A stretch of DNA of 50,672 bases from Minisyncoccota bacterium (GTDB lineage Bacteria; Patescibacteriota; Minisyncoccia; Phycocordibacterales; UBA9973). Of the stretch, positions 1 through 50,672 are shown piece after piece. The DNA lies in NCBI GenBank assembly GCA_018062425.1, contig JAGOSH010000005.1:1-50672 (forward strand), given 5' to 3'. Each line of letters begins with the position of its first letter. The stretch's first letter is position 1. The notes below the pieces were generated by a model. It was given only the letters and a program-made list of their open reading frames with translations. It did not search any database and was not told the DNA's origin. A program made the position numbers and the translations under genes.

Positions 1-1
1 C

Positions 2-127
2 TCAGGAAGTGGATTCATGCCAGATACCTTGATAGAGTGGTTGATCCTAGTAGTCCTTATCTTCTTTGGAATAAAGTTGTTCAGGAAGATGACTGAGGGA
101 CCGGAGAAGCCGTTGAAGCATGCGTAA
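2..127 (+). CDS. 3' end of a small single-pass membrane protein (partial)
   Basis: The frame is open from the window edge to a TAA stop at 125-127. An ATG at 17 would give a 36-residue protein; the frame is also open upstream of it, so either that ATG is the start or this is the C-terminus of a longer gene. The visible protein has one hydrophobic helix (about residues 5-20 from the ATG: LIEWLILVVLIFFGIKLF) followed by a basic and acidic tail ending in KPLKHA. It is followed 27 bases later by a clear terminator, which supports a real transcribed gene end. The family is not recognised. Confidence 0.5.
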   Translation, partial: SGSGFMPDTLIEWLILVVLIFFGIKLFRKMTEGPEKPLKHA

Positions 128-154
128 TCCCTAAAATACCTTTATAAATATAGT

Positions 155-185
155 AAAAAGTCAGCCCAGAGGGGTTGACTTTTTA
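155..185 (+). terminator. Intrinsic terminator after the first gene
   Basis: The stem 160-167 pairs with 172-179 (one G-U pair), is extended by A-run/T-run pairing (155-159 with 180-184), and ends in a T-run. Its right arm overlaps the -35 box of the next promoter. Confidence 0.8.
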
Positions 186-203
186 TGTTGTATATGCTAT
201 AAT
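175..203 (+). promoter_or_regulatory. Strong sigma-70-type promoter for the SPFH gene
   Basis: -35 TTGACT at 175-180 and -10 TATAAT at 198-203, with exactly 17 bases between and an extended -10 TGC at 195-197. Transcription should start near 210, leaving a leader of about 134 bases before the ATG at 344. The -35 box is embedded in the terminator of the preceding gene. Confidence 0.85.
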
Positions 204-217
204 ATAACTGTTAAATA

Positions 218-230
218 GCTCTTTGACAAT
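218..230 (+). promoter_or_regulatory. boxA-like antitermination site
   Basis: GCTCTTTGACAAT matches the boxA element of bacterial rRNA leaders (GCTCTTTAACAA) at all but one position. It lies early in the predicted leader, just before the long hairpin. In rRNA operons boxA recruits NusB-S10; a boxA before a protein gene would suggest antitermination through the following structure. The 16S leader in this window has a related CTTTGACAAG at 25321-25333 on the minus strand. Confidence 0.5.
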
Positions 231-235
231 ACGGT

Positions 236-320
236 GAAATTTGTTGGTGAAATACAGATGGCCTGCCTCTCCCAGGCGTGCTTCCCCTATCCAGACCGCT
301 TGTATTTCACTAACAAATTC
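236..320 (+). ncRNA. Long hairpin leader element A (unknown structured RNA)
   Basis: Arms 238-256 and 301-319 form 19 consecutive pairs including one G-U pair, enclosing a 44-base apical region (257-300) that has its own hairpin (262-265 with 274-277, GCCTG/CAGGC). GTGA at 234-237 and TCAC at 323-326 can extend it. The single G-U pair is a valid pair only in the plus-strand RNA, the strand transcribed by the promoter at 175-203. The apical region shares a spaced motif with a second long hairpin at 20768-20846. I do not recognise it as a known riboswitch or ribozyme. Confidence 0.55.
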
Positions 321-343
321 AATCACCTAAAAATAAAACTGTC

Positions 344-1537
344 ATGTCTATACCACGAAGAAATTCCGCAATTATGACTACCGTCCTTTTTGGACTGGCT
401 TTAGTCGCTCTGTTTTTACTCTCATACCTGGAGTACCGAACCGGTTTCATCGGCAATTTACCTTGGGGCAGAATTGGAACTGTTGTTCTATATATTGTCC
501 TGATTATTGTCGGCCTTGTCCTTGTATGTGCCTATCTTTATGTCCGATTCGACAAAGATCAAGAGACGGTCGAGTTTAAGGAAAAATGGATAGGAACCAT
601 TGACTATGCCCTGATAATTTGCGCTGGCTTGCTCGGTGTTTGGAAAATATACAAGATCTTCCAATACAACTGGGTAACTGGTTTAATCATCATCGTTTGC
701 CTGGCAATTTTCGCCATGGTTTTCTTGGTCATCATACCGACAGCACATTACGCGGTTCATACTCGTTTAGGCAAAAGAACAGGCAGGACAAGTAAAGAAG
801 GTCTCGCTTTTCGTATTCCTATTTTGGAGGACTATATGTTGTTTCCATCGAGTTTAATGACCTTCGAGTTGCACGGCGAAAATTCGGTAAAAGTTGTGAC
901 CCAAGACGGTGTCACGGTAACTATCGAATGTTCAGCCCAAGGCCGACCGAGCTACAAACACCTTGTTAGGTTCGTCGAAATTCCCGAAGAAACAATCACA
1001 TTAGGACTTATTGACGCCGTCGAACAAGATCTGGGTATCATTGCGGGGCAAATGCCTGTAAACGACTTCGTATCAAAAAGAGGTGCAATCACTCTGATGA
1101 TTAATTGCATTTTCCTAATGGGACGCCGTCCGGAAGACCTTGCCACGGATAGGGAGTTTTCACATCTTCCTTGGGATAACACAGTTGCCGGTATTGAATT
1201 CTATGTCAGGAACGCCAACATCATTAAGGCTATCCTGAAGGAAGACAAAACGACTTCACCCGTAGAAAATCTATACTGCCTGGACATTGATGCCGTGAAA
1301 GTAGCAAAAATCACCTATTCAAAGGAAATGCAGGAAGATATGGAAAAAACAGAAAGAGCAAAACTACGTCGTAAAGCAGCTCTTGAGCTTCACAAAGACC
1401 GGATGACTATGATGAATGAGTTAATTGAAGCTGGAGTAAGCCCAGATCAAGCATCGGACGACTCTGCTGCCGCTCTCGGCATCAGTGAGAAGAAAATCTG
1501 GAAGGGTGCAATGCCCTTCAATAACGCTAACCAATAA
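344..1537 (+). CDS. SPFH/band 7 domain membrane protein
   Basis: A 397-residue protein with hydrophobic segments at about residues 12-28, 46-67, 85-100 and 111-131. These are followed by a stretch typical of stomatin/prohibitin-like SPFH domains (about 132-330), beginning IIPTAHYAVHTRLGKRTG, a pattern like the canonical 'V..G...V...LG' start. SPFH proteins form ring or cage assemblies at the membrane and often scaffold proteases. Four N-terminal segments rather than one is unusual. The C-terminus (MTMMNELIEAGVSPDQASD...) looks helical and cytoplasmic. There is no Shine-Dalgarno before the ATG. It probably forms an operon with the next gene, 11 bases downstream. The family call rests on the fold pattern, not on a catalytic motif. 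Confidence 0.7.
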   Translation: MSIPRRNSAIMTTVLFGLALVALFLLSYLEYRTGFIGNLPWGRIGTVVLYIVLIIVGLVLVCAYLYVRFDKDQETVEFKEKWIGTIDYALIICAGLLGVWKIYKIFQYNWVTGLIIIVCLAIFAMVFLVIIPTAHYAVHTRLGKRTGRTSKEGLAFRIPILEDYMLFPSSLMTFELHGENSVKVVTQDGVTVTIECSAQGRPSYKHLVRFVEIPEETITLGLIDAVEQDLGIIAGQMPVNDFVSKRGAITLMINCIFLMGRRPEDLATDREFSHLPWDNTVAGIEFYVRNANIIKAILKEDKTTSPVENLYCLDIDAVKVAKITYSKEMQEDMEKTERAKLRRKAALELHKDRMTMMNELIEAGVSPDQASDDSAAALGISEKKIWKGAMPFNNANQ

Positions 1538-1548
1538 AATTCTGAACC

Positions 1549-2079
1549 ATGCATGTAGCAGGCAAAGCCAAAGGGCTCATAAACTGGCGCATCCTCGCTG
1601 GACTTGGATGTTTCCTACTTGTACTCCTCCTGCTCAGATGGGCGGGATGTGGTAAAAGTGACAAAGCGAAAGCTGAAGAAACCGAAGAGGAAAAAACCGA
1701 ACAGCCCGCCGTTGACGAAAACGGTAACCCGACCACACGACCTGGCAAAGCGAAAGCAGCGCCAGTGATAACAGAGCAAACCTTTCGTATACTTTACTAC
1801 AGTAAAGAAAAAGCGGATGGAAGCAGAGACGTCATATGGACATCAAGCGAACTGAAAACACCGTGGAGTGGATATATAGCCGACGACGTCCCAGCTTGGG
1901 ATTTCCAGACTACCATCGAAGACACTATCTTCGTAACAACTCCAGGTTTCTATCAGAAAATAAACCGCATCGATGTTTATACCGACAGGAAAACAACAAT
2001 GCGAATCGGTGGAAGAAATGACAACGAACCCTTCCCAGCTCGGGGCAAGGGGCTAATCTATGTAAACGCTACGCGATAA
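1549..2079 (+). CDS. Small membrane-anchored protein of unknown function
   Basis: A 176-residue protein with one N-terminal membrane helix (about 12-29), a charged Lys/Glu-rich linker (35-75) and a soluble domain of about 100 residues rich in beta-strand-like alternation (TFRILYYSKEK; FVTTPGFYQKINRIDVYTDRK). WAGC at 31-34 resembles a lipobox but has Trp where Leu is usual, so a helix anchor is more likely than a lipid anchor. It follows the SPFH gene by 11 bases and ends at a strong terminator, so the two are probably co-transcribed and may act together. I do not recognise the family. Confidence 0.7.
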   Translation: MHVAGKAKGLINWRILAGLGCFLLVLLLLRWAGCGKSDKAKAEETEEEKTEQPAVDENGNPTTRPGKAKAAPVITEQTFRILYYSKEKADGSRDVIWTSSELKTPWSGYIADDVPAWDFQTTIEDTIFVTTPGFYQKINRIDVYTDRKTTMRIGGRNDNEPFPARGKGLIYVNATR

Positions 2080-2091
2080 AGTACGCAAAGC

Positions 2092-2132
2092 AAAAAGACG
2101 CTGTAACCCAATAGGTGGTTATGGCGTCTTTT
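2092..2132. terminator. Bidirectional terminator between convergent genes
   Basis: AAAAGACGC at the left pairs with GCGTCTTTT at the right, with an inner TAACC/GGTTA pairing; A-run and T-run on either side. It can end both the plus-strand SPFH operon and the minus-strand pilin gene at 2145. Confidence 0.85.
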
Positions 2133-2144
2133 AATTTACAAAAT

Positions 2145-2654
2145 TTATTTTATCTGGAGCACTGTATCCGAAATCATCTGCGCCAGTGCCCAAGAGCCTA
2201 GCAGTATCGCCGCACCGATGAAACAGTAAACGAAAGCGTCCTTGGCTTTTTTCAATTTACCTGGGTCCCCCATAGCCTCTACAAACAGGAACCCTGAATA
2301 TACCAATGCAATAGCAATGATAGGGATACCTATTTTAATAATGCCTTCTAGTAAAATTTTTATAAAACCGTTTAGATTGTCAACACTGATAGGATTGGTA
2401 ACTTTGATATTAGAAGATCCTGTTGACGGTCCACCAAGACCACTTGGGTCTGTTGTTCCCACCGATGGTCCACCAAGGCCACTTGGGTCAATAGTCTTAG
2501 GAGGAGGGCTAAAAGTCCCAGTAGAGGGTCCAGTAGTAAAGGTCGTAGGAGGAGGGTCTTGGGCCAAAGACACAGCTGGCAGAACAAATAACATTATAAT
2601 AAAAACAGAAAGCATCCCCGCTAGTAGCTTTTTATTTGAAAATTTCGTTATCAT
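2145..2654 (-). CDS. Type IV secretion pilin-like protein with Pro/Gly repeat region
   Basis: A 169-residue protein with a signal peptide (residues 1-31, ending in ALA-like SLAQD), then a Pro/Thr/Gly-rich segment with an exact repeat of the unit DPSGLGGPS (about 56-80), then two hydrophobic helices (about 104-127 and 141-160) joined by a basic loop GDPGKLKKAKDAF. Two helices with a Lys-rich loop are the hallmark of the VirB2/TrbC-like pilins common in CPR genomes. The repeats and long extracellular spacer distinguish it from the six relatives in this cluster. It lies at the end of the array, separated from its neighbours by a terminator, and has its own promoter. No VirB4-type ATPase is present in the window. 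Confidence 0.75.
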   Translation of the reverse strand: MITKFSNKKLLAGMLSVFIIMLFVLPAVSLAQDPPPTTFTTGPSTGTFSPPPKTIDPSGLGGPSVGTTDPSGLGGPSTGSSNIKVTNPISVDNLNGFIKILLEGIIKIGIPIIAIALVYSGFLFVEAMGDPGKLKKAKDAFVYCFIGAAILLGSWALAQMISDTVLQIK

Positions 2655-2664
2655 GATATTTATT

Positions 2665-2693
2665 ATTATACCCCGCTATAAAAATTTTACCAA
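2665..2693 (-). promoter_or_regulatory. Promoter for the repeat-containing pilin (near-leaderless)
   Basis: On the minus strand: -35 TTGGTA (2693-2688), 17 bases, -10 TATAAT (2670-2665). The predicted start is around 2658, about four bases before the ATG at 2654. Confidence 0.7.
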
Positions 2694-2695
2694 AC

Positions 2696-2726
2696 AAAAA
2701 ACCCCTCGTCAGACGAGGGGTTTTTT
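2696..2726. terminator. Bidirectional terminator after the 2743-3527 pilin pair
   Basis: A perfect GC-rich stem, ACCCCTCGTC/GACGAGGGGT, flanked by A6 and T6 runs. It separates two pilin transcription units. Confidence 0.9.
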
Positions 2727-2742
2727 GTTTTTAGGATTTAAC

Positions 2743-3090
2743 CTATTGAGGAGGATACTTGGGCGTATAATCGTTGAGCTCCACAGTACCTTCTTTTGGA
2801 TTTATTTCTCCGCTAAGATTGAAGGTGTCAGTGATGATTTGCAATATCCCCCATACGGCGAACATTATGCAAAGCCCCAGGACACCATAAAGCATATGAC
2901 TTTTACCTTGCTTGATTTTATCTTGATTCCCCGGATTCATGACGTATTGCATTACTCCGTAGAAAAATATAATAAAAGCAACGGTAAACAAGAGCTTGAG
3001 AACTGGATCCAATATCAAATCATTGACTTGATGCAGGAAGTTATCTACTCCATCCGCATATGCTACTTTTACAAAGAATATATCCAACAT
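2743..3090 (-). CDS. Type IV secretion pilin-like protein
   Basis: A 115-residue protein. The first helix region (about 30-52: DPVLKLLFTVAFIIFFYGVM) is followed by QYVMNPGNQDKIKQGKSHML, then a second helix (about 67-88). The FFxGVxQYVxNP pattern is shared with the proteins at 5298, 5689 and 6135. The N-terminus is short (VKVAYADG), with no long signal peptide. It starts 12 bases after the stop of the upstream pilin at 3102, so the two are co-transcribed, and it ends at the terminator at 2696. The hydrophilic tail NPKEGTVELNDYTPKYPPQ is unique to this copy. It probably forms or regulates a surface filament or channel; this is inferred from the family only. Confidence 0.75.
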   Translation of the reverse strand: MLDIFFVKVAYADGVDNFLHQVNDLILDPVLKLLFTVAFIIFFYGVMQYVMNPGNQDKIKQGKSHMLYGVLGLCIMFAVWGILQIITDTFNLSGEINPKEGTVELNDYTPKYPPQ

Positions 3091-3101
3091 TTAGGTAATC
3101 A

Positions 3102-3527
3102 TTAGTTTGGACACTTTATTCCAGGTGATTCAACACACACAACCTGAATAGCAGCTTCGTCGCCGATACCAAGAGTTCTCTTCAATATTGCAATCAAAGC
3201 CCATACAGAAACGATCACTGCAAGACCAGCTAGGCCCCATATGATCAAGTTCTTTCCACGCTTCTTTGCTTCTTCGTCTTTTGCGATCACATAAGAAACA
3301 ACTCCCCAGATAAAGAGAAGTGCACCGAGAGAAATCGCCACCGGAATCAGGGTGTTGATGAGAAGCGCAATACGACAAATAATGAACATTACAGTTCCTG
3401 CATCCACCGAAGCACAACTTGAGTTAGCAGTGTTGTCTGCTGTAACGTAGTCTTGTGCAAAAGTAGCTGCTGGAACTAGAACTACTGCAAACATAGCAAG
3501 AACCAAAAGCCATTTAAATTTTTTCAT
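3102..3527 (-). CDS. Type IV secretion pilin-like protein with cysteines
   Basis: A 141-residue protein with a clear signal peptide (MKKFKWLLVLAMFAVVLVPAATFAQD), two helices (about 46-77 and 90-112) and the loop VIAKDEEAKKRGKN between them. Four cysteines lie outside the signal peptide (in NSSCAS, IICR and the C-terminal VVCVES and IKCPN), so disulfides are plausible; a DsbB/thioredoxin-like pair is encoded at 45526-46480. It is the first gene of a two-gene unit with its own promoter and a leader of about 78 bases containing a short hairpin. Confidence 0.75.
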   Translation of the reverse strand: MKKFKWLLVLAMFAVVLVPAATFAQDYVTADNTANSSCASVDAGTVMFIICRIALLINTLIPVAISLGALLFIWGVVSYVIAKDEEAKKRGKNLIIWGLAGLAVIVSVWALIAILKRTLGIGDEAAIQVVCVESPGIKCPN

Positions 3528-3537
3528 TTATAACTTC

Positions 3538-3553
3538 GCCCGACAAGCGGGCT
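3538..3553 (-). promoter_or_regulatory. Hairpin in the leader of the 3527 pilin gene
   Basis: GCCCG and CGGGC flank a short loop, eleven bases before the ATG at 3527. It has no U-run, so it is not a terminator. In a leadered mRNA without a Shine-Dalgarno site it could influence ribosome access. Confidence 0.4.
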
Positions 3554-3611
3554 AAACCTAATAATAAAATAAAAACTCGACCTAATAATAATTGTCCACT
3601 TAGACAAGGTT

Positions 3612-3639
3612 ATTATATCATACGAAATACTTGTGTAAA
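3612..3639 (-). promoter_or_regulatory. Promoter for the 3527-2743 pilin unit
   Basis: On the minus strand: -35 TTTACA (3639-3634), 16 bases, -10 TATAAT (3617-3612), with TGA just before the -10 box (extended -10). Confidence 0.65.
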
Positions 3640-3670
3640 CAGAAATATAGGCAAATTGGGGAAACTAGGC

Positions 3671-3699
3671 TTGACTAAATCATAAATATATAGTATAAT
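3671..3699 (+). promoter_or_regulatory. Promoter for the 481-residue unknown gene
   Basis: -35 TTGACT (3671-3676), 17 bases, -10 TATAAT (3694-3699). The start is expected near 3706, giving a leader of about 68 bases to the ATG at 3774, which has no Shine-Dalgarno site. It is divergent from the pilin promoter at 3612-3639. Confidence 0.8.
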
Positions 3700-3773
3700 G
3701 ACAGTCTGAATTTAGGAATAAGTCTAGCTGTGCGATATAATTATCAGATATTAATTTAATTTAAAAAAACATT

Positions 3774-5219
3774 ATGAAGATTTTTGGAATGGAGATTCCT
3801 CCGAAAAACGAGGGTGCACCTTTGGAGAAATGGTATCTGAAAGCAAAAAACGAATTCAAGGAAACACTCGCCTCTGGTGACCCTGTCTCCCAGATGTTCG
3901 CTTTGAAAAAGTTTGATGACATATCGAGAAAAGCCGAGAAGAAAAGTGGAGCCCATCGGGATGATTTCCTAAAAACCTTTACTGAATTAAAAACAACAAA
4001 GCCAGAATTGTATACTGGTTACACCTACATGCAACAAGAGATTATGCAGTCTCTTTCCCCTGTTGACTACAACAAATACCTAAAAACTGGCGAACTAGAG
4101 AGACATGGAAAGCCGATGCTCGGAGCAGACGGCCAACCTTTGTTTTCAGATGAAAAAGTAGTAGAAATGGTTGCGTTGCTTAGCGGTGCGGATAAAGAAG
4201 CACGCTCCAAGATAGTGAAAATGATTTATGAAGATCAGAGATTCCAGAACCTTGGCGCTTATGCTAAGGCGGCAACTGTGGCTGGGTTCTTTGCTATGCA
4301 GGGGCTATCACCAACCGAAGCAAGCGCTAATACACTAAGCTCTTCCGGCATTTTGATCGAAAACAGTGTTGATGCATCATACGGCTCTGATAACGAAAAC
4401 GAATTCCGTCTTGTTTTCAACGCAGAAACCATAACAAAAGTCGAGGGAGACTCTCTGACTTTGCTTGGCAAGAAAAGAGAAGTTTTGGACAGAAAATCAC
4501 CAACCGAGCTTGGCCTGGATGCAAATACTCCTTTGAAAATGAAGACTGGCACCAAATACAAACTGGTCAACGCCAAAGAAAGATTCGACGAAGATGGTGA
4601 CGGAAAAATCAAGGTTTGGGATGGTTTTCCTGGAAAAAAAGTTTTTTGTTTGGTTGAAATCGACCTAAACACAGAAGGAGTTTTTAAATTAGCTGAGGAT
4701 ACAGATGATAACCTGTACGCTGCTTACCTTGACGGAGAAGAACTCTGCTGGAACAGAATTATTGAACCCGAAACATCTGACAACGGTCAGTTCGATGAAC
4801 CAGAAACACCAGCGAAGAAAATAGAGCGTGAAAACAATTTGATTGCTAAGCGTGGTTTGGAAACTCAATGGTTTTTGGAAAACCCAGTGACCCGCACTGA
4901 ACAACTGATCGGCCGGTGTGTTGAGATCGAAGAGTTTAACCTTGATAAATATGGTGGCAATAGTCAGACAAGAATGACCAAACTATATTTAGTAAAACAA
5001 ATCGATGGCAATGGAGATGCCTATTGGAAGATAGTCGATGGAGCTGCTGATTTTAATACCTACTATCCAATAAACAACATCGTAAAGGGTCGCTTTACAG
5101 AAGGATACAATGGTTTAAATGGAACCAGCTACACAGTACCTGTTCCGGAGGATCTAAAGGGTACCGCAAAAGAAATCCACCTAGCATCAGAGCTCTTGGG
5201 CCTAGATGTACGGAAATAA
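3774..5219 (+). CDS. Hypothetical protein with an EF-hand-like calcium loop
   Basis: A 481-residue soluble protein of unknown family. It has no signal peptide and no membrane helix. The first 180 residues look helical and charged. The second half has beta-like stretches and a loop DEDGDGKIKVWDG (about residue 271-283), which matches the D-x-D-x-D-G-x-I pattern of EF-hand or dockerin calcium loops; a second D-rich loop (DGNGDAYWKIVDG) lies near residue 420. It stands alone between two groups of pilin genes on the opposite strand, with its own promoter and terminator. Its position suggests, but does not show, a link with the pilins. Confidence 0.7.
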   Translation: MKIFGMEIPPKNEGAPLEKWYLKAKNEFKETLASGDPVSQMFALKKFDDISRKAEKKSGAHRDDFLKTFTELKTTKPELYTGYTYMQQEIMQSLSPVDYNKYLKTGELERHGKPMLGADGQPLFSDEKVVEMVALLSGADKEARSKIVKMIYEDQRFQNLGAYAKAATVAGFFAMQGLSPTEASANTLSSSGILIENSVDASYGSDNENEFRLVFNAETITKVEGDSLTLLGKKREVLDRKSPTELGLDANTPLKMKTGTKYKLVNAKERFDEDGDGKIKVWDGFPGKKVFCLVEIDLNTEGVFKLAEDTDDNLYAAYLDGEELCWNRIIEPETSDNGQFDEPETPAKKIERENNLIAKRGLETQWFLENPVTRTEQLIGRCVEIEEFNLDKYGGNSQTRMTKLYLVKQIDGNGDAYWKIVDGAADFNTYYPINNIVKGRFTEGYNGLNGTSYTVPVPEDLKGTAKEIHLASELLGLDVRK

Positions 5220-5231
5220 AAATAAATTTAA

Positions 5232-5278
5232 CTATAAACAAAACAAGGCCAGATAATCTGGCCTTGTTTTGTTTATAG
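5232..5278. terminator. Very long perfect bidirectional terminator hairpin
   Basis: A perfect 22-base inverted repeat (5232-5253 with 5257-5278) around a three-base loop. The GC core GGCCAGA/TCTGGCC is flanked by A/T-rich arms that supply the U-run in either direction. It lies between convergent genes (3774-5219 plus, 5298-5654 minus). Confidence 0.85.
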
Positions 5279-5297
5279 TAGATTCTGTAATTTAGAA

Positions 5298-5654
5298 TTA
5301 TTTAGGTAATTTAGGTATTTTCTCTGGAACGTTAGAAGTTAAACTGAAAGTATTCCTGATGATTGTAATTAGCGAGTACACAGCAAACATAACCGTCAAA
5401 GCAAGTAATCCATTGATAATCATTTGCTTACCTTTAGCCTTCTTTTCCTCTTCTGGATTTATTACATACTGGACTACACCCCAGAAGAAATATAGGAAAC
5501 CTATAGTGAATACAAGCTTAATCAGTGAGCCTCCAATTATTTCAGTTACTTTAATAACCACAGTTTTAGCATCCTGGGCTCCCGCCACCTGTGGGAGAAA
5601 CACAAACAAAGCTAAACACAGCATAAACGCAAACGATTTTCCAAAGTATTTCAT
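5298..5654 (-). CDS. Type IV secretion pilin-like protein, tandem copy 1
   Basis: A 118-residue protein: signal peptide MKYFGKSFAFMLCLALFVF..AGA-Q, helix one (about 39-66, ending FLYFFWGVVQYVINP), basic loop EEEKKAKGKQMI, helix two (about 78-98). It is nearly identical to the next gene in the signal peptide and the central helix-loop, and diverges around residues 28-45 and at the C-terminus. The DNA just upstream of both ATGs is also the same, so the copies arose by tandem duplication of gene plus upstream region. Confidence 0.8.
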   Translation of the reverse strand: MKYFGKSFAFMLCLALFVFLPQVAGAQDAKTVVIKVTEIIGGSLIKLVFTIGFLYFFWGVVQYVINPEEEKKAKGKQMIINGLLALTVMFAVYSLITIIRNTFSLTSNVPEKIPKLPK

Positions 5655-6085
5655 ATAGTTAACATTATTTTTAAGCTTCTAACATATTTTATTGAAGATC
5701 GGGGCCTACTGGTATCGTGACTTTTTCTTTTTCATTCAAATTAAAAGTAGTTAGCATAACTCTGATCAGTGCGTACACGGCAAACATAATAGTGAGAGCT
5801 ATTATTCCATTGATCATGATTTGCTTACCTTTAGCCTTCTTTTCCTCTTCTGGATTTATGACATACTGAACTACACCCCAGAAGAAATATAGGAAACCAA
5901 GAGTGAAAACTAGTCCAATTACCGAACCGTTAACAATCTCTGTAGTTTTATCGGTTAAATTTTGAACTGTCTGGGCTCCCGCAACCAAAGGTAGAAACGC
6001 AAACAAAGCTAAACACAGTGTGAACGCAAACGATTTTCCAAAATATTTCATATAGTTAACATTATTTTTAAGCTTCTAATATTGT
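5642..6085 (-). repeat. Tandem duplication of pilin start and upstream region
   Basis: About 35 bases spanning and preceding each ATG (roughly 5645-5682 and 6045-6079) are the same: TTTCATATAGTTAACATT followed by ATTTTTAAGCTTCTAA. With the near-identical signal-peptide codons this marks a duplication unit of about 400 bases. Confidence 0.8.
5689..6051 (-). CDS. Type IV secretion pilin-like protein, tandem copy 2
   Basis: A 120-residue paralogue of the 5298-5654 protein: the same signal peptide apart from three residues, the same FLYFFWGVVQYVINPEEEKK core, and a different short linker after the cleavage site (QTVQNLTDKTTEIVNGSVIG) and tail (NEKEKVTIPVGPDLQ). Concentration of differences in the N-terminal mature region and the tail, the parts expected to be exposed, suggests diversification of surface-facing segments. 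Probably co-transcribed with copy 1, 34 bases apart. Confidence 0.8.
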   Translation of the reverse strand: MKYFGKSFAFTLCLALFAFLPLVAGAQTVQNLTDKTTEIVNGSVIGLVFTLGFLYFFWGVVQYVINPEEEKKAKGKQIMINGIIALTIMFAVYALIRVMLTTFNLNEKEKVTIPVGPDLQ

Positions 6086-6134
6086 TTTATTTAAATTCAC
6101 AACTTGAAAATCAATTGTTGAAAAACTTTTAAGT

Positions 6135-6458
6135 TTAGAACACAACGCTGGTTACCAAACGGATAAGTCCATATACTGAAAACATAACTGCTAACCCGAT
6201 AATTCCCCAAATCATGTAACCCTTACTTTTATCTTTTGCTTCTTGGGTGGGATTAAGCACGTATTGTACTACACCCCAAAAGAAAAACAGGAAGGCTACA
6301 GCAAAAATTAATTCCGCTATTACCGTGGCTAGATCACCAGTGGCTATATCTACTACCTCTTTAAAAGTTTTTGCATACAACGAAACAGGAACAAGCATCA
6401 AAGCACTTATGTAAGCCTTGATAAAAAAATTATTTTTTTTATTCTGCAACTGTTTCAT
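6135..6458 (-). CDS. Type IV secretion pilin-like protein
   Basis: A 107-residue protein. An N-terminal signal-like helix (about 12-28) is followed by helix one (about 44-68, ending FLFFFWGVVQYVLNP), the loop TQEAKDKSKGYM and helix two (about 80-104). It shares the FFWGVVQYV(I/L)NP core with the tandem pair but has its own N-terminus and ends right after helix two. It follows the 6496 gene by 37 bases in the same direction. Confidence 0.75.
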   Translation of the reverse strand: MKQLQNKKNNFFIKAYISALMLVPVSLYAKTFKEVVDIATGDLATVIAELIFAVAFLFFFWGVVQYVLNPTQEAKDKSKGYMIWGIIGLAVMFSVYGLIRLVTSVVF

Positions 6459-6495
6459 TTTATAAAAACTTATTTAAATTATAACCCAACCTAAC

Positions 6496-6978
6496 CTAAA
6501 AGCCAATCCAGGACCCGTCGTAACCCAAGATGTCAGATATGGTATGAATAACCAGCCAAGCACCAACTGCCCAAAGAAGCCCAATCACAACACTCAATAA
6601 TATGCTCTTAGCCTTCTTCATCTTGCCAGTATCTCCGCCAGAAAATAGTAGTAGAAATCCGGCGTAACAAAAGATAATGGCTGCAATCGGCACAAACAAG
6701 GTAAACAAAAGGAAGTTAACTGATTTGTTTATTAATAAAATTAAATAATCAAAATTGCATGGGTTTAATATTGTTCCCCCACTTTGTTTACCATGTGAAT
6801 CAGTGGTTATCGGCTCAACTTTGTTACCACAAGGAACCAATCCATACAACGACTTTCCATTCTCATCTAGAAGCTTTGTTTCATCCTCTTTTACCTGAGC
6901 ATTTATTTGAGCAACCGGTGCTAAAAATGAAAACAGGAGTATTAACACAAACAAAGAATTCAGAATTTTTTTATACAT
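6496..6978 (-). CDS. Pilin-like two-helix membrane protein with a cysteine pair
   Basis: A 160-residue protein: signal peptide (about 1-27), an extracellular stretch with cysteines in LVPCGN and LNPCNF, then two helices (about 85-112 and 124-147) joined by GGDTGKMKKAKSIL. The GD(T/P)GKxKKAK loop is closest to the first pilin of the array (2145-2654), so the array holds two subfamilies: the GD-GKxKKAK type (this one and 2145) and the QYVxNP type. It begins seven bases after the solute-binding protein gene ends, so it is likely the third gene of the operon starting at 8822. Confidence 0.7.
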   Translation of the reverse strand: MYKKILNSLFVLILLFSFLAPVAQINAQVKEDETKLLDENGKSLYGLVPCGNKVEPITTDSHGKQSGGTILNPCNFDYLILLINKSVNFLLFTLFVPIAAIIFCYAGFLLLFSGGDTGKMKKAKSILLSVVIGLLWAVGAWLVIHTISDILGYDGSWIGF

Positions 6979-6984
6979 ATTTTT

Positions 6985-8292
6985 TTATTTGACTAATAAA
7001 AGATCTATCTGACCATTGGCCCTCTGTATTACGTTATCGGAGGTAGATACATTCGACAGCACATCATCCACCATGGATTTAAACACATTGTCGGTGTCGG
7101 CAGGCGAAGGGTCGAACCAGCTTTTGGAATAAAGTGCACTCTTGAAAACATTCGGCATGTATTCATCTGCTAGCTGAGTGGCCAGCAAGTCTCGCCTGGC
7201 CGGCGCGGTGCCAGTAACCCTAGCAAAACTACGAACAAATGAAGCATTCGTCATCGAACCCGCAATCGCCAGCGCCAGTGCCTGATCTTTGGCAAAGGCA
7301 GATATGGCAACACCAGTGACTCGAGATTTGGTGACTTTGAAACTAGCATTCTTCATCTGTGGCATCTCTGCGATTTGTAAGTCCAAGTTTGGATTTCTAT
7401 TCATGAGTCCAGGTAGCTCCGATGCGTAACCGAAATAAAAGGCTAAATTCTCTGAAATAAAGTAGTCTCGAGACTTCGGCAAACCTCTGTGCCAAGAATA
7501 ATTTGGAAGTAACGGATTCGCAAAGCTAGTGTAGTAGTTCAAGGCGCCAACTAATTGCTGGTTATTTTTTGCTTCTTTGATAAGGGTGCTTCTGTATATT
7601 CTGTTTTCATCACGTTCTACGATAGGATTGCCTGTTTGTAAAAACAGAGTAGTGATGATGTCTTTGGCATTGGTTATATTTGCAAATTGTCCCAAAGCCA
7701 CAGCGCTTGTTGTGATTTGGTTAGCGTCATTCTTTTTGGTTAGTTTTGGAATCAAATCGGAAAATTCATTCCAGTTGGAAGGCGGATACACTACACCGTT
7801 GGTGTTTAAAATACTGCGGTTGTAGTACATGATGAGTGGGTCAATAGTCAGCGGTAAAGCCAATATCCCACTAGGCGTGGTAAATATATCCGTAGCACTA
7901 GCGAAGTTTGTTTTGAAATTAGCAGCTGGGTATTTGGCATAAGATATCGCTGTAATCCTGTTCAAATAGCTTCGGGCCAAATCGTCCTGCAACAAGAACA
8001 TGTCCGGACCCTTACCTTCGGCCATAGCTTCTAGTAATTCTTGATTGAAGGTTTCAGGTTCAATAGCATTGTAGACAACAGTAAAATCAGGGTTAGCGCG
8101 GCTGAAGTCTTCAAAGAGATCACGCATGATTGGAGCAGGCACAGTCCCCCACATGGTAACCTTACCCGACAAGGTTGCAGTTTTGCTATCACTACCTATT
8201 TTGATAAAACCGGAAAATGTTAAAAACCCGAGCAGTGCCAAAAACATAAACAAACCTATAAAAACCATCTGAAAGGGTGTTAATTTCTTCAT
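6985..8292 (-). CDS. Membrane-anchored extracellular solute-binding protein (family 1 type)
   Basis: A 435-residue protein with an N-terminal helix (about 9-31) that looks uncleaved (no lipobox). The rest resembles sugar-type ABC substrate-binding proteins: VTMWGTVPAPIMRDLFEDF, GPDMFLLQDD, and LALPLTIDPLIMYYNRSIL (the canonical '.P.......YYN...' hinge segment). No permease or ATPase gene is near, which is common in CPR genomes, so ligand capture without its own transporter, or a shared transporter, must be supposed. The start overlaps the methyltransferase stop by four bases (ATGA), indicating translational coupling. Confidence 0.8.
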   Translation of the reverse strand: MKKLTPFQMVFIGLFMFLALLGFLTFSGFIKIGSDSKTATLSGKVTMWGTVPAPIMRDLFEDFSRANPDFTVVYNAIEPETFNQELLEAMAEGKGPDMFLLQDDLARSYLNRITAISYAKYPAANFKTNFASATDIFTTPSGILALPLTIDPLIMYYNRSILNTNGVVYPPSNWNEFSDLIPKLTKKNDANQITTSAVALGQFANITNAKDIITTLFLQTGNPIVERDENRIYRSTLIKEAKNNQQLVGALNYYTSFANPLLPNYSWHRGLPKSRDYFISENLAFYFGYASELPGLMNRNPNLDLQIAEMPQMKNASFKVTKSRVTGVAISAFAKDQALALAIAGSMTNASFVRSFARVTGTAPARRDLLATQLADEYMPNVFKSALYSKSWFDPSPADTDNVFKSMVDDVLSNVSTSDNVIQRANGQIDLLLVK

Positions 8293-8822
8293 GCGCTTTT
8301 TTTAACTTTAAATATCATACCATAATGATTACTTCCTGCGTCTATGTCTCGATACCATGCGAAGCCTGATTTTTGAAAAAGAGCCAGAACTTTGTCTTTA
8401 GGTACAGTGATGTCTAGATCCCCTGTAGCAATAGCCAACCCCGGAGACCAGTCAACGAACAAGACTTCACCGTCCTGTTTTAATATTCTGGTTAATTCTT
8501 TCATAAAAGTTATCCTGTCAGTCAACTGTGAAAAAACGTTCGATACGATAGCTCGGTCAATAGTTCCAGTTTTTATATGAGTGCCCTCGATTTTCTCTAT
8601 GTCACCCCAGAAACACTCTAGGTTTTCTATCTTTTCATCTTTGGCTTTGTTTTGAACCAAGGTTAAATAATCACGATCTATTTCTATCGCATAAACTTTG
8701 CCGTTCGGAACCATCTTGGCAGAAGCGAGAGCATAAAATCCACTACCGGTGCCCAAGTCAGCTACGAGCATGTTTTCCCGCAAGTCAAAGGCTTTTAAAT
8801 TTTTTACCGGATCAGCGAACAT
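8289..8822 (-). CDS. Class I SAM-dependent methyltransferase
   Basis: A 177-residue protein with the Rossmann motif I VADLGTGSGFYALASAK (about 20-36), the acidic residue ending strand two (VYAIEIDRDYL), motif II-like LECFWGDIEK and motif III-like ILKQDGEVLFVDW. The layout is that of small class I methyltransferases; the closest families by pattern are UbiE-like or PCMT-like, but the substrate cannot be told. It lacks an N-terminal substrate domain. First gene of a coupled unit with the solute-binding protein. Confidence 0.8.
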   Translation of the reverse strand: MFADPVKNLKAFDLRENMLVADLGTGSGFYALASAKMVPNGKVYAIEIDRDYLTLVQNKAKDEKIENLECFWGDIEKIEGTHIKTGTIDRAIVSNVFSQLTDRITFMKELTRILKQDGEVLFVDWSPGLAIATGDLDITVPKDKVLALFQKSGFAWYRDIDAGSNHYGMIFKVKKSA

Positions 8823-8834
8823 ACTATGTCTTAT

Positions 8835-8840
8835 ATTATA
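8835..8840 (-). promoter_or_regulatory. -10 box for the methyltransferase operon
   Basis: TATAAT at 8840-8835 on the minus strand, 12 bases before the ATG at 8822. No good -35 box is visible. Leader of about five bases expected. Confidence 0.5.
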
Positions 8841-8868
8841 GTATGAAATATATTTTATAGCACTAATT

Positions 8869-11325
8869 CTAGGCGCAAGTTATGGAAGCGATGGAGTCGC
8901 CAGAGCGTAGACGCATGATGGTGACACCTTGGGTTTGTCGTCCGAGAGATGGAATGTCTTTGAGAGCAGTCCTGATGACCTGGCCTTTTTTAGACATTGC
9001 GATGAGTTCTTCTTCCTCGCCTGAGAGCACTCGAGTCACAATGAGGCTACCAGTCTTTGGAGTTATTTTGGCAGTTTTAATACCAGAACCACCACGCTTC
9101 TGGACTTTGTATTCTTTGAGCGCAGTTTTCTTGCCGAGACCGTTTTCACTCATAGTCAGGAAAGATCCATCTTTTTTGTCTTTCTTAATTACATCTACAC
9201 CGATAACTTGATCGCTTTTACCTAGTTTGATTGCCCTCACTCCGCCGGCAGTTCGGCCCATTTCCCTGATATCGCTTTCTTTGAATCGTATGGATTGACC
9301 TTTGGTGGTTGCAATCATAACATCGTCCCCTTTCTCGGTAATCAAAGCAGAAATAAGCTCATCGTTTTTGTCGAGTTTGATTGCTATCAAACCGCTGCGT
9401 CTGACATCCTTGAATGATTCACCTGACATTTTCTTGGCGGTGCCATCACGAGTAACCAGCATTAGTGAAATTGGATTTTTCTTGATTTCTTTTGGAAGTG
9501 CCAAAATAGATGTAACCTTCTCGTCGTTTGCCAATGACAAAAAGTTCATAATGGACTTTCCTTTGGTAGCACGTCTACCTTCTGGAATATCGTACATTTT
9601 GATACTGTAAGCCTTGCCTAGGTTGGTGAAGAACAGTACATCGCTGTGAGTTGAACTACTTGTTAGTTGAGTCACGAAGTCTTCTTCTTTAGTTTCCAAA
9701 TCAACTACACCTACCCCACCACGTTTCTGAGAACGGTATTCAGACGGGTCAGTTCGTTTTACATATCCTCCAGCAGTGAACACCAACATGGTTTCTTTGT
9801 CTGGAATTACGTCTTCATCGGAAAGTTCTTTGATTCCGCCTTTGACGATTTTGGTTCTGCGTTCATCAACATATTTGTCTCTGATTTCAACTAGTTCGCT
9901 TGATATAACCTTCAGCATTTTCTTTGGGCTAGATAGCAAATCCTTGATTTCTTTAATGAATGCTTGTTTTTCCTTCAGTTCTTCTTCGATCAGTTTACGC
10001 TCGAGGCCGGCGAGCTTCTGGAGTTTCATTTCCAGAATTGCGGCAGCTTGAAGATCAGAGAATTTAAACTCCTTCATCAGAGCAACCTTTGCAGTAGCAC
10101 CGTCTTTGGAGGCACGAATGGTTTTGATAACTTTGTCTATGAAGTCGAGTGCTTTTTTGAGACCGAGCAGGATGTGTTCCCTTTCTTCTGCTTTACGCAA
10201 GTCGAACTCACTGCGACGTCGAACGACTTCTTGTCTGTGGTGCACAAATTCGGTCAGGATACTCTTGAGCGAAAGTGTCTGTGGTACACCGTCTACCAAA
10301 GCCACGATGTTGAAATTGAAATTTGATTCTAGCTGAGTGTTTTTATAAATATAGTTTAAAACTTTCTGTGGATGAGCGCCGGACTTTAGGTCGATCACAA
10401 CTCGGATATCCCTGGTCGATTCATCGCGCAGGCCTTTAATACCGTCTAATTTCTTTTCCTGTACCAGCTCGGCGATAGCAACCACCAAGTTCTGTTTGTT
10501 TACACGATACGGTATCGAAGTGATGATGATTTGTGAACCACCAGCCTTGCCTTCTACTATCTCAGCTTCACCTCGACAGACTACACCTCCACGGCCAGAT
10601 GAATACGCGTGCAACATGTCTTTGTAACCATAAGCCACACCCCCGGTTGGAAAGTCTGGACCTTTTACAAATTGCATCAAATCTTCAGTGGTAGCTTCGG
10701 GATTGTCGATCAAATGAGTAGTAGCATCAATAACTTCAGACAGGTTGTGTGGTGGTATGTTTGTAGCCATACCAACAGCAATACCGAGTGTTCCGTTTAA
10801 AAGGAGTGCTGGCACGGCAGCAGGAAGAACTGTTGGCTCTTTACGAGTCTGGTCGTAGTTCGGGCGCCATTCTACAGTGTCCTTCTCGAGGTCACGTAAC
10901 ATTTCACTGGAAACCTTGGCCATTTTTGCTTCGGTATAACGCATAGCAGCAGCGTTGTCGCCGTCTATCGAACCGAAGTTTCCTTGACCTAATACAAATG
11001 GATAACGATATGAAAATTCCTGTGCCATACCTACCATAGAATCATACACAGCTACGTCACCATGAGGGTGATATTTACCTAGTACGTCACCGACTACAGT
11101 AGCTGACTTTCGGAAACGTGAAGCATAGGTCAGTCCCATCTCATGCATGGAATACAAAATTCTGCGATGAACTGGTTTGAGTCCGTCTCGGACATCGGGT
11201 AGGGCGCGCGAGGTTATAACCGACATCGCATAGGCGAGGTAGGATTCTTTCATTTCGGCGATGATGTCTACTGGTCGAACACTATCTTTTTTTATTTCAA
11301 CTGGTTCTTTATTATTCTTCGCCAT
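8869..11325 (-). CDS. gyrA: DNA gyrase subunit A
   Basis: An 818-residue protein, usual length. It introduces negative supercoils with GyrB. Visible landmarks: the N-terminal [21 protein letters not shown], the winged-helix region with [13 protein letters not shown] (about 86-98), the catalytic tyrosine in [10 protein letters not shown] (Tyr130), coiled-coil tower residues around 370-480, and a C-terminal beta-pinwheel with the GyrA-box QKRGGVG (near 530) and a later QKRGGSG blade motif. The position equal to E. coli Ser83 is Val91; Asp87 is kept as Asp95. The ATG lies inside the end of the upstream small gene (14-base overlap). GyrB is not in this window. Confidence 0.97.
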
Positions 11326-11620
11326 TTTCGAGTGTTGATTTTAATTCTGTTACATTTTCGGTATTACTACTACCATAATCTATTGCCGGGGTTGATTCTT
11401 GGAATGCGCTATAACTACCAGCCACTTGACTGCCGAACTCAACAAAAGGTTTCGCACTCTGCTCTAATTCAATCTTTGTTTCTGGGCTCTGGAAATCATA
11501 CCTCAAGGTCAGGGTCCACAGACCAAATACAATAAAACTGAACACAATCATACTGAAATGTAGTATTGTGCGTCTCTCTTTTATTGGCAAATCTCTTAAT
11601 TTATTAACTGTTTTTCTCAT
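11312..11620 (-). CDS. Small single-pass membrane protein upstream of gyrA
   Basis: A 102-residue protein: basic N-terminus ([18 protein letters not shown]), one membrane helix (about 20-40: [20 protein letters not shown]) and a polar acidic tail. The family is not recognised. It starts ten bases after the MBL-like gene ends and overlaps the gyrA start by 14 bases, so the three are an operon with translational coupling into gyrA. Confidence 0.7.
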
Positions 11621-11630
11621 ATATAAAAAA

Positions 11631-12266
11631 TTAAACTGCTTGTAATACGACCACCTGACCTTCTTTGCCCTCTAAATCTTTTCGTTTTAATGTCAGCTTG
11701 TCTGCCGTGTCTGGATTCTCTTGCCCAATTTCTTTCAAGAAAACTTTAAGTGTGGCAGCGTCATAATCCATAGGAATGATCAGTTTCGGTTCGAGCGATG
11801 AAGCCAACCTAGCGGCTGCTTTCGCGTCAATTAAATCATCACCTAAAATTGGAATAAATAGGATATCTGGCTCACCGATTGATTCACCTGCTTCTTTGGA
11901 TATAGTGCTATTGGAAAGAGCGCCAAGAAAACAAATATTGATCCCATCCACTGCAAAAGAATAGATGGTGTTTACGTATTTTTTTGGTTTTTGTGGGCCA
12001 TCTGATAAAATCCCTTTAACAAAAATATCTTTGACTTCGTAGTCCCCTGGTCCACGGATAACAAAAGGCTCTCTCTCGCCGTAAGCCAACTGCTCTACTC
12101 CATTATAATCCGGATGATTCGTAGTCAAAAGCGCGATGTCAGCACCAAAGCGTGCGGTGATGCCAGACTTAGATTCCCGACTAACAGGATTGATGGCCAA
12201 AACCATCTCTCCTTGACCGATTTTGAAAAATTGTTTGCCGTAATATGTAATAATCATTACTTGCAT
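11631..12266 (-). CDS. MBL-fold protein with degenerate metal site
   Basis: A 211-residue protein with the fold pattern of the small metallo-beta-lactamase family (UlaG/YtkL-like): IITYYGKQFFKIGQG start, ALLTTNHPDYNGV at the place of HxHxDH, ICFLGALSN at the place of the 'H/G-D' strand, and LIIPMDYDA at the place of the terminal PxHYD. Several canonical metal ligands are replaced (no HxHxDH; Asp instead of His in PMDYD), so it is probably not a normal zinc hydrolase. An alternative start is the ATG three codons downstream (MIITYY). First gene of the gyrA operon; divergent from rpsA. Confidence 0.65.
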   Translation of the reverse strand: MQVMIITYYGKQFFKIGQGEMVLAINPVSRESKSGITARFGADIALLTTNHPDYNGVEQLAYGEREPFVIRGPGDYEVKDIFVKGILSDGPQKPKKYVNTIYSFAVDGINICFLGALSNSTISKEAGESIGEPDILFIPILGDDLIDAKAAARLASSLEPKLIIPMDYDAATLKVFLKEIGQENPDTADKLTLKRKDLEGKEGQVVVLQAV

Positions 12267-12299
12267 AATAACATATTTTTTGTTAGTCTCATAGTATTA

Positions 12300-12399
12300 A
12301 AAGCAGGATTTAGGGTAACCCTTTTAGCTTATTTTTCCACACTTAGTGGGGAGGCGAAAAGAACCTAAAACCCATATCCGCTTTCAAGCGGATTTTTTT
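12300..12399 (+). promoter_or_regulatory. rpsA leader with terminator-like hairpin touching the start codon
   Basis: A perfect stem, ATCCGCT (12376-12382) with AGCGGAT (12387-12393), is followed by seven T's ending at the base before the rpsA ATG at 12400. No plus-strand gene lies upstream, so the hairpin can only act on the rpsA leader. GGAT-T-TTAGG-like bases at 12306-12314 can pair with CCTAAA (12364-12369) and ATCC (12376-12379), which would break the terminator stem. This is the layout of an attenuator or riboswitch. A second small stem CCAC/GTGG lies around 12337-12350. TAGTAT at 12292-12297 is a possible -10 box. Confidence 0.55.
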
Positions 12400-13488
12400 A
12401 TGCAAAAAGAACCAATAGTAGTAGAGGAAAATTTAGTCTTAAAATCAGTAACTGACCGAAGCCAGAGCAAGCCCGAAGTAGGGTCCTTGGTAGAAGGAGC
12501 AGTTATTTTGGTTAAGAAATCATCAGTTTATGTTGATCTAGCACCTTTTGGTACTGGTATCATCTACGGCCGAGAATTCATCAACGCCAAGGACATTATC
12601 AAGAAGATAAACCTAGGCGACAGCATCAAGGCTAAAGTCGTTGAAGTTGAGAACGAAGACGGTTACATCGAATTGTCTCTAAAGGAGGCAAAACAAGCCC
12701 TAGCTTGGAGTGAAGCCGAGAAAGCTATCAAGAACAAGACCGCACTAGAACTCGAAGTAAAAGAAGCAAACAAAGGTGGCCTTATCCTAGAATGGCAAGG
12801 CATCCAGGGCTTCTTGCCAGCGTCTCAATTGAAAGCTGACCACTACCCTCGCGTACTGGACTCAGATAAAGACAAGATATTGAAAGAACTCAAGAAATTG
12901 GTAGGTGAGAAGATTTCTGTAATGATAATCTCTAGTCTGCCAAAGGAAGGCAAACTCATATTCTCTGAAAAAGACAACAACCCAGAAGAGAAAAAAGAAA
13001 TTCTAAGCAAATATGAGATCGGAGACGATTTGGAATGCGAAATTGCTGGTATTGTAGACTTCGGCGTATTCCTAAAGCTAGAAGACAACCTAGAAGGCCT
13101 AGTGCACATTTCTGAACTCGACTGGGGCTTGGTAGAAGACCCAAGATCTATGTTTAAAGTGGGCGAGAAGGTGAAAGCTAAGGTAATCGAAATAAAAGAT
13201 GGTAAAGTATCACTTTCTATCAAAGCGCTCAAGGAAAACCCTTGGAAGGAGTTTGAAGGAAAGCTAAAGAAGGGCGACATCATCAAAGGAGTCGTTATAA
13301 AGTACAACAAACACGGAGCCTTGGTATCCATCAAGGAAGGTGTAGCTGGACTAGTACACAACTCAACCTTTGGCACCGAATCCAAACTACGTGAAGCATT
13401 AGAACTCGGCAAGACTTACAACTTCCAGATTACCCTATTTGAACCAAAGGATCACAAAATGACCTTAGTTTTCCTAGACCAAAAGTAA
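12400..13488 (+). CDS. rpsA: Ribosomal protein S1 homologue (four S1 domains)
   Basis: A 362-residue protein starting MQKEPIVVEEN. S1 binds mRNA on the small subunit. Four S1-type OB domains are visible: about 22-95 (VGSLVEGAVILVKKSSVYVD...EDGYIELSLKEA), 107-180 (LPASQL motif), 195-270 (GVFLKLEDNLEGLVHISELD, the most canonical) and 283-360 (GALVSIKEGVAGLVHNS). E. coli S1 has six; four is usual for this lineage. An in-frame GTG at 12346 would add 18 residues but would encode the terminator-like hairpin, so the ATG at 12400 is preferred. S1 may matter more than usual here because the 16S lacks an anti-Shine-Dalgarno. Confidence 0.9.
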   Translation: MQKEPIVVEENLVLKSVTDRSQSKPEVGSLVEGAVILVKKSSVYVDLAPFGTGIIYGREFINAKDIIKKINLGDSIKAKVVEVENEDGYIELSLKEAKQALAWSEAEKAIKNKTALELEVKEANKGGLILEWQGIQGFLPASQLKADHYPRVLDSDKDKILKELKKLVGEKISVMIISSLPKEGKLIFSEKDNNPEEKKEILSKYEIGDDLECEIAGIVDFGVFLKLEDNLEGLVHISELDWGLVEDPRSMFKVGEKVKAKVIEIKDGKVSLSIKALKENPWKEFEGKLKKGDIIKGVVIKYNKHGALVSIKEGVAGLVHNSTFGTESKLREALELGKTYNFQITLFEPKDHKMTLVFLDQK

Positions 13489-13507
13489 TTCCGGTAGTAG
13501 CCTAAAC

Positions 13508-13541
13508 ACAAAAAACCCTCGACCTAGGTCGAGGGTTTTTT
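13508..13541. terminator. Bidirectional terminator between rpsA and the lysozyme-like gene
   Basis: A perfect inverted repeat AAAAAACCCTCGACCT/AGGTCGAGGGTTTTTT, with U-runs in both directions between convergent genes. Confidence 0.95.
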
Positions 13542-13569
13542 GATTAGTATTTTATTTAAAAAGTATTTA

Positions 13570-14211
13570 TTAGACTTCTTTGTCCTCTGGATTTTCTCCT
13601 AGATCAACTGGGCCGATGGCATCCATGATTTTCATAACCTGTTCAGGATATTTCAAAACGATATGGGCTGGATTATATGTCCGTAATATTTCATAGGTAC
13701 TTTTACCTTCGTAATATCTTTTTGTTTTTGGATTTTTACCACCTAGATTTTTAGCAATTACCTCAATAGATTGCTCATAAGATTCAAAGTTAATCTTGCA
13801 GGAACCCCAACCAAAAGCACTAAATGTAACTTTTTTGCAGGCATTGATACCACCACTTGATTCACGCTGAGCAATTGCGGGCAACAAACGCCAGTCGAGC
13901 TCATGCTTCTCGGCTTCTTCTACCATCTTTCGAGCAATGTCCATACCAGCAAGAGGCGCCTTCCTTGAAGTAAAGTAGGCATTTATAGCCTCCGCGCGCA
14001 ATTCATTGATATTAGTTTTTGGTTCTACTGCTTGGTTAAGAGCGAGTAGTCCAGCCACTTCAGTATTCGTTTTTTGAAATAATGCGACCTGTGGGCCAAA
14101 GGTCATCTGTGGCTGATTACTTGGTGGTAAACCACCGAGAGGCAAAGTTACAGAGACTAGTGGCAAAACAATAAAAGATTCCACAAATCGTATTAAGTTT
14201 TTCTTTTCCAT
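13570..14211 (-). CDS. Secreted lysozyme-like (transglycosylase/glucosaminidase fold) protein
   Basis: A 213-residue protein starting MEKKNLIRFVESF with a hydrophobic signal-like segment (about 11-30). The domain from about 85 to 195 carries the lysozyme-like pattern: WRLLPAIAQRESSGG (catalytic Glu in QRESSGG), CKKVTFSAFGWGSCKINF, then SYEQSIEVIAKNL, YYEGKSTYEILRTYNP. This matches muramidase-like domains that cut peptidoglycan. A pair of cysteines (in ACKK and GSCK) could form a disulfide. The frame is open further upstream (to 14295), but that stretch encodes the structured leader, so the downstream ATG is chosen. It is expressed from a strong promoter with a leader of about 116 bases. Confidence 0.75.
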   Translation of the reverse strand: MEKKNLIRFVESFIVLPLVSVTLPLGGLPPSNQPQMTFGPQVALFQKTNTEVAGLLALNQAVEPKTNINELRAEAINAYFTSRKAPLAGMDIARKMVEEAEKHELDWRLLPAIAQRESSGGINACKKVTFSAFGWGSCKINFESYEQSIEVIAKNLGGKNPKTKRYYEGKSTYEILRTYNPAHIVLKYPEQVMKIMDAIGPVDLGENPEDKEV

Positions 14212-14327
14212 ATTGGGACAGTTGTGCTCTGCCAAACCGGTAACTGATTGTTTTTCGCATACCTGCAAGCAGGCCTTAAACGAAAAAACCCTCATATATA
14301 AGCCTGTGGCTTATACCTTTGGGTTAT
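14212..14327 (-). promoter_or_regulatory. Structured leader with terminator/antiterminator-like pairings
   Basis: On the minus strand, AACCC (14325-14321) pairs with GGGTT (14291-14287) around an inner hairpin ATAAGCC/GGCTTAT (14304-14298 and 14314-14308), and a run of six U's follows: a terminator shape. The U-run plus CG (14288-14281) can alternatively pair with CGAAAAA (14257-14251) around a CCTGC/GCAGG stem (14262-14273). Such mutually exclusive stems are typical of riboswitches and attenuators. I could not match it to ydaO (c-di-AMP) or another class, although c-di-AMP riboswitches often control cell-wall lytic enzymes. Confidence 0.55.
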
Positions 14328-14333
14328 GTCTAT

Positions 14334-14362
14334 ATACTAGCATACTTGATACCTTTCGTCAA
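14334..14362 (-). promoter_or_regulatory. Promoter of the lysozyme-like gene
   Basis: On the minus strand: -35 TTGACG (14362-14357), 17 bases, -10 TAGTAT (14339-14334), with TGC before the -10 box. Confidence 0.75.
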
Positions 14363-14550
14363 TAGTTATGCCATGTTTTTTTAGTATGTCAAATGTAAAA
14401 TATGTTGTTAAATAAGGCTATTCTAGCATTCAATGTTTGACAACTAACATAAAAATATGTCTAATATTATGTGGGGAAAACATTCTCGGCTACTTAACAG
14501 GCCTCCCCCACCCCCGCAGTGCCACGAACCCAGGTTTTACTAGGCCAAAT
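14363..14550. other. Intergenic spacer between divergent promoters
   Basis: No gene recognised. It contains a further TTGACA on the minus strand (near 14380) without a convincing -10 box, and a C-rich patch at 14500-14520. Confidence 0.5.
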
Positions 14551-14579
14551 TTGACAAAAGCCCAAAAATATAGTATCTT
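14551..14579 (+). promoter_or_regulatory. Promoter of the Nudix gene
   Basis: -35 TTGACA (14551-14556), 17 bases, -10 TATCTT (14574-14579). Leader of about 60 bases to the ATG at 14647, no Shine-Dalgarno. Confidence 0.7.
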
Positions 14580-14646
14580 TTCACTAATTTAAACCCCGAC
14601 TTCCTCAAGAAATCGGTTCACTTCTTTCAAAATAAACTTTCCTTTT

Positions 14647-15165
14647 ATGAAAGCAAACCCGTGTGACAATGGATTGTGCCGCGATGGTGCCTTTGGCATT
14701 TTTTACGTAGGCAGCCTTGAAAGATTTCGAGATATCGAAGTTTTTTTAGGAAAAAGAGAAGACGGATTCTTTGAGTTATTAGGTGGAGGATTCGATCTTA
14801 CCGATCTAACCCCCGAAAAAGCCATTTCAAGAGAACTGCTTGAAGAAGCAAGCCTTCACGTTGAAGGGATGACGTATTTTTGTCACATGGCCCAAAAATT
14901 ACCTTTTTTGGGAACAGGAGAAAAAGGACACGTCTTTTACTTTGCTAAACAAGTAGAAAAAGATTGGGCAAAAAATGCAGTGCCAAGCCACGAACACACA
15001 GAACTGGCTTGGCACAAGTTGTCTGATATTTTTGAGGCTGGAGACTCTTTATACAAAACCTCCACTTTAAGAATACTTATGCACTTTTTACATTTTTTGT
15101 CTGACTCGAAGTTTAGATTTGGCATACTTGGAGAAAAACTCGGTTTTAATGAATATCTTTTCTAA
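14647..15165 (+). CDS. Nudix hydrolase-like protein
   Basis: A 172-residue protein. Nudix enzymes hydrolyse nucleoside diphosphates linked to another group. The core GGGFDLTDLTPEKAISRELLEEASL (shown in two parts: GGGFDLTDL at about 46 and SRELLEEASL at about 61) keeps the REXXEE metal-binding helix. The spacing between the glycines and RE is one longer than the canonical GX5EX7RE, and the usual Gly after EE is Ser. FFELLGGGFD before the box is typical. It is followed by a hairpin and the MurU-like nucleotidyltransferase 68 bases downstream. The substrate is unknown. Confidence 0.75.
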   Translation: MKANPCDNGLCRDGAFGIFYVGSLERFRDIEVFLGKREDGFFELLGGGFDLTDLTPEKAISRELLEEASLHVEGMTYFCHMAQKLPFLGTGEKGHVFYFAKQVEKDWAKNAVPSHEHTELAWHKLSDIFEAGDSLYKTSTLRILMHFLHFLSDSKFRFGILGEKLGFNEYLF

Positions 15166-15185
15166 AACCACCGTTTATCTAACCC

Positions 15186-15222
15186 TAGCACCCGCATTGG
15201 ACTCAGTCCGATGTGGGTGCTA
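15186..15222 (+). terminator. Hairpin between the Nudix and nucleotidyltransferase genes
   Basis: TAGCACCC-CAT-GGAC pairs with GTCC-ATG-GGGTGCTA across a three-base loop with few mismatches. The following T-rich tract is interrupted (TTATTTTA), and the next ATG is only eleven bases away, so it may be a partial terminator or a translation-affecting stem. Confidence 0.6.
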
Positions 15223-15233
15223 TTATTTTATAG

Positions 15234-15950
15234 ATGAAATTAGTAATATTAGCCGCGGGGAAAAGCACGCGTTTTTTACCCCTCACAGAACACACCCCGA
15301 AACCCCTTATATTTATAGAGGGTAAGCCTTTGGCTGAATACACCCTGGATTTGTGCGTTGACCACGTAGAGGAGATTATTTTTGTAATAAATGAATCATT
15401 GGGGTATAAGGTACAGGAATATTTTGGAAACTCTTACAAGAATGTACCTATATCGTACGCAACCCAGAAAAGCGATTCGCCAAAAGGCACTCTGAGCGCA
15501 GTCTTGTGTGCCCTACCTTTACTAGACCAGGAAATGTTTGCCGTATGTAATTGCGATGATTTGTATAAAAAAGAAGATGTAGATAAGGCTTTTCTAAGCA
15601 ACGAATATGGCATGGGTCTCACAACTTCCAAAATGCCTTTTCAGTATTACGGCGTTGATGTAAAAGATGGTTTTATCCAAGGATTTCGCAGACACGAAAA
15701 GTCAGAAGAGCTCGTTGAAGATAAATTTGTAAATGGTTTCTATATTTTATCCCCAGACATTTTTTCTTTTACCCCTGTTGGCTTGATTGATGGAGAGCTT
15801 GGCCTACCCCAGACACTTTTTGCTAACCTAGAAAAACTCCCTTTAAAAGAGTTCACTTTCACGGAATGGGTAGCAGTGAATAGCCCGGAAAATATACCTA
15901 ACGCTGTGGATTTTATAAAGAGGAATTATACAAACTCGTTAGATTCTTAA
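15234..15950 (+). CDS. Sugar-1-phosphate nucleotidyltransferase (MurU-like)
   Basis: A 238-residue protein. It starts with the signature LAAGKSTRFLPLTEHTPKPL (nucleotide-binding G-x-G-T-R-like loop plus conserved Lys), then AEYTLDLC, SPKGTLSAVLCALPLL and FAVCNCDDLY (the metal-binding Asp region), ending WVAVNSPENI. Its length, without the C-terminal left-handed helix domain, fits MurU and the short RmlA-like enzymes. MurU makes UDP-MurNAc from MurNAc-1-phosphate in peptidoglycan recycling. An AmgK-like sugar kinase, MurU's usual partner, is encoded convergently with a 38-base overlap. The specificity is inferred only from that pairing; RmlA- or GalU-type activity is possible. Confidence 0.75.
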   Translation: MKLVILAAGKSTRFLPLTEHTPKPLIFIEGKPLAEYTLDLCVDHVEEIIFVINESLGYKVQEYFGNSYKNVPISYATQKSDSPKGTLSAVLCALPLLDQEMFAVCNCDDLYKKEDVDKAFLSNEYGMGLTTSKMPFQYYGVDVKDGFIQGFRRHEKSEELVEDKFVNGFYILSPDIFSFTPVGLIDGELGLPQTLFANLEKLPLKEFTFTEWVAVNSPENIPNAVDFIKRNYTNSLDS

Positions 15951-16899
15951 ATTCAATACTGAATTCTGACTTTAAACTAGCCAAAACTTCCACCAAGTAT
16001 TTCTCGGCGGTAATTATATTTTTTTTGAAAAAAGGATTATTTTGCTCCAAACCCAGGGATCCATATACCCCCAGAGTGTGCACAAGGCGAACCAAAGCTA
16101 TGATCAAAAAAAACTTCATGAAATCCTTTTTATCGGTTTTGTCGCCATATTTTTCCCCATAAAACTCAATTAGTTCATTTTTATATTCATGAGCATACGA
16201 GGATTCCGGAGAATAAATAAGTGAAGCCAGATCATAATAGCGTGGACCTTCCCTTCCACCCTGGAAATCGATAACCACCACGTCTTCATTTGCATTTAAC
16301 AACAGATTTCGTGTCTGAAAATCTCTATGCATAAAAGCATAGTCTTCTGGTGGTATTTCTTCGATAAGTTTTTCCAGGAGATCAATGTCTTCTTGGAAGA
16401 AATCCTCCTTTAAATCAATTCCTTTGTTTAAAAGATATTTATATTGGAAAGCTCGAAACTCACGCTTTATTTCATCGATATCAAATCGAGCAAAAGGATA
16501 GCAAACAGAAAAATCGAAAAGCTTTTTACTTTTCAGTTGGATATCGACTAGTACTTGAACGCTCTTTTTTAGCAGGTCCAGTGTATTTGTTGATATTTCT
16601 AAATTAGAAAACACATCAGTGTCACCGCAATATTCTTGCAGATAGTAAAATCCTGAATCATCCATTTGGTAAAATTTTGGAACCCTAATCCCCTTTTGAT
16701 CAAAAAACTTTTGAATATTAAAAAAAGCTTTGTTTTCAGCAAGAGACGGTCCATATACCCCAATAGCTTTTAGTTCTTCTTTTTCAAGAATAAAATACTT
16801 ACGAGTGGAAGCATGTGCGGGTAGAGCCCTAACAGATCGTGCTTCCGCTTTAAAATAATCAAAAAATAACTTTTTCAGGATATCTTCAGTGGTTGTCAT
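15913..16899 (-). CDS. Aminoglycoside phosphotransferase-fold sugar kinase (AmgK-like)
   Basis: About 328 residues from the ATG at 16899; a GTG at 16911 would add four. The N-lobe carries PAHASTRKYFIL (as in COG3178/AmgK ASxRxYxR region), a lysine/EEY hinge (FYYLQEYCGDTDVF), the catalytic loop HRDFQTRN (His191, Asp193, Asn198) and the metal-binding IDFQGG (Asp211). AmgK phosphorylates MurNAc/GlcNAc at the anomeric carbon to feed MurU. The partner-like nucleotidyltransferase lies convergently with overlapping 3' ends. Choline or homoserine kinase-like roles cannot be excluded. Confidence 0.75.
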   Translation of the reverse strand: MTTTEDILKKLFFDYFKAEARSVRALPAHASTRKYFILEKEELKAIGVYGPSLAENKAFFNIQKFFDQKGIRVPKFYQMDDSGFYYLQEYCGDTDVFSNLEISTNTLDLLKKSVQVLVDIQLKSKKLFDFSVCYPFARFDIDEIKREFRAFQYKYLLNKGIDLKEDFFQEDIDLLEKLIEEIPPEDYAFMHRDFQTRNLLLNANEDVVVIDFQGGREGPRYYDLASLIYSPESSYAHEYKNELIEFYGEKYGDKTDKKDFMKFFLIIALVRLVHTLGVYGSLGLEQNNPFFKKNIITAEKYLVEVLASLKSEFSIEFKNLTSLYNSSL

Positions 16900-16986
16900 G
16901 GCTTCAAACACATTGGTCTTAATTTAAAATTTTTCGTAGCTCCTCTATGTCAGAGTATTAAATTATTAATAATAAAGCAAACTTGA

Positions 16987-16992
16987 TATAAT
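16987..16992 (+). promoter_or_regulatory. -10 box for the JAMM-like gene (near-leaderless)
   Basis: TATAAT with TGA before it (extended -10), ten bases before the ATG at 17003; predicted start near 16999. No clear -35 box. Confidence 0.6.
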
Positions 16993-17002
16993 ATACATAA
17001 TT

Positions 17003-17734
17003 ATGCCCGAAGACCCATTCAAGTTTAAAAGTGAAGAACAAAAATTAGTAGAGTATTTGGAAAGAATTACTTCGGAAACCAAACACTGGGATACAAAGAG
17101 ATTCAACGATATTCTAAATATACTGGCTAGATTCAATGGAACCAAAGCAATTCCGGCACGTTTTAGGCCCGAATCATTACACCTACAAAATTACCGACCT
17201 GCGTTTGATGATCTGCTCAAAAAGACACATACTACTGGCCACGAACACGGTCGGGCAGTTCTTGTTGATACCGAATCCGATAAAGTCCTACTAGGTAAAA
17301 CCGCCGAGGGCACATCTGGAGAAGTATCAATTTATGCAACTCCTCAAAAAGGAAGAGAGCGTTACCAAAGACTTGTGGGACTTATGCATACCCATCCATA
17401 CACAGAACAACATAAAGACGTCGCTCACGGATTTAGTGATCAGGATTATTTATCATTTTTAGAAGATCCTAGATTGCAATTCACCACTATAATGTATGGA
17501 GATAGCATCAGGTTACTTTGTTTAAGAACATCAGTCACACCAAAATGGGACAGAAAAACAATCCAGCGTGTTCTGACAGATAGAATGCATGAATTTATAC
17601 GGAGTAAGTTAGTATACAAGCCTGAGCACTTGACCGAATTTAATAAAATTATTTGTGCAGAATTTGGACTAACCTTGTATTCAGCTGACAAGAATCAAAA
17701 TGACCTTTTCTCAAGAATGAGTGTTGTGGAATAA
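17003..17734 (+). CDS. JAMM/MPN-like putative metalloprotease
   Basis: A 243-residue protein. A central domain shows the JAMM ligand set: Glu81 in GHEHGRAVLVD, then MHTHP (His129, His131) and, 13 residues on, SDQD (Ser145, Asp148). That is the E...HxH...SxxD pattern of JAB/MPN zinc peptidases, with a slightly longer spacer than usual. Flanking strands (VLLGKTAEGTSG; FTTIMYGDSIRLLCLR) fit the fold. The N-terminal 70 residues are helical and unrecognised. In other bacteria such domains cut ubiquitin-like or sulfur-carrier proteins; no such partner is next to it. Single gene with its own promoter. Confidence 0.6.
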   Translation: MPEDPFKFKSEEQKLVEYLERITSETKHWDTKRFNDILNILARFNGTKAIPARFRPESLHLQNYRPAFDDLLKKTHTTGHEHGRAVLVDTESDKVLLGKTAEGTSGEVSIYATPQKGRERYQRLVGLMHTHPYTEQHKDVAHGFSDQDYLSFLEDPRLQFTTIMYGDSIRLLCLRTSVTPKWDRKTIQRVLTDRMHEFIRSKLVYKPEHLTEFNKIICAEFGLTLYSADKNQNDLFSRMSVVE

Positions 17735-17764
17735 AAATTCCAGTTTGTTCTCTAGTGTTTTACC

Positions 17765-20287
17765 TTAATTAATCAAAGCCTTCCGGTGTTGAGGAGCATT
17801 AATCATGCCGCATTTTTTCCATTTGTAGACTTCCATAGTGGCTGGGTTGATAGCGCCACAAGGACATGGGTCATTGCGACCTACATCTTCATTATTTTCG
17901 GCAGTGGTTGATTTAAATTCTGGTACTTCTTCTTGGTTAGTAACTAGGGTTTGTTTGACCTCGGGTGCTTCGTCGACTATTTTGATCGTGTCAGTGTTAA
18001 TGTTTCCTATCATAGAAACCACTTGTTCCTTGAAAACTTCTTCCATTTCTTTGAACATTTTTAGTCCTTCCTTTTTGTATTCAACCAATGGTTCCCTCTG
18101 ACCGTAAGCGCGCAGATTTACCGATGAGCGCAGATAATCCATGGCTTCTAGGTGTTCCATCCACAGGATATCGTTGGTATACAAAGCTATCCGGCGAACT
18201 GTTTCAAAAAATGCCTCGTCGCCAAGATTTTTCCTTTTTTCGTTTATGATTTTTTCTGCCTCTTCGTTACCTAGAGTTAGGCTTTCGAGCAATTTTTCTA
18301 TTTCTACGGTATCAGAGTCGAGCATTTTGCGACGACGAGAATACACGATGTTGCGCTGATGATTCATAACATCATCGTATTCCAGAGTATGCTTACGCGA
18401 ATCAAAATGGAACCCTTCTATTTTTTTCTGAGCACCTTCTAGAGTAGAACTGATAAAACGGTTATCTATAGGTTGATCCTCGGGTATGCCGAACCGCCCC
18501 ATCATGCTTTTGATTCTCTCCGCACCGAAGATACGCATAAGGTCGTCTTCGAGTGAGACGAAAAACTGAGTCTCGCCTGGGTCACCCTGCCTACCAGAAC
18601 GTCCCCTGAGCTGGTTGTCGATACGACGCGCTTCGTGACGCTCGGTTCCGAGAACAAATAACCCGCCAGCGTTTTTCACAAATTCATATTCCTCCAGTGT
18701 TTGTGGGTTGCCACCTAGTTTGATGTCGATACCACGACCGGCCATGTTGGTAGCTATGGTTACTGAACCCCTTTTACCAGCCTGAGCAATTATTTCACCT
18801 TCCTTTTCGTGATTCTTTGCGTTCAGTATTGTGTGTTGCACGCCTTCTTGTTTCAAGTAAACAGAAAGTAGTTCGTTTTTCTCGATAGATATAGTACCAA
18901 TCAATACTGGCTGGCCTTTCTGGTTAACCTCCTTTACCTTCCTGGCGATAGCTTGGAATTTACCTTTTTCTGTTTGGTAAATTAAATCATTCAAATCCTT
19001 ACGCGCTATCGGGCGATGAGTAGGTACTACTATAACCTCCAATCCGTAAACCTTGGTAAACTCCTCAGACGAAGTCTCAGCCGTACCGGTCATACCAGAG
19101 AGTTTTTTGTAAAAACGAAAATAGTTTTGATAGGTAATAGACCCAGCTGAACGAGTTTCCTTTTCTATTTTGACTCCTTCTTTTGCTTCAATAGCTTGGT
19201 GGATACCCTCACTCCAGCGTCGGCCAGGTTGCATACGTCCGGTAAATTGGTCTACGATAATGACTTCCCCTTCTTTGACTACATAGTCTCTGTCCTTTTC
19301 GTAAATAGCCTGCGCTTTTACCGCAGTTTCCAAGTGGTGCACATATTTGATACCTTTTTCGGTATAAATGTTTTCAATCCCAAGTAAATTTTCAGCTTTA
19401 CTGATACCATCGTCGGTTAGCGAGATCGCTTTGAGTTTCTCGTCTACTTTATAATCTTCGTCTTTCTTTAACTGCTTGGCTATTTGATTGAATTTTACGT
19501 AAAAGTCTTCTGATTCGTTGGATGGTGAAGATATGATAAGCGGAGTTCGTGCCTCGTCAATCAAAATAGAGTCAACTTCGTCGACAATAGCAAAATTGTG
19601 TTCCTTCTGGACCAAGTCTTCTGTTCTATTTGCTAGGTTGTCGCGCAAATAATCGAAACCAAATTCGTGGTTGGTACCGTAGGTGATGTCAGCGTGATAT
19701 GCCTCACGACGAGAACATGGTTTCAAGAAATCATAAATGATTTTAAACTCACCGACAGCATCCCGCTCTTTGTCTTCTTCGACGTGTGTAGGATCGTAAA
19801 AATAGGAAACGTTTTGAGAATTTATAACCCCCACTGAAAGTCCGAGCAGGTTGTATACCTGACCCATCAACACTGCATCACGACGAGCAAGGTAATCATT
19901 CACTGTAACCAGATGCACGCCGGCACCCGTAAGTGCATTCAAATAAAGCGGTAGTGTAGCGACGTTGGTTTTACCTTCACCTGTTTTCATCTCTGCAATT
20001 TTACCAGTATGGAGTGCTATACCGCCAAGCATCTGCACATCGTAGAGTCGTATGCCCAAGGTCCTCCTACTAGCCTCTCTAACCAAGGCAAAAGCTTCTG
20101 GCAATATACTGTCCAGGGTTTCACCTTTTTCTAATCTGGCTTTAAATTCTTGTGTTTTGAGAGGAAAATCAGTCAAACCGAGCTTCTCCATATCCCCTTC
20201 AAAAGCGTTGATTTTGCTTACTAAAGCTTTATTTTTACCAAGGAAACTAGCGCTTGCGCTACCAAAAATGTTATTTAAAAACGACAT
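17765..20287 (-). CDS. secA: Preprotein translocase ATPase SecA
   Basis: An 840-residue protein, the motor of the Sec pathway. Walker A TGEGKTN (about 102-108), the DEAD-type box VDEVDSILIDEARTPL, ITYGTNHEFGFDYLRDN, the TNMAGRGIDIKLGG motif, LRGRSGRQGDPG and the helical scaffold and wing domains are all present. The C-terminal metal-binding tail begins CPCGA, but the segment up to KKCGM is longer than the usual CxCGSGKKYKxCH and ends in CG not CH/CC, so zinc binding may be altered. SecG is encoded at 37039. Its ATG lies seven bases from a -10 box (leaderless). Confidence 0.97.
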   Translation of the reverse strand: MSFLNNIFGSASASFLGKNKALVSKINAFEGDMEKLGLTDFPLKTQEFKARLEKGETLDSILPEAFALVREASRRTLGIRLYDVQMLGGIALHTGKIAEMKTGEGKTNVATLPLYLNALTGAGVHLVTVNDYLARRDAVLMGQVYNLLGLSVGVINSQNVSYFYDPTHVEEDKERDAVGEFKIIYDFLKPCSRREAYHADITYGTNHEFGFDYLRDNLANRTEDLVQKEHNFAIVDEVDSILIDEARTPLIISSPSNESEDFYVKFNQIAKQLKKDEDYKVDEKLKAISLTDDGISKAENLLGIENIYTEKGIKYVHHLETAVKAQAIYEKDRDYVVKEGEVIIVDQFTGRMQPGRRWSEGIHQAIEAKEGVKIEKETRSAGSITYQNYFRFYKKLSGMTGTAETSSEEFTKVYGLEVIVVPTHRPIARKDLNDLIYQTEKGKFQAIARKVKEVNQKGQPVLIGTISIEKNELLSVYLKQEGVQHTILNAKNHEKEGEIIAQAGKRGSVTIATNMAGRGIDIKLGGNPQTLEEYEFVKNAGGLFVLGTERHEARRIDNQLRGRSGRQGDPGETQFFVSLEDDLMRIFGAERIKSMMGRFGIPEDQPIDNRFISSTLEGAQKKIEGFHFDSRKHTLEYDDVMNHQRNIVYSRRRKMLDSDTVEIEKLLESLTLGNEEAEKIINEKRKNLGDEAFFETVRRIALYTNDILWMEHLEAMDYLRSSVNLRAYGQREPLVEYKKEGLKMFKEMEEVFKEQVVSMIGNINTDTIKIVDEAPEVKQTLVTNQEEVPEFKSTTAENNEDVGRNDPCPCGAINPATMEVYKWKKCGMINAPQHRKALIN

Positions 20288-20294
20288 AGGTTAT

Positions 20295-20300
20295 ATTTTA
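20295..20300 (-). promoter_or_regulatory. -10 box of secA (leaderless)
   Basis: TAAAAT at 20300-20295 with TGC upstream (extended -10), seven bases before the secA ATG at 20287, so transcription should start on or next to the A of the ATG. The region upstream carries the palindrome CCTTCGCGAAGG and no good -35. Confidence 0.65.
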
Positions 20301-20332
20301 GCATAAATTTAAGCCTTCGCGAAGGGCTAGAC

Positions 20333-20372
20333 AAAAAAACAAAAAACCCGTACTGAGATAAACTTAGTACGG
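20333..20372 (-). terminator. Terminator of the histone-like microgene
   Basis: CCGTACT (20348-20354) pairs with AGTACGG (20366-20372); on the minus strand it is followed by GTTTTTTGTTTTTTT. Confidence 0.8.
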
Positions 20373-20402
20373 ATCCTTTGTTAAGTGAGAAACAAAACGA
20401 GA

Positions 20403-20483
20403 CTATGCTCGCTTCTTTGCAGTTTTCTTAGCTGCTGCCTTCTTTGCAGGCTTCTTAGCTGCTGCTTTCTTTTTTGCTGCCAT
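20403..20483 (-). CDS. Lysine/alanine-rich histone H1-like microprotein (26 residues)
   Basis: ATG at 20483, TAG at 20403-20405. The product is MAAKKKAAAKKPAKKAAAK followed by KTAKKRA: only Met, Ala, Lys, Pro, Thr and Arg, in the AAKK/PAKK repeats typical of histone H1 C-terminal tails and of bacterial HU/Hc1-type extensions. Such peptides bind DNA or RNA nonspecifically. It is followed by a strong terminator 30 bases downstream and preceded by an AT-rich island. The composition, terminator and intact frame support a real gene, though a peptide this short is easily missed. No clear promoter was found. Confidence 0.65.
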   Translation of the reverse strand: MAAKKKAAAKKPAKKAAAKKTAKKRA

Positions 20484-20519
20484 AATATTGTCACTTGTTC
20501 TAACTTGCGTTTCGAACTT

Positions 20520-20760
20520 GTGAAAATTAATTTTAATTTATTCGCAATAAACGACCAAAAATAATTTTATTATTACAAAAAATATTTTCTAAAAAATTAT
20601 TGCGAAGAACTACATTAATTATCTCGCATCTATAATTTAAAAACAATATTTTTTTCACAAAACTGTGGATAACTTTGAAAAAGTTTTTTTATTTTTTTTT
20701 AAAAATTTTTTTTAAAAAAACTTTTTCAAATAAAAAAACTTCGACTCTCGTCGAAGTTTT
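20520..20760. other. AT-rich island with a perfect DnaA box
   Basis: Long A and T runs dominate 20520-20735. TGTGGATAA at 20664-20672 is the reverse complement of the consensus DnaA box TTATCCACA. Right beside it lies a 17-base perfect inverted repeat (20674-20690 with 20714-20730) made of A/T runs. Only one perfect box was seen (TTATTCGCA near 20538 is a weak second), and dnaA, dnaN and rpmH are absent, so an origin is possible but not shown. No gene found here. Confidence 0.45.
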
Positions 20761-20763
20761 TTT
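20732..20763. terminator. Bidirectional terminator in the AT-rich island
   Basis: AAAAAAACTTCGAC pairs with GTCGAAGTTTTTTT around a short loop. It lies downstream of the minus-strand ATP-grasp gene. Confidence 0.85.
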
Positions 20764-20767
20764 ATTT

Positions 20768-20846
20768 CTTTGCATTTGTGGCAAGCGATGGCTAACCTCC
20801 AACATATGTGCCTATGTGAGTGCGATCGCTTGCCGCAGATACAAAG
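20768..20846. ncRNA. Long hairpin element B (unknown structured element)
   Basis: Arms 20768-20788 and 20826-20846 pair over 21 positions: 18 Watson-Crick, two that are U-G only in the plus-strand sense, and one mismatch. The 37-base apical region can form GGC/GCC (20790-20792 with 20810-20812) or ACATA/TATGT (20802-20806 with 20813-20817). The apical region shares GATGGC-N3-CCTC-N3-CA-N3-GTGC with hairpin A (257-281). No plus-strand promoter is visible between the preceding terminator and this hairpin, so whether it is transcribed is unclear. Confidence 0.5.
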
Positions 20847-20881
20847 ACGTTGAATATTATAACACAGGAAACCCGTTTCAA

Positions 20882-21799
20882 CTACAAAACCCTGTCGAAT
20901 ATATGGCTTATAATATGACTCGTTCTGGTACCAACGGATTTACAAGCATCATCAAAATGGGAATTGTCTTGATAATCTGGCTTCAAACTGAAATCAACTA
21001 GATGGATACCCGTCCGAGGATTTATAACAAAATCCGCTTTCAGGTAATGCCCTCCGATACTTTGTTGAATTTTTTCGGCAGTGTCTAATAAATCTTCTTT
21101 TTCTTCCTTGGTTAAACCCTGAGGTGACGAAGTAGGAAAATGATATAAATCTTCCCCGCGAAAACCGGGAACCGAGTGAATACTAACAGCCTTACCTAAC
21201 ACCAACTCCTCAACCAGAATACTGTCCCCGTGTAATACCATTTCTGTTATTGCGGTAATTAAATCTGGAAAAGTTTTGGCAACACGCATTCCGACGTTTC
21301 GATCTGTATTGTATGCCCGCACCACCCAAGGTGGTGAAAACTTTTTCCAAACTTCCCTGGCTTTCGTTAAAATATACTCCTCTTGGTTACCATCAAAATC
21401 TGCCTGATATACCGGGAAGACAATTTTACGTAGGGTTTTTATATTATTTTGATTAGCAAAATTCGAAAAAGCTTCTTTGTTGTTTGTGAGAAGTGAGGCA
21501 AAAACCGAATGGCCAACCTGTGGAAGATTTAAATCATTTAGAAGCTGGTTGTATTTGGCGGGAATTGTGTTCCAAACCACATCTACCTTCTGTGGTAGCA
21601 GTGTTGGCAAAACAGGCAAACCTGATACATGCCATACTTCATTTTCGTCGACATAGATATCCACCGGTTTCCATTTTGGGTACAGGTTTTCTATTACATA
21701 GGTTATGAAATTACCTCCTTCTTCGATAGACTTAGCATGAAAATCCCCGCCCCCACCACGAAGTATTCCTACTCTGACTTTTCCAGTTATTTGTTGCAT
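20882..21799 (-). CDS. ATP-grasp ligase related to D-alanine-D-alanine ligase
   Basis: A 305-residue protein. The start VRVGILRGGGGDF resembles the Ddl N-terminus (VAVLFGG), and the later WVVRAYNTDRNVGMRVAK, SILVEELVLGKAVSIHSVPG and HYLKADFVINPRTGIHLVDF follow the order of the ATP-grasp fold (nucleotide-binding strands, then the catalytic-loop strand with D and final D/N metal ligands). The final NPRTGIHLVDFSLKP lacks the exact E-x-N of true Ddl ('ExNtxPG'), so the substrate may differ from D-Ala. Leaderless start predicted. Confidence 0.65.
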   Translation of the reverse strand: MQQITGKVRVGILRGGGGDFHAKSIEEGGNFITYVIENLYPKWKPVDIYVDENEVWHVSGLPVLPTLLPQKVDVVWNTIPAKYNQLLNDLNLPQVGHSVFASLLTNNKEAFSNFANQNNIKTLRKIVFPVYQADFDGNQEEYILTKAREVWKKFSPPWVVRAYNTDRNVGMRVAKTFPDLITAITEMVLHGDSILVEELVLGKAVSIHSVPGFRGEDLYHFPTSSPQGLTKEEKEDLLDTAEKIQQSIGGHYLKADFVINPRTGIHLVDFSLKPDYQDNSHFDDACKSVGTRTSHIISHIFDRVL

Positions 21800-21805
21800 A
21801 ACAAA

Positions 21806-21811
21806 ATTATA
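21806..21811 (-). promoter_or_regulatory. -10 box of the ATP-grasp gene (leaderless)
   Basis: TATAAT at 21811-21806 with TGT before it (extended -10), six bases before the ATG at 21799. Confidence 0.7.
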
Positions 21812-21838
21812 ACACGGCCTTATACACTAATTAATTCT

Positions 21839-22117
21839 TTATTTATTTTCATTAAAATGTTTTTTGATCTTTTCAAGAAGTTCATTAAATAAACGACTAT
21901 CGGATGTAAGAACTTTAGTGCCTTTCTTGTATTTTGTTTCTAATTTAGTGATAAACCTAAGTTTTTCTAGATCCTCTTTAGACAATACAGCGTTTTGTTC
22001 CAATCTTAGTCCTTTTTCATCTCGCAATACATCATTTACGTATAAACTAACAGGGTCTGAATGAATTTCTAGAACATATTCAAATTTAGGTAATTTTTCA
22101 ATATTTAAAGATGGCAT
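21839..22117 (-). CDS. Hypothetical 92-residue protein
   Basis: A soluble, charged protein without a signal peptide: an N-terminal part with beta-like alternation (KLPKFEYVLEIHSDPVSLYV) and a helical Lys/Glu-rich C-terminus. Not recognised. Stands between the ATP-grasp gene (39 bases downstream) and the GH130-like gene. Confidence 0.55.
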   Translation of the reverse strand: MPSLNIEKLPKFEYVLEIHSDPVSLYVNDVLRDEKGLRLEQNAVLSKEDLEKLRFITKLETKYKKGTKVLTSDSRLFNELLEKIKKHFNENK

Positions 22118-22236
22118 ATTTTATTTTGTATTAATTTTAATGAGTTTATTCTATCTTATAAAAAGCACAGAAAACACTCCGATTCGCATTTTTTATTCAA
22201 AAACTGATTCATGTTTAAGATTATATCATTATACTT

Positions 22237-23262
22237 TTAGTCTAAGAAGGATTTGGGTAACATTTTCCTGATTCCATCTGCATAAAGCGTATACGCTCGC
22301 ACAAAAGAATCATCTACATGAGCATACAAAATACCTTCACCAGATTTTGTTTCTAGAAACTGACTAGCGAAGGTGATGCGCTTAGCCTTGGAGTCAACGA
22401 TTAGTGGTTTTGGAGAAACCCACTTTATCTCGCCTTTTTCATAGTCGTATACAAAAAGCCCAACTGTAAAATTCCCTTCGTGGACTCTAACACCATTTAC
22501 TATTTTCTTTTTCTCGCAACCATTCATAATACCGAGCATTAAATTCGGACCGAGATCAATGAATGACTTGGGTAATAGTGGGCCAGGTGAAGCATCCCCT
22601 TTTATCCAACTGAATTTTGCATCATACGGATCAAGTAAAACTTTGCCAAACTTCCAAGGCTTGCCCATGTCACCAGAAACACCCACACGAACAGTAGAAT
22701 AATTCATGCCGTCATGCGTTGATTTTGATTCAAATAGATTTAGTCTGATACCTTTCGAGTTTATCGGCGCGATCGACAGCTCTTTAGCATGAGCAATTTG
22801 GGGCGCTACCTTCAAAACTGGATCGGTCATGGTAAGCGTAGACAAACTCTTACCTACCGCGTGACCCATATGTATTCTGTTTAGCTTTTTGTTACTTGAT
22901 ACATAAGGCATTGTGAAATACAAATGAAATAATTTTTTCTTTTCGTCATAAAAAATATCCGGATCTTCGAGCCCAATGAAGTCTAGATTTTTCTGGTTCA
23001 ACTTTTTGATAATTTTCTCTGAGTTTTTTATTTTTAGTGGCTTATCTATAACAAAACTAGTCAGGGATTTACCTTTTACCAAGTAAAGCTCGCTCCGGTC
23101 TCTGGTGCCAGTTTTGGCTATGTTTCCTTCTCGGCTAGTTATACATCGCAACACTCCTTCTTTGTGATTTAGCGGATTTATAGCTAGAGCCATTATTAAC
23201 TTGAACTTTCCACCAGTTTTTATAACCTTTCCTTTGTGTTCAACATAAGCTCTAGTTTTCAT
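22237..23262 (-). CDS. GH130/GH43-like five-bladed propeller glycosidase or phosphorylase
   Basis: A 341-residue protein from the ATG at 23262. The motif GLEDPDIFYDEKKKLFHLYFT is that of beta-propeller families GH43/GH130, where an 'EDPR'-like motif lines the active site. Further blades are suggested by ELSIAPINSKGIRLNLFES, GPLLPKSFIDLGPNLMLGI and SQFLETKSGEGILYAHVDD. GH130 enzymes phosphorolyse mannosides; here the second-position Arg of EDPR is Asp, so the activity is uncertain. An upstream in-frame start (23298) would lie in the 16S terminator; a -10 box (23273-23278) supports 23262. Confidence 0.65.
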   Translation of the reverse strand: MKTRAYVEHKGKVIKTGGKFKLIMALAINPLNHKEGVLRCITSREGNIAKTGTRDRSELYLVKGKSLTSFVIDKPLKIKNSEKIIKKLNQKNLDFIGLEDPDIFYDEKKKLFHLYFTMPYVSSNKKLNRIHMGHAVGKSLSTLTMTDPVLKVAPQIAHAKELSIAPINSKGIRLNLFESKSTHDGMNYSTVRVGVSGDMGKPWKFGKVLLDPYDAKFSWIKGDASPGPLLPKSFIDLGPNLMLGIMNGCEKKKIVNGVRVHEGNFTVGLFVYDYEKGEIKWVSPKPLIVDSKAKRITFASQFLETKSGEGILYAHVDDSFVRAYTLYADGIRKMLPKSFLD

Positions 23263-23272
23263 TATGGTAAAC

Positions 23273-23278
23273 ATTGTA
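23273..23278 (-). promoter_or_regulatory. -10 box of the GH130-like gene
   Basis: TACAAT at 23278-23273 with TGT upstream, ten bases before the ATG at 23262. This supports the inner start codon. Confidence 0.55.
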
Positions 23279-23283
23279 ACACG

Positions 23284-23322
23284 AAAAGCAAAAGCCACTC
23301 TTTCGAGTGGCTTTTGCTTAGT
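23284..23322 (-). terminator. Terminator of the 16S rRNA unit
   Basis: AAGCAAAAGCCACTC pairs with GAGTGGCTTTTGCTT (minus-strand sense) around a short loop, followed by a T-rich stretch. It ends the solitary 16S transcript just before the GH130-like promoter. Confidence 0.85.
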
Positions 23323-23323
23323 T

Positions 23324-23353
23324 GCTGTCCTTTGTTTTGTTTCGTTCCAAAAC
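23324..23353 (-). other. 3' half of the 16S processing stem
   Basis: TTTGTTTTGTTTCGTTC (23330-23346) is complementary to GAACGAAACAAAACAAA at 25121-25137 on the other side of the 16S gene, with partial extension. This forms the RNase III-type stem that excises pre-16S. The trailer between it and the 16S also holds hairpins CCTTCGAT/ATCGAAGG (23475-23492) and TTTTGTGC/GCACAAAA (23413-23438). Confidence 0.8.
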
Positions 23354-23529
23354 TTTAGAAGTCTTTCCTTCCGGTCAATATGTTTTTTGAGTCCATGACA
23401 TATTTAGACTCTTTTGTGCTCAATTGTGGCACAAAAGATCGACTCACTAAGTTCAATCAAACCTTGATTAGATCCTTCGATGAATCGAAGGATTCTCAGT
23501 TCTAATAAATTAAAACTGGAACAATTTCA

Positions 23530-25100
<1,571 letters not shown>

Positions 25101-25370
25101 AAGTTTCCCATTTAAGGGTAGAACGAAACAAAACAAAAGACAGGACCGACCTAAGTCGGCCTCCCGACTTTACGTCGGGAAAAATCTTGTTTTGCATTCG
25201 ATCCTAGCTCTCGAATCATTATAAATCAAAATAAACATAGAGACTTGCTTCCTCTGGTCGTAACACCAGAGGTTCTCTTAGTCCCGCCGTTTTTGGCTCA
25301 ATCAGCGGGACCACCGTATTCACTTGTCAAAGTAAAACGCTCTACCAAAAACTGATAAAAGCGTGGTGGC
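25101..25370 (-). promoter_or_regulatory. 16S rRNA leader with hairpins, processing stem and boxA-like site
   Basis: The leader from near 25364 to the 16S 5' end holds several stems: GTCCCGC/GCGGGAC (25281-25311), CCTCTGGT/ACCAGAGG (25251-25272), CCCGAC/GTCGGG (25164-25180) and CCGAC/GTCGG (25146-25158), followed by the left half of the processing stem (25121-25137). A boxA-like CTTTGACAAG is at 25333-25321. TATAAT at 25223-25218 is a weak second promoter candidate without a good -35 box. No protein gene here. Confidence 0.7.
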
Positions 25371-25399
25371 AGTATACACCAGGCGATTTACGAAGTCAA
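25371..25399 (-). promoter_or_regulatory. 16S rRNA promoter
   Basis: On the minus strand: -35 TTGACT (25399-25394), exactly 17 bases, -10 TATACT (25376-25371). It lies directly downstream of the terminator of the surface-protein gene. Confidence 0.85.
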
Positions 25400-25413
25400 G
25401 CGGACCCAGAAAC

Positions 25414-25444
25414 AAAAATACCCTTTTGTTCAAAGGGTATTTTT
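25414..25444 (-). terminator. Terminator of the surface-protein gene
   Basis: AAAAATACCCTTT pairs with AAAGGGTATTTTT around a short loop; T-rich on the minus strand after the stem. It insulates the 16S promoter. Confidence 0.85.
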
Positions 25445-25469
25445 GCGATGTCTTTTATATGTTTTTAGA

Positions 25470-26927
25470 CTAGTTTACTAGCTTTATCAAACCATCAGAG
25501 AAGTCTATTCCCCAGTGTAACCATGGTGGGTTAGCTGGACCTGTGTAAGCCGGTGTGATAACGAAATCAAGCATTACTTGATAGTTATCTGCAGGCTGTA
25601 GAGCCGGTGATCCTGGGAGGGCAATTAACTTAACAGTTTCGAAATTATCATTAGCTGTTTGGTCGTTGAGGCCGTATCGAACGATACCCGCGTTGGTCAT
25701 CTGAACTAAGCTGATTCGTACATCTACCCCAGCTGGGATGTTACAGTTAAACCATAGTACATCCATCGGGGTTCCGATTTGGAATTTCTGTCCACCGTTT
25801 GGCGCAAACACAACTACGTGTGGTAGTGGAGACGCAGCACAGACATCGACAGCAACAGTAGGGTTTGGGTTTGGGTTTGGGTTAGGTGCAACGTTTACTA
25901 CTGGAGGACATGGTTGAACATTGAGTACGTTCACGACTCCTAGTGGCCATACACATCCTAGAGGCCAACCCTGGTTTGGATTCACAGGAACATTCGGAGC
26001 TAGTGGTCCAGGATTAGGGTTTGGATTAACTCCCGCATCTAATATAGCGAAGGTGTTGTCAGACATATCAGTTACTTGAACTCCAGCAGGGGTGTTTGTA
26101 AACACTTGTACTTTGAATTGATGATCGAAAGCAATTGGAGCAACTGGAGGAGTCAGAGGATTCATAATCAAAGCAGGTGTAAGTTGAATTGCAAAGCTAC
26201 CAGTATTAGTAGTACCTGCAGTCAACACAATATCATTTAAATGCAGAACTGCTATTTTTACTACAGCATCAGGGGCAATGTTACAAGTACTCCACTTTAT
26301 GTTCAAAACGTCTGTGTTCAAGTAAGACTCTCCACCGTTTGGAGAATCAACTTCTATAAACGGAGCTGTGACATTCGCAACACAAGGAACAGACAAGTTC
26401 TGAGTTACACCTGGTTGTTGATTTTGTTGTTGGTTGTTTTGTTGTTGGTTATTTTGCTGTTGGTTGTTTTGCTGATTGTTTTGTTGATTGTTTTGCTGAT
26501 TCTGGTTTTGATTTCCAGTGTTAGTGTTCGTTAGGTTAGCATTGTTTAGATTTGCGTTTAATCCTTGAGCTGCAGCACAAGTGATGTTCTTGATCCAAGT
26601 AGCTGTCTTTAAGCCGACAATACCATCAAAAGGAACGATGTTCCAATCAATCTGTGCTTGGGTAACTGCGGCCTTAGTCTTAAAACCATAAAATCCAAGT
26701 GGGATTGATTGAGGGATATTTAGATAACCCATACCCTTCAAAGCTATCTGAAGCTTTACAACTTCGGCACCTTTACTACCCAACTTGAGTGCTGGCGGTA
26801 CGTTTAAAACAGTACACGGAACATTGTTTTGACCACCGGCATTCTGCGCGAAGGCTTGGTTCGATGCAAGCACTGGCGAGAAAGCTACAGCCAAAAGCAA
26901 AAATAAACTAAATATATTTTTTTTCAT
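25470..26927 (-). CDS. Secreted protein: peptidoglycan-binding domain, Asn/Gln-rich linker, two Ig-like domains
   Basis: 485 residues from the ATG at 26927 (MKKNIFSLFLLLAVAFSPVLA signal peptide). Residues about 40-110 are a PG_binding_1-type domain (LKLGSKGAEVVKLQIALKGMG ... GFYGFKTKAAVTQAQ). Then comes a long Gln/Asn-only linker (about 135-175, repeats of QQNNQQQ), followed by two related domains each opening with a PNGGE/PNGGQ motif (SPNGGESYLNTDVLNIKWS; APNGGQKFQIGTPMDVLWF), a surface Ig-like module. A Pro-Asn repeat (PNPNPNP) links them. Likely cell-wall-attached surface protein. An upstream open frame to 27116 is not credible because it lacks a signal peptide until this Met. Confidence 0.8.
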   Translation of the reverse strand: MKKNIFSLFLLLAVAFSPVLASNQAFAQNAGGQNNVPCTVLNVPPALKLGSKGAEVVKLQIALKGMGYLNIPQSIPLGFYGFKTKAAVTQAQIDWNIVPFDGIVGLKTATWIKNITCAAAQGLNANLNNANLTNTNTGNQNQNQQNNQQNNQQNNQQQNNQQQNNQQQNQQPGVTQNLSVPCVANVTAPFIEVDSPNGGESYLNTDVLNIKWSTCNIAPDAVVKIAVLHLNDIVLTAGTTNTGSFAIQLTPALIMNPLTPPVAPIAFDHQFKVQVFTNTPAGVQVTDMSDNTFAILDAGVNPNPNPGPLAPNVPVNPNQGWPLGCVWPLGVVNVLNVQPCPPVVNVAPNPNPNPNPTVAVDVCAASPLPHVVVFAPNGGQKFQIGTPMDVLWFNCNIPAGVDVRISLVQMTNAGIVRYGLNDQTANDNFETVKLIALPGSPALQPADNYQVMLDFVITPAYTGPANPPWLHWGIDFSDGLIKLVN

Positions 26928-27044
26928 AATTTTACTAATAATTAATAATAAGCTATGTACCATATTGTATAGACGTACAAGCAATAGACACATTACATTA
27001 TACACAAATACCAGTTTGGTTGGCAATTGGGGTTTCGGGTGTGG

Positions 27045-27050
27045 TAGAAT
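27045..27050 (+). promoter_or_regulatory. -10 box ahead of the 27071 gene cassette
   Basis: TAGAAT with TGG before it (extended -10); transcription start expected near 27057. An ATG at 27061 opens only a 20-codon frame; the in-frame start for the conserved-looking reading frame is 27071. Confidence 0.5.
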
Positions 27051-27070
27051 ACTGGGGTAAATGCAAAAAT

Positions 27071-27250
27071 ATGCTAACCAGAGTGCAACTTTCAATTCAA
27101 ATACTAAAGGAAGCAACAGCTGAACTGTGGCAAAAAATTAGCCAAGCTAAAAAAGAGGAACTCGTGATAACAAGTGAAATTAATAAAGAAAAAGACCAGG
27201 AAAAAGTCGTAGAGGTTAAAAACAAATTAGAAAGTTTATATAACAAATAA
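27071..27250 (+). CDS. Small helical protein, first of a three-gene cassette
   Basis: 59 residues from the ATG at 27071: a single amphipathic, strongly charged helix pattern (LTRVQLSIQILKEATAELWQ ... KVVEVKNKLESLYNK), probably a coiled coil. Ends five bases before the 498-residue protein's ATG, so co-transcribed and probably acting with it. Not recognised. Confidence 0.55.
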   Translation: MLTRVQLSIQILKEATAELWQKISQAKKEELVITSEINKEKDQEKVVEVKNKLESLYNK

Positions 27251-27255
27251 TCAAT

Positions 27256-28752
27256 ATGGGAGTAGATTATGAAGCAGTCAATAATGTTGAATTAGCAGCT
27301 AATGGGGCGCCAGCAGAACATATTACAGATTTGTCGGCCGTGCCAGAATCTTCCAAAGAAGCAATTTTAAAGGCGAACGAAGTTAAGCAGCGTCTGCTTG
27401 ATAAATCTAAAGGAGTTGAGGGTGTAAACCAAGAAAAACTCCTGAAACTAGCGGAAGATATTGAATTCACTCAAAACCAACTAGAAATTCTGTCTCAGGC
27501 TTTGATTGAATCTTGCAAAGAGCTGCCTGCCGAAATTGAGCAAGCAGGTAGAGATTTGAAAACTACCTACGAATACAAAAACACCGAAGCAGATAGCGCT
27601 AGACTTGAGAAGTTAGGACCCAATAAAAAAAGGGCCCTGTATTTTACATTATCTTTACTGCAAAGAACTTGCAAATATCCCTATATATTAATGGGTTCCA
27701 TTCCTCACACCGTTATAGCAGGAGAAAACACTATGAAAGTCCCAAACGATTCAGATCTTTCGATTGGTACACCAGACTTAGCTGGTATTTACTCTGAGTT
27801 AAAAAAACTTGAAAAAGAAGGAAAGGTAGTCAATTTGGAAATAATACCCTTGACCGATCTAACTGGAGAAAAGGATAATTCTTTTGAAATAAAATACTTT
27901 GTTGATACTGGTGGTAGCAAGCTGGAAGAAGTATCCCTATTTGCCAATAATATCAATACCGAAAAAGAAGACAACGGCTTGATAAGCGCAGGATATAAAC
28001 AAAATGAGGTCAGAATGTGTAAGCTAAAAAATCCCGACAACGATGATGCCGAAGACGTAGTGGCTGTACCGCTAGCTGGCCTAGAATCCAACGATTCACT
28101 TTATGCTCAGAATGTTTTGTTGGAAATTTCAACCTTGGATTTCATGAACGCCGAAGAAAGAGATCAAAAATACTCCTGGGTAACTCCAAAGATGCTCCAG
28201 AGGTTAGATAACTTGATGCGGACAAATGGAAACAACTTTGATAATGTGATCGAACTACTCAGGAAAGTAAAGGACTCCCAAACAAATGAAGTATACAAAG
28301 TACATTTCGAAAAATCATTCAACTACATAGTCTCAATGCGAGAGTATTTGTCTAACCGAAAAGATTTACAAAAAGGAACAGAAACTGGTTTGGCTAGCAA
28401 TATTTGTAAAAAAGAAAATTTCCCAGAGAAATATTGCACCGAAATGTCGGTAACTTTTATGACAAAGACATTGAAGGTGGAAATGCAAAAAACCTTCAGC
28501 CAATTCACCGAGGCAAAGCAGATTTTCGATAGCAACCTTGAACCTGGTGAAAAACGTGCTAAAGTACAAGAAATTTATGAAACAATTGCTACATATTATG
28601 AGAAATATGATATGTACTTTAAGAAAATAAATATGGACGATCCGCGGGATGTGACACTAGCCATAGGTGCGCGTGGTATGGAACATGACTACCTCTACCC
28701 AGCTGCTATGGGTGTGATGGATATGTTAGAAAAATTAGAAAATAAGAAATAA
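27256..28752 (+). CDS. Large hypothetical protein, possible nucleotidyltransferase-like fold
   Basis: A 498-residue soluble protein. The first 130 residues are helical and charged. At about residue 155-175, YILMGSIPHTVIAGENTMKV is followed by PNDSDLSIGTPD: a glycine-serine turn followed by D-x-D (NDSDLSI), as in the DNA polymerase beta-type nucleotidyltransferase fold ('GS ... DxD'). This is a weak match only. The second half (270-498) is helical. It forms a cassette with the 59- and 81-residue proteins. A toxin-antitoxin or defence role can be asked about, but nothing proves it. Confidence 0.55.
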   Translation: MGVDYEAVNNVELAANGAPAEHITDLSAVPESSKEAILKANEVKQRLLDKSKGVEGVNQEKLLKLAEDIEFTQNQLEILSQALIESCKELPAEIEQAGRDLKTTYEYKNTEADSARLEKLGPNKKRALYFTLSLLQRTCKYPYILMGSIPHTVIAGENTMKVPNDSDLSIGTPDLAGIYSELKKLEKEGKVVNLEIIPLTDLTGEKDNSFEIKYFVDTGGSKLEEVSLFANNINTEKEDNGLISAGYKQNEVRMCKLKNPDNDDAEDVVAVPLAGLESNDSLYAQNVLLEISTLDFMNAEERDQKYSWVTPKMLQRLDNLMRTNGNNFDNVIELLRKVKDSQTNEVYKVHFEKSFNYIVSMREYLSNRKDLQKGTETGLASNICKKENFPEKYCTEMSVTFMTKTLKVEMQKTFSQFTEAKQIFDSNLEPGEKRAKVQEIYETIATYYEKYDMYFKKINMDDPRDVTLAIGARGMEHDYLYPAAMGVMDMLEKLENKK

Positions 28753-28756
28753 ACAA

Positions 28757-29002
28757 ATGCCAATAAACTTCAATAAATTTGTAGACGCAAGGGCTCCAAG
28801 CCAAGACAACGCAGGAAATTACGAAAATACAATAAATGTATTTTTGAGTGAACGAAAGATAACTTTGAGTGATGTACACCTAGACCCAACCACAGATGAG
28901 TTCAGGGGTTTAGTTCAAGAAATAAAAACAAACCTCACCTTAACAGCAAAAATGCCGGACGCTCTTTTTGTTACTCTATTCGAAAATTTAAAAAACAAAT
29001 AA
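28757..29002 (+). CDS. Small hypothetical protein, third of the cassette
   Basis: 81 residues, soluble, no known motif; begins MPINFNKFVDARAPSQDN and ends in a helix ending LFENLKNK. The ATG lies five bases after the stop of the preceding gene, with no Shine-Dalgarno. Converges with the minus-strand gene at 29024. Confidence 0.55.
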   Translation: MPINFNKFVDARAPSQDNAGNYENTINVFLSERKITLSDVHLDPTTDEFRGLVQEIKTNLTLTAKMPDALFVTLFENLKNK

Positions 29003-29023
29003 GCCTAATCTCCCAGGGATGTA

Positions 29024-29347
29024 TTAAGATTTCAATTTTCTTGAAATCTCCTCTGCGTCTGTTTTGAACATTTCCACCTCTTCGAGCACGATGTTTAGGA
29101 AATCAGGTACTTTGTCGAAAAAGAAGTCGAAAAGTTCGTCAGCTTCGACTTTTGAATCTATCAACTTTTCGTACTCATCTAATTCTTCTTTATTGAAAAG
29201 CGGTAGGATGCGAACCAATACATTTTTAAATATAATCCCTCCAATCCTTGAAACTGTGCTTTCCCTTTCATCTGCAGACAAAGAATCCAAATTGAAGATT
29301 TCAATTATTTTTTTTGTTATTTCTTGTTGCGCTATTTGTGCTTGCAT
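29024..29347 (-). CDS. Small helical CPR-type protein (DUF5663-like)
   Basis: 107 residues with no signal peptide; it reads as a run of helices: TKKIIEIFNLDSLS, NVLVRILPLFNKEELDEYEKL, ADELFDFFFDKVPDFLNIVLEE. The combination of the 'LP.f..EE..E.E.L.d' segment with the 'vp.f..iv.eE...f' segment resembles a family I recall as DUF5663 in CPR genomes; I could not verify this. Function unknown. Confidence 0.55.
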   Translation of the reverse strand: MQAQIAQQEITKKIIEIFNLDSLSADERESTVSRIGGIIFKNVLVRILPLFNKEELDEYEKLIDSKVEADELFDFFFDKVPDFLNIVLEEVEMFKTDAEEISRKLKS

Positions 29348-29366
29348 ATAATTTATATATTAACTA

Positions 29367-30689
29367 TTAATTGTTACTGGCCCTGCTTTTTTCTATTTTT
29401 TTAGCAATCTTTTTTCCTGCTACTTTCGTAACCTTACCAGCTGCGTTACCAGCATCATGTTCGAGAGTCGACAACAGTGTAGGGGCAGCGGGCCCAGACC
29501 ATTTAACCAGACACCCACCTAGATCAAGGGCGGTTTCTGTGTAATTCCTAACCCAGCGCCAATGTCCGAGCTTTTTTTCAAGTTTTCGGTATTGAAATTC
29601 TGTAACTTCTAACACTTGCAACAATTCTTCGGGTGACATGGTCATACTTATATTTGTCGACTCAGCCAGCTTGCCAATTCTACTCTTAACACGAGACTCT
29701 AATATCTTTAAAAGTGCTGGGGCAACCTCTTTGGTTACACTAACTCCTCCGCTCAAAAGTGCTGCTGTACCACCACTTATTAAAAACACGAAACCAGTAC
29801 TCGCAGCCATAGCACCGTATTTGATGACTGCAGGGTTAATCTTTGTCTTTTCTTTGATTAAGTCTTTACCATTATTAAAAACCATCGGTTTTGCGCTAGA
29901 ATTTTGAGATTCAGTTTGAGCGCTGGAAGGTTCTTCGGAACTGAGAGTTTGATTGTTTGATTCAAAAACAGGAAAACTGGTTTGACTACTTTCAAAAGTA
30001 GGAACTTGGCCACTGACAGTTCCAGTGTTTGATTCAAAAACAGGTGCTTCGGTCGCATCAGAGGCTAGAAATTCAGGCGTCTCACCCACAGTTACATTTG
30101 TATTTGGTTTATTTTCAGGTTTTTTAAAAAAGATATTTTTAATTCTGTTTTTTATGTCGAGTATCTTGCTTTTATCTAGCAATAAATCAATAGTAGTCTT
30201 CACAAAAGAATTCATGCCGATTCGTGATGCTGCTTTTTGAACCATCATGGTGTGGTCTACGATACCCAACTGAGCCCCGATTGCCACCGCCGGCACAGTA
30301 ATGAAAGACTCACTCGCAAAATAAGCCACGTATTTACCATACGGATGTTCTTTTAAATCTTGCCAGAACTTTTCACCACTTTTATACTTTTCAACCATCA
30401 CAGGAACTTTTTTGGCTTCCTTTTGGGACTGTAGCCCGTGCTGTCTCTTGGCATCGAAATACTCTTCCATTATTCTGAGTTGAGCCTCCGCCTCTTCCAG
30501 CCCTTTTTCTTTTACTTTGGCAATAATTTCTGCAAGCGTACCCTCTTTGTCAAATGGTGGTAAAGCGGTTTCTAAATTATTTGCTTGTTCCTTGTTTTGG
30601 GTAGTTGAAATTTCTCCCGAGTTTTCGAGTCCTTCCTCTTTTTTCTTATATCCTAAAAATTTTGCTGAGTCCGGTGCTTCTGCTCCCAT
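29367..30689 (-). CDS. Hypothetical protein with hydrophobic patches and FES repeats
   Basis: A 440-residue protein. No clear signal peptide; hydrophobic segments around 295-325 (GAMAASTGFVFLISGGTAAL) may be a membrane hairpin. A Ser/Gln-rich central linker (about 205-275) contains three units of (A/F/V)P(V/T)FES with spacing of about 16 residues. The first 100 residues look like a charged coiled coil. The Lys-rich C-terminus (VAGKKIAKKIEKS) is basic. Function not recognised. Leaderless promoter at 30697. Confidence 0.5.
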   Translation of the reverse strand: MGAEAPDSAKFLGYKKKEEGLENSGEISTTQNKEQANNLETALPPFDKEGTLAEIIAKVKEKGLEEAEAQLRIMEEYFDAKRQHGLQSQKEAKKVPVMVEKYKSGEKFWQDLKEHPYGKYVAYFASESFITVPAVAIGAQLGIVDHTMMVQKAASRIGMNSFVKTTIDLLLDKSKILDIKNRIKNIFFKKPENKPNTNVTVGETPEFLASDATEAPVFESNTGTVSGQVPTFESSQTSFPVFESNNQTLSSEEPSSAQTESQNSSAKPMVFNNGKDLIKEKTKINPAVIKYGAMAASTGFVFLISGGTAALLSGGVSVTKEVAPALLKILESRVKSRIGKLAESTNISMTMSPEELLQVLEVTEFQYRKLEKKLGHWRWVRNYTETALDLGGCLVKWSGPAAPTLLSTLEHDAGNAAGKVTKVAGKKIAKKIEKSRASNN

Positions 30690-30696
30690 GCGGTGT

Positions 30697-30702
30697 ATTA
30701 TA
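30697..30702 (-). promoter_or_regulatory. -10 box of the 30689 gene (leaderless)
   Basis: TATAAT at 30702-30697 with TGT upstream (extended -10), seven bases before the ATG at 30689. Confidence 0.75.
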
Positions 30703-30732
30703 ACATCTTGTAATTAAATATTTGTAACTTAT

Positions 30733-30954
30733 CTATATGTCCAAAGAGAGCAATTTACTCGGATGGTGGTGGCCGTTTATAATCCGCACTTTGTTTGTGG
30801 GAACTTTAAAATGTAACGCCACTAGTTCAATGACGCGAGTGTTGGCCATGTTGCGTTCTGCTTTTTCTTTGACCGAAATTTTGAAATGATCTTTTGACTT
30901 TTCTTCAAAAGTTTCTTTTCGAGTCCCTGCAATGACGCTGACTTTGATGTACAT
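30733..30954 (-). CDS. DUF167 (YggU) family protein
   Basis: 73 residues. The pattern IKVSVIAGTRKETFEEKSKD, then VKEKAERNMANTRVIELVA and VRIINGHHHPSKLLSL, matches the small YggU/DUF167 fold (the 'P..g.AN..l..lla..l.v....v.i..G..s..K' layout). Function unknown across bacteria. It starts five bases after the end of the secreted protein at 30960, so they share an operon. Confidence 0.7.
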   Translation of the reverse strand: MYIKVSVIAGTRKETFEEKSKDHFKISVKEKAERNMANTRVIELVALHFKVPTNKVRIINGHHHPSKLLSLDI

Positions 30955-30959
30955 GAGCC

Positions 30960-31847
30960 CTATCTGATTCCGGTATCAATATCAAAATTCACGGTTGATG
31001 TTTCAAAAGATTTAACTGTCACTGGCTTTTTCTCTCCTTCTCCGATACCAGCTGGAACTATCTGCACAAAGTAATTCCCCGGACCGATAGCCATTTTATA
31101 ATTACCTTCTGCGTCTAAATGCATTCTTTCTTTTACTGTAACTTTATCTGACATATATATCACAACTTCCCGTGAAGTATAAACTTCTGGCGGGACGTTA
31201 CACAGCTGACCAGGTCGCTCTACCGGACAAATAGGGCCGATGTCTACATGGCCGACTATATATCCACCAGCTATGCGAGAAGGTGGTTTTACTGAAACTA
31301 AAATGGTCGCCGTGGTTTCTGTTGCTTTTTGAAGTGAGAATGTATAGGCCCCTCCTTTACCCACAGTCTTTGTTTTATTATTAGTAGTACCTAATTGGAT
31401 TTCTTCCGGACCAAAAAAATAATCTCCGCCGTTAACATCTAATACCACCGCCAATTCCCCCGCCCAAATACACTGTACATCAGGTTTACAACGGGAATCA
31501 TTTATTTCTTTTAATGTAACTTTTAATCCGTCTGAGAAAACAACTGAGTCACCTATTTTATAAGTTAGAGAAGTATTAAATTCTTTTTGAGTAGCAACAG
31601 GGGTTGGGGCATCTTTTGGATCTTCGAGAGTTTCCTCAATAATCCGCACAAAAAGATTACCCTCTGCATCCCGACACTGTTCCGGATAACTCTCCATAAC
31701 TGGGTAACCTGCATTTTTACACTCCTCAAAATTTGTAATCAAAGGTTTCCCTACTTCAGGATCTTTTTTGGGCTTGATAGCTAAAAACCCCGCCGTTAGG
31801 AGCATCAGTCCTATAACAATAGTAGCGATTGTATTTTTATTTGTCAT
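30960..31847 (-). CDS. Membrane-anchored secreted protein with a Cys-rich N-terminal module
   Basis: A 295-residue protein with an N-terminal helix (about 6-24). The segment FEECKNAGYPVMESYPEQCRD is a short two-cysteine module (C-x3-GYPV-x-E-x-P-x-x-C) I have often seen in uncharacterised secreted proteins. The middle domain has SRCKPDVQCIWAGEL, the C-terminal domain looks like an Ig-type beta-sandwich (GNYKMAIGPGNYFVQIVPAG; pattern of carboxypeptidase-regulatory-like repeats). No catalytic motif. Likely envelope role. Leaderless start predicted. Confidence 0.6.
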   Translation of the reverse strand: MTNKNTIATIVIGLMLLTAGFLAIKPKKDPEVGKPLITNFEECKNAGYPVMESYPEQCRDAEGNLFVRIIEETLEDPKDAPTPVATQKEFNTSLTYKIGDSVVFSDGLKVTLKEINDSRCKPDVQCIWAGELAVVLDVNGGDYFFGPEEIQLGTTNNKTKTVGKGGAYTFSLQKATETTATILVSVKPPSRIAGGYIVGHVDIGPICPVERPGQLCNVPPEVYTSREVVIYMSDKVTVKERMHLDAEGNYKMAIGPGNYFVQIVPAGIGEGEKKPVTVKSFETSTVNFDIDTGIR

Positions 31848-31854
31848 TCCTGTA

Positions 31855-31860
31855 ATTATA
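31855..31860 (-). promoter_or_regulatory. -10 box of the 31847 gene (leaderless)
   Basis: TATAAT at 31860-31855, seven bases before the ATG at 31847. Confidence 0.7.
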
Positions 31861-31870
31861 CCCCAAACAT

Positions 31871-31898
31871 AAAAAAAGCCTCATATGAGGCTTTTTTT
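31871..31898. terminator. Bidirectional terminator after the acidic microgene
   Basis: Palindrome AAAAAAAGCCTCAT/ATGAGGCTTTTTTT. It lies 19 bases downstream of the acidic peptide gene's stop. Confidence 0.9.
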
Positions 31899-31916
31899 AT
31901 CACGCTTTTATTTGAT

Positions 31917-32030
31917 TTATTCAGCGGTTTTTGGTTCTGTTCCTACTTCTACCCCTGCTCCTTCTTCGGTAGCTGGAACCTCAACTGGAGTTTCTTCTCC
32001 TGTTTTTACTTCTTCGTTTTCATCTGCCAT
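31917..32030 (-). CDS. Acidic microprotein (37 residues)
   Basis: ATG at 32030, TAA at 31917-31919. The product begins MADENEEVKTGEETPVEVPA and is Glu/Pro/Thr-rich with strongly negative charge, no hydrophobic helix. The frame ends at a strong terminator, which supports a real transcription unit. No -35/-10 pair is convincing (TATAGT near 32073 is possible). Disordered; not recognised. It could be a small charge-rich cytoplasmic peptide or an RNA-level element that happens to be open. Confidence 0.5.
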   Translation of the reverse strand: MADENEEVKTGEETPVEVPATEEGAGVEVGTEPKTAE

Positions 32031-32112
32031 AAAATTTAAATTAGATTAAGTCTACTAAAATGCGACTATACGCAAGCATAGCATAAACTTGACTATTTAG
32101 CTAATATGTTTT

Positions 32113-33669
32113 TTATTCTAAAAAAGTGATTTTTATTTTACCTTTGTATATTTCTTCAAACTGCTGTAAAAATTTCTTTTTAGCTTCGAGTTGTTCACCT
32201 ACGGGTACATCACCGTTCTCGGAAACAAACCCAACAAAAGTCCTTTTGGTGATAGTAGTATCACGATGCCCTATAGAAACTTCAAACAATAATCTAGACA
32301 TGCCTGTTGGTGGAGGAAAATCTTCTGCCCCTTCAAAAAACGCATACTGTTGCAACCGCTCCTCTACATTATCCATAATGCTTTGGTTTTCCATGCGATT
32401 ATAGGACCCGGGGCCTTCGAGTTCGTTTATCCTCTTTATGAGCCGTGCGAAATGGGTGCCGGGTTTCTCGTCTGAATCAGAAAAAAAATTTTCAAAATAC
32501 GCATTAAGTACAATTTCTCGTTCGAGGCCAAGGTCTAACAATCGGTCTAAACCTTTTCGTTCAGTAACATAAGAAGTCGAGCCTTTGTATGCTAACTTGT
32601 CTTCTTGGTTATCCTTTGTAATTTCATTTGAACCATAGAGTTCTAAGGCGAGCCATTCGGTCACAGCCTCATTAATCCAAAGGTTATGAGTATAAGGCAA
32701 ACTTGAAAGTGAGTTCAATCTCAAGCCTGACTTTTTAGGAAAAGCACGGATTTCTCCATCAAAATATTGAACCAAGGAGTTTGATTTACCAGATAGTTCA
32801 TGCATGAACTCGTGGAATAAAACCTTTTTTAGTTGCGGTAATGACTTGTCTTGCAAGTTCTGACTATCAACAGATACCAGGCCCGAACCATCGACGGAAC
32901 CCAAGGTTGATGAAGACAAGTTGGTTAGACGATCGGACAAAACAACACGCACATGGTCGATTCGTGGCAGAGACTCCATAGCCACCTGTGGCAACAAACC
33001 ACTCTTTACCGCCTGTGTGACTGCTTCTACAAATTCAGTTTTTGTTTTTTTAGCAAATTGTTCTAAATAGCTTTCTTGTTTCTCGAAAAAGGCCACATGT
33101 CTCTCTGTTGCTTTAGCTAAAAAATCACCAGACAGCTTCCGCTCTCTCAAAACACTTACCAGTCCAGCTACAGTGAGTCCTGATAAATCTTCTCCGAAAT
33201 ATTTTTTTAACTCTTCGTTTGTACTTTCGTCAACAAACAAATTATTCAAAACACCGCCTACATATGCTTCAGTTCCACCTGAAACTTGCATCAGTCCAGT
33301 ATGAACAAAGTCCTCTAGCTCACCAGCAAAGACTTCAAAAGATTGAAGCATGTTCTCATCTTTAATTTTTAAAAAGTGGTCGATGTTTTCCTGGTTTATT
33401 AAAATGGTTCCCTTCAGGCCTTCGACATAACCCAGGTCTGGTTTTTCTGAATTTAACTCTTCGTCGATAAACTTTTGAAGTTCAATATTTCTTTTTTCTA
33501 ATCTCTCTACAGCTTCTTGATATTTATTACTTACCGCGAGCTCGCTCTTGCCGAAAATTCTCGTTTTGTTGGCGTCACGGTTTTTTTCTCTTTCTGACTG
33601 GTATATATCGTTCGTTTCAGGTATTTTCTTCTTTATTACGTGTGGTTTTTCTTGTTTTGACATATTCAT
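32113..33669 (-). CDS. Putative gluzincin metalloprotease (HExxH ... NExxTE)
   Basis: A 518-residue protein. The zinc motif HEFMH (His286, Glu287, His290) is followed by WINEAVTEWLALELYG (Glu334, 44 residues after the second His), the pattern of a gluzincin (HExxH plus NExxxE). No signal peptide, so it may be cytoplasmic or released by lysis. The first 280 residues are charged helices. It starts in a four-base overlap with the MGMT-like gene. Substrate unknown. Confidence 0.65.
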   Translation of the reverse strand: MNMSKQEKPHVIKKKIPETNDIYQSEREKNRDANKTRIFGKSELAVSNKYQEAVERLEKRNIELQKFIDEELNSEKPDLGYVEGLKGTILINQENIDHFLKIKDENMLQSFEVFAGELEDFVHTGLMQVSGGTEAYVGGVLNNLFVDESTNEELKKYFGEDLSGLTVAGLVSVLRERKLSGDFLAKATERHVAFFEKQESYLEQFAKKTKTEFVEAVTQAVKSGLLPQVAMESLPRIDHVRVVLSDRLTNLSSSTLGSVDGSGLVSVDSQNLQDKSLPQLKKVLFHEFMHELSGKSNSLVQYFDGEIRAFPKKSGLRLNSLSSLPYTHNLWINEAVTEWLALELYGSNEITKDNQEDKLAYKGSTSYVTERKGLDRLLDLGLEREIVLNAYFENFFSDSDEKPGTHFARLIKRINELEGPGSYNRMENQSIMDNVEERLQQYAFFEGAEDFPPPTGMSRLLFEVSIGHRDTTITKRTFVGFVSENGDVPVGEQLEAKKKFLQQFEEIYKGKIKITFLE

Positions 33670-33932
33670 TTACTTAAGGCACCCTCTTGTATTAGTAGTT
33701 TTACTTTAGCATTTTTACCACCACGATTGTAGTCTCCGACCCGACCGTCACTTCGGATTACCCGGTGGCACGGCACCGTTTTGTCGTAGTTACTTTTCAT
33801 GAAATTCCCTACTGCACGAGATGCTTTATCATTACCTGCTTTTTTAGCGACTTCTTTGTAAGTCATCACCTTGCCTTTTGGGATTTTGCGGACAACATCT
33901 AAAACTTTTTCTTTAAATGTTTTCTTCACCAT
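33666..33932 (-). CDS. Methylated-DNA-cysteine methyltransferase-like protein (single domain)
   Basis: About 88 residues from MVKKTFKEKV (33932; an upstream in-frame ATG at 33959 would add 9). It has only the C-terminal DNA-binding/active-site domain of Ada/Ogt: KGKVMTYKEVAKKAG (recognition helix region), RAVGNFMKSN and the active site VPCHRVIRSDGRVGDYNRGG. The catalytic cysteine is kept (PCHRV), unlike alkyltransferase-like proteins (PWHRV), so methyl transfer from O6-methylguanine is plausible. It is coupled to the upstream membrane protein and the downstream metalloprotease. Confidence 0.8.
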   Translation of the reverse strand: MVKKTFKEKVLDVVRKIPKGKVMTYKEVAKKAGNDKASRAVGNFMKSNYDKTVPCHRVIRSDGRVGDYNRGGKNAKVKLLIQEGALSK

Positions 33933-34458
33933 TTTTATTTTTTCTTTTTTTAAACACAATCCCTACCCAAACAACAGCAAGCAAAGAATAGTTGATGATC
34001 ATATACCACATATTGCTCCACTGGATACCGTACGGAAAACGGTAGTCTGAAATTGGGAACAGAAATGGTGTCGGATAGAAAGCTAATGAATGTGAAGGAA
34101 TATCGATGAGTATGTGTAGCGCCCAACCGAGAAGTTCGTAGCGTGGACGCTTGTAAAAAAACCAAACAGCGAGAAACACAAAAGCCCAGATAACGAGACT
34201 GTGACTAAATTGATAGAGATACGCAGCAATGTCAAAACCCTGTACTTGTATGTGGTGCCTGCCGAAACCACCTTCGTAGGCAGGATTAAAAAGTAAGTTA
34301 TAAATTCCAATAATAAAAGGAATAGTGAAAGCAAAAAAGTCTGGAAAAACTCCCCAGAATCCAGTCCAAAGAGGGCTTATCCGTAATTTACCTTTACTAA
34401 CTTTATTCGCTCCCCTTGCCCCCGCATTGGCCCAAAGTGTGTGTGCAAAAATATCCAT
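33913..34458 (-). CDS. Membrane protein of the DUF457/YdjM metal-dependent hydrolase type
   Basis: A 181-residue protein with about four membrane helices. The pattern MDIFAHTLWANAG, FWGVFPDFFAFTIP, QFSHSLVIW and WALHILIDIPSHS (conserved His and Asp) matches membrane-bound YdjM/DUF457 proteins, predicted hydrolases. The 3' end overlaps the MGMT-like gene. First gene of a three-gene operon with a leaderless promoter. Confidence 0.65.
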   Translation of the reverse strand: MDIFAHTLWANAGARGANKVSKGKLRISPLWTGFWGVFPDFFAFTIPFIIGIYNLLFNPAYEGGFGRHHIQVQGFDIAAYLYQFSHSLVIWAFVFLAVWFFYKRPRYELLGWALHILIDIPSHSLAFYPTPFLFPISDYRFPYGIQWSNMWYMIINYSLLAVVWVGIVFKKRKNKNGEENI

Positions 34459-34466
34459 ATGTTTTT

Positions 34467-34472
34467 ATTCTA
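34467..34472 (-). promoter_or_regulatory. -10 box of the 34458 operon (leaderless)
   Basis: TAGAAT at 34472-34467 with TGC upstream (extended -10), eight bases before the ATG at 34458. Confidence 0.7.
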
Positions 34473-34540
34473 GCATTTTTTATATTTTATACATCTGTCG
34501 AATTTCGAGATGGCAACACCTTATCATAAAAAAACTCAGA

Positions 34541-34577
34541 AACGCCCAGCAGTCAAAGACCACTGGGCGTTTTTTTC
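34541..34577. terminator. Terminator at the end of the 34553 membrane gene
   Basis: AACGCCCAG (34541-34549) pairs with CTGGGCGTT (34563-34571). The U-run is best on the plus strand (seven T's); in the minus sense it is weaker (TTTCTGAG then TTTTTTT). The hairpin's right arm encodes the last residues of the minus-strand gene. Confidence 0.65.
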
Positions 34578-34945
34578 TTTTTCAGTCCAAGCAATAAAAG
34601 TATTAACTCAAGAACTTTTATCGTCGTCATAGTTTCTGTAAAATTTATAGCGTTCGTAAAAGCTTTTTGAATAATCAAGAGCCCAACAAGACCAAGAATA
34701 AGTCTTGTGTAATCTCTATCAAAAGTGCTTGGGTTTGGCAGAAACCAATTTCTTGAACGTTTAAATAAAAACAAAACAAAAACATAAAACGTGTTTATCA
34801 TTATCATCAACCCAACGAGTTCAATAAATTCATCGTCATCAAATCCACCAAAAAAGTGGAAAACTGGAATTAGACAAATAATAATTGAACGATAGATGAT
34901 AATTTCAAGAACTGCTTGATATCTGAAACTTGAATACCTGTTCAT
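34553..34945 (-). CDS. Small polytopic membrane protein (hypothetical)
   Basis: About 130 residues from MNRYSSFRYQAV (34945); an upstream in-frame ATG at 34999 would add an unlikely N-terminus. About three to four helices (residues 14-35, 44-64, 85-105, 110-122) with basic loops. TGA stop lies inside the terminator hairpin. Not recognised. Single gene. Confidence 0.5.
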   Translation of the reverse strand: MNRYSSFRYQAVLEIIIYRSIIICLIPVFHFFGGFDDDEFIELVGLMIMINTFYVFVLFLFKRSRNWFLPNPSTFDRDYTRLILGLVGLLIIQKAFTNAINFTETMTTIKVLELILLLLGLKKKKTPSGL

Positions 34946-35050
34946 GGTATGTAAGTTTAAATGTGAGGAGCAAGATTGCTTTTTTGTACTATGCAACATT
35001 TACAATGATTTAGCAAACAAAACACTAAAGGCTTTATCCAAAAAATCTAA

Positions 35051-35090
35051 ACCCTCGGAAGCTCTGTGCGAACTTCCGAGGGTTTTTTTA
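35051..35090. terminator. Terminator of the 29-residue membrane peptide gene
   Basis: ACCCTCGGAAG (35051-35061) pairs with CTTCCGAGGGT (35073-35083), with T-runs in either direction. Confidence 0.85.
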
Positions 35091-35177
35091 CTTGAAGTAC
35101 TTTTTGGTTTTCTGTAAGTTTAGAAAAACACATAGCGCTAAAAGCGCTAAAAGTACGAGTCCAGGCGGGATTTGCAT
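35088..35177 (-). CDS. 29-residue single-helix membrane peptide
   Basis: ATG at 35177, TAA at 35088-35090. The product is MQIPPGLVLLALLALCVFLN then LQKTKKYFK: one hydrophobic helix (about 7-20) and a basic tail. It has a textbook promoter (TTGACA-17-TATTAT) 32 bases upstream of the ATG and a strong terminator downstream, so the unit is almost certainly transcribed. The length and single helix resemble regulatory membrane peptides (for example the KdpF type), but no kdp genes are near. Confidence 0.65.
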   Translation of the reverse strand: MQIPPGLVLLALLALCVFLNLQKTKKYFK

Positions 35178-35215
35178 AGCGTCTTAGGTTTAGTTAAGAA
35201 ATTGTTTCCAAGATG

Positions 35216-35244
35216 ATAATACCTTAGAAAAGTAACACTGTCAA
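35216..35244 (-). promoter_or_regulatory. Promoter of the 29-residue peptide gene
   Basis: On the minus strand: -35 TTGACA (35244-35239), exactly 17 bases, -10 TATTAT (35221-35216). Start near 35209. Confidence 0.85.
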
Positions 35245-35272
35245 GACTAACAAAAAAACTTGGTTAAAACTT

Positions 35273-35965
35273 TTATATCTCCAAATCAAAGAATACTGGG
35301 TAGTGGTCCATGAAATGACTCCTCTTTTTCAAGCAGGTAATGTTGCTTATTTTTAGTTCGCTCGAAGTAAAAACCTTGTCTAACCCCGCACCAAAGTATG
35401 AAGTGGAAAAAAGATTCTTTGACCCATCTTTCAGAGATTTACCCAATACCGCATATGCTTCCCTGTCTTCCTTGAAAAGAAATTTTGTCCCATGGGACCA
35501 GATATTGGTATCGCCTAAAATGATTACTGGTTTTGTTCTTTGTGATATTTGTTCTAGCAAAGTAGCGTCCTGTAACCTTTTGGCGGGCGAAAAAGAATGC
35601 AGATGAACCGGTATGATATTAAGACCTGACAAGATTATTGATGAAAATTTGTCTAACTCATTGAGCTCGAATGGAATCCTACTAGCTACCAATATCGCAT
35701 GATCGTGATACCAAGGACTGATGAAGCACTGATGCGGATAATTTTTCAGAGCTTCCACGTATTCCGTGTCCTCTGTTTCATGGAATTCCTGCAGGAACAA
35801 TACGTCCGGATTTATGTCAGTAATAACTTTTGAAACAAAGTTGCCTGTTAAATGTGGCTGGAAATATTCATGCTCTATTTCAAAACCTTTATACTTCAAA
35901 TGTAAGTATTTTGCGTATTTCAAAAAAGAAAAGCTACCTATGTTCCATGTAAGGACGCGGATCAT
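35273..35965 (-). CDS. Endonuclease/exonuclease/phosphatase family protein
   Basis: A 230-residue protein with all the family landmarks: VLTWNIGSF, VLFLQEF, VIILGDTNIW, LDKVFTSSEL and HFMDHYPVFFDLEI (the catalytic D and H). These metal-dependent phosphodiesterases act on DNA, RNA or lipids; short, single-domain members without a signal peptide fit a nuclease. It overlaps the DUF1905 gene by four bases and belongs to the operon starting at 36963 (AlkD, DUF1905, this gene), which suggests a DNA repair setting. Confidence 0.8.
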   Translation of the reverse strand: MIRVLTWNIGSFSFLKYAKYLHLKYKGFEIEHEYFQPHLTGNFVSKVITDINPDVLFLQEFHETEDTEYVEALKNYPHQCFISPWYHDHAILVASRIPFELNELDKFSSIILSGLNIIPVHLHSFSPAKRLQDATLLEQISQRTKPVIILGDTNIWSHGTKFLFKEDREAYAVLGKSLKDGSKNLFSTSYFGAGLDKVFTSSELKISNITCLKKRSHFMDHYPVFFDLEI

Positions 35966-36243
35966 TTTATTTTAAAACTAATTTTTAATACATCCCCTTC
36001 CCAGATGTTTTCCTTTTTTCTGACGCTGGCTTTTATCGACAGCAGGTACGAAGCTGAAAGTTTGTGAGGGAAAAGCGCTGTGTCCCAACTCGTTTTACCC
36101 ACCTTGGCGGTTATATATACGAATCCTTTCTTGTATTTATTCCGAATCTCTTCTGAAATCTTTTTATCGATATTCACAAAATGCCACCCCGCATCCCCGG
36201 GCCAACGCCACACCTTCGCTTCGATTTTAAAATTCTTTTTCAC
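35962..36243 (-). CDS. DUF1905 family protein
   Basis: 93 residues; GWHFVNIDKKISEEIRNKYK, then TAKVGKTSWDTALFPHKL and ASVRKKENIWEGDVLKISF match the small DUF1905 beta-barrel family. Function unknown. It lies between AlkD and the EEP nuclease and overlaps the latter by four bases. Confidence 0.7.
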   Translation of the reverse strand: MKKNFKIEAKVWRWPGDAGWHFVNIDKKISEEIRNKYKKGFVYITAKVGKTSWDTALFPHKLSASYLLSIKASVRKKENIWEGDVLKISFKIK

Positions 36244-36249
36244 TACAAT

Positions 36250-36963
36250 TTATTTCTTATTCAAATATTCCAACCTTACAGGTTCTGGAAATTTCTCTAT
36301 CGCATAGCGGAGCATGGTGCGTGGGAATGTGGAGGCTTTCTTGTCCAAGTATTCGCGCAGTCTTTTTTCGTCTTTCTTGCCAGCTTCACGGAGCATCCAG
36401 CCACAAGCTTTGTGAATCAAGTCGTGGGTATGCTTGTCCAAGGTGTCTACTATTTTGTAAGTCCAATCCAACTCCCCTCTACGAATGAATGCAAAAGTCG
36501 CCACTATCGCAATACGTTGCTCCCACAAGTCTTTGGAATGCGAGAGCGAGAGTAGTACCTTTCGGTCTTCTTTTTCCGCCAAAAAATCCCCTAGTATCTG
36601 ATGTGCCGTCGAATCCACCAAGTCCCAGTTGTTCACATGTTTAGTATTCTCTAAATAAAATTTCACTATATCTGCTTTCAGTTTTTGATTCAGCTCTTCT
36701 TTTGCTTTTTTGTACTGGGCAACTAGGATCAAAAGCCCCACCAGCCTGACTTCGTGAACTTTGTTCTCGAGTAGTTTCAAGATATCTTTTCTGGGTATCA
36801 GGGCGTGCTTGTCGGCAATTTTACGGGATGTGGGTACATCCAGCCCCCAAAATATATCCCCCTCGCCATACTGTCCTTTACCCGTCTTGAAAAACCTAGA
36901 CAGCACTGCGCCTTCCTTTTCGTTTCGATACCTTTTTATTTGTTCTATTATTTTCTGGTCCAT
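36250..36963 (-). CDS. DNA alkylation repair protein (AlkD-like)
   Basis: A 237-residue protein built from HEAT-like repeats, as AlkD: FWGLDVPTSRKIADKH, LLENKVHEVRLVGLLIL, NWDLVDSTAHQILGDFL, LWEQRIAIVATFAFIRRGEL and DLIHKACGWMLREAGKKD. AlkD is a glycosylase that removes N3- and N7-alkylated bases. The conserved Trp/Asp pair (NWDLVD) and the Arg of RIAIVA are present. First gene of a repair-like operon with DUF1905 and an EEP nuclease. Confidence 0.85.
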   Translation of the reverse strand: MDQKIIEQIKRYRNEKEGAVLSRFFKTGKGQYGEGDIFWGLDVPTSRKIADKHALIPRKDILKLLENKVHEVRLVGLLILVAQYKKAKEELNQKLKADIVKFYLENTKHVNNWDLVDSTAHQILGDFLAEKEDRKVLLSLSHSKDLWEQRIAIVATFAFIRRGELDWTYKIVDTLDKHTHDLIHKACGWMLREAGKKDEKRLREYLDKKASTFPRTMLRYAIEKFPEPVRLEYLNKK

Positions 36964-36972
36964 ATATAAGCT

Positions 36973-36978
36973 ATTGTA
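36973..36978 (-). promoter_or_regulatory. -10 box of the AlkD operon (near-leaderless)
   Basis: TACAAT at 36978-36973 with TGC upstream (extended -10), nine bases before the ATG at 36963. Confidence 0.6.
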
Positions 36979-37003
36979 GCAGTATATGTTAAATACAGTT
37001 TAT

Positions 37004-37032
37004 TTGCATTTTTGCCCAAAATATGGGATACT
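37004..37032 (+). promoter_or_regulatory. Promoter of secG (leaderless)
   Basis: -35 TTGCAT (37004-37009), 17 bases, -10 GATACT (37027-37032). Seven bases after the -10 box is the A of the secG ATG at 37039. This chooses the inner start over an upstream in-frame TTG (37012). Confidence 0.65.
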
Positions 37033-37038
37033 CTCCGC

Positions 37039-37278
37039 ATGGATTTGGTAATACAAATTCTGCCTTACGCGCAGATAATACTTTCAGTCATATTGGTCCT
37101 CTCTATTCTCCTCCAACAATCGGGGGCGAGTGTTGGTGGCGCATTGGGCGGTGATACTGGGTCTTTTCACAGTACTCGCCGGGGATTTGAAAAATTCCTT
37201 TTCATCTTGTCTATCGTTTGCGGAATACTCTTTGCTTTAACTGCTTTTCTTTCAATTCTACTTGAAGCGAAGGTTTAA
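37039..37278 (+). CDS. secG: Protein translocase subunit SecG
   Basis: 79 residues: two membrane helices (about 7-25 and 50-72), with LVLSILLQQSGASVGGALGG between them, the SecG hallmark (QxxGxGGxxGG-like loop). SecG assists SecYE and SecA (encoded at 17765). The next gene, an OppA-like protein, starts 21 bases downstream, so they may share a transcript. Confidence 0.9.
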   Translation: MDLVIQILPYAQIILSVILVLSILLQQSGASVGGALGGDTGSFHSTRRGFEKFLFILSIVCGILFALTAFLSILLEAKV

Positions 37279-37299
37279 ACCGCGTACTACTCTTAAATC

Positions 37300-39069
37300 A
37301 TGCAAAATTTATATACTCTCATACGTAATTGGCGTTTGCCCGCCCGTATCAAAGGAGCCCTTTTCCGTTTTTCAAAAATGGAATGGCGTATATTCTTTAT
37401 ACTCGGAATACTACTAGTTGTGGCTACCTTGGGATTGCTTCATCAGGTTAACAATGCCTTTATGACCGAAGTTCCTATGCGTGGTGGAAACCTGACCGAA
37501 GGAGTTTTGGGTACCCCTAGATTCGTAAATCCAGTATTAGCTTCATCTGACGCAGATCGTGATTTGGTGGCCTTGGTCTACGGAGGACTCCTCCGTAAAA
37601 ATTCTGATGGTAGCCTGATTCCAGACTTAGCAGAAAAGTATGAAGCATCAGACAACGGATTAGCTTATACTTTCACCTTGAAGGAAAAAATATTTTTCCA
37701 TGACGGTGAACCAGTCACAGCCGACGATGTGGTGTTCACCATAAACAGTATCAAGGATCCAATTATCAAAAGTCCGCGCAAAGCAGCCTGGGACGGAGTA
37801 AACATAGAGAAGATAGATGAGAAAACCGTCAAATTCACTCTCCGTCAGCCATACACTTCATTTTTGGAAAACGCCACCATCGGCATCATGCCAGCGCATA
37901 TTTGGGAAAGTTCACCCATCGAACTAAATGAAGCAAACACCGAAGCCGTCGGCACCGGACCTTTCAAAGTAAAAAATGTAAACAAACTATCCTCTGGTAT
38001 TATCGATGAATTTAAATTAGAAAGTTTTGACAAATTTACTCTTGGTAAACCCTATCTGTCTACTATGACTCTACATTTTTATCAAAACGAAGAAGATTTG
38101 ATAAACGGACTGAATAATGGTGAAGTCGCACAAGCATCTTCTGTCTCACCCAAAGAAGCCGAGAAACTACAAAATGAGGGCCAGTCAATCGAATCTCTGC
38201 TTCTACCACGAGTTTTCGGATTATTCTTTAATCAAAATCAAAACCAAATATTCACAGATAAAAGTGTCGTCAAAGCTATAAACATGGCAATCGACAAAGA
38301 ATCAGTTGTGAGTGAAGTACTTTCAGGTTATGGTGCACCGATAGATGATCCCCTACCTCCAACCACATCTGAATATTATAAAATAGGTGGCGAGCACAAA
38401 CTGACTCGCGAAGAACGACTAGAGAAAGCCACAGAAATATTGAAACAAGGAGGTTGGACCAAGAACGAATCCGGATTGTTAACGAAAACAACAACCGACA
38501 AAAGTAAAAAGAAAAGTACATCACAAATTTATTTCTCAATCTCAACCAGCAACGCACCCGAGCTAGCCCGTGCCGCCGAGATCATCGCTAGCGAATTGGG
38601 AACCCTGGGTATGACGGTTGAAGTGAAAACATTCGAAACCGGCAACTTAAACCAGATAGTGATTCGACCCCGCAAATACGATGCCCTCTTCTTTGGACAA
38701 ATTATCAATCATGAATCAGACTTGTTCGCTTTCTGGCACTCTTCCCAGCGTAAAGATCCAGGACTCAATGTGGCCATGTACGCCAATGCAAGAGTAGACA
38801 AGATACTGGAGGATGCTTTCGTAGCTACCAAAAAGGAAGACCGAGTTAAAAAGTACGCTCAGTTTGAAGAAGAAATTAGAAAAGACATGCCAGCAGTTTT
38901 CGTATATAGTCCAAGCTTTATTTATGCCGTTTCGTCAGAACTTCACGGATTTACTTTGGACCATATTACCTCTCCTTCAGACAGGTTTGGAAGTTCATAT
39001 TTGTGGTATACTAGAGTCGACCACGTTTGGAAAGTTTTTGCTCCTAAAGATACAGAGCCGAAATACTAG
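37300..39069 (+). CDS. Membrane-anchored oligopeptide-type solute-binding protein
   Basis: A 589-residue protein with an uncleaved-looking N-terminal helix (about 27-48) and an SBP_bac_5 fold: FVNPVLASSDADRDLVALVY, GLAYTFTLKEKIFFHDGEPV (the 'FHDG.p.TA.DV.f' motif), TADDVVFTI and VVKAINMAIDKESVV. This is the OppA/DppA family. No permease or ATPase is adjacent. The end lies 50 bases before the RNase J start. Confidence 0.9.
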   Translation: MQNLYTLIRNWRLPARIKGALFRFSKMEWRIFFILGILLVVATLGLLHQVNNAFMTEVPMRGGNLTEGVLGTPRFVNPVLASSDADRDLVALVYGGLLRKNSDGSLIPDLAEKYEASDNGLAYTFTLKEKIFFHDGEPVTADDVVFTINSIKDPIIKSPRKAAWDGVNIEKIDEKTVKFTLRQPYTSFLENATIGIMPAHIWESSPIELNEANTEAVGTGPFKVKNVNKLSSGIIDEFKLESFDKFTLGKPYLSTMTLHFYQNEEDLINGLNNGEVAQASSVSPKEAEKLQNEGQSIESLLLPRVFGLFFNQNQNQIFTDKSVVKAINMAIDKESVVSEVLSGYGAPIDDPLPPTTSEYYKIGGEHKLTREERLEKATEILKQGGWTKNESGLLTKTTTDKSKKKSTSQIYFSISTSNAPELARAAEIIASELGTLGMTVEVKTFETGNLNQIVIRPRKYDALFFGQIINHESDLFAFWHSSQRKDPGLNVAMYANARVDKILEDAFVATKKEDRVKKYAQFEEEIRKDMPAVFVYSPSFIYAVSSELHGFTLDHITSPSDRFGSSYLWYTRVDHVWKVFAPKDTEPKY

Positions 39070-39119
39070 AAACAAACGAACTCTTAATTAATAGTTTAAT
39101 AAAAGTAAGAAGAAAAAGG

Positions 39120-41051
39120 ATGAAAAAGAACAGATTATCTTTCAGTGCGGTTAGTATTGATACAAGCAAGTCGGAAGACAACAAACACAGAGATTTTAGA
39201 CCAGCACACCGCACAGCTAGTGGAGTACCGGGTGATGCCAACCAAAGTAAAAAAATGAAAAGCTCAACTTTTCAGTATTCGAAGTTTGGCAAAAAGGGTC
39301 GTGGTGGACCACGCAAGTTTGGAAACGCTCCAATGCGTAGAACAGACAGCGTCAACGTTCCCCCACCAACCCCTGGAGTAATACGCATAATTCCACTCGG
39401 AGGTGTCGAAGAAATCGGAAAGAACATGACCGCTATTGAAATCGGTGACGACATTATCGTTGTCGACGCGGGTATGCATTTCTCTACCGAAGAAACACCT
39501 GGAGTAGACTACGTTATCCCGAACACGACCTACCTAGAAGAAAGAAAAGACAGAATAAGAGCTATGTTTGTAACCCATGGACACTTAGACCACATAGGAG
39601 GTATTCCCCTTGTACTATCCCGTATCGGCAACCCTCCAGTTTACTCTAGAAACCTTTCCATACTGATGATGCGAAAGCGTCAGGCAGAATTTCCACAGTT
39701 ACCAGCAATGAAGGAAAACATTGTTGAAAAAACAGACACCATCACCTGCGGTAAAATCAAAGTTAGATTCTTTGGAGTTACCCACACCATACCGGACTCA
39801 TTGGGAATAATCATAGAAACAGATCATGGATGGATAGTAACCCCAGGAGACTACAAATTGGACCAAGTTGATGGCATCGTATCCAAAGAAGAAGAAAAAG
39901 AATATTCGATTTTTGATAATGCAAAGGTGCTTTTGTTACTAACAGATTCTACCAACATCGAAAATGAAGGCTACTCTCTACCTGAGATAAAAGTACACCA
40001 AGGGTTGGAAAATTTAATAAGAAAAATAAATGGACGCATCATCATCGCTGCTTTTGCCTCGCACATCACCAGACTAGCTTACGTGGTTAAAGCTGCCGAA
40101 GCATTAGGTAGGAAAATAGTACTAGACGGACGATCCATGAAGACAAACATCGATGTAGCCATAGAAGCCGGCTATTTCGAACCGAAAAAAGGAACGATCA
40201 TACCGATTGAAGAAGCAGACAACTACCCTCCGCACAAAGTGGTTATTTTGATGACCGGTGCTCAGGGCGAGGAATTCGCTTCACTTAATCGCGCAGCCAA
40301 CAAATCTCACACTAAATTCCAACTCCACAAAGGTGATACTATCATTCTCTCTTCTTCTATCATTCCTGGAAATGAAAGAGCAATCGAAAGAATGAAAGAC
40401 GGCTTGGCCAGACAAGGAGTTAAAATAATCGGCTACCGAACCCCAGGTGAAGACTATGTTCACGCTACTGGTCACGGAAACCAAGAAGACGTAAAATGGC
40501 TACACCGAAAAACCCATCCAAGATTCTTTATTCCTATTCACGGCAACCACTATCGTTTAGTTCTCCACAAAGAACTAGCTATGGATTTGGGAATGCCCGA
40601 ACAAAATATTATAGTTCCTGACAACGGTTCTATCATAGAAATCTCCCCCGATGGAGAGAAAATGTATTTACGGAAAGAAAAAGCACCATCCGGACTCATG
40701 ATGGTAGACGGTGTATCTGTCGGCGATAGTACAGACGTGGTCATCAAAGACCGTCAAATGCTTGCCCAAGACGGTATGTTTGTCATCATCGCGGTGGTAG
40801 ACCAGAAAACTGGAAAATTGAAAAAGTCTCCTGACCTAATATCTCGTGGATTCGTATACCTCAAAGAAAACCAGGAACTACTACGACAAGTGCGTATTCT
40901 TATAAAGAAAAACATCGAGGACATCACCACCAGAAATCCTGGAGCTGATTTAGACTACATCAAGGCCAGCGTCGGGGAAAACATTTCCAAATTCTTATAC
41001 CAAAAGACATCCAAGCGTCCGCTCGTCATACCGGTAGTACTTAATATATAA
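39120..41051 (+). CDS. rnj: Ribonuclease J
   Basis: A 643-residue protein. RNase J is a 5'-3' exo/endoribonuclease for mRNA turnover and 16S maturation. Residues 1-80 are an extra disordered, basic, Gly/Arg/Lys-rich extension (RGGPRKFGNA), then the MBL/beta-CASP domain: THGHLDHIGG (His153, His155, Asp157, His158), GVTHTIPDS, VTPGDYKLDQ and the C-terminal HGNHYRLVLH. The start has a weak GG right before the ATG. It could also mature the leader and trailer RNAs noted here. Confidence 0.93.
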   Translation: MKKNRLSFSAVSIDTSKSEDNKHRDFRPAHRTASGVPGDANQSKKMKSSTFQYSKFGKKGRGGPRKFGNAPMRRTDSVNVPPPTPGVIRIIPLGGVEEIGKNMTAIEIGDDIIVVDAGMHFSTEETPGVDYVIPNTTYLEERKDRIRAMFVTHGHLDHIGGIPLVLSRIGNPPVYSRNLSILMMRKRQAEFPQLPAMKENIVEKTDTITCGKIKVRFFGVTHTIPDSLGIIIETDHGWIVTPGDYKLDQVDGIVSKEEEKEYSIFDNAKVLLLLTDSTNIENEGYSLPEIKVHQGLENLIRKINGRIIIAAFASHITRLAYVVKAAEALGRKIVLDGRSMKTNIDVAIEAGYFEPKKGTIIPIEEADNYPPHKVVILMTGAQGEEFASLNRAANKSHTKFQLHKGDTIILSSSIIPGNERAIERMKDGLARQGVKIIGYRTPGEDYVHATGHGNQEDVKWLHRKTHPRFFIPIHGNHYRLVLHKELAMDLGMPEQNIIVPDNGSIIEISPDGEKMYLRKEKAPSGLMMVDGVSVGDSTDVVIKDRQMLAQDGMFVIIAVVDQKTGKLKKSPDLISRGFVYLKENQELLRQVRILIKKNIEDITTRNPGADLDYIKASVGENISKFLYQKTSKRPLVIPVVLNI

Positions 41052-41058
41052 TACACGG

Positions 41059-42216
41059 ATGAAACGAACAGCAGCCAACAGAAGAATTATTTACCTGGCT
41101 GGTTTTTTGTTCTCTATTCCGATTGCTCTAACTTCGTATATCAACTCGAGTTTTCTAGAAACTCATCTGAGTGCAAAAGAAGTGAGCATGCTTTATGTGT
41201 TTGCCTCTATCCTGACGGTCTTGGGTATGCTCGAGATGCCAAGGATACTGACCCGATTCGGCAACCGAGTCACCACCCTCGTGTTTTCCTTGTTTTGTTT
41301 CTTGTCGCTTATACTACTCGCGTTTAGTCACAACACTGTTTTGGTTACCAGTGCTTTCGTACTCTTCTTTATTACCTCTAACTTTATATTTGCTACCCTA
41401 GACATATTTGTTGAAGACTTTTCTAAAAATTCTTCGGTTGGTAAACTACGAGGGCTTTACCTAGTGACGCTGAACGTAGCTTGGGTTCTTTCTCAGACAA
41501 TCTCTGGATCTATTTTGGCCAAAAGCTCTTATGCTGGGCTGTATTTGTTCGGAGCTATGTTTATGGTTTTGGTTGCAAGTATCTTTACTTTCTCTCTCAA
41601 AAGTTTTGTCGACCCGAAATACAAGAAAGTTCCAGTTCTAAAAACAATCAAAATCTTTATCAGGAACAAGAACATCTCTAAAATATACTTACTCAATTTT
41701 ATCCTAAAGTTTTTCTTTGTTTGGATGATTATCTACACTCCAATACACCTGCATGAACACATAGGATTCTCTTGGCAAACTATTGGTCCTATTTTCACCA
41801 TCATGCTTCTGCCGTTCGTATTTTTGACCTACCCATTAGGCAGACTCTCTGATAAAATAGGCGAGAAAAAAATGCTAATAATCGGATTTATCATCATGGC
41901 TATCGCTACGTCTTTGATACCACTTGTCGAAGTAGCTTCTTTCTGGATTTGGGCAGGTATTTTGTTTGCTACCCGCGTCGGCGCGGCAACAGTAGAGATA
42001 ATGAGCGAGAGTTACTTTTTCAAATCAGTCAGCGAAGAACACCCGGACACAATATCTTTTTTCCGCAACACTGGCCCGATGTCGTTTATCTTCGCTCCAT
42101 TAGTCGCCATCCCGATTCTTCTTTTTGTACCTTCGTTCTCTTATCTTTTTTTCGCTCTTAGCGCAGTATTACTCGTAGGCTTATACATAACTCTACGAAT
42201 CAAAGACGTGAAATAA
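41059..42216 (+). CDS. MFS transporter
   Basis: A 385-residue protein with about 12 hydrophobic helices and loops carrying RFGNRVTTLVF (after helix 2) and the cytoplasmic LSDKIGEKKMLIIGFII, the MFS motif A repeat of the second half. Substrate not predictable. It starts seven bases after the RNase J stop, so the two are likely co-transcribed. Confidence 0.85.
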   Translation: MKRTAANRRIIYLAGFLFSIPIALTSYINSSFLETHLSAKEVSMLYVFASILTVLGMLEMPRILTRFGNRVTTLVFSLFCFLSLILLAFSHNTVLVTSAFVLFFITSNFIFATLDIFVEDFSKNSSVGKLRGLYLVTLNVAWVLSQTISGSILAKSSYAGLYLFGAMFMVLVASIFTFSLKSFVDPKYKKVPVLKTIKIFIRNKNISKIYLLNFILKFFFVWMIIYTPIHLHEHIGFSWQTIGPIFTIMLLPFVFLTYPLGRLSDKIGEKKMLIIGFIIMAIATSLIPLVEVASFWIWAGILFATRVGAATVEIMSESYFFKSVSEEHPDTISFFRNTGPMSFIFAPLVAIPILLFVPSFSYLFFALSAVLLVGLYITLRIKDVK

Positions 42217-42236
42217 ATCACTCATAAAAAAACAGA

Positions 42237-42269
42237 AAACCACTCGCGCGGTTTTCGTTTGAGTGGTTT
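42237..42269. terminator. Hairpin between the convergent MFS and 42275 genes
   Basis: AAACCACTC (42237-42245) pairs with GAGTGGTTT (42261-42269); a second stem GAAAACC/GGTTTTC (42235-42256) overlaps it. U-run moderate. Confidence 0.5.
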
Positions 42270-42274
42270 ATTCT

Positions 42275-42625
42275 TCATTTTATGAATACACCCCTTTTTA
42301 GTGTGTATTCTATGTTACTGTGCGGGGCTACAATTTTCACGGTCTCCAAGTTGGATCCGTAAAATTGGATTGCGACAGCTTTGCTGTCGCTCAATAGCTC
42401 CCAGCTGGCGAAAGCCCTCTCCTCTTCTCTAACCAACCAGTACTCTTGGTTGGGAATGAGATTTTGCACCACACTTTTATGTCCGCAGTGTGCGCGGATT
42501 TCGTTTCCGTCTTTCAGACGGAAACTGGCTTTGCTTTGGCTGTTATCGCACAAAGCAAAACCAAGTGTTACTAGAAATCCAAGGACGCAACCCCAGACCT
42601 TCTGGTTAAAATTTGCAAAAGGCAT
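42275..42625 (-). CDS. Small secreted protein (possible lipoprotein)
   Basis: A 116-residue protein: signal peptide-like MPFANFNQKVWGCVLGFLVT with GFALC near residue 22-26, which fits a loose lipobox (FALC). The mature part is polar (EIRAHCGHKSVVQNLIPNQE) with a second Cys. Family not recognised. Promoter with a 100-base leader upstream. Confidence 0.55.
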   Translation of the reverse strand: MPFANFNQKVWGCVLGFLVTLGFALCDNSQSKASFRLKDGNEIRAHCGHKSVVQNLIPNQEYWLVREEERAFASWELLSDSKAVAIQFYGSNLETVKIVAPHSNIEYTLKRGVFIK

Positions 42626-42733
42626 AATATTGTAAAATATTTAGTGTGACAATCCTCTAGGAAGTAAAAAACCGCGCAGAGGGTTAGCACCATAATTTCG
42701 AAATTATTTAAAAAGAGCAATTGAAACTCCTAT

Positions 42734-42763
42734 ATAATAACACACATATGTGCTACATGTCAA
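42734..42763 (-). promoter_or_regulatory. Promoter of the 42625 gene
   Basis: On the minus strand: -35 TTGACA (42763-42758), 18 bases, -10 TATTAT (42739-42734). Leader of about 100 bases, no Shine-Dalgarno. Confidence 0.7.
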
Positions 42764-42788
42764 TGTATATATTTTGAATTTTCTAGGT

Positions 42789-44150
42789 CTAGTTATCTTT
42801 CGCAGCTTCGAGGGTTACATAAACTGTCTTTTCTACACCTTTATGAAGCACCCTGAGGGGCACAACATTACCGACTTTCTTGCCGCGAATAGCCGAAGCT
42901 AGGCTCGTATTCTCACCTAGTTTTTGTCCGTCCACTTCTAAAATTATATCGTTTTCTACAATTCCAGCCTTATCTGCTGGACTACCTGGTACCACTGCAA
43001 GTTCGTTTGCATTATTACCTGACTTTACTAGAACACCATAATCAACAGTCAGATTGTTTTTTGCTTTCATTTCTGGATTAATGGCTATGTAACGTATCCC
43101 CAAATATGGACGGACGATTTTACCCGTGGCCTTAACTGAATCAATGGCACTTTTTACACTGTTGATCGGCAAAGCAAAACCGATATTTTCAGAACCCTGA
43201 GCTACGGCTACATTCACTCCTACGACTTCACCTGCTAGGTTAAGCAGTGGTCCACCGGAGTTTCCAGGGTTGATCGCTGCGTCGGTTTGAATAACTTTAT
43301 CTAAAAGCTCGGTAGCACCTGCGCCATCACCCGCGGTAATAGACCTTGAAAGGCCGGAAATCACTCCTACCGAAACACTGTTTTTGAACTCGGCTAGGGC
43401 ATTGCCTATAGCGATGACAGTTTGGCCAACTTCTAAACCATCTGAATCGCCAAGCTTGAGATAAGGGAAACCAGAACCCGTGACTTTAATAAGGGCTATG
43501 TCTAGGACCTGATCTCTAGCAACAACTTTAGCGTCATACTTTTTTCCACTGTTAGTGTAAACCGCATACTCAACATTGTCCGCACTAACCACATGCCTGT
43601 TGGTAACAATCAATCCATCAGAAGAAACAAAGAATCCCGAACCTCCTCCTACTTCTTTTTTCTCGGTACCGTTTTGTCTGTACTGCGGAATATTGATATT
43701 AAAGCCAGGTAACAGATCCCCAAATGGGTTCTGTTTTTGACTTGGGTCATTGTACACTTCATATTTCGGAACTTCTTTGGTAATGATTATCGAAACCACC
43801 GCCGGGTTGGTTTGCTTTACTGTGTCAATAACTGTGTTTTCTTTCTTCTGGTCTAAGTTCTCTGGTTTGGTATCTACAATTTCTGCAATCAAGTCAGTAG
43901 TGACTTCCTCTGGTATTTTTACATCGGCTGGAAGCTTTGACGCCACAATACTAGTACTTTTCAAATATTCAGTAGCAAAGTAACCGAAAATCTGGGCCCG
44001 AAAATTCCAGACACCTACCCCAACCAAAAACACGGTTACCAGAGATGAAGTAATTCCAACCATCAGATACCGTGTACTCACGTTTAATTTGATATTAATT
44101 TTTTGGTTAAAAAACCCTTTAATTTTTTGTTTAATTACGTCTTTCTGCAT
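42789..44150 (-). CDS. HtrA/DegP-like membrane-anchored serine protease with PDZ domain
   Basis: A 453-residue protein: short cytoplasmic start, one helix (about 30-46), linker, then a trypsin-fold domain with the triad VTNRHVVSA (His185), DIALIKV (Asp217) and NPGNSGGPLLN (Ser298), and a C-terminal PDZ domain (GVLVKSGNNANELAVVPGSP ... EVDGQKLG). It does envelope protein quality control. A TATAAT at 44202-44197 gives a leader of about 40 bases. Confidence 0.93.
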   Translation of the reverse strand: MQKDVIKQKIKGFFNQKINIKLNVSTRYLMVGITSSLVTVFLVGVGVWNFRAQIFGYFATEYLKSTSIVASKLPADVKIPEEVTTDLIAEIVDTKPENLDQKKENTVIDTVKQTNPAVVSIIITKEVPKYEVYNDPSQKQNPFGDLLPGFNINIPQYRQNGTEKKEVGGGSGFFVSSDGLIVTNRHVVSADNVEYAVYTNSGKKYDAKVVARDQVLDIALIKVTGSGFPYLKLGDSDGLEVGQTVIAIGNALAEFKNSVSVGVISGLSRSITAGDGAGATELLDKVIQTDAAINPGNSGGPLLNLAGEVVGVNVAVAQGSENIGFALPINSVKSAIDSVKATGKIVRPYLGIRYIAINPEMKAKNNLTVDYGVLVKSGNNANELAVVPGSPADKAGIVENDIILEVDGQKLGENTSLASAIRGKKVGNVVPLRVLHKGVEKTVYVTLEAAKDN

Positions 44151-44238
44151 TTTTTTATGTGTTTAAATGATTAATTAACGACCCAAAAACATATCTATTA
44201 TATCCAAAAAAACAAACCTGCAAGCCGTATTTTTCCAC

Positions 44239-44847
44239 TTACACAAAGAAACCCAACATTACCGCTGTTACATTAACAACGGAATGCCCAATACAAACTA
44301 AAAGGAAGTTGGGCTTGTACAAATATACCATCGAAGACAACATTGAACCAAAAAAAGAAAATAGGAGTACTGTCGGGGGTACATCGTAGATAATATGCAT
44401 GAAGGCAAAAACAAGCGCACTAGTAAGAATAACTAAAGATTTTTTGTTTAGAAGTATGGAAAGTCTTTGGAGTAGAAACACCGAGAAGGCAAACTCCTGC
44501 AGAACCGACATGGGTATAAAAAACAGCAGCCGGTGAATAATTGTCCTCGTTGTTAGCACGTCGTTAATAGAGAAATAATATTCAAACATGAATAAGGCTA
44601 CCATCAACAAAAGCGCCGATGCTGCATAGTACGGCCAACCACTTTTAATATTGTCCGTCCGAAGACCCATATCATGGTGATCCCATTTTTCCGCACGAAC
44701 AATGCTATATATTATCAAAGCAGAAGCTGCAAGTAGAAAGAATTTGGATTCGTTGCTGATTAGTCCATAATAAAGCAAAAATATCGGCAATAAAAAAATA
44801 AGTACTACCTGAATTAATACAATTAGCCGCCCAGGATGACTTAACAT
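44239..44847 (-). CDS. CPBP family intramembrane protease-like protein
   Basis: A 202-residue protein with about seven helices. The CPBP motifs are visible but altered: SVLQEFAFSVFLLQRL in place of EExxxR (QE for EE), VFAFMHIIYD (the FAxxH motif) and VCIGHSVVNV (the HxxxN motif). Type II CAAX proteases/bacteriocin immunity proteins belong here. With a missing Glu, proteolysis is doubtful. Confidence 0.65.
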   Translation of the reverse strand: MLSHPGRLIVLIQVVLIFLLPIFLLYYGLISNESKFFLLAASALIIYSIVRAEKWDHHDMGLRTDNIKSGWPYYAASALLLMVALFMFEYYFSINDVLTTRTIIHRLLFFIPMSVLQEFAFSVFLLQRLSILLNKKSLVILTSALVFAFMHIIYDVPPTVLLFSFFGSMLSSMVYLYKPNFLLVCIGHSVVNVTAVMLGFFV

Positions 44848-44869
44848 TTACTTATTTTACCACAATAGT

Positions 44870-45520
44870 CTAGTTGCTCAAGTTAGGATCTTTAAATTTT
44901 TTATTTACGGGCTTCCATTCTACGAAATTTCCAGCCTGCCTCTCGATTAAATCAGTCGGACGCAGATTTTTGAGTTGTTTTTTACTTACTACGCTATGGT
45001 GCTCCATTTTATCGAGTACTTCGTCTACCTCCCACAGATCTTCTTTTGAATACACCCAGTCAGCTTTCAGTTTATTTAGGTTGAAAGGATTTGAATAACT
45101 GCGCATAGTTTTTAAGCCATTTTTATTTAGAAAATACTCATGAAAATATGACATGGCGAGCTCACGGATACTTTTATAAACAGGATCACGGAAACGCAGA
45201 CAATAATGATTGGTCTTGGAAATAGCCCCCCAATAGCCATCAACTTGAAAAGGCGCCACCACATGATCGAAATCATTCTTGGTAGCTTTGAGGTGCATTA
45301 CCAGAGGTTTTTGTCCGTGCAAAGACAAAATATATGCACCCAGAAGGGCTCCTTCGAAGCAATGGATACTGCCTGTTTCAACCGAGGAAAATGGAGACTT
45401 TATGGTGTCGTGACCCTCCTCTTCAAAATTAAAAGGAAGTTTATTCAGATAGCTCTGAACTTTGGACGGAGTATTCAGTTTCTTGAAAATTGCTTGATCT
45501 TTTTTAGAAAAACTTTGCAT
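44870..45520 (-). CDS. Hypothetical protein, possible transglutaminase/papain-like fold
   Basis: A 216-residue soluble protein. GSIHCFEGALLGAYILSLHG (Cys in HCFEGA at the N-end of a helix), then LKATKNDFDHVVAPFQVDGYWG (His in DHVVA) and GAISKTNH look like the Cys-His order of transglutaminase-like cysteine proteins. This is a motif-level guess. It starts five bases after the DsbB gene ends, likely in the same operon. Confidence 0.5.
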   Translation of the reverse strand: MQSFSKKDQAIFKKLNTPSKVQSYLNKLPFNFEEEGHDTIKSPFSSVETGSIHCFEGALLGAYILSLHGQKPLVMHLKATKNDFDHVVAPFQVDGYWGAISKTNHYCLRFRDPVYKSIRELAMSYFHEYFLNKNGLKTMRSYSNPFNLNKLKADWVYSKEDLWEVDEVLDKMEHHSVVSKKQLKNLRPTDLIERQAGNFVEWKPVNKKFKDPNLSN

Positions 45521-45525
45521 TTGTA

Positions 45526-46071
45526 TTAGTCACGCTTTCCGTAGAAATGTGCCACGACTACTACCATAAGCAGTCCCATAATCGCTGCCAAAGAAAGTGT
45601 CGGAATAGAAATCAGACCACCGAACTCATATACCAGTTGTTGATAGCAAGATACACCCGAAGCATCACAAGGCAGGTTGCCAGTGTCAGCAAAGTAATAC
45701 ATCAAGTTATGGTAAACCGACAATAGAAAACCTAGGAAAAGAAGTGGGGTTACATAATGTATTACTTTCCTGTCCCGAGACCACAGCGCCATACCGAAAA
45801 GTATGACCTGAGGATACAAGAAAATACGTGCCCACCAGCACAGATAACACGGTGCAAAGTTAATTACTTCAGAGTAGATAAGAGAAAATACTGTTCCAGA
45901 GAGAGAGATGAAAAATCCGAGCTCGAGAAAATGCTTATCGATAAAACCAAGAAAATTATTCTTCTTTGGTCCAAAGAACAAAATAAAGAAGGTAACAAAA
46001 GAAGTTAGTACCAACAATATAGCACCTACTCCTAGAACCAAATTGAAATAGTGTATTGTTTCGTAGCTCAT
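45526..46071 (-). CDS. dsbB: DsbB-family disulfide oxidoreductase
   Basis: A 181-residue protein with about five helices, the redox pair FAPCYLCWWARI (CxxC) and a second pair NLPCDASGVSCYQ in the extracytoplasmic loop. DsbB reoxidises DsbA with quinone. The next gene upstream (46073) is a thioredoxin-like protein overlapping in the operon (one-base gap), a natural partner. Cysteines in several pilins and surface proteins of this window are candidate clients. Confidence 0.85.
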   Translation of the reverse strand: MSYETIHYFNLVLGVGAILLVLTSFVTFFILFFGPKKNNFLGFIDKHFLELGFFISLSGTVFSLIYSEVINFAPCYLCWWARIFLYPQVILFGMALWSRDRKVIHYVTPLLFLGFLLSVYHNLMYYFADTGNLPCDASGVSCYQQLVYEFGGLISIPTLSLAAIMGLLMVVVVAHFYGKRD

Positions 46072-46072
46072 A

Positions 46073-46480
46073 TTATTCTGCAGGTATTACACAACCGGTT
46101 TTTTCGGCCAAAGCTTCGAAGGATACTTCCCCGTTTAGACGAGAACCATCAGCAAATTCCCAGGTTGGATATCCCTCTATGTTTTTATCCATACAGATTT
46201 GAGTTTGAGAATTTCCGTCTGGGGTTGAACATTCAACATATGGAAGTAGTTTAGCCGAAGATCCAAAAAGCTTCTTCTGAGATTGGCAGTGAGGACACCA
46301 AAAGGCACCATAAAACACTGCCCCTTTGTCCTTGATACACATAGCGAATTCGTCATATTTACCAGGTCCACTAGCTGTAGAACTAGCACCTACCCCAGAA
46401 ACCACCGAAACTATTGTACCTACAATTAAAAGTAGTATCACCCCAATAAAAATCTTTACATTCGTGCTCGTATTTTTCAT
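46073..46480 (-). CDS. Thioredoxin-like membrane-anchored protein
   Basis: A 135-residue protein: N-terminal helix (about 8-28), then a thioredoxin fold with AVFYGAFWCPHCQSQKKLF (CPHC), a second Cys in VECST and ICMDK, and GYPTWEFADGSRL (cis-Pro). CPHC is the DsbA active-site sequence. The pair with DsbB gives a complete oxidative-folding module. Confidence 0.85.
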   Translation of the reverse strand: MKNTSTNVKIFIGVILLLIVGTIVSVVSGVGASSTASGPGKYDEFAMCIKDKGAVFYGAFWCPHCQSQKKLFGSSAKLLPYVECSTPDGNSQTQICMDKNIEGYPTWEFADGSRLNGEVSFEALAEKTGCVIPAE

Positions 46481-46488
46481 ATATTGTA

Positions 46489-46494
46489 ATTCTA
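46489..46494 (-). promoter_or_regulatory. -10 box of the thioredoxin-like/DsbB unit (leaderless)
   Basis: TAGAAT at 46494-46489, eight bases before the ATG at 46480. Confidence 0.55.
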
Positions 46495-46508
46495 CAAGTA
46501 TTTAATGC

Positions 46509-46910
46509 TTAAATCAACACAGTTAATTTTGGTACAAAAATAATAAGCCCGACAATAACAGCGAACAGAACCGCGAGCAAAACCGCCCCAGCAGCGACGT
46601 CTTTGGTGTCGCGAGCATATGGATGATATTCGGGAGAAGTTAAGTCGATGTCAATTTCGATGGCAGTATTAATTGTTTCAGTTACTAACACAAATCCGAT
46701 AGCCAATACAACAAAAAGCCATTCTATGGTTGAGATACATAAAATAAAACCGAGTGCAGCAACCGCGACGGTAAAAAACAGATGTACCCAGATATTGTGG
46801 GTTGTCTTAAAGACAATACCCAATCCTCGCCAGGCATGATTGGCACTACGTAGTCTGGATATTAATGAAAAACGCTCAGTTTCTTTTATGGATTTATAAT
46901 TTTCTTCCAT
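46509..46910 (-). CDS. Diacylglycerol kinase-like protein (DgkA family)
   Basis: A 133-residue protein with three helices. RLRSANHAWRGLGIVFKTTH, LVTETINTAIEIDID (the E-x2-NTAIE active-site motif) and ARDTKDVAAGAVLL (the KD-AAGAV motif) are those of the DgkA/undecaprenol kinase family. It recycles lipid carriers by phosphorylation. It starts 15 bases after the delta-60 protein's stop. Confidence 0.9.
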   Translation of the reverse strand: MEENYKSIKETERFSLISRLRSANHAWRGLGIVFKTTHNIWVHLFFTVAVAALGFILCISTIEWLFVVLAIGFVLVTETINTAIEIDIDLTSPEYHPYARDTKDVAAGAVLLAVLFAVIVGLIIFVPKLTVLI

Positions 46911-46925
46911 TGGGTACTACTAAAA

Positions 46926-49142
46926 CTATCTTTTGATAATAACACCGTTATCGAGCTCCACTACACCTTCAGAACAACCAGCCAGACTGTTGGCCTTAGC
47001 TCTGGTGGATTTGTATATGTAACCAGTCGGAGTAGTGATACCCCAAGGTAGGAGTATGTCAGTAATATACTTGGCTTGAAAATTCTTTACCGCCTGAAAA
47101 CTCAAAGGTCCAAATTTACCATCAATAACCAGACCAGCATTCAACTCGTTATTTAGAAACTTTTGCCACCTCTTTGCTTCATTTGTGTCATTTACTCTTG
47201 AGTTAAGTTTTAAATACTGAGTAAAATGTGGGCAGAAAACTGGATTGGTATCTACGAAGGTATTTTGTCCAGCGTTGATCACCGGACACTTGTTCGCTGT
47301 GATCGGTGAATAGATAGTGAAAGCAGTACAGCCTTCAGTCGATAGATTTTGATTGTTTGGTTGGTTAGACTGAGTCACGGTAAAGGATGTGATTGTAATT
47401 ATGTTCGACATGTTGCCGACCGTATCCATAACCTTGATGGTACAGTTTGTATAAACACCGGCGTTTAGTGGTTTGAATATTATATTATTAAATCCAAAAT
47501 TCGCATGAGTGGTGGTGGACGAACATGCTCCGCCGTATATTATTGTCCCCGCTTCGCTGGAAGTAAAAGTATAGGCCGGGGTCGCGCTCGCATTTTGACC
47601 GATGATGCTAATTCCATTTATGAACGGACCTGCATCATCATTGCTGATAACTATAGGCAGTGTCGGCGAGTGACTACTTTCAATGTTGTTTACTTTCTGA
47701 GTATAAGTAACGCTGTGACTGTTTGTGGTAAATGGATTTACGGGTGTAATGGTAACTGAACCATTTACACAAGATCCTGTTTGCGGTATTGAAACTCCAT
47801 CAACATACAAAGTAACCAAGCTTCCTGAAATACAAGCGGTAAGAAAGTCCGGCGTTGCATCGGTTGTAATGTTATCTGTATTACTACTGCCTGTGTCGGT
47901 CGCAGCCGTCATGTCAGGTGCAGTAGTTGGTGCTGGTGTTGTATTGGGTGGCGGTGGCGGTGGCGGAGTTACAGTATCCCCTAACCTAGCTAAATGAAAA
48001 CTATTAGCGCCATTATAAGTGGTAAATCTACCGGCGATAAGGATTTTTGTATCTGTTTGGTGTGCCGTCGAAAACACGGCACTGTTTGTTCCAGTAGTAG
48101 AATTAAAATTTGTGTCGAGAGTACCATCTGCGTTTACTCTAACAATGTTATTCCTAGCGACATCGTTGTATTTAGTAAAATAGCCAGCGACCATAATCTT
48201 TTGGTCTGCTTGCAGAGAAATGTGATGCACTTCTCCTAATACTCCTGTACCTGGATTGAAAGCAGTGTCGAGTGACCCATCAGAATTAAGGCGAGCGATA
48301 TTATTTCTAGCAGTACCATTATAAGTGGTGAACACACCCCCTACGAGTACCTTGCCATCGGACTGACGAGCGATGCCTAAAATACCTCCATTAGTACCGG
48401 TGCCAGGGACGAAGGTGGCGTCTATCGTACCATCAGCATTGAGTCGTGCTATACGGTTCACAACAGTGTTGTCATATTTATAAAAATCCCCGGCGATGAT
48501 GATCTTGCCATTTGGTTCTATCAAACTGGCATACACTGTAGCAGTATCAGAATCTATCATTCCACTTACCCCACTACCAGACTGAAAAGAAGAATCTAGC
48601 GTGCCATCACTGTTTAAACGGAGAATATTATTCTGTGCTATGTCTCCATCGTAGGTACTGAAATGCCCTCCTACGATTACTTTTCCATCGGCTTGTACTG
48701 AAACAGTCCTAACGTCGCCATTTAGACCCTGTCCTGGATTGAAAGTAGTGTCGAGTGTTCCGTCTGTGTTGACGCGAGCGATGCGATTACGAGATACGCC
48801 ATTATAAGTAGTGAAATTTCCGCCAATCATTATTTTCCCATCGGATTGAATAGCAGCTGTCATGATTGTAAAGTTGGCTCCTGTGCCTGGATTGAAAGTA
48901 GCGTCGAGTGTTCCGTCGGGGTTTACTCGTGCGATGCGATTACGCGAAACGTTAGTATATTTTTCAAAATCACCAACTATTATTGCCTTACCATCCGACT
49001 GCAGATAAACCCCATTAGCGCCACTACCCAAATCCAAACCTGAGACAAAAGTTGTATCCAGGGTGCCGTTTGAATAAGCAAATACACTACCTGAGATTAA
49101 AAACGAAAACATTACGAACAAAACAAAAAGATTTTTTTTCAT
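46926..49142 (-). CDS. Surface protein with seven delta-60 repeats and a peptidoglycan-binding domain
   Basis: A 738-residue protein. Signal peptide (MKKNLFVLFVMFSFLISGSVFA). Residues about 25-390 are seven repeats of about 52 residues, each of the form DGTLDTTFNPG...QSDGK, IxxGGxFxxYNG and RIARxN, the delta-60 beta-propeller pattern. A Pro/Thr linker follows, then a beta-rich Ig-like segment and a C-terminal PG_binding_1-like domain (AKRWQKFLNNELNAGLVIDG, KFGPLSFQAVKNFQ). It is likely wall-attached and secreted. Repeats mark it as a candidate for recombination. Confidence 0.85.
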   Translation of the reverse strand: MKKNLFVLFVMFSFLISGSVFAYSNGTLDTTFVSGLDLGSGANGVYLQSDGKAIIVGDFEKYTNVSRNRIARVNPDGTLDATFNPGTGANFTIMTAAIQSDGKIMIGGNFTTYNGVSRNRIARVNTDGTLDTTFNPGQGLNGDVRTVSVQADGKVIVGGHFSTYDGDIAQNNILRLNSDGTLDSSFQSGSGVSGMIDSDTATVYASLIEPNGKIIIAGDFYKYDNTVVNRIARLNADGTIDATFVPGTGTNGGILGIARQSDGKVLVGGVFTTYNGTARNNIARLNSDGSLDTAFNPGTGVLGEVHHISLQADQKIMVAGYFTKYNDVARNNIVRVNADGTLDTNFNSTTGTNSAVFSTAHQTDTKILIAGRFTTYNGANSFHLARLGDTVTPPPPPPPNTTPAPTTAPDMTAATDTGSSNTDNITTDATPDFLTACISGSLVTLYVDGVSIPQTGSCVNGSVTITPVNPFTTNSHSVTYTQKVNNIESSHSPTLPIVISNDDAGPFINGISIIGQNASATPAYTFTSSEAGTIIYGGACSSTTTHANFGFNNIIFKPLNAGVYTNCTIKVMDTVGNMSNIITITSFTVTQSNQPNNQNLSTEGCTAFTIYSPITANKCPVINAGQNTFVDTNPVFCPHFTQYLKLNSRVNDTNEAKRWQKFLNNELNAGLVIDGKFGPLSFQAVKNFQAKYITDILLPWGITTPTGYIYKSTRAKANSLAGCSEGVVELDNGVIIKR
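47999..49070 (-). repeat. Seven coding repeats of about 150 bp
   Basis: DNA corresponding to the delta-60 units; stretches such as CGAGTGTTCCGTCTGTGTTG and its variants recur in register at about 150-base spacing. Confidence 0.7.
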
Positions 49143-49209
49143 GCAATTTAAAAAATGAATAATGGGTTATTAGGTTAATTGTAGTCGAAAAGCAAAGAGA
49201 TAGCAAAGA

Positions 49210-50370
49210 CTATTGATATTGAATATAAATCGGCTGTGGGTGTAAATCCATCAACTCTGATGGTGTTAGCATGCGGGCGTTTTCTTCTTTCAAATCATTT
49301 TTATAGAAAAGCTTGAACCCCGCGAACTGGACTGGTTGCTTTTGCACAAACTGTTTATAGGTGTTGAGTTTCCGAGCTTGGTGTCCCCAACCATCCATAT
49401 CCATCACCACCTGCACTTCGGGTCTAAGCTTGATGTTTTTGTAATTCGTTACCATTTTCTCCGTAAAACGATGAATTACCAATATTTTCGGTGGCAAATT
49501 ATTCGCCGTTACTAAATTAGCCAAATACTCAGAGGCGAAATTTATATCAGTAGCATCAAAAGTACCGATGACGCTGCCTGGACGCTTGCCTGTTTTCATG
49601 GAAAACTCTGGGTCAATACCCAGATGCACATTTGGCATTTTCAAATACTTTTCAAAATATGGCAGTTCGCTTTGTAAATCCGAAAGGGATACTTGGATAT
49701 CAATAAAAACTATTCCATTAATTTTTTCTGCCATAGCCAGTACTTTGTCTATTTCTTTATAGGGCATTCGCGCCTTGTACTTGCCATCAGCTCCAGCGGA
49801 GGCTTGAGCTACGACGGCTATGTAGTGAAGCGCTGGTATAACCGGTGTAGCCGGATCGGCTATTTCCCATTTCAAAACTTCTGCATTTAACTTTGAAAGC
49901 ATTTCAGCCTCAGGATATTCCCCGAGCACACCCATTTTCTTGGAATATAGATTCCCATAATAGGCCACTACTCTATTGAAAGGTAGAATAGCACCGTCTT
50001 TTGGATAGGCAGATTTGACCGGCCAACCCGTCGGCTTTACTACTGGTATTGTGGTTTCTTCGATAAAGGTACCATCAGGTTGTTTTACTTTTTTTATTAT
50101 CGGTTGTGGAGGTGGCGGATTGTTGGCCAACATTGCCATCCTTTTGTCGTAATCCTCTTTGTCTAATGCGGGGACACTTGAAGTATCCATTATTTCTTCT
50201 ATTTTCTCTTCTGCTTTATTGATCAGTGCTTCGCCGTGCTCGTATGAGACATTGCTCAGCGTCGCTGGAGCAATCAGAAAAACAAAAAGTAAAAAAATGG
50301 CAAAGAATAAAACCACCCAGAAGTGTATTGATTTATGGGCTCCTTTCATTGTGTCTTTAAGCTTTTCCAT
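49210..50370 (-). CDS. Membrane-anchored hypothetical protein, TIM-barrel-like
   Basis: A 386-residue protein: cytoplasmic basic start, one helix (about 17-35), a Pro/Lys linker, then a domain with alternating strand-helix pattern (VVAYYGNLYSKKMGVLGEY; IAVVAQASAGADGKY; GIVFIDIQVSLSDLQSELPY; VHLGIDPEFSM; ILVIHRFTEKMV; VQVVMDMDGWGH). This fits a TIM-barrel glycoside-hydrolase-like fold with Asp/Glu at strand ends, but the family is not identified. Leaderless promoter at 50377. Confidence 0.55.
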   Translation of the reverse strand: MEKLKDTMKGAHKSIHFWVVLFFAIFLLFVFLIAPATLSNVSYEHGEALINKAEEKIEEIMDTSSVPALDKEDYDKRMAMLANNPPPPQPIIKKVKQPDGTFIEETTIPVVKPTGWPVKSAYPKDGAILPFNRVVAYYGNLYSKKMGVLGEYPEAEMLSKLNAEVLKWEIADPATPVIPALHYIAVVAQASAGADGKYKARMPYKEIDKVLAMAEKINGIVFIDIQVSLSDLQSELPYFEKYLKMPNVHLGIDPEFSMKTGKRPGSVIGTFDATDINFASEYLANLVTANNLPPKILVIHRFTEKMVTNYKNIKLRPEVQVVMDMDGWGHQARKLNTYKQFVQKQPVQFAGFKLFYKNDLKEENARMLTPSELMDLHPQPIYIQYQ

Positions 50371-50376
50371 TCTTTG

Positions 50377-50382
50377 AGTATA
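50377..50382 (-). promoter_or_regulatory. -10 box of the 50370 gene (leaderless)
   Basis: TATACT at 50382-50377 on the minus strand, six bases before the ATG at 50370. Confidence 0.6.
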
Positions 50383-50415
50383 CCCTGCACTGAATTTTAA
50401 ACAAAATTTTATGTT

Positions 50416-50672
50416 TTAGAATACCACCACCCCCCTACTCATCGGCCCAAAGTACCCAGCAGCCGGAGTAATCTTGTTCGCCTTCTGGAACTTAATCAAA
50501 GCAGCACGAGTTGCTTTACCAAAGACTTCTGTCTCATTACCAAAGGATCCTGGACCACTTAGGGATACAGTGAATCCTTTTTGATTTAAGTATTGTTGTA
50601 GCATTTTAACTTCTTTGTCTTTCATGCCTAGCTTTAAGTCTTTGGTGAAGGTGAATTCACTTGCTCTTGGTG
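50416..50672 (-). CDS. 3' end of a peptidoglycan-binding protein (partial)
   Basis: The frame is open to the window edge. The visible part is a PG_binding_1-type domain: the codons upstream of an internal ATG (50625) read FTFTKDLKLG, continuing MKDKEVKMLQQYLNQKGF, then GKATRAALIKFQKANKI and ends with a Val-rich tail. This is the typical C-terminal wall-binding domain seen in two other proteins of this window (25470 and 46926). The start lies beyond the window. Confidence 0.85.
   Translation of the reverse strand, partial: PRASEFTFTKDLKLGMKDKEVKMLQQYLNQKGFTVSLSGPGSFGNETEVFGKATRAALIKFQKANKITPAAGYFGPMSRGVVVF

Follow-up and report, generated by a model that had tools for sequence, protein, structure and literature searches.

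A conserved leader RNA with a terminator and a competing antiterminator precedes rpsA in one order of Patescibacteria and may set its expression by attenuation

In a genome (G000) that has Candidatus Nomurabacteria (Patescibacteria) as its closest named relatives, the gene for ribosomal protein S1 (rpsA) is preceded by a leader RNA of about 100 nt that has covarying stems, carries two competing pairings, and is restricted to rpsA, as demonstrated by sequence comparison. We favor, with moderate confidence, the reading that this leader acts in cis as an RNA switch and controls rpsA by transcription attenuation, probably through feedback by S1. The window analyzed here is a contig of 50,672 bases.

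The rpsA gene (12400–13488, plus strand) encodes a protein of 362 aa that contains S1 domains (PF00575, E 9.5e-37), and its best NCBIfam matches are all 30S ribosomal protein S1. It is a predicted monocistronic unit, given the terminator found by scan at 13509–13542 on the same strand. An in-frame GTG extension from 12346 was rejected because it lacks conservation, in contrast to the start at the ATG. The 5´ neighbor is a divergent metallo-beta-lactamase-fold gene (11631–12266, minus strand), which agrees with the claim of an earlier note on this DNA that no gene lies upstream on the rpsA strand, and the neighbor is divergent in 62 of the 72 related loci where it is callable. The hairpin before rpsA is therefore not the end of an upstream gene, and this candidate reading was ruled out. 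A probable promoter on the plus strand (12261–12289) consists of TTGCAT (12261–12266) and TAGTCT (12284–12289) separated by 17 nt. It was assigned from the arrangement in relatives, which share the layout (e.g., TTGCAT-N17-TAGACT in L114), and was not picked up by a consensus promoter scan of the window; the transcription start at about 12295 is a guess. The putative -35 hexamer also holds the opposite-strand start codon of the divergent gene.

The leader lies immediately 5´ of rpsA on the plus strand and contains, from 5´ to 3´, a 5´ tail, the 5´ strand of helix P1, a UAAC internal loop, a variable helix P2, the 3´ strand of P1, and the terminator hairpin, which forms its 3´ part. The tail AAAGC-A-GGAT (12300–12309) is also the 5´ strand of the antiterminator, as suggested by its predicted pairing with 12376–12384, by energies, and by conservation in the genus. 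The 5´ strand of P1, GG-A-TTTAGG (12306–12314), is matched by the 3´ strand CCTAAA-A-CC (12364–12372), with predicted pairing and order-wide covariation (0/300 null sets). The internal loop is formed by GTAACC (12315–12320) and, as seen in the alignment, by AA (12362–12363) on the opposite side; its UAAC is invariant among 54 aligned genus leaders, and UAAYC is typical across the order. P2 (12321–12361), a stem of variable length and sequence, is defined by fold prediction and covariation (0/300). The terminator hairpin ATCCGCT-TTCA-AGCGGAT (12376–12393), which has 7 pairs and was identified by terminator scan and comparison, shares its 5´ arm and first loop bases (12376–12384) with the 3´ strand of the antiterminator. 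The U-run of seven T (12393–12399) begins with a T that is paired in the stem and ends against the ATG at 12400.

A predicted intrinsic terminator is thus located between the inferred promoter and the start codon. The earlier note had described this hairpin with its seven T's abutting the ATG, and both the sequence and the terminator scan bear it out in the window. The contact with the start codon is peculiar to this genome and is not conserved, since the distance from the U-run to the ATG ranges from 0 to >100 nt in relatives. The base rate of leader terminators was drawn from the window and the related loci. Among the 14 window genes without a codirectional upstream neighbor, rpsA alone has a sense terminator at most 150 nt 5´ of its start; in the related loci, such a terminator is found upstream of rpsA in 50/59 cases, compared with 12/113 for other genes without a codirectional upstream neighbor. 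The single-sequence fold of the leader is not unusually stable (z -1.42), so the evidence for the leader is comparative.

To describe the leader within the genus, 80 rpsA loci were fetched and their upstream regions read, and 54 leaders were aligned (alignment A2). The consensus starts with ATTAAAAGC-n-GGATTTRGGGTAACC and continues through a variable hairpin to AACCTAARCC; after a short linker come ATCCGC-loop-GCGGAT and a U-run. The first three pairs of P2 are altered on both sides in 19, 11, and 28 of the 54 sequences. A covariance model (R1) searched in 246 genomes gave one strong match per genome in 76 of the 80 genus genomes (E ≤ 2.4e-8), and all 73 strong matches with listed rpsA coordinates lie directly 5´ of rpsA on the same strand. 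G021 and G029 have no full-length rpsA match, and rpsA of G057 starts at a contig edge. Sixteen weaker matches were fetched. Four of them (L310 and L318–L320) contain the complete core, including UAACC, and belong to rpsA leaders in other genera; the rest are ordinary terminators. Placement of the element upstream of other genes was rejected, as the weaker non-rpsA matches examined are plain terminators.

Across the rest of the order, 75 genomes from other genera and families supplied rpsA upstream regions, and a core recurs among these that is composed of P1, a UAAYC loop, P2, one to three mostly A bases, and the 3´ strand of P1. About 17 other families maintain the pairing of P1 and P2 despite sequence differences, as illustrated by the divergent P1 stems of L218 (TTGCCTGA/TCAGGCAA), L223 (AGCCACAAG/CTTGTGGCT), and L203 (CCTTTTGGA/TCCAAAAGG). 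An independent parser built for the core layout and counted at a score of at least 23 detected 36/75 order-level rpsA upstream regions versus 4/135 reverse-complement controls, and a filters-off covariance model matches most of 46 order-level loci. Beyond the order, a core-like parser score was reached by 4/40 class-level loci from other orders, which is near the 4/135 control rate, and one of them (L250) belongs to the same order; in other classes of the phylum, it was reached by 0/20 loci. We thus see no convincing copy of the leader in the sequences from other orders.

In the order-wide covariance-model alignment (A3), each of the 17 pairs shows changes in both strands, and the covariation score reaches 0.527 versus 0.167 after shuffling, in an alignment that was fitted to the structure and leans toward it, and with a shuffle comparison that is inflated by the kinship of the sequences. 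For this reason, we added a phylogeny-aware null in which the substitutions of each column are moved to random branches of the tree (300 sets). The order-wide pairing of P1, P2, and the terminator each exceeds all null sets (0/300). In the genus alignment under the same null, P2 alone covaries; P1, the terminator, and the antiterminator show no covariation there because they hardly vary, and the comparative case for P1 and the terminator is drawn from other genera and families. The check named in the earlier note, whether homologous leaders preserve the stems, comes out in its favor, since the order-wide comparison shows conservation with covariation for P1, P2, and the terminator.

The part downstream of the core is more diverse. 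A separate terminator was not found by the scan in 21/51 order loci with the core. In L214, L215, L220, and L231, which represent four families, a U-run with eight or nine T in twelve bases follows straight after P1, so P1 could itself act as a terminator. L218, L219, L223, and L236 have no U-run; their core stops 5–15 nt short of the ATG, a position from which it could block initiation. This combination of a constant core with an exchangeable output part looks like a protein-binding leader or a riboswitch.

The tail and the terminator compete for the same bases. Residues 12300–12304 and 12306–12309 can pair with 12376–12384 (ATCCGCTTT, the 5´ arm of the terminator and the loop start), whereas 12306–12314 alternatively pairs with 12364–12372 to form P1; the tail GGAU is common to both structures. 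The choice between terminator and antiterminator that the earlier note had attributed to 12306–12314 is therefore reproduced by the computed pairings. The antiterminator explains why at least 90% of genus leaders retain the first two T's of the loop: the terminator leaves these bases single-stranded, but they pair with the AA of the tail. Across the 54 genus leaders, 91% of the antiterminator cells are paired (0.914 versus 0.600 in the null, 0/300), with too few double compensatory changes for a covariation signal (covariation score 164/300 versus the null). Across genera, the duplex between a leader's own tail and arm has a mean energy of -7.23 kcal/mol versus -6.43 kcal/mol for permuted combinations (23/5000 permutations). 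The antiterminator is re-created with quite different sequences in L205 (AGTAAACGGTTT/AAATCGCTTACT), L183 (TAG-T-CGGA/TCCG-C-CTA), L190 (CAG-T-CGGA/TCCG-C-TG), L177, and L208. From these alignments, a mutually exclusive antiterminator is judged to be conserved, with its pairing kept in the genus and re-created in several other genera.

The predicted folding order is consistent with a switch. All folding energies take in no ligands, kinetics, or NusA, and the genomes are mostly metagenome assemblies. In the growing window leader, the antiterminator is the most stable fold through 12390 (-24.1 kcal/mol), compared with -20.3 kcal/mol for P1 alone at 12386–12388. From 12392, P1 with the terminator is the best fold, reaching -28.4 versus -24.1 kcal/mol for the antiterminator at 12394. 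A point against strict competition in this genus is that the overlap of the antiterminator with P1 is limited to GGAU, so some P1 pairs can form alongside it (antiterminator with a 5-bp P1 core, -22.4 kcal/mol). The antiterminator is predicted before the 3´ arm is made in 52/63 genus-set leaders versus 39% with shuffled tails. Since GGAU is shared by P1 and the antiterminator, a firmly closed P1 should favor the terminator. In L202 and L203, which belong to one genus, the 3´ strand of P1 (CCAAAAGG) serves in addition as the strand that pairs with GCCACCTTTTG in the antiterminator, so that a closed P1 frees the terminator. The predicted energies and the comparison of lineages thus imply that P1 formation would switch rpsA off, and they support both the folding order and the closed P1 as the OFF state.

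In the mechanism we propose, RNA polymerase would leave the promoter and the tail AAAGC-A-GGAU would first pair with the terminator 5´ arm AUCCGCUUU, permitting transcription into rpsA. A ligand that binds the core (P1, the UAACC internal loop, and P2) would hold P1 closed, which would use up the GG of the tail, free the terminator 5´ arm, and allow the hairpin to form and transcription to stop in the U-run before the AUG. S1 itself would be the most likely ligand, because the core is found before rpsA alone, and such negative feedback would keep the S1 level right. Both S1 as the ligand and the closing of P1 by S1 binding are what we infer from this gene association. In E. coli, S1 binds single strands without specificity, which counts against a specific role as the ligand.

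A dependence of this organism on S1 is plausible because the 16S rRNA gene (23530–25100, minus strand) ends in ...GGATTAATTCAATT with no CCTCC anti-Shine-Dalgarno after helix 45, and a Shine-Dalgarno-like 4-mer precedes only 1 of the 45 large ORFs in the window. These values match the earlier description of the genome as one without Shine-Dalgarno use. S1 is thought to be the most important protein for translation without Shine-Dalgarno pairing. The E. coli 16S 3´ end contains GGUAACC...GAACC; a reading of the core as an imitation of this end was dropped, as the 16S of the window has no GGUAACC there. Helix 18 (530 loop, at about base 518) of the same rRNA, GAGGCU-CCUAAUC-UCGU..ACGA-G-AGCCUC, shares the stem-bulge-stem topology and a UAAYC bulge with the leader core, and this likeness is possibly rRNA imitation or chance.

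The same attenuator could respond to a ligand other than S1, which we regard as rather unlikely. Candidates are a small molecule (as in a riboswitch), another r-protein such as uS2 or uS4, and a general factor that the UAACC loop would sense. The invariant UAAC in the genus alignment and the resemblance of P1, loop, and P2 to a compact aptamer fit this alternative, as does the requirement of E. coli uS2 for bS1 in repressing its own operon (PMC10931766). The helix 18 likeness, with its UAAUC bulge, also points in this direction, but it is a single bulge that was found by looking for it. In the ribosome, helix 18 lies near uS4 and uS12 rather than S1. Strong matches before rpsA alone weigh on the other side, and metabolite riboswitches usually recur before several genes of one pathway. 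The exclusive linkage to rpsA thus argues against the small-molecule riboswitch that the earlier note had also considered.

A ligand would be dispensable if the hairpin were a partial terminator of fixed, unregulated strength, whose effect is to reduce rpsA transcription or to release a short RNA, with an incidental antiterminator. The modest z of the single-sequence fold is compatible with this, but P1 and P2 covary far beyond what it needs and persist in families without a separate terminator, and the conserved loop TT, unpaired in the hairpin, pairs with the tail AA; we therefore consider it very improbable. Translational control, in which leader folding would chiefly mask the start region and the U-run would serve ribosomes as an unstructured site bound by S1, likewise receives very little weight from us as the main function in this genus. 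The four loci with the core close to the ATG and no U-run are in its favor, and in a genome without an anti-Shine-Dalgarno, U-rich leaders may matter for S1-dependent initiation. In the genus, however, the GC stem and U-run are conserved while their distance to the ATG varies widely, as expected of a terminator; translational control may be true in other families. Leader-peptide attenuation of the trp/phe type was rejected as no uORF is conserved: the window leader contains no ATG, and a short ATG uORF occurs in the first 60 nt of only 20/54 genus leaders. In 17 of these 20, and thus in 17/54 genus leaders (A2), the uORF is a four-codon ATG-GAT-TTR-GGG-TAA that overlies the core and ends in its UAA.

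Attenuation with S1 feedback, our preferred reading, was compared with known systems. Rfam 15 (4227 models) gave no cis-regulatory match at the gathering threshold in the window or in 20 related loci. Phe_leader and Trp_leader were rejected as identities because their matches are below threshold. Phe_leader (RF01859; 32.4 bits, gathering 55) resembles the leader in having an A/U-rich long-range stem followed by a terminator, but the rpsA leader has no leader peptide and the gene is not pheA, and this match is a chance likeness of layout. In gamma-proteobacteria, S1 competes with the 30S subunit at the rpsA initiation region, which has no Shine-Dalgarno, and translation is repressed (PMC10931766), in line with the earlier statement that S1 autogenous control elsewhere uses a different mechanism. 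The two systems share the gene, a folded leader, the lack of a Shine-Dalgarno, and proposed negative S1 feedback; here, in contrast, a terminator and an antiterminator precede the ATG in another fold and another lineage. A conserved fold of the gamma-proteobacterial type around the rpsA start was not found, and the conserved part is P1-UAACC-P2 with the terminator at varying distances from the ATG.

A mechanistic parallel is Bacillus subtilis rplJL, where L10(L12)4 is reported to act on an r-protein leader by transcription attenuation (PMC4538822) in the way proposed for the rpsA leader. The protein, operon, RNA, and phylum differ, and the mechanism is shown by experiment there and predicted here. 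Eckert and Weinberg (2020) described 20 predicted ribosomal leaders, none of which precedes rpsA, and their main text names no Patescibacteria (PMC7247131). Their leaders are likewise covarying RNAs consistently 5´ of one r-protein gene, with the ligand assigned by the same "only gene" reasoning. By sequence, the rpsA leader has these traits, being a structured 5´ UTR consistently 5´ of an r-protein gene with covariation support. Searches of the main texts of open papers found no rpsA attenuator and no papers joining Nomurabacteria and riboswitch. The element is most likely an r-protein leader whose mode of action is attenuation and whose fold, gene, and lineage are apparently new for such leaders.

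More tentatively, and with somewhat less than even confidence, the leader may represent a novel class of RNA that is limited to a single order of Patescibacteria. Here S1 would recognize the UAACC internal loop and, by closing one helix, shut its own gene through lineage-specific outputs, in organisms with no anti-Shine-Dalgarno. With such a class, S1 autoregulation by transcription attenuation would be seen for the first time, possibly through imitation of 16S helix 18. Its four outputs would be a separate terminator with a 5´-tail antiterminator, a separate terminator with a P1-strand antiterminator, P1 followed by a U-run, and a fold beside the start codon.

Patescibacteria make up a large share of bacterial diversity, most of it uncultured, and the open literature searched holds almost nothing on their gene control. 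The leader is a concrete predicted RNA switch on the S1 gene in an organism whose 16S has lost the anti-Shine-Dalgarno. If S1 is the ligand, a protein so far known for binding single strands without specificity would have a defined RNA target of high affinity in this core. The exchangeable outputs around one core provide a natural series for the evolution of r-protein leaders. The leader is open to in vitro testing with synthetic DNA and purified protein, with no culture of the organism needed.

The regions flanking the core contain further recurrent sequences. The motif ATTAnnAGC or a close variant is present 5´ of P1 in many order loci (L171–L245), even those without a terminator, and is possibly a single-strand binding site. 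In L070, L073, L078, L080, L089, and L099, palindromic inserts of the form CAGCC..GGCTGATCCGCC..GGCGGA occur upstream of rpsA, located in the gap between promoter and P1, in the gap between terminator and ATG, or in an enlarged terminator loop. From their sequence and positions, these inserts resemble a dispersed repeat that has left the core untouched.
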